44,490 nt of DNA from assembly GCA_019634045.1 (NCBI GenBank), contig JAHQWA010000281.1, positions 1 to 44,490 of the forward strand. Direction: 5' to 3'. A model generated the notes under the pieces. That model did no database searches. It was not told the DNA's origin and saw only the letters and a program-made list of their open reading frames with translations. Below are positions 1-44,490 of this stretch, one piece after another; the stretch's first letter is position 1, and the number at the start of each line of letters is the position of its first letter. Made by a program: the position numbers and the translations under genes. Source of the DNA: Saprospiraceae bacterium (GTDB taxonomy: Bacteria; Bacteroidota; Bacteroidia; Chitinophagales; Saprospiraceae).

Positions 1-78
1 GCCTTGGTCAGAGCAAAATCACTAAGAGACCAATTGTGGAGTGTTATTCCTGAGTTCGTATTTAAAGGCATGATCTGA
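1..78 (+). CDS. C-terminal end of an upstream gene (partial; possibly a PadR-type regulator)
   Basis: Frame 1 reads ALVRAKSLRDQLWSVIPEFVFKGMI* with stop TGA at 76-78 overlapping the ATG at 78 (TGATG coupling). Identity is a guess from the usual partner of this FtsX subfamily. Confidence 0.45.
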   Translation, partial: ALVRAKSLRDQLWSVIPEFVFKGMI

Positions 79-2705
79 TGAGAAAAAACCCGACACCGAG
101 CCCTCCCCGATGGGCACAGCGTTTTTTGGAATGGTACTGCCGTCCTGAGTTGTTGGAAGATTTAGAAGGTGATTTACAAGAATTCTTCGGGCGTAACCTA
201 GCCAAGCATGGCCTACGCAAAGCCCGATTGATTTACATCATCGATGTGATAAAGTTTTTTAGAGCCTATACGGTTCGACCACCTAAATTCCTATCATCCA
301 TGAATTACCCGACGATTATTCGTAACTATTTCAAGACGTCCTTCCGAAGTCTTGCCAAAAACAAATTGTTTTCTACCATCAATATTGTCGGACTTGCGAT
401 TAGCATGTCTGTCGGTCTACTCCTCATCACATTTGTAGCAGAACTAAAGCATTTTGATGATTTTCATGCGAATTATGACCGAATCTACCGCGTAATAAAC
501 ACCTATCATGAGCCTGGAGAAGATCCTGATGAATATGCATCTACTTCGATTTTAACTGGAAAAAGAATTGAAGCTTCCTTGCCCGGAATAGAGGATTTGG
601 TTATTCTGAATCGGAATTTCAGCCGAGATTTGCAGACGGAGGATAAGATCCTTCCTTTTGGCGGACTGTGGGCATCAAAAGACTTCTTCCGTGTTTTTTC
701 CTTTGACCTCTTGAGTGGCAATGCGGAGACTGCATTGGAAGCCCCCTATTCCATTGTGTTAACTGAAACAGCAGCTAAGCGACTGTTTGACAAGACCGAA
801 GTAGTGGGGGAGGAGGTAAGCGTAGGGGATGATAAGTACCGAATTACAGCAGTAATGAGAGACCCTCCACCCAATTCTCATATTAAGTTTGAAATGCTGG
901 GGTCAATGATTACTCAGGATAACAAGATGAAAGCAGCCCAAAATGAAAGTTGGCTGCACTGGTTCCATATGTGGTCGAATTATGTTTATCTGGTGCTACC
1001 AGAACAAACCGAGCTAGCGACTGTACAAGCCGGATTAGACCAGATTGCGCTGGAAGAGAATAAACAGTTTGAAAAAAGAAGTATAGAGCTCAATTTACAA
1101 GCTTTGAGCGAAGTGGTAATGAGTCGCAATCTTTCCAATCAAATAGGATTTAACTTTGGAACCCAATTGATTTGGATCTTGATAGGCTTAGCACTCGTGG
1201 TGATGTTATCAGCTTGTTTCAATTACACCAATCTCTCCATCGCCCGCGCCTTACGCCGCTCTAAAGAGGTAGGGATTCGTAAAGTAGTAGGAGCAAGCAG
1301 GTCCCAGGTTTTCTTGCAATTCGTGATGGAAGCCATCCTGATAGCTTTTCTATCTCTACTGTTCTCTTATTTGGTATTTTTGATCATTCGACCCGGATTT
1401 CTCAGTATTGAACCGAACTTCCTTTCTAGGATTTTCTTGCGACCCAATCCGCTTATCTTTTTATACTTTGCCGGACTTGCTATTCTTATTGGCCTTCTTG
1501 CTGGATTTTTCCCGGCCTTATTTTTTTCCCGCATTGATCCGGTGAAGGTGATTAAAGATATTAGCAAGCTAAGATTGTTTAAACATGTGAATGTGCGGAA
1601 AGGATTGATCACCTTTCAATACATTCTATCGATTTCGTTTATCATCGCCGTGAGCATCATCTACAAACAATACAAATACGCTTTAAACTTTGATCTAGGA
1701 TTTACGACCGAAAATATCCTGAACATCGACTTGCAGGGTAACTCACCGGGACTCCTAAAGCAAGAACTGGAATCCCTTGCTGATGTAACGGCGATTTCGG
1801 CTTCAAAAATGGTGCTTAGTATTGGTGATACCTATTCCTCCACCATTAAGTACCAGGACCCGCTGGATTCCACCTATATCTTTTACAATGCCATAGACGA
1901 GAACTATTTGGACTTACATGAACATCAGCTCATCGCAGGTAATAATTTCAGGCCAGCCACAACGGAAGATAGGGTAGAATCTGAAGTAATCATCAATGAG
2001 AAAACTTTAGAACGATTCAAACTTGGGAACGCAGCGGAAGCTATTGGAAAAGAACTAACCATCGGTGGGACGAAGATGCAGATCATAGGCGTGGTTAAGG
2101 ATTTTTATCATAGTACATTATGGAATAAGATGCGCTATTTTGCCTTTCGGAATGATCCAACGAATTATGAGGTACTTAATTTGAAGATTGCTTCGTCAGA
2201 TATTTCAGTTACGATGAATCGATTAGAGGCAGCTTGGAAAAAAATAGATCCCATTCACCCCTTTCGAGCACGATTCTATGAGGAGGATATTGAGTCGGCG
2301 TATAGTGAGACGACAGGGATGATTAAGATTATCGGGTTTCTAGCTTTCTTAGCCATTTCTATAGCTTCATTTGGACTGTTAGGCATGGTGGTGTTTACGA
2401 CTGAAACCCGAGTTCGGGAAATTAGCATTAGGAAAGTACTGGGCGCTACAGAACGAGGCCTTTTCTTATTGTTGAGTAAGGGTTTTATCAGTTTACTTGT
2501 CATTGCCAGCCTCATTGCTATTCCGGCGACTTATTACTTGTGCGATAAAGTGATTTTTGCGGAGATGGCCTATCGGGCACCCATCGGCATTCTCGAATTA
2601 TTCCTGGGAACTTTCTTGGTGATTAGTATTGCGCTACTGGCGATCAGTTCGCAAACCTTGAAAGTGGCGCGAGCTAATCCTGCCAGTACCTTGGGGACGG
2701 AATAG
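78..2705 (+). CDS. FtsX-like ABC transporter permease with N-terminal permease-prefix domain (MacB-like)
   Basis: 875 aa; N-terminal RWAQRFLEWYCRPELLEDLEGDLQEFF prefix, two FtsX-like halves with KEVGIRKVVGAS and REISIRKVLGAT motifs and multiple TM segments. Confidence 0.93.
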   Translation: MRKNPTPSPPRWAQRFLEWYCRPELLEDLEGDLQEFFGRNLAKHGLRKARLIYIIDVIKFFRAYTVRPPKFLSSMNYPTIIRNYFKTSFRSLAKNKLFSTINIVGLAISMSVGLLLITFVAELKHFDDFHANYDRIYRVINTYHEPGEDPDEYASTSILTGKRIEASLPGIEDLVILNRNFSRDLQTEDKILPFGGLWASKDFFRVFSFDLLSGNAETALEAPYSIVLTETAAKRLFDKTEVVGEEVSVGDDKYRITAVMRDPPPNSHIKFEMLGSMITQDNKMKAAQNESWLHWFHMWSNYVYLVLPEQTELATVQAGLDQIALEENKQFEKRSIELNLQALSEVVMSRNLSNQIGFNFGTQLIWILIGLALVVMLSACFNYTNLSIARALRRSKEVGIRKVVGASRSQVFLQFVMEAILIAFLSLLFSYLVFLIIRPGFLSIEPNFLSRIFLRPNPLIFLYFAGLAILIGLLAGFFPALFFSRIDPVKVIKDISKLRLFKHVNVRKGLITFQYILSISFIIAVSIIYKQYKYALNFDLGFTTENILNIDLQGNSPGLLKQELESLADVTAISASKMVLSIGDTYSSTIKYQDPLDSTYIFYNAIDENYLDLHEHQLIAGNNFRPATTEDRVESEVIINEKTLERFKLGNAAEAIGKELTIGGTKMQIIGVVKDFYHSTLWNKMRYFAFRNDPTNYEVLNLKIASSDISVTMNRLEAAWKKIDPIHPFRARFYEEDIESAYSETTGMIKIIGFLAFLAISIASFGLLGMVVFTTETRVREISIRKVLGATERGLFLLLSKGFISLLVIASLIAIPATYYLCDKVIFAEMAYRAPIGILELFLGTFLVISIALLAISSQTLKVARANPASTLGTE

Positions 2706-2738
2706 AGGAAGAAGGTTTGCTTTTATTGAAAAGGGAGC

Positions 2739-2768
2739 GGCGCTGTGGAAGATTGTTTCCGCAGCGCC
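2739..2768. terminator. Hairpin between convergent genes
   Basis: ggcgctgtggaa / ttccgcagcgcc 12-bp stem (one G-U), 6-nt loop; no strong T-run. Confidence 0.5.
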
Positions 2769-2855
2769 GATCTCATGATAAAATGTTATTGTCTTCCAAG
2801 GCAGGGAGAAGGAAAAAGAACAACGCATACATTTCGCCTTGGAGGACTATAGGAT

Positions 2856-5015
2856 CTAATTCTTGACCTTTCTTTCTACCTGGTCCACCATGAAGGCGTA
2901 GACCAAGGCAGTTTCTTTTTGTCGCTCAAACCGACCAGAAGCTCCTGCATGACCAGCACCCATATTGCATTTGAATAGGACAGGTTCGTCTCCAGTATTA
3001 CTATCTCTCACCTTTTGCACCCATTTAGCCGGGCTGAAATAGGGGACTTGTGTGTCATTGACTCCTCCAGTAGCGAGGATGGCGGGGTAATCAGCTTCCT
3101 TAACATTGTCGTATGGGGACCAGCTTAACATATAGTCATAGTACTCCTTTTCATTGGGGTCTCCCCACTCTTGATACTCAAGGGTTGTCAAAGGAAGGTC
3201 TGGATTAGTCATATCAGTGATGACATCCATCCACGGTACGTAGGCAATAATACCTTTGAACAGATCAGGTCTCATATTGGTTATAGCTCCCATCAACATT
3301 CCACCTGCGCTTCCACCCATGGCAAACAAACCTTCTTTGAAGGTATATTTTTCTGCGATCAGGTATTCTGCGCAGTTGATGAAGTCCGTGAAAGTATTTT
3401 TCTTCTTGAGTAATTTTCCGTCGTCGTACCAGCCTCTCCCCATTTCTTGCCCTCCTCGGATGTGGGCAATCGCATAACTAAAACCTCGATCAAGTAAGCT
3501 GATTACATTAGAGCGAAACGAAGGCATACTACTGGCGCCGTAGGAGCCGTAGGCATAGAGCAAACAAGCTTTCGTACCGTCCTTTTGAAAGGTTTCTCTA
3601 TTGTAGACGATAGAAATGGGGACCTTCGTACCATCAGTTGCAGTAGCCCATAGGCGCTTTGTTTCATACTTGCTAGCATCAAAGCCTCCTTCTACTTTTT
3701 GCTGCTTCAATACCTTTTTGCTGCCAGTGCTCAGCTTGTAGCCTACCACGGATCTTGGGGTGGTTAATGAAGTATAGTTATAGCGGATGCTATCCGATTT
3801 AAATTCATCGGTTGGATTGTACATGCTGGCGGTGTACACCTCTTCTCCAAAATCGACAAAGGATCTTTCGCCGGTGGCACGATTAATGACCAGTACCTGA
3901 TCCAGTGCATTAGAACGTTGTTGCACAACGATGAACTTCTCTTTGATGGTGAAGTTGTTAATGAGCACATTTTCTTGATGAGGTACGACATCTTCCCAAT
4001 TGGCCATCCCTGGATTATCGATAGGAGCTGCCGATATTTTGAAGTTTTGAGCTTCGTGGTTGTGTTGAATATGGAAGGCGGTTCCGGTATAGCTATTTAC
4101 CTGGTACTCCAATCCTTTTTTTCTAGCCTGAATAATCTTTGGCGTAGCCAGCGGTTGGTCAGCAGGAAGGAACCAAAATTCTGAAGAAGTGGTACTGCCG
4201 GAACCCATAAAGATGTATCGCCCATCAGTAGAACGCTGTACACCTGCGGAGAAGGTACTATCTGGCTCAATGTACATTTGCTGATCCTGAGCTAGGGCCT
4301 GTCCCAATTGGTGGCGCTTGATCAGGTAGGATCGTACGGTCTTATCATTTTGGGTATAGAAAAAATGCTGGTTGTCGTTGGCCCAGGAACCTCCGTAGGA
4401 GCAATTGGGAATTTGATCTGCTAGGATTTGACCGCTTGTAAGATCTTTGAAGAAAAGGGTGTTTCTGCGATCTCCTGAAGTATCTACTAAGAAAGCGATC
4501 TTCTTGTTATCAGGGCTAACAAAGTATTGGAATAAGCGATAGATCTTATGCCCTTCTGCCATTTCATTGACATTGAGCATGATTTCTTCCGGTGCATCGA
4601 GGGTTTCTTCTTTCCGACAATAGAAGGGATACTCGTTGCCTTCTTCATAACGAATATAATACCAATAGCCGTTCCTTTTCGTCGGTAGTGATTCATATTT
4701 TTGTTCAATGCGGGCCGTCAATTCCCCATATAATTCCTCTTGCAAATCCTTCGTATGTGCGAGCATACCTTGTGTGTGCTCATTTTCCTTTTCGAGATGG
4801 GCAATGACCTCCGGATCTGTTTTATCACTTAACCAGTGATACGGATCCTCTCTCTCATTATCGTGTTCCGAAAATTTGTGGATCACTTTTTTGGCGGCAG
4901 GAGCACTACTTGAGACAAGCTCTTCGCTTGTATTAGGTTTACACCCTAGAAGTAGGGCTACGAGGGCTAAGCCGATGAATCGTAACATATAGATTGATAT
5001 TTGGTGATGTATCAT
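2856..5015 (-). CDS. Prolyl oligopeptidase family (S9A) peptidase, oligopeptidase B-like lipoprotein
   Basis: 719 aa; lipobox-like LLLGC; catalytic GGSAGGMLMGA, DPYHWL N-terminal signature, C-terminal GAGHAG. Confidence 0.93.
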   Translation of the reverse strand: MIHHQISIYMLRFIGLALVALLLGCKPNTSEELVSSSAPAAKKVIHKFSEHDNEREDPYHWLSDKTDPEVIAHLEKENEHTQGMLAHTKDLQEELYGELTARIEQKYESLPTKRNGYWYYIRYEEGNEYPFYCRKEETLDAPEEIMLNVNEMAEGHKIYRLFQYFVSPDNKKIAFLVDTSGDRRNTLFFKDLTSGQILADQIPNCSYGGSWANDNQHFFYTQNDKTVRSYLIKRHQLGQALAQDQQMYIEPDSTFSAGVQRSTDGRYIFMGSGSTTSSEFWFLPADQPLATPKIIQARKKGLEYQVNSYTGTAFHIQHNHEAQNFKISAAPIDNPGMANWEDVVPHQENVLINNFTIKEKFIVVQQRSNALDQVLVINRATGERSFVDFGEEVYTASMYNPTDEFKSDSIRYNYTSLTTPRSVVGYKLSTGSKKVLKQQKVEGGFDASKYETKRLWATATDGTKVPISIVYNRETFQKDGTKACLLYAYGSYGASSMPSFRSNVISLLDRGFSYAIAHIRGGQEMGRGWYDDGKLLKKKNTFTDFINCAEYLIAEKYTFKEGLFAMGGSAGGMLMGAITNMRPDLFKGIIAYVPWMDVITDMTNPDLPLTTLEYQEWGDPNEKEYYDYMLSWSPYDNVKEADYPAILATGGVNDTQVPYFSPAKWVQKVRDSNTGDEPVLFKCNMGAGHAGASGRFERQKETALVYAFMVDQVERKVKN

Positions 5016-5075
5016 CTTGAAGTTACGAATAAAAGTATGGGAACTACCGACAATCTTGCTTTTCCAAAGGTAGTG

Positions 5076-8000
5076 CTAATAAGGGCGCCATCTATCCCTA
5101 GGGTCTCCACGATTGATGTCAAAGGCAAAACTTATTCGATTGAAGAAATTACCGCGCTCCGCCAACCTATTCTCTAGGTTCGTTGAGCTCACTAGCGGGA
5201 AATAGAAGCCAAGTACTCCGTCCAATAACTCCAAGGCTAGTCCTCCATTCCACAATAATTGATCTTGGAAGGTATCGGCCTCCCCCGTCGGCGTAGCATT
5301 GTGAAAGTAGCCAATGTCGAAGTAGGGCCTTAGGCGTAGAGGGCTACGTTTCAGGATGGGAAGATCTGTTTTGAAATTGAAAGCGACGATATAGTCATTG
5401 CTACGTCCCAAAGGAAAACCTACAGGAATAGGTGTCTTAAAACCTCCTTCCCGTACCGTGATCTGCTGAGACCAAAAACCGCTCGCTTCATTTCTTCCAA
5501 AATAGCTATCCTGATAGGTGAGATCATTAAACCCTTGACTGACTAGGTTGAAAGCACTTGGCCGAATATTACCAGCATTTCGTCCAGGACTCCGAAGATG
5601 ACCACCCACAAAAAAGCGAAAGTATAGATGCTGGTTGGGGCCAAAGGTGAATTGGTTTTGGGTCTCTAGGCTGGTTCGAATATATTGGTTTACCCCCGTG
5701 ATCTCATCGAACTCTAGCAACTCATAGGTCAAGCGATAACTAAAGGGGTGGACCGCACGATCATTTTTACCCTTGTAAGTAGCTCGTAGGAAAGTGTTCC
5801 TTTCCCAAGTGGTACCCAAAAAGCGACCATTATTATTGAAGCCTGCTTTTTCCCGCCACAAACCGGAGGCTTGTAGCTCCAACCAGTGTCTAAAAGAGGA
5901 GAGGTTTTTTTGCTTGAAGTGGATATTGATGTAAGGCGACCACTTGCTGTATCGCAAGCTATACCCAACCTCGTCTTGCGTGAAGAAATTGAAGCTCCTT
6001 CCCTGCACCCCGAAGGTAAGTTTCTGAAAATGACCAGATTTAGGAAAAACATTGTATTGAACCAAGGCCATGATGGACGGCTCTAAACTCCCTAAACCAA
6101 AGAAGGGCGCTAGCACATATTCAAAGGGCCTATGCGGGAATACAGTATTGTAAAATGCCGCCCCAAACATCGATTGATCATAGGCATTCCAGCCATATAA
6201 AGGACCCCAATTGATGTTGCTTTTGTAGGCTTTTTCATGGATGTTCATAATGGGGAATTCCACCGGTTCTAGTCGGGGAATTGGGCCCATGAGATCCCAA
6301 GAATTATTCTTGCCATTAAGATCAGGCGTAAGAAAGAGGGGGTCGAGTATGATTTTATGAAAACCTTCATCTGGGATTTTGATACTCGTCTTTTTACCAG
6401 TAGGGGCGTGCCAAGATAGGCGATCAACTTCCTTGTTTTTAATACCACCTATGGCAATTGGCCCGGCAATTTTACCCTTATTTTTGACAATAATTTGCAG
6501 CGAATCATTGATGCGCTTCACTCGTTTAATGGCATAATCATAACGTTCGGTGCTACCAAGAATTCCATCAAACAACCAGTCTAAAGAGTCCCTGTTGTGC
6601 TGGATCAATACAGCTCGAAGGTCCTCCGGTTGAGGATGTTTAAATTTCCACCGTTGGTAATAGGCTTGCATGGCTTGGTCAAATTCAAAACAGCCCATAT
6701 ACTCCTCCAGCATCCGAAACCCTAAAGCCGGTTTGGTATAGGAAGACATGGCATAATTGCTAGGTCGAAGTTGATCAGCAGGTGTGTCGGGGGCTTGATC
6801 GCGGCGCGTCCGCGCTTTGTAAAGGTAGGGGCGTCTAGGGGCACCTAATTCCTCAAGGAGTCTTTTCTTGCGGGAGGTTTCATGTTCTAGATCTTCAATG
6901 CTCTCTAGGTATTTTTTTTCGTAGTAACTGGTAATACCTTCATCTAGCCAAGCATGTGCACGCTCATTACTGGCCAATACCCCATAAAACCAATTATGAC
7001 CTACTTCGTGTGCAATTACCTCATCGAGATAGGTTTCGGTGCCCACCTCATCAATTACGGTGATCATTGGATACTCCATACCCCCGCCAGCACTCAAGGC
7101 ACTTTGCACCACGGTCATTTGGGGATAAGGGTAGGCGCCAACTTTTTCAGAGAAAAATACCAGTGCCCTTTGCATATAGTCCATTGCGTACTGCCAATAT
7201 GCCTCCTCGCTTTTCGTAAAGAAAACCTTGGTTTCGATTTTTTGGCCCGTTGCAAGTTCCAGCTGATCTACTAATACCTTAAATCTTTTATCTGCAAACC
7301 AGGCGAAATCATGCACATCTTCAGCTTTGAATTGTATCGTTTTCCATTTTTCGGAGGATTCAGGGCTAGGTTCAAATTCTATGAAGGGGGAAGGGTAGGG
7401 GAAAGTATCCAGGTACAATCGGGTTTCTTGACTGATTTTTTCTAGGCGTTCCTTTTCATCAGCACTGACAAGTTCACCGGTTGCCCCCACCAGATAGTTG
7501 TCAGGCAATGTGATTTGCACGTCAAAGGAGCCAAATTCTGAATAGAATTCTCCGTTGTCGAGGTAGGGCATTGGATGCCAACCTTCGCGATCATAGACTG
7601 CTGGCTTGGGATACCATTGAGTAATCTGATAAGCATCATCCACATGCCCGAGGCGTGAAAAAGAGTCAGGGATTTTGACTCGGAACGGAGTCTCTATTTT
7701 TATACTTTGGTTTGGAGCTAAAGGTTGATTTAAGATGAGCAGGGCGATATCTTGATGTTCATTTGATAAGCGCCAACGTACCTCCTGGTCATCTACTAGG
7801 AAGTCGATCTTTGAAATGCTACCCAATTGGCTATCTTTGGCAAAGTAGAAATCCTGTCTACCCTGTCGTAACATTTGCTGAGCAAAGGCCGTGGTTTGAT
7901 TTCGATAAGCATTAGGCCAAAGGTGGAAATAAAGCCGTTGTAAGGTATCCGGTGAGTTGTTTTTGTAGTTTATAGTGATATACCCGTCTAGTAAATGTTG

Positions 8001-8123
8001 TTGATCATCCAGCTTCACCTTTATTTGATAGTTTACTTCTTGCTGGAAATAGGGATTTTGAGCACTTAGGTTTATAGACCCAAATACTATGAGTATGCGT
8101 ATAATTTGTTTCATGAGGGACAT
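5076..8123 (-). CDS. M1 family metallopeptidase with long C-terminal beta-barrel-like region
   Basis: 1015 aa; signal peptide; GGGMEYPM (GxMEN-like) and HEVGHNWFYG...DEG zinc motif; C-terminal ~380 aa rich in alternating aromatic strands ending in ...DRWRPY. Confidence 0.9.
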   Translation of the reverse strand: MSLMKQIIRILIVFGSINLSAQNPYFQQEVNYQIKVKLDDQQHLLDGYITINYKNNSPDTLQRLYFHLWPNAYRNQTTAFAQQMLRQGRQDFYFAKDSQLGSISKIDFLVDDQEVRWRLSNEHQDIALLILNQPLAPNQSIKIETPFRVKIPDSFSRLGHVDDAYQITQWYPKPAVYDREGWHPMPYLDNGEFYSEFGSFDVQITLPDNYLVGATGELVSADEKERLEKISQETRLYLDTFPYPSPFIEFEPSPESSEKWKTIQFKAEDVHDFAWFADKRFKVLVDQLELATGQKIETKVFFTKSEEAYWQYAMDYMQRALVFFSEKVGAYPYPQMTVVQSALSAGGGMEYPMITVIDEVGTETYLDEVIAHEVGHNWFYGVLASNERAHAWLDEGITSYYEKKYLESIEDLEHETSRKKRLLEELGAPRRPYLYKARTRRDQAPDTPADQLRPSNYAMSSYTKPALGFRMLEEYMGCFEFDQAMQAYYQRWKFKHPQPEDLRAVLIQHNRDSLDWLFDGILGSTERYDYAIKRVKRINDSLQIIVKNKGKIAGPIAIGGIKNKEVDRLSWHAPTGKKTSIKIPDEGFHKIILDPLFLTPDLNGKNNSWDLMGPIPRLEPVEFPIMNIHEKAYKSNINWGPLYGWNAYDQSMFGAAFYNTVFPHRPFEYVLAPFFGLGSLEPSIMALVQYNVFPKSGHFQKLTFGVQGRSFNFFTQDEVGYSLRYSKWSPYINIHFKQKNLSSFRHWLELQASGLWREKAGFNNNGRFLGTTWERNTFLRATYKGKNDRAVHPFSYRLTYELLEFDEITGVNQYIRTSLETQNQFTFGPNQHLYFRFFVGGHLRSPGRNAGNIRPSAFNLVSQGFNDLTYQDSYFGRNEASGFWSQQITVREGGFKTPIPVGFPLGRSNDYIVAFNFKTDLPILKRSPLRLRPYFDIGYFHNATPTGEADTFQDQLLWNGGLALELLDGVLGFYFPLVSSTNLENRLAERGNFFNRISFAFDINRGDPRDRWRPY

Positions 8124-8305
8124 TTAGACATCTTATACGGTGCTTTTTGTGAGATAGCCAATAAACGAATTTAAAAAATCGTGGTCTAAGCAAAAAAAGT
8201 GTATGTCGACAATTGTTTTGTTGCTTTTGATCGAATGGTCGTCTTGAAAGGGGGCTCCTTTTGCTGAAGTACTGACCGAAAGCCACGATTATTCCCCTAC
8301 TTTTT

Positions 8306-8833
8306 TTGCTGAAATCTATTTCCATGGCAAAGCCAGATCAAATTTGTGAACAAGCTGTATTCAAGGAATTGTTTTGGGCCTACGCGCGTCCACTACGCAA
8401 TTTCCTCTATTATAAATGCGGAGATCCCGATCTTGCTGAAGATTTAGTGCAGGAGGCTTTTTTACGAATGTGGGCCGCTTGCCAAAAGGTTTCCTATGAA
8501 AAGGCTAAGGCCTTTCTATTCAGGGTGGCGAATAACTTATTCCTAGATGAGATCAAACACCGCAAAGTGGTAGCCAAGTTCAGGTTGAACATTGGTAAGC
8601 CAGTGCAGAACTTTACCCCGCAGGAAGAGTTGGAGGAAAACGAATTCAGGGAGCGACTGGAGGTAGCCATTGCCGAACTTCCAGAAAAGAGCAGGACGGT
8701 TTTTTTACTGAACAGAGTGGAAGGTTTGAAGTATAGGGAGATCGCTCTTTTACTGGATATAAGCGTGAAGGCCGTGGAAAAAAGGATGCATAAAGCCCTG
8801 ATAGAACTAAGAAAATTAAGTGATTTGATTTAG
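8306..8833 (+). CDS. RNA polymerase ECF sigma factor, FecI-like (start may be 8324, MAKPDQ)
   Basis: 175 aa; DLAEDLVQEAFLRMW region 2 and region 4 LPEKSRTVFLLNRVEGLKYREIALLLDISVKAVEKRMHKAL. Confidence 0.94.
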   Translation: MLKSISMAKPDQICEQAVFKELFWAYARPLRNFLYYKCGDPDLAEDLVQEAFLRMWAACQKVSYEKAKAFLFRVANNLFLDEIKHRKVVAKFRLNIGKPVQNFTPQEELEENEFRERLEVAIAELPEKSRTVFLLNRVEGLKYREIALLLDISVKAVEKRMHKALIELRKLSDLI

Positions 8834-8908
8834 GACAGGTAGGGAAAGAGCTAGTATGATCGTTATTAAACCAAAGAGTGAATTTAAAAGGTACTATAAT
8901 CGTAAATC

Positions 8909-9838
8909 ATGTCCAAACCATTCCCAGATGAGACCTTGCTAGCCCGCTGGCTGAATGGCGAATTGAGCCAAAAGGAAGAGGCTGAATTAAAGACGAGAGC
9001 AGACTATGATGACCTGCGTAAGATTGTAGAGGATGCCAAACAACTATCAGTACCAGCTTTCTCCGAAGGAGCGGCTTGGGAAAAACTAGTAGTTGCCAAG
9101 CAATCACAAGGTATGAAGAACAAGGGCAAGAGACGCTTTCTGCGAAGCCTTTGGTGGTCTGCTGCTGCCGCTGTATTGGCATTGGTCGCTATCGGCTATT
9201 GGTGGATGCAACCGGAATCTGCCTTGATTGCTACGCAAATAGGCGAGCAGTTGCAGGGAAGTTTGCCAGATGGATCCACTTATCAACTGAATGCGGTAGG
9301 TACGCTGGATTATGATGAGGTACAATGGAGTGAAAGGCGTGAGGTAGTACTAAATGGAGAAGCATTTTTTCAAGTGGAGAAAGGGAGTGAATTCACCGTA
9401 AGGACGTCGTCGGGAGAGGTGAGCGTCTTGGGCACCAGCTTCAACGTTTGGGCGCGAGGAGATCAATTGGAGGTAGTTTGCTATAGCGGAAAGGTGAGGG
9501 TTATAGGCAGTCAAGAACCTGTGGAAATTGAAGCGGGGCAAAAGACGGTGCTATTGGAGGATGGAAATTTGTCCACCACTAATCTGCAATTGACCCCGAC
9601 ACCAAGCTGGTTTAGAGGATGGACAGATTGTGAAGGCTTACCACTCTCTAGGGTTTTGGAAGAGCTAGAACGGCAGTACCAATTGGAGGTGAAGTGGGAA
9701 AACGAAAGTTATAGAGTGTACCAAGGAGGTTTTCCCAATGACGATTTGGAGCAAGCTCTAAAGTTTATCTGCGATCCGATGGAATTGCAATTCGAGCTTA
9801 GTAGCGATAAAACCAGTGTAAGGATATTCGCAAAATGA
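8909..9838 (+). CDS. FecR family anti-sigma / transmembrane sensor protein
   Basis: 309 aa; single TM; LPDGSTYQLNAVGTLDYDE...REVVLNGEAFFQVEKGSEFTVRTSSGEVSVLGTSFNVWA FecR signature; C-terminal STN-like DUF4974 region. Confidence 0.94.
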   Translation: MSKPFPDETLLARWLNGELSQKEEAELKTRADYDDLRKIVEDAKQLSVPAFSEGAAWEKLVVAKQSQGMKNKGKRRFLRSLWWSAAAAVLALVAIGYWWMQPESALIATQIGEQLQGSLPDGSTYQLNAVGTLDYDEVQWSERREVVLNGEAFFQVEKGSEFTVRTSSGEVSVLGTSFNVWARGDQLEVVCYSGKVRVIGSQEPVEIEAGQKTVLLEDGNLSTTNLQLTPTPSWFRGWTDCEGLPLSRVLEELERQYQLEVKWENESYRVYQGGFPNDDLEQALKFICDPMELQFELSSDKTSVRIFAK

Positions 9839-12504
9839 TAGTGAATGTACGTCATGTTATTTTCCTCCTACTAGGATTTTGGGTCGCGCCAATGTCGGCT
9901 CAAGACGGGCCGAAAATTGCTTTTGATTTTGAGAATATACCGCTAATGCAAGCGTTGGACTTTCTAGAGGAATCCTACGATCTCACCTTTGCTTTCGATC
10001 AAGAATTACTGCAAAGTAAATTAGTGGAAGAAGCAAAATCCGATAATCTTTTCTTGCGGGAGGCCCTGATACAACTCCTCTTACCTCAATCTCTATTTTT
10101 TGAAGTCGTCGGAGGCAAACATGTGCTTATTCGAAGAGCAAAGGCACAAGAAATGAGCCTGTTACCAGCTAAAAAAGAGGCCGTAGTTATTGCCTGCGGA
10201 GCCTTGCGGGATAGCCTTAGCGGCCTGCCACTCATTTCTGCCAATGTATGGCTGAAAGGGACACAAAGAGGAGCGTATAGCAATGACCTCGGGGCGTTTT
10301 CCATAAAAGGGCCTTTCACCTCCAACGATAGCTTGATGTTTAGTTACGTTGGATATCAAGCGCGATCGCTTCCTTTGCGTCAGTTTTTAGGTAAGGAATG
10401 CCCCGCGGTGGATCTTCCTCCACAAGAATTTGCTTTTGAACAGATCTTAATTAAAGATAAGGCCATTACCTTTCTGTCGGGTGCCGGTAGAGGAGATGGA
10501 CTGGAGATGGATGTTGATCAGATGGGAGTGATCCCTGGTTGGGGTGAGCGGGATGTCTTGCGCATGGCTCAGCTATTACCTGGAATTAGCACGACGGATG
10601 AGTCTGCCAGCAACCTAAATATCAGAGGAGGAACGCCGGATCAAAACCTCATTTTGTGGGATGGGATTCCGGTGTATCACACAGGCCATTTTTTTGGCAT
10701 GTTTTCCGCCTTTAACTCCACTATCGTAGATGAAATGGCCGTCTATCGAGGAGATTTTAGCGCAGAATATGGAGGTAGAGTTTCCGGTGTCCTAGATATT
10801 ACCACTTCTCCTTTGTTATTGGACACAGTGGAAGTAGGGATTGGTGTAAATCTGATTAGCAGCAATGCATACGTGAAAGTTCCGCTACAGAAAGGGCGTT
10901 CTGCTCTGATGGTGGCGGGCCGGCGATCCATTTCAGACTTGTTTGAAAGTAAGATTTATCAAAATCTTTTTAATCAGGTAGCGGGAAGGGGAAGTATAAA
11001 AGAAGAGTTTGAACCTGCTCAGAAACAATTCACGGATTTAGAATTATCGCCAAAATTCTATTTTTCAGACTTTAATTTTAAGTGGGTAACTCGTAATGAA
11101 AATGGAGGGGAAGGGCGGATCAGCTTCTATCAGGGGGAAGATGCACTAGATTATGGAATCCTGTTTGATCGTCCCAATTTTTACCTCAATACGCTGTATG
11201 AGGTAGACCTCTTGAATTGGGGCTTGAGTGCTCAATGGAATCAACGTTGGAATGACCGTTGGAAATCGGATTTTATGTTCGTTTTCACAGGGTTTTCTAC
11301 GGCCTTCTCTACTCGAAATAGATTAAATCCTGAACAAGTTAGGCTGCAAGTCATCCAGAGTAATAATATCAGTGAGCAACGTATAGAATGGAATAATACG
11401 TACAATATTGATCAACATCAGCGCCTGAATTTTGGGTATCAGGGGGTATTGAATGAAGTCGACTTGAATATTAGTATGGAGTCGCCGATCAATGCTGAAT
11501 TTCGGCAAGAGCGGATTTCCTTCAAGGGGACCACACAGACCTTATATTTAGATTATGATTATACCATTCCTGAGAAACTACATTTGGATTGGGGGCTTCG
11601 ATATGGGACCTTTGATGGGGGCTATACGGGTAATTGGGAGCCGCGCTTTAGCTTATCTTATTATGTCCACCCGGAGTTGGAAATAAAGTCTAGTATCGGG
11701 CGCTATGTTCAGGTAGTCAATCAAGTATTTCTAAATAATAATCTTGGGATAGGGGAGCGATTCTGGATCATGGCTGATAGTTCGAAACACATCCCCGCGG
11801 TCACATCGGCACAGTTTACATTAGGTACGCGTTGGAAAAGCCAGGGGTGGTTGCTAGATGTTGATTTTTATAAAAAATGGATCACCGGACTTGTGTCTTT
11901 GAGCCTGGATTTTGATGCTGATTGGGAAAATCCGTACAGTGGGGGAGAAGCTAGAGTTTTGGGAATGGATTTGCTGCTGAAAAAGAGTTGGCAAAACTAT
12001 GATAGCTGGCTAGCCTATACATTAGGCCGTACGAAGTATAAATTTGATAGGATTAATCGAAATGAGGCTTTCCCCAGCATATATGACCGACTGCATAATT
12101 TAAAATGGACTCATCAGCTACAATTTGGGAATTGGGATTTTGCCGTAGCTTGGTACTATGGTAGCGGACTACCTTACACCCAAGCCAAGAGAGGCCGGTT
12201 CGTCCCGGATGATGAGGCAGAGAATGGGTTTAAGGCGCAGATTGAATATGGTGAGATTAACGCACACCGCTTGCAGGACTACCAAAGAGTGGATTTTAGT
12301 GGGGCCTATAATTTTACCGATCGAAGAAAACTGCGGGGAAAGATCGGCTGGTCCATTTTTAATGTCTTGGATCGCCTAAACTTCTATAGTAGGACCTACT
12401 TCCTTCATCCAGAGAATGAAGATTATACTCGTCCTGTTCTGGTGGCTTATGATCGGAGCCTTCTTGGTTTTACACCTAACTTATTTTTAGAATTGCGTTG
12501 GTGA
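9835..12504 (+). CDS. TonB-dependent receptor with N-terminal STN (signalling) and carboxypeptidase-regulatory-like domains
   Basis: 889 aa; signal peptide, STN-like domain, SANVWLKGTQRGAYSNDLGAFSI, plug NLNIRGGTPDQNLILWDGIPVY, terminal aromatic LRW; ATGA overlap with the FecR stop. Confidence 0.93.
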   Translation: MIVNVRHVIFLLLGFWVAPMSAQDGPKIAFDFENIPLMQALDFLEESYDLTFAFDQELLQSKLVEEAKSDNLFLREALIQLLLPQSLFFEVVGGKHVLIRRAKAQEMSLLPAKKEAVVIACGALRDSLSGLPLISANVWLKGTQRGAYSNDLGAFSIKGPFTSNDSLMFSYVGYQARSLPLRQFLGKECPAVDLPPQEFAFEQILIKDKAITFLSGAGRGDGLEMDVDQMGVIPGWGERDVLRMAQLLPGISTTDESASNLNIRGGTPDQNLILWDGIPVYHTGHFFGMFSAFNSTIVDEMAVYRGDFSAEYGGRVSGVLDITTSPLLLDTVEVGIGVNLISSNAYVKVPLQKGRSALMVAGRRSISDLFESKIYQNLFNQVAGRGSIKEEFEPAQKQFTDLELSPKFYFSDFNFKWVTRNENGGEGRISFYQGEDALDYGILFDRPNFYLNTLYEVDLLNWGLSAQWNQRWNDRWKSDFMFVFTGFSTAFSTRNRLNPEQVRLQVIQSNNISEQRIEWNNTYNIDQHQRLNFGYQGVLNEVDLNISMESPINAEFRQERISFKGTTQTLYLDYDYTIPEKLHLDWGLRYGTFDGGYTGNWEPRFSLSYYVHPELEIKSSIGRYVQVVNQVFLNNNLGIGERFWIMADSSKHIPAVTSAQFTLGTRWKSQGWLLDVDFYKKWITGLVSLSLDFDADWENPYSGGEARVLGMDLLLKKSWQNYDSWLAYTLGRTKYKFDRINRNEAFPSIYDRLHNLKWTHQLQFGNWDFAVAWYYGSGLPYTQAKRGRFVPDDEAENGFKAQIEYGEINAHRLQDYQRVDFSGAYNFTDRRKLRGKIGWSIFNVLDRLNFYSRTYFLHPENEDYTRPVLVAYDRSLLGFTPNLFLELRW

Positions 12505-12692
12505 CAGCAGCTTAATGCTATATGTTTGAAATAGCGCTTTACCCCTGATCTACTAGAATTCCAGACCAGAACTTCCAGGTTTCCTACTCTTTTAGTAATT
12601 TACGACTGAAATCAATAGATTTCATCACCACTGATATTCTGAAGGATGCAAGTCATTTCCAGGCTTGCACAACAAAGACAAAATTTTGTCTA

Positions 12693-12726
12693 GGGTAAAG
12701 GAGTAATTATTCCTTTGCCCTTTTTT
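12693..12726 (+). terminator. Rho-independent terminator downstream of the TonB receptor
   Basis: gggtaaagga-gtaattat-tcctttgccc then tttttt. Confidence 0.75.
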
Positions 12727-12767
12727 ATTCTACTTTGCGGCTTCAGTAAAGACGTGAAGCTATGGTG

Positions 12768-12810
12768 AAGCCCGTTTCATCACCTACCTCAAAAGAGGAG
12801 GGCTTTGTTT
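12768..12810 (+). promoter_or_regulatory. Terminator-like hairpin in the 5' region of the GH3 gene (possible attenuator)
   Basis: aagccc ... gggctt followed by tgtttta; upstream ggcttca (12739-12745) can alternatively pair with tgaagcc (12766-12772). Confidence 0.4.
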
Positions 12811-12832
12811 TATAGCTACAAATGATATAGCA

Positions 12833-15103
12833 ATGTATAAATACCTTCTTGGTGGTCTCTTTTTGTTGGGGACACTTTATGCCTGTCAATCGACCGACTC
12901 TTCCCGGGCAGATGCCCAATTAGACCCCGCCATTGAAAAAAGTATCGATTCTCTCCTGCGGCTGATGACTTTAGAAGAGAAAATTGGGCAGATGAACCAA
13001 TATCGAGGTTCCAGGGATTTCGCTAGCCCAAATCCTGGGAGAGAAACGCTAATGATACTTGAAGCTATAAAGAATGGATCGGTAGGATCCCTCTTAAATG
13101 TCAGTGGAGCGAACGTGACTAGGAATGTTCAAGAAATAGCAGTAAACCAGAGCCGTTTGGGGATTCCGCTTCTTTTCGGTTATGAAGTGATTCATGGATA
13201 TAAGACGATGTTTCCTATGCCTTTGGCACAGGCAGCCAGTTGGGATTTGGAAGCCATCGAGCTTTCTTCCAGGATAGGGGCGATTGAAGCCGCTTCTGCG
13301 GGCGTCCATTGGGCATTGGGGGCTACCGTGGATATATTCCGAGATGCACGAATGGGGCAAGTAGTGGAAAGTGCGGGAGAAGATCCATATCTATCAAGTT
13401 TGATCGCTGTTGCGAGGGTGAAAGGCTTACAAGGGCAGGACTTAAGAGCAAAAAATACGATTGCTGCAGCGATTAAGCATTTGCCCGAAATTAGCTATAC
13501 ACAGGCGGGCCAAAACAATAGCCAGGTAGCGGTCAATGAACAGGTTTTGGAAAATATAATTTGGCCTCCCCTACAAGGGGCTGTGGCGGCTGGCGCTGTG
13601 GCGTTAATGTCTCATCCAGTAAAGCTTATTGGGAAAAGCGCACAGGAGAGTGTTCAGGAGCAAGAAAAAGTACTTAGGGACCGCCTAGGGTTTAAGGGGA
13701 TAAACTTGTCGGGGCCAAACATGATTGCGGGATGGGTGCGCAAAGGAGTGGGTAAGGATCGACAGCAAGCTACTGAAATAGCAGTCAATGCAGGCTATGA
13801 TGTGGATATGGGAGCTGCCTTCGTGAATGAAGTTGCAAGCTTGGTACGAGAGGGGACAGTCTCTAAAAAGAAGGTGGATCAGGCAGTCAGAAGGGTTTTA
13901 AGACTGAAGTTCCAATTGGGTTTATTTGATGATCCCTACCGTTATAGCAATCCAGCTGCCGAAAAACAAGATTTAATGCATCGAGATCACATAGCGGCTG
14001 CGCATGAAATAGCCAAGAAGTCGATTGTTCTTTTGAAGAACGAAGGGGGGCTACTTCCCTTATCAAAGGAAACAAGAACCATAGCTGTGATTGGCCCAAT
14101 GGCCCGTGATCGGGATACACCACTCGGAAGTTTGAGGGCGAGGGCTAGGACAAACTCTGGAGTTCCCCTGTTAAATGGACTTAGAGAAACCGTAGGTTCA
14201 AATACTCGCTTGCTGTATGCCCAAGGATGCCGACTAACGGTAGGTAAGCGCGGACCAAATAGCGAGCTAACCTTCAATGAATCGGATCGATCCGGCTTTC
14301 CCGAAGCAGTAGCAGCGGCAAAACAGGCAGATGTGGTCGTCCTTGCATTAGGGGAAGATTGTTGGCAGACGGGCAAAGCGGCTGTGCAGGAGAATATTGG
14401 GTTGGCGGGATTGCAGGAGGAGTTACTTCAAGCCGTTTATGAAGCGAACAAAAATATTGTACTCGTATTGATGAACGGTAGACCGTTGACTATTAATTGG
14501 GCCGCTGATCATATTCCTGCTATTGTAGAAGCTTGGCAATTGGGGCATATGTCGGGGATGGCGATTGCAGATGTCTTGTGGGGAGATTACAATCCTTCAG
14601 GGAAACTACCGATATCTTTCCCAAGTGATGTGGCGCAATGCCCCATTTATTACAATCATCAGGAAGGTGATCGACAGTTTTTCAAAACAGATCAAGTAGT
14701 GAGTGGAGAAGCAAGGTTTCCATTTGGGTTTGGGTTAAGTTATACCCAATTCGAATACGCTAAGCCGATGCTGAGTAGTCCAACGATGGGAATGAGCGAT
14801 ACGCTCCAGCTCTCTATTAGCCTTACTAACGTAGGAGAGCGGGAAGGCGCGGAAGTGGTGCAGCTATATCTTCAGGATAAGGTGAGCAGTATCGCAAGAC
14901 CCGTTAAGGAATTGAAGGGGTTTCGAAGAATCAAGTTGGCCCCAGGGACAACGGAAGTGGTGCGATTTTCTATTACTGCAAAGGACCTAGGGTTTTATGG
15001 AGCTAGTAAGAGCTGGGAGGCTGAGTCAGGGGCTTTTAGCCTTTACATTGGCACGAATTCTCGTGATGTTCAGGAGGCTACATTTGAGTTAATCGCAGAA
15101 TAG
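12833..15103 (+). CDS. Glycoside hydrolase family 3-like (BglX-type architecture) lipoprotein, active-site residues substituted
   Basis: 756 aa; lipobox-like TLYAC; VIHGYKTMFPMPLAQAASWD, AGEDPYLSS, GFKGINLSG, LKFQLGLFDDPYRY, LLKNEGGLLPLS, NGRPLTINW, PSGKLPISFP, FPFGFGLSYT; C-terminal FnIII-like domain. Confidence 0.9.
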   Translation: MYKYLLGGLFLLGTLYACQSTDSSRADAQLDPAIEKSIDSLLRLMTLEEKIGQMNQYRGSRDFASPNPGRETLMILEAIKNGSVGSLLNVSGANVTRNVQEIAVNQSRLGIPLLFGYEVIHGYKTMFPMPLAQAASWDLEAIELSSRIGAIEAASAGVHWALGATVDIFRDARMGQVVESAGEDPYLSSLIAVARVKGLQGQDLRAKNTIAAAIKHLPEISYTQAGQNNSQVAVNEQVLENIIWPPLQGAVAAGAVALMSHPVKLIGKSAQESVQEQEKVLRDRLGFKGINLSGPNMIAGWVRKGVGKDRQQATEIAVNAGYDVDMGAAFVNEVASLVREGTVSKKKVDQAVRRVLRLKFQLGLFDDPYRYSNPAAEKQDLMHRDHIAAAHEIAKKSIVLLKNEGGLLPLSKETRTIAVIGPMARDRDTPLGSLRARARTNSGVPLLNGLRETVGSNTRLLYAQGCRLTVGKRGPNSELTFNESDRSGFPEAVAAAKQADVVVLALGEDCWQTGKAAVQENIGLAGLQEELLQAVYEANKNIVLVLMNGRPLTINWAADHIPAIVEAWQLGHMSGMAIADVLWGDYNPSGKLPISFPSDVAQCPIYYNHQEGDRQFFKTDQVVSGEARFPFGFGLSYTQFEYAKPMLSSPTMGMSDTLQLSISLTNVGEREGAEVVQLYLQDKVSSIARPVKELKGFRRIKLAPGTTEVVRFSITAKDLGFYGASKSWEAESGAFSLYIGTNSRDVQEATFELIAE

Positions 15104-15104
15104 C

Positions 15105-15167
15105 AAATAAGAAGCTCGACACCGCATTCTCTTTTGATGAGCATATGCGATGTCGAGCTTCTTATTT
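15105..15167. terminator. Bidirectional terminator between convergent GH3 and S41 genes
   Basis: aaataagaagctcgaca / tgtcgagcttcttattt, 17-bp perfect inverted repeat, A/T flanks. Confidence 0.8.
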
Positions 15168-15178
15168 ATCCCCAAGGC

Positions 15179-17413
15179 TTACTGCTGAATCCATTCCTGA
15201 GCCTTTTCCAATAATTCATCCTTCCCTTTTCTGATCCCTTCGATGCTAGGCCGCAGTTCTACATCAGGTTTTATGCCGACTCTTTGCGTTTCTGTTCCAT
15301 CGGGATAATAGACGCCAATGCCGGAGATCATCGTGCGAATACCACCTGGTAGTATAATCTGAGAAACATTGCCGTCAGCCGCAGCCGTGGTGCTACCAAT
15401 TACTTGGGTTTTTGGAGCCGCGCGCAAGGCCATTGTAGTATATTCTGCCTGACTTTGGGTGGTTTCATTGATGAGAATAGCTACTTTACCCTTGTAGTAG
15501 TTTGTGTTTTCGCCTCCTACTTTGAGGTTGGTGCCAAAGGTGAATTGGCCGGGCTGCTGAAGATTTCCGAAAGTGAATTTGACGAATTCTGTGGGTTTAG
15601 GCATCAGTTGCCCTCCTAGACTGAAAACAATGAAATCAGAAGGATAGCAGCGCAAATCGACTACGATCCCTTTTTTATCCATGAACTGCTTCATGATATC
15701 ATTGATCTCTCCTTTCTCCAGGGAACCGGGATAGATATAGCCAATATCTCCCTCGAGTTCTTTGTGGGAGGGGACATCCCTTCTCCAGAAATTGATCTCT
15801 TGCGTAGGAACGCAGGTAATATTTTCTTTGAAATCGACCTTTGCACTACTGACGCTTAATTCTATTTGGCCGTCATTGCTTCTAAGCAGGCGGCGTGCCA
15901 CATCTCGGAGTTGAGTAGGGCGATTGGAGGCGGGGCAATAGGTTATCTTTTCTTCAATCAGTTTGCTGGTGGCTTGGCCATTTACATGGGTAATGATATC
16001 TCCAACTTTGATCTTACTATCCTCTTGCATTTGACTAAAGAAGCGTACCACTACGGCTTGACCTTCAATTATATTGACTTCGATTGGGGCGATATTTTTT
16101 CCGTGGAACTGGCTTAGGTCCTCATCTTGCATCCAAATATTCGCATGGGTGTCTTGGATCTTACCAATGAGTTGTAAGGTGGCCAGTTTGTAGGCTAGGG
16201 GTTCTTTTGCTTTCGCAAAAATAGGCAAGGAGGACTTCAAAACAGTATTCCAATCTTCATCCATTAAGTGCTTGTAGGGGAAGAAGTATTCGATCATATT
16301 CCAATAGCGGAAGAGAGACAGAAGACGAAACCCATCATCCGTTGAAGCGATATCCTTGTAGGCTTTCTCATTTTTGAATTGAGGGTTACCTATGTTGGGG
16401 GCAAACGCCAAGTAGTAACTGTTGGATTCCCGAGGGGCGGATTGGACCTTTTTTAGGTACTGTATCAATGCTTCGGAAAGCAGGCCCTGTGGTTTTAGCC
16501 ATTCAGTCGAGGGCTGTAGCTTTATTTCCATCTCCGTATCAGGGGTATCCGTCATTTCGACTTCTCCCAACTGTTGCGCCCAGTTGAGTAAAGCCATATC
16601 AAAACCCTCTTCCAGGATAGCGGGTAATATGCGGAATAGCTCGTAATCCCAATTGACCTCACCTGCTGCAATCTGTGGATGGTGATATTTCAAGAAGCCC
16701 CAAACCTTGGCTAGCCAGTAGAGCTTTTCCAATTGCTCTTCGCTGGCAGACCCCAAGGTGAACTTTGAACCATAATCAAATTCTTCATCTAAGGCTGCTT
16801 TTGCTATGGCTTTCTCCACAGGTTTTAATCCTCGGATATCTTTACCATCTATCAGCACCTTAAAATTGTCATACCAGGCTTTTCCTTTCCCTACTAATAT
16901 ACCAGCGACAAAGATTTGTCTAGCTTCTTCTGGTAGCGGTAAGGTGATACTGTATTTTTTCCAATCATTGTTGCCTTGAATACCTTGATTCTGCATATTG
17001 TCAAAATGGAGTGGCCCGCTATCTCCATCTACTCTCAAGAGGAGGCCCGCAAATCCTTCCGATACATTTTCGGTCTTCATGTAGCCTTCTAAGGTGATTT
17101 TTTCTCCTGCATATTCAGGCTTAATGCTATACGCTACACTGCCAAATGAACCCCCGTCTTCTCCCGCATCGATCAATACGGCCTTTGTGCCGGAATGGGG
17201 ATTGTCTGCATCCACAAGAAGTTGATAGGAGCCCCATTGCATCCATCCATCTGGGAGGCCTTCTTCACTTTTAGCTTTCTCAAAATCAAAATTAAAGTTT
17301 TGGGTAGGCTCTTGGGCGCCTACTATTGAGCCAAATAGTAGGAGAGAGAGTGTAAGTAGGAGTTCTTTTCTCATATGGTGTTGGTCTTTTATTGAATAGT
17401 ATGATTGGATCAC
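15179..17413 (-). CDS. S41 family (tricorn/CTPase-like) peptidase with N-terminal carbohydrate-binding-like domain
   Basis: 744 aa; signal peptide; PDZ-like IKVGDIITHVNGQ, INETTQSQAEYTTMALRA catalytic region, GADGN-like AADGNVSQI. Confidence 0.87.
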   Translation of the reverse strand: MIQSYYSIKDQHHMRKELLLTLSLLLFGSIVGAQEPTQNFNFDFEKAKSEEGLPDGWMQWGSYQLLVDADNPHSGTKAVLIDAGEDGGSFGSVAYSIKPEYAGEKITLEGYMKTENVSEGFAGLLLRVDGDSGPLHFDNMQNQGIQGNNDWKKYSITLPLPEEARQIFVAGILVGKGKAWYDNFKVLIDGKDIRGLKPVEKAIAKAALDEEFDYGSKFTLGSASEEQLEKLYWLAKVWGFLKYHHPQIAAGEVNWDYELFRILPAILEEGFDMALLNWAQQLGEVEMTDTPDTEMEIKLQPSTEWLKPQGLLSEALIQYLKKVQSAPRESNSYYLAFAPNIGNPQFKNEKAYKDIASTDDGFRLLSLFRYWNMIEYFFPYKHLMDEDWNTVLKSSLPIFAKAKEPLAYKLATLQLIGKIQDTHANIWMQDEDLSQFHGKNIAPIEVNIIEGQAVVVRFFSQMQEDSKIKVGDIITHVNGQATSKLIEEKITYCPASNRPTQLRDVARRLLRSNDGQIELSVSSAKVDFKENITCVPTQEINFWRRDVPSHKELEGDIGYIYPGSLEKGEINDIMKQFMDKKGIVVDLRCYPSDFIVFSLGGQLMPKPTEFVKFTFGNLQQPGQFTFGTNLKVGGENTNYYKGKVAILINETTQSQAEYTTMALRAAPKTQVIGSTTAAADGNVSQIILPGGIRTMISGIGVYYPDGTETQRVGIKPDVELRPSIEGIRKGKDELLEKAQEWIQQ

Positions 17414-17557
17414 AACATAAAGTTATTATCCGAAGACTTGAGTTGGCAAACATCTCAAGTTTATTACGTGGTTTTTACATTACCCTTTTAACGCAATTAT
17501 CAAGCCTCTCTTTTACCTACCCCAAACTTTAAGAGAGGTTCATGTCCGTTGTAGACT

Positions 17558-17773
17558 TTAACGGTAGGCCGTACGCCAGTCATTTAAATGGGTGTCAGTT
17601 TGGAATCGAGCTTGGTTCAGAAGGAGCCGCCAGTTGGTTTCTTGCGGGGACTCCAATACAAAAGTCCCATCATTCATCAGAGATGGATAGATGTATGATA
17701 AAATAGGATGGAGAGAGAGGAATAAAAGGATCTTTGCTAAGGCCGTGGCTACTGCCTTAATCCTGATTTTCAT
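17558..17773 (-). CDS. Possible small membrane-anchored protein overlapping the 3' end of obgE
   Basis: 71 aa, N-terminal hydrophobic segment, start codon overlaps the obgE stop by 17 bp on the same strand; coding status uncertain. Confidence 0.35.
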
Positions 17774-18758
17774 TTACGGTTTGCCAAAGCAAATCCTTTA
17801 GTTCATCTATTCCTTGTTGGGCTACGGAAGATATAAATAGATAGGGAATCCCTTCTGGTAATTCCGGCTCTAGCATTTCCCTCAACTCCTCGTCAATCAT
17901 ATCGGACTTGGTAATCGCCAATACCCGCGGTTTGTCCAGAAGGTCTGGGTTGTAAGCGGCCAACTCATTGAGAAGAATGTTATAGTCCTTTCGGATATCG
18001 TCAGAATCGCAGGGAACCATGAATAGGAGCGTGGCATTGCGCTCGATATGTCGAAGAAAACGATGACCCAGGCCTTTTCCCTGATGTGCATTTTCGATAA
18101 TACCGGGAATGTCGGCGATCACGAAGGAGCGACCATCTCGATATTGTACAATGCCAAGGTTGGGCTTTAAGGTAGTAAAGGGATAGTTGGCGATCTTGGG
18201 TTTGGCGGCGGTCACCACGGAGAGGAATGTGGATTTTCCGGCATTGGGGAAACCTACTAGTCCAACATCCGCTAGAACTTTGAGTTCTAGGATGCGCCAA
18301 TGTTCTTCTCCAGTCTCTCCCGGTTGGGCATAGCGTGGGGCTTGATTGGTGGGCGATTTAAAGTGAGAGTTGCCTAGGCCGCCACGTCCACCCGCTACCA
18401 AAACTTTGTGCTCTTCGTGTTCCGTGATCTCAAATAGTACCTCCTGGGTTTCAGCGTCTTTGGCTACTGTTCCTAAGGGTACATCAAGGATAATATCCTC
18501 CCCATTGGCCCCATGGCTGTGATTGGCGGAACCATTGCCTCCGTGGCTCGCCTTGACGTGTTTGCGGTATTTTAATGTCAAGAGCGTCCAAATATTTCGA
18601 TTACCACGTAGGATTATATGGCCGCCCCTTCCACCATCACCACCGTCAGGTCCACCTTTGGGGTTGGTCCGATCGCGCATAAAATGGGCTGAACCGGCTC
18701 CTCCATTACCAGAGCGGCAATTGATCTTCACATAGTCCACAAAATTCTGCTCCGCCAT
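17757..18758 (-). CDS. obgE: GTPase Obg/CgtA
   Basis: 333 aa; Gly-rich Obg fold, [42 protein letters not shown]. Confidence 0.97.
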
Positions 18759-18780
18759 TGCTTTTCTTCTTTTTAGGGCG

Positions 18781-18788
18781 CAAAGATA
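18781..18788 (-). promoter_or_regulatory. Possible -7 element of the obgE promoter
   Basis: Minus strand reads TAtcTTTG (Bacteroidota TAnnTTTG) 23 nt upstream of the obgE ATG; no clear -33. Confidence 0.35.
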
Positions 18789-18827
18789 CGTATTTTCGGA
18801 ATTGTACTATAAATGAGGTGATTTGTT

Positions 18828-19082
18828 TAGGGCAAACGCATCAAAAAGCGATGCCCTAGAATTGAGCAAAAATGCTTTATGATCGGTGCATTTTGCTTGG
18901 CTTTCGCCTCAAGCCGGCGGGGCTCTTCATTTTGGCATTGCCCCAAAACTCTACCGGCGGTAGACAGGGAAGCAAAAGCGCTAGAAAATGCAAACTCATC
19001 CTTCGAACAATGCATTTTCAGGCCATCGCCACCCGTTTTAACCTGTACTTGAGGGGCTAAAAAATTTGATGCGTTTGCCCTA
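18828..19082. mobile_element. MITE-like non-autonomous transposable element
   Basis: 18-bp perfect terminal inverted repeats tagggcaaacgcatcaaa (18828-18845) / tttgatgcgtttgcccta (19065-19082), flanked by 9-bp direct repeat tgatttgtt (18819-18827 and 19083-19091). Confidence 0.9.
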
Positions 19083-19181
19083 TGATTTGTTAAAGGACGG
19101 AATCAGTTTTAGCAATTATCCTACATTTGCTCTAGTTAATTGAGTGTCGAGATTAGCCATTAATTACAACATCAAACAAAA

Positions 19182-19610
19182 ATGGAAAAAGCGTTTGTAG
19201 TACATCGAAAGGTACGGTTTGGAGATTGTGATCCGGGTGGCATTCTGTATACCCCTCGAATCGGTCATTTCATCGTGGAAGCCCTTATTGACTTCATCTC
19301 AGCTTGTTTTAATGCACCTGCTGAGAGAAGTATGTTTGAATTGGGAATTGCTCCGCCGGCTCGTGCGTTTTCTGTAGAATTTTTAAAACCTATGGTTTGG
19401 GATGATGATCTCATGATCCATGTACGACTGAAAGAAATTCGCAATAGTGCCTTTGTGTTTTCACTCAATGGCTTTGTCAAAGACGACAAAGTGTTTTCGT
19501 CCGAATTTACCCAGGTTTGTGTCGATCCAGAATCAATGCGACCGGTGCCCGTACCTGAAAAAATGCGGGAGGTTTTAGAAAACTACAAAGGGGGAGCGGA
19601 AGAAAGCTGA
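19182..19610 (+). CDS. Hotdog-fold acyl-CoA thioesterase (4-hydroxybenzoyl-CoA thioesterase-like)
   Basis: 142 aa; VRFGDCDPGGILYTPRI motif. Confidence 0.85.
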   Translation: MEKAFVVHRKVRFGDCDPGGILYTPRIGHFIVEALIDFISACFNAPAERSMFELGIAPPARAFSVEFLKPMVWDDDLMIHVRLKEIRNSAFVFSLNGFVKDDKVFSSEFTQVCVDPESMRPVPVPEKMREVLENYKGGAEES

Positions 19611-19691
19611 TTAATTTTCCGACTACTAAGTCATCAAAGTGGATTAGAACAAAGTCCCTTGACCGGAGCTATGCTCAAGGCCGGATGAACT

Positions 19692-20840
19692 CTACTGTAC
19701 CTCCTTCAAGACTTCCGCAAACATCTCCTCGAATAACTCATGACGTAGAATTGGCCCATCCGCTGAGCGACTTTGATTATTTAGCATAACAATAGTGATC
19801 TTCTTCAAGGGATCATAAAACATGTACCCGCCATACCCTCGCATTCCACCCGTGTGCCCCCATAAGATTCTGCCGGCTATCTGGACCCTCCGTAATCCTA
19901 ATCCATAGCCGATGAAAATAGGATCATCTATTTCCACATAACGCTGCATCTTGGATTTGGAAGCTTGAGACAAAGCATCACCTTCCAGCAAATGGTAGGC
20001 CCATAGAGAAAGGTCAGAGGCGGTAGAGAAAACATCAGCTGCAGTCCAAAAGACACTGTGGTAAGCCGTTTTGTATGCTGAAGAGATGTCCTCGAGTGTT
20101 CCGTCTCCATCCCCATCTCGCCAAGGGGTAGCGATCGGACCCGTAGGTGCTTCATCATCCGCGAAGTAAATCCGATTTAATTGTAAAGGTTCCCAGAAGC
20201 GTGAGCGGAAAAATTCACCGATCGATTGACCAGATACGGCTTCTATGATTAGCCCAAGGAGTAGATAGTTGGAATTGGAATACTCGTATCGTCTCCCGAC
20301 TGGGAATACGGGGTTTCCAATGAAATCGACTAATTCCCTAGGGGGAATGGGCGTATCTAAATTTTGTTCAACTCTCGACCAGAGGTTTGCTCCTTGAAAG
20401 TAGTTTTTAATTCCTGAGAAGTGATTTAATAACTGGAAGATGGTGACATTCTCATCTATTTGAGGTTTATCCAGGGTGAGATATTTACTAATAGAATCAC
20501 TTAGGGATAGTTGGCCCTCTTCTTCTAGTTTAAGAATGGCCGCAGCAACTACCGTTTTGGTAATGCTGGCGATGCCAAAGCTCATATCAGATTGGACGGG
20601 CACCCCTGGTTTCGAAAGGCCACCGGTAAGCTTCCAGCGTTCTTCTTCTCCAATTCTGATAGACACGGACACGCCAAGCAATTTATCGGGGCCTACCTTT
20701 TCAGTAATGATATTTTCTAATCGCTCTTCGATGGGAAGATCGGCTGGCGGCTCCTGTCCGCCGAGATTATTCTCTTTCTTACAAGAGAATAGTGTCAATC
20801 CGATGAAAAGGATGACCAGGCTACATGCATACAGTCTCAT
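19692..20840 (-). CDS. Serine hydrolase, beta-lactamase class C-like lipoprotein
   Basis: 382 aa; lipobox LFSC; SITK (SxxK), YSNSNY, HTGG motifs. Confidence 0.92.
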   Translation of the reverse strand: MRLYACSLVILFIGLTLFSCKKENNLGGQEPPADLPIEERLENIITEKVGPDKLLGVSVSIRIGEEERWKLTGGLSKPGVPVQSDMSFGIASITKTVVAAAILKLEEEGQLSLSDSISKYLTLDKPQIDENVTIFQLLNHFSGIKNYFQGANLWSRVEQNLDTPIPPRELVDFIGNPVFPVGRRYEYSNSNYLLLGLIIEAVSGQSIGEFFRSRFWEPLQLNRIYFADDEAPTGPIATPWRDGDGDGTLEDISSAYKTAYHSVFWTAADVFSTASDLSLWAYHLLEGDALSQASKSKMQRYVEIDDPIFIGYGLGLRRVQIAGRILWGHTGGMRGYGGYMFYDPLKKITIVMLNNQSRSADGPILRHELFEEMFAEVLKEVQ

Positions 20841-21051
20841 GTGTGATCCATTTAATGTTCAGTTTCTTAAAGACCAGAAAGAGGAGAGTCCATTTTTCAC
20901 ACTGAGAAGTGAATCTTGTTTTATGAAGATACCTTGGAGGCCTCCATATAGATAATTAATCTAGAACAAGTTACAGGAAAGACAGGTAAACTTAAGACAA
21001 GATGCAGCTTAGATTAGGGGTAGGTGTACAAAATCCGCAAATTCAGCAAGA

Positions 21052-21267
21052 TTATCGTACCAATGACCGGATTCCACGAAAGAAACCAAGTAGCATTATC
21101 CCTAATAAGGTAAAAGCGCCCGTGTAGAGCAAAAGGGCAATCCAATTACCAGGATCGCTAGTAAGGAGGTGGACCAATGACTCCGTTTCATAATCCAACA
21201 TACCTAGCATAATAGAAGCTAGGAAGGAGACAAGTAGTATGCTTAGTAGTTCTTTCTGGCGATTCAT
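21052..21267 (-). CDS. Small two-TM membrane protein of unknown function
   Basis: 71 aa with two hydrophobic segments; downstream of adk on the same strand. Confidence 0.55.
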   Translation of the reverse strand: MNRQKELLSILLVSFLASIMLGMLDYETESLVHLLTSDPGNWIALLLYTGAFTLLGIMLLGFFRGIRSLVR

Positions 21268-21295
21268 ATCCGTAAATGTTTATTCCCTTATAACG

Positions 21296-21329
21296 ACTTA
21301 GGCCACTGATGTACATCAGCGGCCTAAGT
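21296..21329. terminator. Terminator hairpin downstream of adk
   Basis: acttaggcc-a-ctgatgtacatcag-c-ggcctaagt. Confidence 0.65.
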
Positions 21330-21368
21330 TTTAACAATTTCCTTACCAGATGCGGCAAGGAGTTTATG

Positions 21369-21941
21369 CTAAAGGGTATCGATTACTGTGGCAAGGCGTT
21401 CGAATATTTCCTCAATACCACCGATTCCATCAATGGAGGTAGCCTTTGACTTGGCATCGTAATAATCGTAGACCGGAGTCGTATTGTCTTTATATACTTG
21501 AATACGATTGCGAATTACGCTTTCATTTTTGTCATCGGCACGTCCGGAGGTTTCTCCACGAAGCAAAAGACGTTTAACGATTTCCTCATCCGGAACAGAC
21601 AGCATCACCAAGCGAGATACTGTATCTTCCTTTTCAGCTAGGAGTTTATCCAGGGCCTCTGACTGGGGCGTTGTACGTGGAAACCCATCGAAGATGTAGC
21701 CTTGCACATCTGGATTTGCTTCTACTTTATTGCGTAGCATACCTATGGTCACTTCATCTGGCACCAAAGCTCCTTTGTCTATATAACTCTTTGCCTCCAG
21801 CCCTAATGGGGTCTTATTTCCTATTTCATATCGGAACAAATCCCCTGTTGAAATATGCAATAGCCCATATTTTTCTACCAATTTAGCGGCTTGCGTGCCC
21901 TTTCCTGAGCCTGGAGGGCCAAAGAGGATCAAATTGATCAT
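21369..21941 (-). CDS. adk: Adenylate kinase (short form)
   Basis: 190 aa; LFGPPGSGKGTQAAKL, IFDGFPRT, GRADDKNESVIRNRI. Confidence 0.97.
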   Translation of the reverse strand: MINLILFGPPGSGKGTQAAKLVEKYGLLHISTGDLFRYEIGNKTPLGLEAKSYIDKGALVPDEVTIGMLRNKVEANPDVQGYIFDGFPRTTPQSEALDKLLAEKEDTVSRLVMLSVPDEEIVKRLLLRGETSGRADDKNESVIRNRIQVYKDNTTPVYDYYDAKSKATSIDGIGGIEEIFERLATVIDTL

Positions 21942-22214
21942 ACTAGTGTCGTGATTTTAGTTAAGACTAAAAATATAATGTTCGGTAGGCTTATTTGGTT
22001 CTGACAGGCGGTAAAGATAAAAAAAATTAGGGCAGGAAAAGGAGTCGGGAGAAAAAGAGAGATTGGACCTGGATAATTGTTCCCCGCCGAATTCTCTATC
22101 TATTTGGCACTATTTCTCAGACCTATCCAATGATCATAGCTGACCCAATGACTTTCAGGTATTGGAGGGGACTCCTCCACACTGCTAAAATGTCATAAAT
22201 GGTCAGTTTTTTCT

Positions 22215-22246
22215 TTTGAATTAAGGCTAGGTGATACTTACCTTTG
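22215..22246 (+). promoter_or_regulatory. Bacteroidota-type promoter upstream of the xylanase gene
   Basis: TTTG (22215-22218), 20-nt spacer, TAccTTTG (22239-22246). Confidence 0.5.
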
Positions 22247-22439
22247 TGCTATTCCATAATTCTAAGTTATAGTTTGGTGCAATCGGCGAAATAAGCCTGG
22301 TCAGACTGTCAATAATTTACCGTGAATTAGCATATTCATAGGGAGGTTCATTTTGTCGGTTTTCTTCAAGCGCACCCTGGAGAGATGCCATCTTATGGTG
22401 AGCATCTTGCCGATATTATGATTTTAAAATTAACGAATA

Positions 22440-24719
22440 ATGTGTAGAAAAAACCTCATGAATTCAAGTGCTGAGATAGTGTTACCCAATGCTCTTGGCG
22501 CTAGCTCCAACAACAAGTTTTTCGTCAAACTTAGGCCTGTATTCTTGACATTGCTTTCTCTGCTAGCGCTCTTGCTTATTGACAATCCGCTTTCAGCGCA
22601 AAACAGCTTGCGAGAATTGGCGGCTCCCAAGAAGGTTTATATTGGGAATCTCATTAGTAACGAGCATCTTGATGATCCTGAAAACTTCAGAAATGGCTTG
22701 GCCGACCCCCACTTAAGGCAAGAGTATAACGCTGTGGTATTAGAGAACTACATGAAAATGAGCTTCGTGCTTCCTGCCGATGAACCTGCGGATATTCACA
22801 ACCTCACGGTAGAACAGCTTCGAGCAACACTCACGGCAGATAAAATTGAAGCATTTTTAAGTAATGACGACTGGGCAGATCTACGTAAGCGTGGTCACGC
22901 GATGATTTGGTTCAATCAAGCACCGGATTGGCTCAAGCTGGTAGCTCCCACTTGGACGGGACAACAAGTATTTGATTTTACTAGGAAGTATATTCTGGCT
23001 TTAGGTCAAATCTGTGGTGATCGAGTCGATGAATGGGATGTAATTAACGAAGCCATATCCGATGATGCGCCTGATGGACAACGCATATGGAGAAGAGGTA
23101 CCTGGTACCGTAGAGCCAATGATGGCAGTATGACCGATTGGGGAGAGGCCACCTACGAAAATTACATCAAAATGATTTTTGTTTGGGCAAGGGAAGCACA
23201 ACCTCAGGCCCGCCTCCATATCAATGATTACGGCATTGAGACCTTTAATAACTCCGTGGCTTCGAAGAATCGCTTTATGAGAGATAAAGCTAAAGCACTG
23301 AAAGACTGCGGCGCCCCCATTGATGGGGTAGGCTTTCAATCCCACTTGATACTTTCAGATATGGTAAGTTCCACTGGCGTCCTTAATACTGATTTTATTG
23401 CATCGATAGAGGAGTCCATACAGGATTTGGCTTCAGCGGGACTTGAAGTGGCCATTACAGAGTTAGACATCCGAGTTTGTAATAATGATCGTGACGAGGC
23501 TTTTCAGGAAGTGGCATTTCAGGCTTATTGCGAGATGGCTTTTTCTCAACCCAATTGCCACGAAGTTTTGATATGGGGGCTTAGGGATGAGGACAATTGG
23601 ATCACCTTGAGAGATGACCAATTTTTTGCTGGCTGTGAAGATGCAGCCATAGTGGAAGGAGACAATTACACCCCCAAGCCTGCCTATGACGGTGTTGCCA
23701 GCGCCATTATGGCATTGCCAGATCAGGAAGAATTTGGTTTTTCTCCATTAGTTCCAGGAAATGGCGCTCCCGCGAATTGCGGAGGGGAAGCTAGTCTTGA
23801 TCCTGCCATTTTGTTTGTCAATGGTCCTACCGCTGTCTCAGCAGGCGATCAAGTGACGGTTGCCGTCAATTACATAGCGACTGACAATCAGGATATCGTT
23901 GTGTGGTTCCAGTTAAATGAGGCCCCTTTCACTGTGTACACTCAGGTTGTTACGGATGTAAGTTCAGGTGCGGGTACAATTGATGTGACTGTAGATATTC
24001 CAATGAATGTACCTACTGGTACTTTTCAATATCGCTACCTTGCCTTTATAGCACCAGACGGACAGGGAGTGGACAACAGTTTCTCCGATTTCATCCAATT
24101 CCAGGTCACTGTATTAGGGGAGGACAGTCAATTGATCATTTCCAGCCTGGGGCCAGCAAGTGTTAGTCCAGGAGATACGGCGGAGATAAATGTCTCTTAT
24201 AGTGCCATTGAGGGACAGGAGATTGTGGTGTGGTTTCAGCTAGATCAGTCTCCCTTTACTACCTATCAGGAGTTTCGGCAAACTGCCATGCCAGGTCAAA
24301 ATGACATCATTGCAAAACTATACATACCACAAGATGTGCCTATCGCTGACGATGCTTATCAATATCAAACCATACTCGTACCAACAGGTGGCGGGTGGCC
24401 GGAAAGGATAGCCAATATCAGTCAAGGTGATATAGATGTAGTAGTGGTTTCCAGTGTAGCTCAGGGCGGAGCAAATAATCTCAATTTTAGGGTATATCCT
24501 AATCCAACAGCCGGCTTATTTAATGTTGAAATTCCGGCTAGCAGTGATGCTGCGGAACTCACACTCTACTCTGCTTTAGGAGAAGTAGTACATCAGCAGC
24601 TCACTCCTTCAGGTAGGAGTGAGCTTAGCTTACACCTCCATTCGATTCCTCCTGGCATATACTGGCTATCTGTACAACAGGGCACTTCTCAGGGGGTGGT
24701 AAAGCTGCTCAAGCAGTAA
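22440..24719 (+). CDS. GH10 endo-1,4-beta-xylanase with two tandem Ig-like domains and T9SS type A sorting domain
   Basis: 759 aa; WDVINEAISDD (acid/base), ITELDIRV (nucleophile); two ~108-aa repeats containing IVVWFQL; C-terminal FRVYPNPTAGLFNVEI...GIYWLSV...VVKLLKQ. True start may be internal (e.g. 22458). Confidence 0.94.
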   Translation: MCRKNLMNSSAEIVLPNALGASSNNKFFVKLRPVFLTLLSLLALLLIDNPLSAQNSLRELAAPKKVYIGNLISNEHLDDPENFRNGLADPHLRQEYNAVVLENYMKMSFVLPADEPADIHNLTVEQLRATLTADKIEAFLSNDDWADLRKRGHAMIWFNQAPDWLKLVAPTWTGQQVFDFTRKYILALGQICGDRVDEWDVINEAISDDAPDGQRIWRRGTWYRRANDGSMTDWGEATYENYIKMIFVWAREAQPQARLHINDYGIETFNNSVASKNRFMRDKAKALKDCGAPIDGVGFQSHLILSDMVSSTGVLNTDFIASIEESIQDLASAGLEVAITELDIRVCNNDRDEAFQEVAFQAYCEMAFSQPNCHEVLIWGLRDEDNWITLRDDQFFAGCEDAAIVEGDNYTPKPAYDGVASAIMALPDQEEFGFSPLVPGNGAPANCGGEASLDPAILFVNGPTAVSAGDQVTVAVNYIATDNQDIVVWFQLNEAPFTVYTQVVTDVSSGAGTIDVTVDIPMNVPTGTFQYRYLAFIAPDGQGVDNSFSDFIQFQVTVLGEDSQLIISSLGPASVSPGDTAEINVSYSAIEGQEIVVWFQLDQSPFTTYQEFRQTAMPGQNDIIAKLYIPQDVPIADDAYQYQTILVPTGGGWPERIANISQGDIDVVVVSSVAQGGANNLNFRVYPNPTAGLFNVEIPASSDAAELTLYSALGEVVHQQLTPSGRSELSLHLHSIPPGIYWLSVQQGTSQGVVKLLKQ

Positions 24720-24752
24720 AGTTGCGAAGTTTGGACAAAGATTTCTAAACGA

Positions 24753-24813
24753 AAACGCCTTTGCGTTATGAGTTTCCACAACAATAGGCTGCGGAGCTCA
24801 CGCAAAGGCGTTT
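24753..24813. terminator. Bidirectional terminator between convergent xylanase and NlpC/P60 genes
   Basis: aaacgcctttgcgt / acgcaaaggcgttt 14-bp perfect stem. Confidence 0.7.
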
Positions 24814-24856
24814 CAGTAGGTCGAGAATATCAAACAAAATTTTCTAGCTTCCCCCA

Positions 24857-25588
24857 TTACAGCACTGCGCGTGCTGTAGATATCTTTGGACGCCAATAGG
24901 AGTTGTTGGAAATATTGTCAATTACTACTCCACGATTAGTGCTATGGATAACTTTCAAGCCATCTCTGGAGTTGGATACGACCAGGGCAACGTGGAAAAC
25001 ACGGCCACGTTTCTCTCTCCGAAAAAAGATGAGATCACCTGCTTTGGCTTTAGAAACGGAAACCGGGGTACCTTGATCTTCTTGCATACGTGAACTACCG
25101 GAAAGTGACACATCAAACTCTTTCCAAACGTAGCGGGTGAAGCCAGAACAATCAAAACCTTTGGGATCTTTCCCTGCATATATGTATTTCGTCCCAACGA
25201 ATTGTTTGGCATACTGGACTACATCTTCGCGCAGCATTTCCTCCCTTGTTAAGGCTGGTCTTGATTCAGATCGGGTACGACTGGAGCTCGTTTCTGAGCG
25301 CCTTCGTGCGGATGCTGTTTCTGTTCGAGCATTAGCCTCTTCAACAGAGGAGTTTCCGGAACGATTGGATTTCGGCGGCGGCGGCGGTGGTGGTAAAGAT
25401 CTACTACTATTACGTGTACGTGTTCGAGTAGAGACGGTAGCTGAGGCGGAGACTTTACGATCAGATCGATAGCGAACGGTGCTTTCGGCTGTAATTGGTG
25501 TAAAGAGCTCACAGCTACTCACTAAGCCCATTAAAAGGACAAAGAATAGGATTTGGCTGCATTTTCTAGTTACCATACTTTCATTCAT
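24857..25588 (-). CDS. NlpC/P60 (C40) cell-wall peptidase lipoprotein with Ser/Arg-rich linker
   Basis: 243 aa; lipobox VSSC; GFDCSGFTRYVW, RVFHVALVV; low-complexity linker. Confidence 0.92.
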   Translation of the reverse strand: MNESMVTRKCSQILFFVLLMGLVSSCELFTPITAESTVRYRSDRKVSASATVSTRTRTRNSSRSLPPPPPPPKSNRSGNSSVEEANARTETASARRRSETSSSRTRSESRPALTREEMLREDVVQYAKQFVGTKYIYAGKDPKGFDCSGFTRYVWKEFDVSLSGSSRMQEDQGTPVSVSKAKAGDLIFFRREKRGRVFHVALVVSNSRDGLKVIHSTNRGVVIDNISNNSYWRPKISTARAVL

Positions 25589-25872
25589 TAGGTAAAAGAA
25601 TAGGCCCAGAACTGCTTCACCTTGAAGGGGTGGGTCTGGGGGGTAAAGTATCTTTGCTGTTATTACAATACGTTGAATTCCGTGATGGGTTTCAGACGAT
25701 TACATAACAATTTAATCTAAAAATGTATGGATGTTCTAGCGGTATTATCGCTTTCAAGAGTAGTACCTTATTAACGTTTACGGCTTTCGAAAAGATATAT
25801 TTCAAACTTTAAAGTTTTCCTAAAGTATTAGACAGAGCTGTAATGTGGTGAGTTAATTGATTCCTATTGACG

Positions 25873-26925
25873 CTACAAACCTGGTGCCTTAATCAACTTT
25901 TGAACCTTTATCTGTGGACCTACCCGGTACCTCAAATAATACATTCCAGCGGCGTAGTTGCTAACATCCCAACTGAATTGATGGAAACCGGCTTGTTGTT
26001 GTCCTGCAAACAATTTCCTCACCTTCTGTCCAGCGGGGACTAGTAGATCTATCTCGACGAAACTGCTCATCGGTAGTTCATAACTAAGGGATACCTTGTC
26101 CACGGAAGGATTGGGATAAGGAGCACGAAGCTCAATATGAGGGTGTTTTTGCTCGGGACTATGAGTCGGAATAGAGATAAAAGGCGGGGGGAATCTCTCT
26201 ACCATATCCAAAGGGATAGAAATCATATTGTAAGACTTCCATTCTGAGCTTACAAAGCGAAAACGACCGATACCCATATCAGCATTGGTTGTCCAATTGT
26301 CCCAAACCGAGTTTAGTGACTCCCACCAGTCTCCACCTACTCCCATCAGGTAACGGGCAGCACTACGATCATCCAGCTCTGCGGGCTTATCTACAATTAA
26401 ACGAGCTTTAACCGTCACAAAACAACCTAGTACATCATTGACTGGGAATTCGGTGCGACCACTATTGGGCCAAAAATGAAAGTTATACCCATTCCCTGCT
26501 GTCACGGAAAGACTCCCATCTGGTTCTAGACGTTGATCTGCGGGCTTATTTTCATCATTGGCAAAATCCTCGCGATAGGCCGCTCCTTCCACTAGAAGTG
26601 CCTCTTGTAATAGATGCCAATTGCTATCAGTCTTACTCAAGTAGTACATCTCCAAGTCCTTAATTTGAACCCGGGTGTTGGTCGCCGGATTCCCTTCTTT
26701 CCATTCATATAACTGCCCCCAAGCGATGGCTGCGGTCCAGTTTTCTGGTGGTGCGGCTAGGCCGGCTCTTGGGGCGCAAGCCCAGTCCCAATGTTCAGGA
26801 ACGCCATGCGGTTTTCCCTCGTGGGGTAGGCTAACATCTCCGATTATATCCGCCAAAGAATTTTGTGCTTCAATAGAAAAGCTAAAGAAGATCAGGGCAA
26901 GGAGAAAGAAGTTGCTGTTTTTCAT
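25873..26925 (-). CDS. Secreted protein of unknown function with T9SS type A C-terminal domain
   Basis: 350 aa; signal peptide ...SIEAQ; APYPNPSVDKVSLSYEL...GMYYLRYRVG...VQKLIKAPGL. Confidence 0.82.
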   Translation of the reverse strand: MKNSNFFLLALIFFSFSIEAQNSLADIIGDVSLPHEGKPHGVPEHWDWACAPRAGLAAPPENWTAAIAWGQLYEWKEGNPATNTRVQIKDLEMYYLSKTDSNWHLLQEALLVEGAAYREDFANDENKPADQRLEPDGSLSVTAGNGYNFHFWPNSGRTEFPVNDVLGCFVTVKARLIVDKPAELDDRSAARYLMGVGGDWWESLNSVWDNWTTNADMGIGRFRFVSSEWKSYNMISIPLDMVERFPPPFISIPTHSPEQKHPHIELRAPYPNPSVDKVSLSYELPMSSFVEIDLLVPAGQKVRKLFAGQQQAGFHQFSWDVSNYAAGMYYLRYRVGPQIKVQKLIKAPGL

Positions 26926-26946
26926 AGAGGGGCTTTTGCAGTTGAA

Positions 26947-28131
26947 CTATTCACCCAAGGCTTGTTCCCAATCTGCGATTAGGTCTTCGATATTTTCAAG
27001 GCCAATGGATAAGCGCAAGAGATTGTCTGGGGTTGGACTAGCTGGCCCTTCTACGGACTTTCGGTGCTCTATTAGGCTTTCTACTCCTCCCAAACTAGTC
27101 GCAGTAGTGAACAATTGTAATCGCCCCGTCAAGGCCATCGCAGCTGCCGCGGAACCTTTTACCTGTACGGAAAGCATCGCGCCAAACCCTCCATACATTT
27201 GTTTTTTGGCGATTTCGTGTTGTGGATGGGAAGAAAGGCCAGGATAGTTGACTTGTTCGATTTTAGGGTGTTGATCTAAGTAGGTTGCCAATTCTCCGGC
27301 TGTTTTCGTTTGAGCTTGCACTCTCAGATAGAGCGTTTTGATTCCTCTGGTAGTTAACCAGCACTCAAATGGAGAGGGGACCCCACCCGTAACTGCTTGT
27401 ATCTTTCGAATTTGCTCCGATAATGCCCCTTCTTCTTTCAACACCAAACAGCCACCTAATACATCGCTATGCCCGCCAAAATACTTGGTGGTAGAATGCA
27501 TCACAATATCTGCGTCCAACTCCAATGGTCGCTGCATGACCGGCGTGGGCCAGGTATTATCCACCGCACAAAGGGCACCGACCGCATGAGCCATTTCAGC
27601 AATCGCCGCTATATCACTGACAGATAGTTGAGGATTAGACGGCGTCTCCAACCAAATCAAGGCCGTTTCAGGGCGAATGGCATTCTGAATTTCCTCTAAG
27701 CGAGTCATATTCACTTCACTGATCTGTATACCCTTGCTGCCAAAAACGGTCTTGGCGAGATCATTGGTGGTGTAATAGGCGTCGTGTGGGAGGATGAGGT
27801 GACTTCCAGGAGGGAGTGTTTGAAAGACAGCAGTGGTGGCTGCCATTCCGGAGGCGAATGCTATTCCAACTTCCCCTTTCTCCAGTACGGCAATGCTTTT
27901 CTCCAGCAATTGCCGATTGGGGTTATCCATTCTAGAATACACATAGCCGCTAGGATAAGAACCATCAGCTGCTCTTTCAAAGGTAGTACTCATAAAGATC
28001 GGCGTACTAACCGCCTTGGTATCTTCATTAGTAAGCTGGGTGCTCTGGATAGCGAGGGTTTCGAAATGCAGCTTGGTAGGCATGAGGAAGAATTGAGGGT
28101 GAAAAAGGCTAAAATAGCATTTGTGCCCCAA
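26947..28131 (-). CDS. PLP-dependent Cys/Met metabolism enzyme (cystathionine gamma-synthase/lyase-like); start likely internal at MPTKLHFETLAIQ
   Basis: 394 aa; SGMAATTAVFQTL, CAVDNTWPTPVMQRPLELDADIVMHSTTKYFGGHSDVLGG, SLGGVESLIEHR. Confidence 0.93.
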   Translation of the reverse strand: MGHKCYFSLFHPQFFLMPTKLHFETLAIQSTQLTNEDTKAVSTPIFMSTTFERAADGSYPSGYVYSRMDNPNRQLLEKSIAVLEKGEVGIAFASGMAATTAVFQTLPPGSHLILPHDAYYTTNDLAKTVFGSKGIQISEVNMTRLEEIQNAIRPETALIWLETPSNPQLSVSDIAAIAEMAHAVGALCAVDNTWPTPVMQRPLELDADIVMHSTTKYFGGHSDVLGGCLVLKEEGALSEQIRKIQAVTGGVPSPFECWLTTRGIKTLYLRVQAQTKTAGELATYLDQHPKIEQVNYPGLSSHPQHEIAKKQMYGGFGAMLSVQVKGSAAAAMALTGRLQLFTTATSLGGVESLIEHRKSVEGPASPTPDNLLRLSIGLENIEDLIADWEQALGE

Positions 28132-28309
28132 TTCAGCCTTACTTTGACGGGGTTCCCTCGCTTACATTAGTCAAAACAGCAAAAGTATTGAATCTGATAG
28201 TTCCTAACACCAGATTTTAAGACATCAACCTGGTCAAGGTGGTGGATGTAATTTGAAAACTACTGCTGATATCGTGTTAGGTAAAGAGTTAGGTTGCTTG
28301 GAATAGGTA

Positions 28310-28618
28310 TCAGTCTTGCTTACGCTTTAGCTTGATTTGAATGCCAGATTGACTAGTTGACTCTTCGTTTAACAAGGAGAGAATCGAAAGATCTCCCTCT
28401 TTGTTTACGTGTACAGAAAAACTGGCTTCGTCCACCTCGTAATTATAGCGGCTCGTGTCAACATGACTGACACTACGTGCTATATTTTCGATAAGCGTAG
28501 TGAGCTTTCCTTGAAAATCGTAGGAGGTCATTTTCACCGTTTGTTCTTCGGAGATATGACCAGGGGAACCATTTGCAGACAGTGTCATTTTGTCCACAAG
28601 AAAAGTAATCTTATCCAT
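28310..28618 (-). CDS. Small protein, resembles effector-associated Pepco/Trypco-type domains (tentative)
   Basis: 102 aa; pattern YEVDEASFSVHVNKEGDLSILSLL...SGIQIKLKRK near the C-terminus. Confidence 0.6.
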   Translation of the reverse strand: MDKITFLVDKMTLSANGSPGHISEEQTVKMTSYDFQGKLTTLIENIARSVSHVDTSRYNYEVDEASFSVHVNKEGDLSILSLLNEESTSQSGIQIKLKRKQD

Positions 28619-29119
28619 ATGACTAACTACTTAATCTTGTTCGGGGATCAATACTGATAGTTGTTACACTACAAGTACATAGTGTTCAAAATGTAATAGC
28701 GATTGAATTTATTGCTTGAAAGTACCATTTTCCTATTGAACCTCCAAGCTGTTGATGGAGTTGAAAGCTGATTATTGTGGCATTTTGTATCAATTTAGTA
28801 GCACTTTTTGGACATCTGTGGCGTCTGGTGGAGCCTCCACGATTTGTTCATAGGGTTGTTTTTCGACATCTATTAAGTATTGAATTAGAAGGCGACTCTT
28901 GCAGTAGATGGCTGGTGAGCCTGTCCCGTCTTCAAATTCAAACCAGGTCCAATCAGTAAGTCCTTGTTCCTTTTTAGCGAAGTAAAGTCGAGTCGCCTCC
29001 TGCAGGGAGTACTGGTCTTCGCTGCTACATTAACATGATTTTAACGAGAAAGCCTTAGCGGGGAAGACGCTATTGAATTTCCAAGTGCGTATCTTTAGTT
29101 CTACCTTAATCCGAATGTT

Positions 29120-30403
29120 ATGAAGAGACTATTACCTCTATTTATTTTCCTTGTTCCACTTTTACTCAGTGCCCAGAAGAGGTTTACTTCGGGCCAAGTC
29201 ATTACGGCCAAAGGTGAAGTTCTTAAAGGCGAAATTGATTACCGAGAATGGGTCGTCAATCCACGTAAAATTCAGTTCAAGCGCAATGGAGAGGTAAAGA
29301 CCTTATTCCCTAAGGATGTCCGGAGTTTCAAAGTTGACAGTAAAAATGAAATCTATGAGACTGCAGCAGTGCTGGTCAACCAGGAGGCACTGGATTGGGA
29401 AGAGATGCCTCAGTACCAAACGTATCGGGAGGTCGATGGTAAAATAGAGATGAAGCAAGATACCGTTTTCTTGATGGTGTTAACCCGAGGATCTGTTAAT
29501 CTCTACCAATTAATGGATGCTAAAAAACGCACTCATTTTTACTTTCGTAAGGGAAATGGATCCTACGAACCTTTGATCTATCGAAAGGTGAAAATCATGC
29601 GGCCAGGTCAATTACTTATGCCCGATGTGTTGGAGGATAATAATCTGCCTAGATCTTTGGTTTTCGAAGACTATAAAGGGCAGCTAAAATATGCTATTGG
29701 CGATTGCGGGATGCTGGATAGTGCGATCGATAAGTTGACCTATTCAAGAAGTATACTGGATGTGGTTAATCGTTACAATGAATGCCGTGGTCAGGTCATC
29801 TACATCAAGCCAAAAGATCGAGCTAGACATTATGTTTATGCGATGGCTGGACGAACACAGTCTACTTTTTCTTTGGATGATGCTAACAATAGTATCGCGA
29901 ATGCTTTGCCGAGCACCTGGTCAACAACTTTGGGGGTGGGACTAGAATTTGGAATACCTCGCAGTAATGGTAAGTTCAGTTGGAAGGTGGAAGCCTTGTT
30001 GATGAATGCCAGTTCATCAGTGGTCACGACTAGTGGCCCTTTGGATATTGGGGCAATCGATACTCGTTATACGCTGGATTTGCAAGGCTTTCGCATCAAT
30101 GCTTTATTGAAATACAATTTTATTACAGGAAAAATACAGCCGTTTGTACAGGCAGGAGTGGGGAATGTAAGTTATTCAAAAGGTTCTTTTGAGGTGCGTG
30201 ATGTTAGTACGGGTACATTGCGTGAGCAGAGATTACTCAAGTCAGAACCCTCCCTAGTCGTAGGGGGAGGGGTGAAAGTCTATGAATTCTTTTTAGAAGC
30301 TCGTTATGCTAGTGGCAATGACATTAATAGGACGACTGGCTATGATACAAAGCTGGAAAACTTTTCGATAGTCTTCGGCTATGCCTATCCTTTTACGAAA
30401 TAG
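29120..30403 (+). CDS. Secreted/outer-membrane beta-barrel protein of unknown function
   Basis: 427 aa; signal peptide LLLSAQ; C-terminal amphipathic strands GVGLEFGIPR...FVQAGVGNVSYS...FSIVFGYAYPF. Confidence 0.75.
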   Translation: MKRLLPLFIFLVPLLLSAQKRFTSGQVITAKGEVLKGEIDYREWVVNPRKIQFKRNGEVKTLFPKDVRSFKVDSKNEIYETAAVLVNQEALDWEEMPQYQTYREVDGKIEMKQDTVFLMVLTRGSVNLYQLMDAKKRTHFYFRKGNGSYEPLIYRKVKIMRPGQLLMPDVLEDNNLPRSLVFEDYKGQLKYAIGDCGMLDSAIDKLTYSRSILDVVNRYNECRGQVIYIKPKDRARHYVYAMAGRTQSTFSLDDANNSIANALPSTWSTTLGVGLEFGIPRSNGKFSWKVEALLMNASSSVVTTSGPLDIGAIDTRYTLDLQGFRINALLKYNFITGKIQPFVQAGVGNVSYSKGSFEVRDVSTGTLREQRLLKSEPSLVVGGGVKVYEFFLEARYASGNDINRTTGYDTKLENFSIVFGYAYPFTK

Positions 30404-30415
30404 ACTAGCTCGATT

Positions 30416-31258
30416 CTAGTTCATGTTCTCTTGCTGCAAAAACTTACTCATCAGTTGAGCAATTTCTAAGGGCTTATCCTCTTGCAGGAAGTGTCCACAA
30501 TCATCGAGGGCGATCAATTCGGTTTGCGGTAGATCCTTTTTAACCCTAGCCATGGTGTCGGCAACTTTCGGGAGAATCTTATCATTTTTACCGTAAATTA
30601 CCTGGACGGGAATGTTAAAACTCGATAGCTTCTCTGCTATTTCATGATACCCTTTGATACTCAGTCGATGGACCGTTTTCAATAACACTTTCCGAGCTTC
30701 TTTGCTTTGGAAGGGACGCTGATACTGCTCGATATCGCTAGCTGACAGCTGATTTTTGTTTACTACACCTAAACGCATGGCGCCCTTTAACCCTCTAGGA
30801 CTAGTCAACCAGGTTTTTACTACAGGCAATAGGGTAGAGAGGCCGAAGAGCTTCACTGCCCAGGAAAATTCGGGATATACCAGTGTATTCAGTAGTGTAA
30901 TGCGTACTACCTTTTCAGGATGTCTGACTGCCCAAAACAAGCCAAGTGGCCCGCCTAAGTCGTGTACTGCCAAATTGACTTTTTCGATTCCCAGTTCTTT
31001 TAGAAAACCATCTAGCATTTTGCTTTGATAGGTGAAGCTAAAAGAATCACTCGAGCGCTTATCCGACCGGCCAAAGCCCGGAAGATCTAAGGCAATCACT
31101 CGATTGTTTTCTGCTAAGGTGGGCATTAGGTTGCGCCACAGGTAGGAAGAAGTTGGCCACCCATGTAGGAGTAGAATCGGTTCTCCACTACCCATTTCCA
31201 GGTAATGTAGCTTCAGATGTTCTACTTTGATGAATTGACTCTTAATGGATGGATGCAT
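30416..31258 (-). CDS. Alpha/beta hydrolase with Asp nucleophile elbow (epoxide hydrolase/haloalkane dehalogenase-like)
   Basis: 280 aa; LLHGWPTSSYLWRNLMP, LDLPGFGRSD, AVHDLGGPLG, DDCGHFLQEDKP. Confidence 0.88.
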   Translation of the reverse strand: MHPSIKSQFIKVEHLKLHYLEMGSGEPILLLHGWPTSSYLWRNLMPTLAENNRVIALDLPGFGRSDKRSSDSFSFTYQSKMLDGFLKELGIEKVNLAVHDLGGPLGLFWAVRHPEKVVRITLLNTLVYPEFSWAVKLFGLSTLLPVVKTWLTSPRGLKGAMRLGVVNKNQLSASDIEQYQRPFQSKEARKVLLKTVHRLSIKGYHEIAEKLSSFNIPVQVIYGKNDKILPKVADTMARVKKDLPQTELIALDDCGHFLQEDKPLEIAQLMSKFLQQENMN

Positions 31259-31373
31259 ATTAATTGGATTTAGATGTTGTTCCGTTGAAGAGACAAGATA
31301 TTTAAAGAAAAGTGGCCCAGTGGTTAAACAGGTTTAATAAAATCTATACAAAGGACGATAAGAAGTTAATGAA

Positions 31374-31751
31374 GTGAACGGCGAGTTAATAGGAATGGAA
31401 ACTACTAAGCGCTACTGTATATTGGGAATGGTACTGAAACTTAGCTGCATGCATTTACAACGGAATACAGAAATCTTATGGCAGTATTACATAGATGTCT
31501 CCTTATACAATCTGGCGGTATCCATACTGGTAAGTCTATATACTCATCCGTTTTGGGGGATGCTGATATATGGCACTTTCGGGTATCTGATTGCGCTTGG
31601 GTGTTACCAGTATTTCCAGGGAGTTACCTACGTTTTCTACTGCAATTGGGGATGGACGAAGTCAAGACTAATATTCCGACTCTGGATATTTAATTTCCTC
31701 CTATTGCTTTTCATCGCTGTAATCTACCTTGGTATCGCATGGCTCATTTAA
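31374..31751 (+). CDS. Small multi-TM protein upstream of an ABC ATPase
   Basis: 125 aa with about three hydrophobic segments, co-directional with and 49 bp from the ATPase gene. Confidence 0.5.
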   Translation: MNGELIGMETTKRYCILGMVLKLSCMHLQRNTEILWQYYIDVSLYNLAVSILVSLYTHPFWGMLIYGTFGYLIALGCYQYFQGVTYVFYCNWGWTKSRLIFRLWIFNFLLLLFIAVIYLGIAWLI

Positions 31752-31799
31752 AGATTGTATGAAAATAACTCAGCGATATTATCACAACTTATTCTTTAG

Positions 31800-32456
31800 A
31801 TGATCCTAAGTATAGAAAATTTAAGCAAGTCGTTTGGGGCAAAGCAGATATTGCAAGAGATTGCTTTTACGGTAGAGGTAGGAGAAATTCTAGCCATCTT
31901 GGGGCGGAATGGTACTGGGAAATCGACCTTGTTTGAGGTTCTTTTCGGAATTACTAAAGCTGACCAGGCCTTGATTAAGCTGGATGGCTCCATTCTGAAC
32001 AGCACTCAAGGTGTAGTTGCTTATTTGCCTCAATACGCTTTTATACCGGTCCGCATGCGAGTCCGCACACTCATTCAAAGAAGTATATCTTCTTCAGAGG
32101 GACAAGACACCGTATTCTATGCACCTAAGATCTCTAAAATTGAAAACCGACTTGTGGGGCAATTATCTGTCGGCGAGCGCCGCTATTTGGCCACTTTACT
32201 GCTGGGCCAATTACCCCAGCCTTTTCTGATGTTGGATGAGCCTTTTTCCATGCTAGAGCCCATCCAAATGGAGTTTATCAAAAACTACTTGATTCGATTA
32301 AAGCCTTCCAAAGGAATATTGTTGGCAGATCATTATTACGAAGATGTACTGGAAACGGCTGACCGTAAACTGCTATTACAAGAAGAACGACTCCAATCTA
32401 TATCCAGTAAATTAGACTTGGTCAAAAAGGGGTACCTACCCCAAAGTCGTTTGTGA
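31800..32456 (+). CDS. ABC transporter ATP-binding protein
   Basis: 218 aa; Walker A GRNGTGKST, signature LSVGERR, Walker B FLMLDEP, H-loop ADHYYEDV. Confidence 0.9.
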   Translation: MILSIENLSKSFGAKQILQEIAFTVEVGEILAILGRNGTGKSTLFEVLFGITKADQALIKLDGSILNSTQGVVAYLPQYAFIPVRMRVRTLIQRSISSSEGQDTVFYAPKISKIENRLVGQLSVGERRYLATLLLGQLPQPFLMLDEPFSMLEPIQMEFIKNYLIRLKPSKGILLADHYYEDVLETADRKLLLQEERLQSISSKLDLVKKGYLPQSRL

Positions 32457-32465
32457 AATAGTGGT

Positions 32466-32921
32466 TTATCTCTTGATCTGAGATTCGTACATGTCAATCC
32501 ATTGTTGGACCGTCAATTTGCTAGCTAACTCCCCAATGAGATCATACGGTATATGCTGCGGTTTTTTGAAACGGATACAGCTTTTGCCCATATTCAATTT
32601 TGTGGTGCCTTTCTTACTGTATTCCTCTTGAAACCACTTATTCAGTTCCTCATTGGCATATACCCCGGAGTGATAAACGGCGATATGGCTTTTTTGTGAA
32701 GCCACGTTCATGAAAGGAAGTGGAAGTTTGTTGTCGACATGGTAACCCGAAGGGTAGATGGAATGAGGGACAACATATCCAATCATACCATAGTTTATGC
32801 ATTCCTCAAAACCTTCAGGAATATTTGCTGAAATGACCTCCCTTAGTTTTTGGATGGCTTCTTTTCGGTCTTCTGGTAAACTATTGACGTACTCTTGTGG
32901 GGTGGTTGCAGTTGTTGGCAT
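32466..32921 (-). CDS. DUF1801 domain-containing protein
   Basis: 151 aa; TTPQEYVNSLPEDRKEAIQKLREVI, EECINYGMIGYVVP, LNMGKSCIRFKK. Confidence 0.88.
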   Translation of the reverse strand: MPTTATTPQEYVNSLPEDRKEAIQKLREVISANIPEGFEECINYGMIGYVVPHSIYPSGYHVDNKLPLPFMNVASQKSHIAVYHSGVYANEELNKWFQEEYSKKGTTKLNMGKSCIRFKKPQHIPYDLIGELASKLTVQQWIDMYESQIKR

Positions 32922-33018
32922 CTAATAGGATTTTGATTTCAATATCTTGATTTATTCCCTTCGGCGCAATTCTCGTGCCAGAATGTTTCATTGTATGGAG
33001 GCCCGATCTGAAATCAGA

Positions 33019-33882
33019 TCAGCGTTTTACCAAAGAAATAAGGTGATAGGTCCAAAGTTTTCGCTTTAAGGCAGGATACTGATATCGCAAGCCCTTGTAA
33101 TGGTTATCTGCAAAGAAGCTGACTTTAGGATTGTAGAGGCGATAAGCGGCAGAAAGAAGACCCAAAAAGAAAGAGCCATAATACATGCGCCAGGACGATT
33201 TTCGTATTTGTGCAGTGATCTCTCTGCGCTCAAGTGTATCAAATCCATGCTGATAAGCTACCGATTCCAAATGCGGTAAGGTAGAAAGATCAGCGATAGC
33301 CCAAGCATCCAGCCATTGATGGAATAGGGTTTGGTCTTTAACCTTCATGGGAGAAGTGTTCTTAATATATTCACCCATGATGATCCGTCCCTGAGGCCGC
33401 AAAATTCGCCGAGCTTCACTGAAAAAACCATGCTTCATAGGGTCGTGTACGGCACTTTCCAAGGCCCATATGACATCAAAGGAGTTATCCGGGAAAGGAG
33501 TAGAAGTATAATCGGCTTGTAGAAAATGCGGAATATTGCTTATTTCAGCTGCTTCTGCATTGGTCTTTGCTCGCTCAACTTGTTGGGCACTAAGAGTGAT
33601 CCCCGTCACGGAACAGCCAATTTCTTTGGCCAGAAATATTGAGGAGCCTCCTACGCCACACCCGGCATCTAGCAGCTTTTCTGTAGGCTTTATTTTCCCA
33701 AATGCTGCGAGCACCTCATTCATCCTATGCAAGGAATGACGGAAGCTTGCCGTCTCTTCGTCCCAATAGCCATAGTGCATGGCATGGCTATTCGCAAGAT
33801 CCCAGCCCCTTCGATAGTGTACTTCTGTCTTTTCGTAGTACTCTGCTATATCGACGGGGCTGAAGGACTTCTTGGAGGGCAT
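33019..33882 (-). CDS. Class I SAM-dependent methyltransferase (tocopherol/sterol methyltransferase-like)
   Basis: 287 aa; LLDAGCGVGGSSIFLAKEIGCSVTGITLS, VIWALESAVHD. Confidence 0.92.
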   Translation of the reverse strand: MPSKKSFSPVDIAEYYEKTEVHYRRGWDLANSHAMHYGYWDEETASFRHSLHRMNEVLAAFGKIKPTEKLLDAGCGVGGSSIFLAKEIGCSVTGITLSAQQVERAKTNAEAAEISNIPHFLQADYTSTPFPDNSFDVIWALESAVHDPMKHGFFSEARRILRPQGRIIMGEYIKNTSPMKVKDQTLFHQWLDAWAIADLSTLPHLESVAYQHGFDTLERREITAQIRKSSWRMYYGSFFLGLLSAAYRLYNPKVSFFADNHYKGLRYQYPALKRKLWTYHLISLVKR

Positions 33883-33905
33883 GATTTCCAGATTAGGATA
33901 AATAA

Positions 33906-35699
33906 TTAATTATTGGCCGCGATCCAGTTGTCAATCTTGTTTTCTAGTAGAGCTAGGGGGACACAACCCGTTTCTAATACTTGATTGTGAAACTTACGAA
34001 TATCAAATGCATCTCCCATTGCTTTCTGGGATCGGTTTCTTAGTTCTCGGATTTTCAACTGTCCGATCTTGTAAGAAAGTGCTTGACCTGGGTTGGCCAT
34101 ATAGCGTTCGATTTCAGAAATAATGCTCGCTTCACTTTCTGCCTCATTTTCCAAAGAATATTCAATGGCTTTTTCTCTGGACCAGCCTTTAGAATGGATG
34201 CCTGTATCCACCACTAGTCGAATGGCTCGATGCATTTCGGCTCCTAGCATACCGAAGTATTGATACGGGTCAGTATATAAGCCCAATTCTTTTCCTAGTG
34301 ATTCGGTATATAATGCCCAGCCTTCCCCATAACCACTGTACCATAAGGTTTTGCGGAATTTGGGCATGTCCGCATCTTCTTGAGTAAGTGATATTTGGTA
34401 ATGGTGACCAGGTATTGCCTCATGTAGGAATAAGGATTCATCGGAGTAGGTATTGTACTTCGTTGCATCTGGGATAGGAGTGTAGAAGATGCCCGGCCTA
34501 GTTCCATCCAGCGACCCCGGATTGTATTCTGCGCTAGCTGACTTTTCCCGGAAAGTCTCGGTGCGCCGCACTTCGAAAGGAGTCTTGGGCTTCATGTCAA
34601 ATAACTTCGCTAGCTGGGGCTTCATGCGCTCATGAATAGCATTGAAGTTATCTAGGACCTGCTGCGGTTCGGTGAAAGGCATTAGTTCCTTATTGGTCCG
34701 TACAAAATCAAAGAAGGATTTTAAATCGCCTTTGAACCCGACCTGTTCCTTCACTTTTTCCATTTCGGCAGAGATACGAGCCACTTCGTTTAAGCCCAGT
34801 TGATGTATCTCATCGGCGGTCATATTGGTGGTGGTGTAGGTCTTGATTTGATGATTATAATATTCCTCTCCATTCGGGATATCTGCGATGCCGCTACTAC
34901 TTCTACCGGCTGCTAGATAGTCAGTGCTCATGAAATCATACAGACTTTTATAAGCGGGTATGATTTTTTCGGTGATCATACTGATATAAGCTGCTTTCAA
35001 CGATTCTCGATCTACGTCGGAGAAGCCATCAGGAAAGTCCTTGATGGGACTATAGAATAGATGTTGATCGAGGTCTTCTACCGTCAAGGCCTCCAATTGA
35101 GGGAGCACTTTTTTGATCAGCGATTTAGGTAAAACATACCCCAACTCGATGCCAGCCCGCATTTTATCCTCTGCGGAAGCCATCCATTCCAGGTAACCCT
35201 CCAGCCGTTCTAGCCAATTGTTATAATCTTCTACGGTTTTAAAAGGCTGTGCACTAGCTCCGCTGGCCAATTGCCCCATCATAAGGTTAACTGACCACAT
35301 CTGATCTATTGGACGGAGATCCTCCCGGAAATTGAGTCGAGCTAAATTAATTTCACACTCCCACGTTAAAATGGCTTTGCTCAACTGTTCGTTCTCCGTG
35401 AGGTCTTCATTTTTGAAGTCCTGTACCTGTTGTAGGTATTTGGAATAATAGGTTTGGAGGGCAGATTTATGCTCGTCTGAGAGTGAATTCGGAAAGCTAT
35501 TATTATAACGATTATCCCCAGCCATGGTGGCTTTTAGGGGATTCAACTTTAGCTCTTCTTCATAATAATTATCCAACATTTTCTCAAAGGCAGCGCTAAT
35601 GCTGTTCCCCTCTTCGTCGGATGCTTGCTGCGTATCTGTATTGATGCAACTGGCCATTAGCAGCAGGCTAAGGCCGAAAAAAATAGCAGGTAGCTTCAT
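33906..35699 (-). CDS. DUF885 family lipoprotein
   Basis: 597 aa; lipobox MASC; LFLHEAIPGHHYQISL, WSYGEGWALYTE-like GYGEGWALYTESLG. Confidence 0.93.
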   Translation of the reverse strand: MKLPAIFFGLSLLLMASCINTDTQQASDEEGNSISAAFEKMLDNYYEEELKLNPLKATMAGDNRYNNSFPNSLSDEHKSALQTYYSKYLQQVQDFKNEDLTENEQLSKAILTWECEINLARLNFREDLRPIDQMWSVNLMMGQLASGASAQPFKTVEDYNNWLERLEGYLEWMASAEDKMRAGIELGYVLPKSLIKKVLPQLEALTVEDLDQHLFYSPIKDFPDGFSDVDRESLKAAYISMITEKIIPAYKSLYDFMSTDYLAAGRSSSGIADIPNGEEYYNHQIKTYTTTNMTADEIHQLGLNEVARISAEMEKVKEQVGFKGDLKSFFDFVRTNKELMPFTEPQQVLDNFNAIHERMKPQLAKLFDMKPKTPFEVRRTETFREKSASAEYNPGSLDGTRPGIFYTPIPDATKYNTYSDESLFLHEAIPGHHYQISLTQEDADMPKFRKTLWYSGYGEGWALYTESLGKELGLYTDPYQYFGMLGAEMHRAIRLVVDTGIHSKGWSREKAIEYSLENEAESEASIISEIERYMANPGQALSYKIGQLKIRELRNRSQKAMGDAFDIRKFHNQVLETGCVPLALLENKIDNWIAANN

Positions 35700-35751
35700 C
35701 GATCGTGCTTTAGATGAGTTCAGGTAGTAAATAAGGTGAAATAGAATAAGA

Positions 35752-36543
35752 TTAGACCATGCTCAACAGATGCATTCCACCGTCTACGGGTATTACTGCA
35801 CCATTGATATAAGATCCTGCTCGAGAAGCCAAGAAGACAACGATCCCGCCCATATCTCCATCAACACCAATACGCTTCATCGGATTGACGCCTTCTACTT
35901 GCTTTTGAAAAGCATCCAACATACTTTCTGTCATCTTGCTTCTAAATGGGCCGGGTGCTACTGCATTAACCGTGATACCCTTGCCTTGCATTTTGACTGC
36001 TAAGATTTTGGTCAAGTGATGGACAGCGGCTTTACTCATCCCATAGGCAGAATTATCCAATGTGGATACACGCATTCCATCGATGGAGCCAATATTGATG
36101 ACATTAGCGGGCTGATCTAAGCTAGCCTTGGCGAGCAAAAGGGGTAAAAGGTCTTGTGTCAAAAAGAAGATGGACTTCACATTTAAGTCCAATACTTTAT
36201 CATAGCCTTTTTCCGGGTAATCTTTAAATGCTGCTCCCCAGTTAGCTCCAGCATTATTAACCAATACATCCAATCCCGTTTCCTGCTCTTTCAAAGCCGT
36301 GACTAGCTGTGCTCTGCCATCTGGTGTCGACAAATCAGCTGGAAGGGCTATACAGGTACCTATCTTTGACAGTTCTTCGGCTACAGCTTGGCAAACAGCA
36401 GCTTTACGGGAGGAGATGTAAACCTTGGCACCGTTTTCAACGAGTGTGCGGGCAATCATTAAGCCGATGCCTCGGGAACCACCAGTAACTAATACCGTTT
36501 TATCTTTTACTGAAAATAACTCATTGGTATGAAGTGAGGACAT
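35752..36543 (-). CDS. SDR family oxidoreductase
   Basis: 263 aa; TGGSRGIG, NNAG, SAYGMSKAAVHHLTK, NAVAPGPF, PVDGG. Confidence 0.95.
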   Translation of the reverse strand: MSSLHTNELFSVKDKTVLVTGGSRGIGLMIARTLVENGAKVYISSRKAAVCQAVAEELSKIGTCIALPADLSTPDGRAQLVTALKEQETGLDVLVNNAGANWGAAFKDYPEKGYDKVLDLNVKSIFFLTQDLLPLLLAKASLDQPANVINIGSIDGMRVSTLDNSAYGMSKAAVHHLTKILAVKMQGKGITVNAVAPGPFRSKMTESMLDAFQKQVEGVNPMKRIGVDGDMGGIVVFLASRAGSYINGAVIPVDGGMHLLSMV

Positions 36544-36629
36544 ATGTTATGTGGGTTGTTTTTAGAATGATTAGGACTTGTCAATTTGAGTAGTTGATGG
36601 GTTTTTTCCATTGATAGGTTACCGCAGGC

Positions 36630-37469
36630 TTAGGATCTTTCCAAAATCCAATCGGCAATATCCTTCATGACGGTTTCCTTCTCCACCTCATTGACCAATT
36701 CATGATAGAAACCCTCATAGAGTTTTAGGGTTTTATCTTCACTACTGGCTTTGGAGTAAAGTAGTTTGGTGCCGTTAATATTTACGAGATGATCCTCGGT
36801 GCCGTGCATAAGTAGTACCGGAAGAGCAAACTGGTCCATCTTGGCTTGGATCTCATCAATCATATTCAATAACTCAGCACCTGTACGTGCTGGAATTCCT
36901 TTGGAGTAAACCAACTCGTCGGCATCATAGTCGATTTTGACTTGAGGGTCGTGCGAGAGGTGACTGGAGTCCAACTTTACGGCTTTTAACTTTGGAGCTA
37001 CTTTACTTAAAAAACCGGATATTTTGATTAGGAAAGGTGAGATATCGTCGCCTGCCATCAAAGCGGGAGCACTTAACACGATGCCAGTGGCGTCTGGTTG
37101 ATGAGTCAACACATATTGCGTTACCATTCCTCCACCCATGCTGTGGCCAAGAATAAAACAGGGCGTATCCCCAACGTAGGATTTCATTTTTTGGTAGAGT
37201 GCATCCACATCTTTTACATAGATGGAAGCCCTCTCGAAATAGGCCGTCACCTTTGGTTTAGCGGATTTTCCATGACCTCTACCATCAAAAGTGTAAACGG
37301 CAATTCCTTTTGTGTTGAGATGCTCAGCCAAATGGACATAGCGCGAACTGTGTTCGCCCAGACCATGAACCAGTAGTATGGCTGCCTTCCGTTCAGTCTC
37401 AGGTTCCCAAGCTTGTAGATACAGCTTCTTCCCATCGGCAGTTTCGTGGAATGTCTCTAAGTGTGGCAT
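36630..37469 (-). CDS. Alpha/beta hydrolase, monoacylglycerol lipase-like
   Basis: 279 aa; LVHGLGEHSSRY, FDGRGHGKS, ILGHSMGGG, MHGTEDHLV, YHELVNEVEK. Confidence 0.94.
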   Translation of the reverse strand: MPHLETFHETADGKKLYLQAWEPETERKAAILLVHGLGEHSSRYVHLAEHLNTKGIAVYTFDGRGHGKSAKPKVTAYFERASIYVKDVDALYQKMKSYVGDTPCFILGHSMGGGMVTQYVLTHQPDATGIVLSAPALMAGDDISPFLIKISGFLSKVAPKLKAVKLDSSHLSHDPQVKIDYDADELVYSKGIPARTGAELLNMIDEIQAKMDQFALPVLLMHGTEDHLVNINGTKLLYSKASSEDKTLKLYEGFYHELVNEVEKETVMKDIADWILERS

Positions 37470-37555
37470 GTGTTGAAGGGTAATAATCGCTAGTTAGAAA
37501 AACCCAAATATACACCTTTTTCCGGCAGGAGTAGAGGTAGTGTTGGGGGCTTAGA

Positions 37556-38194
37556 CTACTTCTGACTCGACCAATCTGGGATTTCTACAAGTAGATCACC
37601 ATCCTCTTCGGTTTTCCCGGCACGCCAGGCTTTTTTGGGAAAGGGAGGTAAGCTTTTTTCGACTGCTAAGGCCTGTCCGTATACCTGTATGCTGAATACC
37701 GTTTTATGGTCTGCTCGCCGAACTATGGTGAAAGCTGTATTAGGAAAACTATACTCTTCGTTGTAGTCGTAAAAGTATTGGCCCCATAGGAATAGCCAAC
37801 GCTGCTGCCCTTCGTGAGTAACTTGAAAATAATAGGCAGGACCAAAGTCTTCAATATCTTCTCGATGGATAACTCTTTGTGTCTGTATATGCCACTCTTC
37901 TACTATTAGATTGCGTGACACAGAGGAGTGGGGGCCTTCTTGTTGGTCAATCCATCGGTAAATGTAGAAAGCGGTGAGGGTAGCAAGAATTAGCAACGGG
38001 ATAAGTATGATAAGTTCGGTTGATGGAGGGACAGGGTACTTCTTGTCATACCATAGGAAGGGCATTAGAAGAACAAAAGTACTTGCCATTAGCAGTAGGA
38101 TAAAGCGTTCAAATTTATCCCAGAACTTAGGTTCCAGACTTTTAAGCTGCTGTAACTCTTGCTTGGAGATCTTTCTTTTTTTGATGTTTAGCAT
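37556..38194 (-). CDS. Two-TM membrane protein of unknown function
   Basis: 212 aa; two hydrophobic segments followed by a soluble domain. Confidence 0.7.
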   Translation of the reverse strand: MLNIKKRKISKQELQQLKSLEPKFWDKFERFILLLMASTFVLLMPFLWYDKKYPVPPSTELIILIPLLILATLTAFYIYRWIDQQEGPHSSVSRNLIVEEWHIQTQRVIHREDIEDFGPAYYFQVTHEGQQRWLFLWGQYFYDYNEEYSFPNTAFTIVRRADHKTVFSIQVYGQALAVEKSLPPFPKKAWRAGKTEEDGDLLVEIPDWSSQK

Positions 38195-38669
38195 AGGTCG
38201 GTAGCGCTACTATGGCCAAGATAAGGAGTATTTGGCAAGCATTGTTAGTACCACAAACCATTTCCAATTGATATGGCGGGAGCAGTATTGCGATTCCGAA
38301 TCTACCGCTTATTGAGCGTTTTGATCTGTTTATCGAATTTGAGACGAGATTGGTCTCAGATATTTTCAACTCGTAAAATTTTGTTGAATTTTTATAAGGA
38401 GCAAGACAATATAGTTTGCACGAAAAGGGTTATACGAGGGCAAATTGTAGAACAAACACTCACCGCACTACCGCTACTGTTACCTTCGTTATAACCGCTA
38501 CTTCGATCCAACTTTTCGCAGCAATAACTTGTTATTATAGTAAGAGCGAAAGCATAATATAAACACCTTCTGTCATCCTCTATTTACCTTGTAAATACTA
38601 CTAAGTCCTTGTGACTTTTAAAGATATTAAACGGCGTTTATTTCGTTTCATGGGATTCTGTTCATTAGT

Positions 38670-38700
38670 AGTGCCTCTTTTTGAAGAGGCACTTTTTGTT
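38670..38700 (+). terminator. + strand intrinsic terminator with no annotated + strand gene upstream
   Basis: agtgcctctt-tttg-aagaggcact then ttttgttt. Confidence 0.75.
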
Positions 38701-38726
38701 TGCCCACCCATGACGTTTTTCGCCCA

Positions 38727-39134
38727 TCATGGCCAGACATCACCAACTTCTGCTTTAGCCCCACTCACAATGATCTGCTCCAATCTTTGATGTGCCATTT
38801 GCCCTCCTTTATTCGCTACAGAAATGGCGTGCAAGATGGATGCTATCCGCTTGCTAGGGTATTTTTGTTCCTTCAGGTATCTTTCGGCAATGGTGCGGCT
38901 CACTTTGGAATAAGAACGAAAAGTTTCAATAATCCCCACTCTATGTAATAGCGCAGTCAGCGCTAAAGTCTCCAATTCAGTGTCTGATAAGCCAGCCTGT
39001 AATCCTTTACGTACCCAGGAGTTTTTTTCCGACATGGCTTGATCCAATTCGAAACGATCAAACCCTATTGGTAGATAAGATTTATACAAATATTGGACAA
39101 ACTGAAAGGTGTTATTAACTATGGGCGAATTCAT
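38727..39134 (-). CDS. Degenerate HD-domain-like protein
   Basis: 135 aa; TALLHRVGIIETFRSYSKVSRTIAERYLKEQKYPSKRIASILHAI...LEQIIVSGAKAEVGD resembles the LLHDxGF...IICDADLDYLG HD family with metal ligands replaced. Confidence 0.65.
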   Translation of the reverse strand: MNSPIVNNTFQFVQYLYKSYLPIGFDRFELDQAMSEKNSWVRKGLQAGLSDTELETLALTALLHRVGIIETFRSYSKVSRTIAERYLKEQKYPSKRIASILHAISVANKGGQMAHQRLEQIIVSGAKAEVGDVWP

Positions 39135-39182
39135 TGGATCGGGTTTTGTTTTATGAATAGATAGGTGGTACTTTCTTCTACA

Positions 39183-41582
39183 TTAATTGTTGGTGACAAG
39201 TTCCACATTTACCTTGACACGGAGGGCTCTTAGGCCTTCGACTCCTTGAAGTTTAGCCAAGGTTAAGTCTTCGATTTCTTCTTCTAGCCAGCCCTTGGCA
39301 CTCAGAAACTCAAGGTACTCCAGGTATTCCTTGCGGTCATTGTCGTTCGTGTAGACGATGGAGATCGATCCAGGAGACCGCAAGCGTTCATTGGTCTCTG
39401 CAATGACTGCTTTGTCAATTCTTTTCTTGATAATCTCATATCTGATGTTGTAGGCTCCGTCGACATCAAATCTTTTTTCGTCCATTCTAAAGTGGATGTC
39501 TATGGCGTTTCCGTAGACAAAGATCATCTGCGCTGTTTCCAAGGGAACGGGCAACTTTGGACGGATCAAAGCAGTCTCTCTGGTCAATTTACATAGGGCT
39601 GTCAATTGCCAAATACGTAAATTCTTTAGTTGAAGGTTGCTAAAGGTGCCCGTTCTTAACAAACTTTGACCTGCGTACATATCGAATTCTATGCCGTCCG
39701 TTTTATATTTTTCGAAGTAGTGAGGTACGAGCTTCTGTGCACTTTCCTGCTCCTTCTGTAGCCTTCTAACTAGGGCATCATTGATCATTGCTACACTCTT
39801 TTCATAATCGCGTCGTCGATTGTAGAGTACGCCGGAGGTTGAATCTAAGGCTTTGAAATAGGTGTCAATTCGCTGCTTCAGGATCGGGATGTCCGCTGCT
39901 AGTTGTGTCAGTAAGGGGTGAAGTTCAATGTGCATGAACTCTACTAACTTACTTTCGCGTGCAGAGGTGAAATCTTGCTTTAGGCCTACCAATTGTTGAT
40001 TGATCTTAAATAGGAATTGATCTAGCACGGGTAAAGGAGTCTGCTCATTACAGTCCTTTAGCAGATCATAAGCCATCTTTAAATTTTCTTCCAAGTCTGC
40101 TTGGACGGCCTGATTCCGCAAGGTCGTTGAGGAAACAATGTCGGACTGGCCATAGAAAGGGGATACCTTTTTGAAAGAAATATTCTGTGGCAAACTTTCT
40201 CCTCGTTGCTCCATTCTATCTTGCCAAATGTAGTAGGCATTTTCTATAAACTTCCATTCCACACTAGGATGCAATGAGGTGTATTTTTCACGAATGATAG
40301 CTTCGATCTGATTATCTAATTCTTCTCTCCTACGTAGGATGGCCATTTCGAAGAGGGGAATGATTTCCGCAATTTTCATGGCTTTAAGGTCATTGATTGC
40401 CATGGTCTCGCCAGAGGCTATCTCAAGTAAGCCGATGAGTTCCTGGTTTTTGTTTAATAATGGATAGGCCAGCACGCTCCGATAGCCGTCGTTGATCAGG
40501 GCTACTTCTGCTTTAGTGGGATCTTCATATTGAGAGATGTCTTGTAGGAGTAGCGGCTTCTTGCTACTTAACACCTTGTTGTAAATAGATCCTTCCTGTA
40601 AAAAGGGATTATCTGCCTCCATTTCGTTGGCGAAAAGCAGGTATTCTATTTGATATTTATAGGCAAGGCAAAGAGAGCCACTGTCATCCAGCGCAGATAG
40701 GCCCAATCTTAAGTCAGGCAATGCGAGGTACGATCGTAAGGATTGCTCCAATTCTTCAATTCGTTGGCGACCACCGAAGGCACTTTTGTGGAGCAATTGG
40801 TTCTTCAATTGAGAAATGGACATCTCTTCGGTAATATCGGTCATTGTATCCGCGATGATACCGTGGAATTCGAAGTGGTCTGGGGGAATGGCCTGTAGCC
40901 ATTTTTCGTGATCCAGGGGTGTGCTAAGGAGATCCTGAATTTGACGATCCTTCAGTTTTGGCAAAGGCTTGACTACCACTACATCCATGAAGTTGAGGTT
41001 ATTGACGCATTTATAGTGGCGAATTAAGCCACTGTTGGCTAGCTGTACGGATATATTGTAATTGTTTTCGATGGGAAGTTGATAGCCATAATGGGCATTT
41101 AGGACGAGACAGTAGCTAGCATAGATACTGTTGGCAATGCACTCTTCCGGTGCTCTATTCAGAATAAAACGCTCATAGGGAGCCTCGTTGATCAAGGCAT
41201 CAAAGCCAGGGGTGCGGTAGATGCTACGCAAGTCCATCGGCTTAAATACACGTCCTAAGGAAGCTACACCTGGAGCGGCGGGGAATAGCGGAGCCAGCAT
41301 TAGATTGACAAGCTCAGGGTAGCGTTCTAGTATTTTGGAGTTGTTAATGGCCTTTTGCAAGGCTGGTGCTTCCTGAATTAATCTTTTGATTTCTTTGGCA
41401 ATAAAGGTTTGGGTAGGGTGGCCACTTTTTACCAATCCCTCCCAATGCCTAAGCAGGGGGACAAAACTTAATTTTGTAGTAAAGGGGAATCGGAAATCTC
41501 CGAAGATGTTTTCATTTCGTATTTGGTCATCGTGAAAGGTAGATAACCTTGATTTAGGGGTCGGATCTTTTATTACGGTCAT
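39183..41582 (-). CDS. GAF domain-containing protein
   Basis: 799 aa; GAF-like segment SIYNKVLSSKKPLLLQDISQYEDPTKAEVALINDGYRSVLAYPLLNKNQELIGLLEIAS; coiled-coil-like C-terminal half. Confidence 0.8.
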   Translation of the reverse strand: MTVIKDPTPKSRLSTFHDDQIRNENIFGDFRFPFTTKLSFVPLLRHWEGLVKSGHPTQTFIAKEIKRLIQEAPALQKAINNSKILERYPELVNLMLAPLFPAAPGVASLGRVFKPMDLRSIYRTPGFDALINEAPYERFILNRAPEECIANSIYASYCLVLNAHYGYQLPIENNYNISVQLANSGLIRHYKCVNNLNFMDVVVVKPLPKLKDRQIQDLLSTPLDHEKWLQAIPPDHFEFHGIIADTMTDITEEMSISQLKNQLLHKSAFGGRQRIEELEQSLRSYLALPDLRLGLSALDDSGSLCLAYKYQIEYLLFANEMEADNPFLQEGSIYNKVLSSKKPLLLQDISQYEDPTKAEVALINDGYRSVLAYPLLNKNQELIGLLEIASGETMAINDLKAMKIAEIIPLFEMAILRRREELDNQIEAIIREKYTSLHPSVEWKFIENAYYIWQDRMEQRGESLPQNISFKKVSPFYGQSDIVSSTTLRNQAVQADLEENLKMAYDLLKDCNEQTPLPVLDQFLFKINQQLVGLKQDFTSARESKLVEFMHIELHPLLTQLAADIPILKQRIDTYFKALDSTSGVLYNRRRDYEKSVAMINDALVRRLQKEQESAQKLVPHYFEKYKTDGIEFDMYAGQSLLRTGTFSNLQLKNLRIWQLTALCKLTRETALIRPKLPVPLETAQMIFVYGNAIDIHFRMDEKRFDVDGAYNIRYEIIKKRIDKAVIAETNERLRSPGSISIVYTNDNDRKEYLEYLEFLSAKGWLEEEIEDLTLAKLQGVEGLRALRVKVNVELVTNN

Positions 41583-41840
41583 GTTGGATGATTTTCATGG
41601 ATCCTACCCCCGTTATTTTCAGAGGTAGGGTATAGAAAACAAAAACACATAAGTCAAAAACAGAAAAAGTACGTAAAGCAATCTTAGAATATTAGCTTTC
41701 CATTCCATTGTTAAGTAGGGTTTAATCGTGCAAAGCACATCAGTTTTGGGCCATCAAATAGACCTCAAAAGCAGGGATGAATAAAAGTAGGTTCAAATAG
41801 ATGTGTCCTGAGGAAAGAAAAGATCGCGCTAGTGATAGTT

Positions 41841-41873
41841 TGGGGTGAAGCAGATTGGAACTACTTCACCCCA
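41841..41873. other. Intergenic hairpin
   Basis: tggggtgaag / cttcacccca 10-bp perfect stem, no T-run. Confidence 0.5.
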
Positions 41874-42204
41874 TAAGAAGGCAATTTTCAGAAACGTTTT
41901 TTAGTCGGGTATATTTAATTCTTGTCGTTATGCAGATTGTTTCCTTGCTAAAACCTTCTGGCCAAAATGCCTGCATACAGTCGGGTGATTTCGGTGAATA
42001 CCCTAACTAGACGATGCTTTTCTAACCTTGGTTACAACTATTAAGAACTATTTCAAAATAAATTCAGCCAACTTTTTGGCCGCGGTGTTCGAATGGCTCT
42101 TGCCGATTAAGTCGAATTACATACAAACGAGGCAATGTATTTGTGACAACTTCTTGTCTTTTATTGCTCTCGGGTTCAAAATTCGGCTAAAAGACCAACC
42201 TGAT

Positions 42205-42234
42205 CGTTCGGATTTACAAATCGGAACGTTTTTT
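42205..42234 (+). terminator. + strand terminator-like hairpin in intergenic DNA
   Basis: cgttcggattt / aaatcggaacg (one internal mismatch) followed by tttttt. Confidence 0.5.
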
Positions 42235-42348
42235 CACATAGACAATTGCTAGAGAATTATAGAAAGGATAGTGCTAAGAAATGATAAGTAGATAGTTGGA
42301 GTAGTACTTCAATCGAAGGAAAAAGGTCCTTCGTGGATGGATTATAAA

Positions 42349-42399
42349 CTTCCGTAGAGTGCTCCTGAGCAAACTACACTTCTTACTAACGTACGGAAG
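42349..42399 (-). terminator. Terminator hairpin downstream of pgl
   Basis: cttccgta / tacggaag stem; minus strand continues tttataatcc. Confidence 0.5.
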
Positions 42400-42426
42400 G
42401 CATAAAATGCGGCCTGCTAATTTTTT

Positions 42427-43149
42427 TTAAGAAAGTAAAGCCGCAGCGGCTTGATCTAGAAACCAATGTGTAATCCCGTCCTTTGGCTGGACATGGGCGG
42501 CAGGGAATGATTCAAACCCCGCTCGTTTTTCTAGAATGATCTGAACTTTTTCAGCCTTGGAACTACCCGTAACCAAGAAGGCTATCAAATAGGCGTGATT
42601 GAGAATTGGTCCGTTGATGGTGATTCTATTCTGCCCGGAATCTGGATGGGTGGCCACGCCACAAATGGCAGGCTCTTCTAATAAATGCATCTCATGCGGG
42701 AAGATGGAGGCAGTGTGCCCATCACCCCCCATGCCGAGCAAAATTAAATCAAAGGCTGGTTTGCCATCAATAGCTGACACTACAGATTGGATCTCTTGTC
42801 CGTACCGCCGGGCTTCTGTTGGCGGAGATTCCTCTCCCCTGATGCGGTGCACATTACCAGCGGGAATGTCGATATGATCGAGGAGTAAGGCCTTGGTCAT
42901 ACCATAATTGCTATCGGCATGATCGGGAGGGACACAGCGCTCGTCCCCCCAGAAGAGATGAATACCTGACCAGTCGATTTCATTCGCATACTGTTCTGCC
43001 AATACCTGAAAGAGCAGTTTCGGCGTACTTCCTCCAGACAGGGCGATGGTAGTACGCTGACGGCCTCTTAGCCAGTCTACTAGCCATTCAGCAAAAGCAG
43101 CTGCTACCGCTGGGTTATCGGAATATATATGTGTGGTACTTGTATCCAA
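42427..43149 (-). CDS. pgl: 6-phosphogluconolactonase
   Basis: 240 aa; ALSGGSTPKLLF, LFWGDERCVPPDHADSNYGM, LLGMGGDGHTASIFP. Confidence 0.95.
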   Translation of the reverse strand: MDTSTTHIYSDNPAVAAAFAEWLVDWLRGRQRTTIALSGGSTPKLLFQVLAEQYANEIDWSGIHLFWGDERCVPPDHADSNYGMTKALLLDHIDIPAGNVHRIRGEESPPTEARRYGQEIQSVVSAIDGKPAFDLILLGMGGDGHTASIFPHEMHLLEEPAICGVATHPDSGQNRITINGPILNHAYLIAFLVTGSSKAEKVQIILEKRAGFESFPAAHVQPKDGITHWFLDQAAAALLS

Positions 43150-43267
43150 GATTCTTACTTTAGCTTTTGAATAATCAGTTTTACGGCAATGGTAAACCTA
43201 GGTGTCGAACTTGTTTGAGCAGACATGCTTGCGCACTCCGATTACAGCTCCTTTACCCCACTTTAGT

Positions 43268-44490
43268 CTATAATTCACAGAATCCACCTGATTCCGTGAG
43301 GTTCTTACAAGGGTTTCGCCAGTCTATGGCACTTTCTGCAATCAGAAGATCTGCCTCTTTGGGCCCCCACGTACCAGCAGGATAGCCAAATAACTTGATG
43401 TCTGGATCATTTTTCCATGCATCGAGGATCGGATCTACAAAATTCCAGGCGGCTTCTACAGAGTCCCCTCTTGAGTATAGCGTCGGATCTCCTTTAATAC
43501 TATCTAGCAGCAATCTCTCGTAAGCCTCCGGCACATAAGCATCAGTTAACTCACTATAGTGGAAATCCATATCCACATCCTTCACGCGGAAGCCTTGCCC
43601 GGGAACTTTCATACCAAAATTCAGCAGTAGCCCCTCATGGGGTTGGATGCGAATAATGAGCTTGTTCTTTTTGTTTTGTAGGCCCGCCTCATTGTTGAAC
43701 AACGCTTGCGGAGGAGACTTGAAGGTAATGGCTACTTCAGTGACTTTGGTCGGGAGTCGTTTTCCTGTACGCACATAAAAAGGCACATCTGCCCAACGCC
43801 AATTGTCAATGAAGAACTTAATCGCTGCAAAAGTTTCCGTCTTGGATTCTGTCGGCACGCCCTGCTCATCTCTGTATCCCTTAATGGGTTCCCCCTTGAT
43901 CTTAGAAGCGATATATTGCCCCCGGATGGCGTACTTCCCGATATCTTCGCCGACGATGGGTCGGATCGATTGGAATAATTTTACTTTTTCGTTTCGGATG
44001 GCTTTGGCATCTGCGGTGATCGGCGGCTCCATAGCAATGTGCGCTACGATCTGAAGCAAATGATTCTGGAACATATCCCGAAGTGCTCCTGAATGGTCGT
44101 AATAGCCTCCGCGGTTTTCTACTCCAATGTTTTCTGCATTGGTGATCTCCACATGTTGGATATAGTTGCGGTTCCAAAGCGGTTCAAAAAAACCGTTGGA
44201 AAAGCGAGTCACCAAAAGATTTTGAACCGTCTCCTTACCCAAATAGTGATCAATGCGATAAATCTGATCCTCTTCAAAAAAGTCACGCAATTTCTTGTTT
44301 AGATCTAAAGCCGATTTACGATCGTATCCAAAGGGTTTCTCGATTACTAATCGCTTCCAACCATCATCCTGTTGATTCAGCCCCTGTTGAGCTAAGTAGG
44401 CTGGAATCGTTTCGTACAACCTGGGAGGAGTTGAAAGGTAGAAAATATAATTACCTCCTGTATTGAGTTGCTGATCTAGTTCCTGCAGCC
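43268..44490 (-). CDS. zwf: Glucose-6-phosphate 1-dehydrogenase (5' end outside the window)
   Basis: LVIEKPFGYD, RIDHYLGKETVQNLLVTRF; open frame continues upstream past the listed M as LQELDQQLNTGGNYIFYLSTPPRLYETIP to the window edge. Confidence 0.96.
   Translation of the reverse strand, partial: LQELDQQLNTGGNYIFYLSTPPRLYETIPAYLAQQGLNQQDDGWKRLVIEKPFGYDRKSALDLNKKLRDFFEEDQIYRIDHYLGKETVQNLLVTRFSNGFFEPLWNRNYIQHVEITNAENIGVENRGGYYDHSGALRDMFQNHLLQIVAHIAMEPPITADAKAIRNEKVKLFQSIRPIVGEDIGKYAIRGQYIASKIKGEPIKGYRDEQGVPTESKTETFAAIKFFIDNWRWADVPFYVRTGKRLPTKVTEVAITFKSPPQALFNNEAGLQNKKNKLIIRIQPHEGLLLNFGMKVPGQGFRVKDVDMDFHYSELTDAYVPEAYERLLLDSIKGDPTLYSRGDSVEAAWNFVDPILDAWKNDPDIKLFGYPAGTWGPKEADLLIAESAIDWRNPCKNLTESGGFCEL

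Follow-up and report, generated by a model that had tools for sequence, protein, structure and literature searches.

A probable GH3-family pseudoenzyme lipoprotein retained in three Saprospiraceae species of one genus

Pseudoglycosidases, in which a hydrolase fold outlasts catalysis, are a known kind of protein. The closest working analogy for a change from enzyme to binder is BACOVA_03431 of Bacteroides ovatus, an inactive GH10 surface lipoprotein that binds xylan (PMC4491172). Other families include YKL-39 (GH18), klotho (GH1) and CyRPA (GH33) (PMC7828330). For GH3, we found no pseudoenzyme in the searchable literature, and the type is apparently undescribed in that family. What catalysis requires in GH3 is illustrated by Lin1840, in which subsite −1 consists of Asp91, Arg149, Lys191, His192, Asp270 and Glu473; the D270A and E473A variants have undetectable activity, and D270A can still bind disaccharides (PMC4757417). 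Close GH3 relatives form dimers, with the partner subunit supplying the subsite +1 loop (PMC4757417).

The protein described here resembles BACOVA_03431 as a Bacteroidota lipoprotein from a hydrolase family whose nucleophile is gone. BACOVA_03431 differs in belonging to GH10, in lying in a xylan locus with SusCD and in having measured binding, whereas in the present protein the whole of subsite −1 is altered. As in YKL-39, klotho and CyRPA, the hydrolase fold has been kept. Those proteins have a binding role, belong to other families and are mostly eukaryotic, and several of them keep the sugar-binding cleft that is largely gone here.

Fold and active site of the lipoprotein

The window, the whole 44,490-nucleotide stretch analysed, comes from a genus represented in our collection by four genomes: this one (G000), G001, G002 and G003. 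The gene and its domains are as follows.

12833..15103, + strand: GH3-fold lipoprotein of 756 aa, probable pseudoenzyme (Pfam; solved relatives 3u4a/3u48, 5tf0 and 5xxl; AlphaFold model)
12833..12886, + strand: signal peptide with lipobox LYA-C18 (from the sequence)
12968..13906, + strand: GH3_N (barrel) domain, residues 46-358 (Pfam PF00933, 3.2e-40)
14024..14743, + strand: GH3_C domain, residues 398-637 (Pfam PF01915, 9.6e-53)
14852..15061, + strand: Fn3-like domain, residues 674-743, with 0 of 15 invariant columns altered (Pfam PF14310)

The open reading frame, its coordinates and all motifs quoted in a first-pass annotation are present in the sequence. The three Pfam domains span nearly the whole protein and, together with a Foldseek TM of 0.89 to 3u48, place it in the GH3 family by sequence and fold. 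It shares the GH3_N–GH3_C–Fn3 order, the fold and most structural motifs with BglX-type GH3s (E. coli BglX, P. aeruginosa BglX 6r5i, JMB19063 3u4a, 5xxl and L. innocua Lin1840), at 40% identity to 3u48. Its nearest relatives of known structure, JMB19063, B. intestinalis 5tf0 and B. thetaiotaomicron 5xxl, are all active GH3 beta-glucosidases. BglX is also the top NCBIfam model (NF011678 equivalog), although the score of 607.7 bits falls under its cut-off of 666. A similar lipobox, LVLSC, occurs in the intact G003 orthologue, so the lipobox is no novelty of the altered form. Reading the lipoprotein tail by eye, we saw no clear surface-export signal, and a periplasmic location is therefore possible.

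An AlphaFold model built from a 24-sequence alignment had a mean pLDDT of 81.4 and a pTM of 0.86, and its best PDB matches were 3u48 and 3u4a (TM 0.88-0.89), which predicts that the GH3 fold is kept in the altered form. Low-confidence loops in the model included pocket segments 168-182, 218-231, 514-523 and 603-623. We considered these as a sign of disorder and dropped the idea, because an intact homologue (L020), modelled as a control with the same alignment rows, also scored poorly in three of the four equivalent loops; the low scores are thus no evidence of disorder in the altered form.

The following active-site positions were compared with those of active enzymes.

13184..13186, + strand: subsite −1 Asp replaced by E118 (BglX D111); Asp in 103 of 103 intact homologues
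13358..13360, + strand: subsite −1 Arg replaced by Q176 (BglX R169); Arg in 103 of 103 intact homologues
13475..13480, + strand: subsite −1 Lys215-His216, retained here and in G001, EL in G002 (alignment)
13712..13714, + strand: nucleophile position, Asp replaced by Gly294 (BglX D287; alignments)
14375..14377, + strand: acid/base position, Glu replaced by Lys515 (BglX E518; alignments)
14639..14701, + strand: shortened loop 603-623, counterpart of the Lin1840/JMB19063 loop that gives subsite +1 to the neighbouring subunit (alignment; PMC4757417)

We aligned the protein with 3u48/3u4a, 5xxl, E. coli K-12 BglX and 103 inspected intact homologues. The alignment to the solved structures was ungapped around both catalytic positions, which bears out the first-pass reading of the nucleophile Asp as Gly and the acid/base Glu as Lys. 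No shifted Asp or Glu was found near Gly294 or Lys515 in any of these alignments; the pocket positions themselves hold those two residues. We matched the Lin1840 subsite −1 residues to residues 118, 176, 215, 216, 294 and 515. The match of residue 176 to the subsite −1 Arg, made through the conserved RWGR motif and known GH3 sequences, is less secure than the other five.

All six positions are invariant across the 103 intact homologues. They read E, Q, K, H, G, K in this genome, E, Q, K, H, G, S in G001 and E, H, E, L, T, K in G002, so that four, four and six of the six contacts are replaced; G003 has the intact set D, R, K, H, D, E. Unlike BglX-type enzymes, the protein therefore lacks the nucleophile Asp of the SDW motif, the acid/base Glu and two further subsite −1 residues. 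At subsite +1, Trp295 is replaced by P, P and E in the three altered orthologues. To gauge the wider extent of change we used 205 family-invariant columns defined from intact sequences only. In this genome 52 of the 205 were altered (52, 53 and 47 across the altered three). The 103 intact homologues averaged 2.1 altered columns, none had more than 16, and G003 had 9; the difference is not due to chance. The altered columns were distributed as 38 of 102 in GH3_N, 14 of 73 in GH3_C and 0 of 25 in the linker and Fn3. Loss had been proposed to be limited to active-site motifs; it is indeed concentrated in barrel and cleft loops, but it extends past the catalytic motifs proper.

Loss within one genus, and selection since

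The orthologues of G001 (71% identical) and G002 (67% identical) are equally altered, and the loss is therefore not confined to this genome. The three frames are open over 756, 755 and 738 aa. The G001 contig is the same as that of Saprospiraceae isolate DT_111. All three species share the order FecI–FecR–TonB receptor–GH3–S41–Obg, together with a GH10 neighbour. Across them the nucleophile is replaced by G, G and T and the acid/base by K, S and K. The expectation that the same substitutions would be conserved in a clade thus held for the loss, which is common to the three species, and failed for the replacing residues, which differ.

The G003 orthologue (57% identical) has an intact active site; the FecR and TonB receptor genes adjoin it as in the other species, and its contig stops before S41. 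Further Bacteroidota homologues that we inspected, at about 44-52% identity, also have intact active sites. In the GH3 tree the altered orthologues group together as a fully supported clade next to G003. Since the intact gene stands beside the same neighbours, catalysis was lost in place, inside one genus. The simplest history suggested by these sequences is one loss in place after the G003 split, followed by further change in each species. We found no spare active BglX copy in this genome that would point to duplication, the next full-length GH3 being 34% identical.

We made several side observations on these contigs and trees. Between the end of GH3 and S41, G003 carries two extra genes (L130 549-4009), one for a protein of 620 aa and one for a lipoprotein-like product of 315 aa; the other three genomes lack them. 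The G003 contigs C449 and C756 end in known sequencing-adapter peptide translations (GLVGSEMCIRDR and SLIHISEPTRPRLIS), and adapter-like ends (L129 1-60 and 5880-5922; L130 end) truncate its intact GH3. The GH3 tree pairs G000 with G001 (100) and the TonB receptor tree pairs G001 with G002 (83), a conflict for which exchange at the locus or a short internal branch is a possible explanation.

We found that the GH3 gene is under purifying selection and evolves faster than its neighbours. For GH3, dN was 0.185 and omega 0.068 between G000 and G001, and dN was 0.244 and omega 0.093 between G000 and G002; these omega values are approximate because dS (~1.7-2.7) is near saturation, and saturation made the free estimate for the G001–G002 pair unusable. 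Neighbour genes among the three genomes had dN of 0.007-0.121 and omega of 0.005-0.096, and between G000 and G001 the seven neighbour genes had dN of 0.018-0.118 against 0.185 for GH3. Branch lengths since the ancestor of the altered clade were ~0.27-0.38 for GH3 and 0.05-0.11 for the TonB receptor, compared with 0.15 and 0.20 on the G003 branch; GH3 thus outpaces the receptor several-fold within the altered clade and not on the G003 branch.

Constraint was also evident in the pocket. In all settings with usable dS, omega was 0.03-0.10 for the family-invariant columns and 0.09-0.30 for the pocket loops; with dS fixed at 1.8, it was 0.14-0.30 for the pocket loops and 0.09-0.12 for the remainder. 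The pocket loops were picked partly from observed changes, which makes this contrast with the rest somewhat circular; the invariant columns, taken from intact sequences only, are free of that circularity. In pairs of intact sequences (5183 pairs in two identity bands) the pocket loops were nearly always more conserved than the rest (lowest difference −0.02). By contrast, in altered pairs they were less conserved by 0.12-0.23, the reverse of active GH3s. Omega = 1 was rejected for the pocket loops (2dlnL 131.8-255), contrary to what relaxed selection would give. Catalytic residues lost, with fold and purifying selection kept across species, mark a pseudoglycosidase, and we found both. The earlier proposal of a pseudoenzyme under selection stands well on this evidence, given a loss that recurs in a three-species clade, open frames and omega far below 1.

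Upstream genes and a conserved RNA element

The conserved neighbourhood upstream of the GH3 gene comprises three features.

8306..9838, + strand: ECF sigma factor (8306-8833) and FecR anti-sigma factor (8909-9838), conserved neighbours
9835..12504, + strand: TonB-dependent receptor, conserved neighbour, with 88, 87 and 67% identity in G001, G002 and G003
12600..12730, + strand: conserved noncoding element of four hairpins between the TonB receptor and GH3 genes, ending in an intrinsic terminator (12692-12721)

The order of the TonB receptor and GH3 genes is kept in four species, and in all four an intrinsic terminator lies between them, through which some transcripts may still read. The link between the two genes is positional, as read from gene order. 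We rejected the pairing as an old system, because in four of five other genera, those with more than a trace of downstream sequence, the receptor homologues adjoin unrelated genes and no GH3. No gene for SusD, SusE or SusF was seen beside the GH3 gene, and we found no dedicated glycan locus.

Its counterparts in G001 and G002 match the noncoding element at 96-97% identity, at a distance where synonymous sites are close to saturation, and that in G003 matches it at 75%. Among 199 family genomes searched it turned up in no other, apart from a 29-base terminator-like match in one. Its predicted fold has four hairpins (z = −6.2) and includes an invariant single-stranded stretch of 18 nt, ACTGATATTCTGAAGGAT. 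RNAalifold found 1 of 33 pairs doubly changed, which with four sequences is weak covariation. The element had no Rfam match at gathering thresholds, and the best weak hits looked like chance. For the 18-nt stretch, we found no second site in the window with up to 3 mismatches, and no clear candidate among genome-wide matches with up to 2 mismatches. The element may act as a genus-specific small RNA, or it may form the leader of GH3.

Further downstream, we observed that in the G001 copy (L126 2417-4687) of a T9SS-tailed GH10 xylanase (window 22440-24719) an in-frame stop falls past the catalytic domain and before the sorting tail. This GH10 gene had a dS of 0.73-0.84 among the three species, compared with ~1.4-3.1 in neighbouring genes; strong codon bias and between-species exchange are candidate readings.

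Possible roles of the altered protein

Judged from the alignments, GH3 hydrolysis has almost certainly been lost. Open frames, low omega, faster evolution and a pocket that is now the least conserved part make a new role likely, and we consider it very probable that the protein is selected for something other than GH3 activity. On balance, the best overall explanation is that it is kept as a non-hydrolytic, membrane-anchored binding or scaffold protein. In this account a BglX-type GH3 beta-glucosidase lipoprotein came to lie beside the FecI–FecR–TonB receptor locus in the genus ancestor. Comparison among the four species shows that the double-displacement machinery was then lost in the three-species lineage, and that the gene has been kept since under purifying selection, for a full-length, non-hydrolytic protein with a predicted intact fold. 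It may act in membrane-anchored binding or as a scaffold, with GH3_C, Fn3 and the fold constant, and the old cleft may now accept species-specific ligands or partners.

Of the possible roles we put glycan binding forward tentatively, as no more than the likeliest guess, since most residues that would contact the sugar have been lost and their replacements vary by species. The first-pass proposal of glycan binding or sensing for the FecIR/TonB operon is likewise tentative. The same dismantling of the sugar subsite argues against a lectin that retained its ligand. We regard as unlikely the fuller proposal of a receptor-like GH3 lipoprotein with a diversifying cleft that works with the adjacent TonB receptor and is controlled by the intervening genus-specific RNA.

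A less probable reading, although the strongest of the alternatives, is that the protein is a scaffold or inhibitor that pairs with a dimer partner, the TonB receptor or another hydrolase and that its old pocket is merely unused. Conservation of the fold, C-terminal half and Fn3 while the pocket diverges is consistent with this, as are the dimers of close relatives, in which the partner subunit provides the subsite +1 loop (PMC4757417), and the TonB receptor neighbourhood conserved in four species. However, the loop that in such dimers reaches into the partner is shortened here, the sole sizeable GH3 paralogue in the genome is only 34% identical, and pocket-loop omega is well below 1, so the pocket loops are not wholly unused.

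Slow decay of a pseudogene after the need for a beta-glucosidase ended, with residual conservation, would account for a GH3 gene that changes faster than all its neighbours, for the reversed conservation of the pocket and for replacing residues that differ per species. It is very unlikely: no stop or frameshift has arisen in three species despite dS of ~1.7-2.7, not even the pocket loops fit omega = 1, and no invariant column of the linker and Fn3 is altered. We rejected it on the open frames and omega. New catalytic chemistry on the GH3 scaffold with other residues, such as Lys215-His216, is just as doubtful. The constrained pocket loops and the Lys-His pair kept in G000 and G001 would suit it, but the pair is absent in G002, the three altered orthologues have no carboxylate pair in common, and their loop replacements are not shared, so no joint new active site is visible. 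Misalignment of an intact site or assembly error, conceivable in short-read MAGs with adapter-like ends on G003 contigs, is next to negligible and was ruled out by three separate assemblies showing the loss with clean frames and conserved synteny and by the ungapped alignment to solved structures.

The membrane-anchored, non-hydrolytic reading implies that this GH3 protein has probably changed from a cutter to a binder or scaffold. Pseudoglycosidases are known in a few families, and seldom does a sister species carry an intact orthologue at the corresponding locus; here a single locus within a genus displays the state before the loss as well as that after it, so that conversion of an enzyme to a binder would be directly testable. 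In addition, a GH3 annotation, even with Pfam E-values of 1e-40 or better and BglX as the best family, need not mean beta-glucosidase activity when carbohydrate use is predicted from MAGs.
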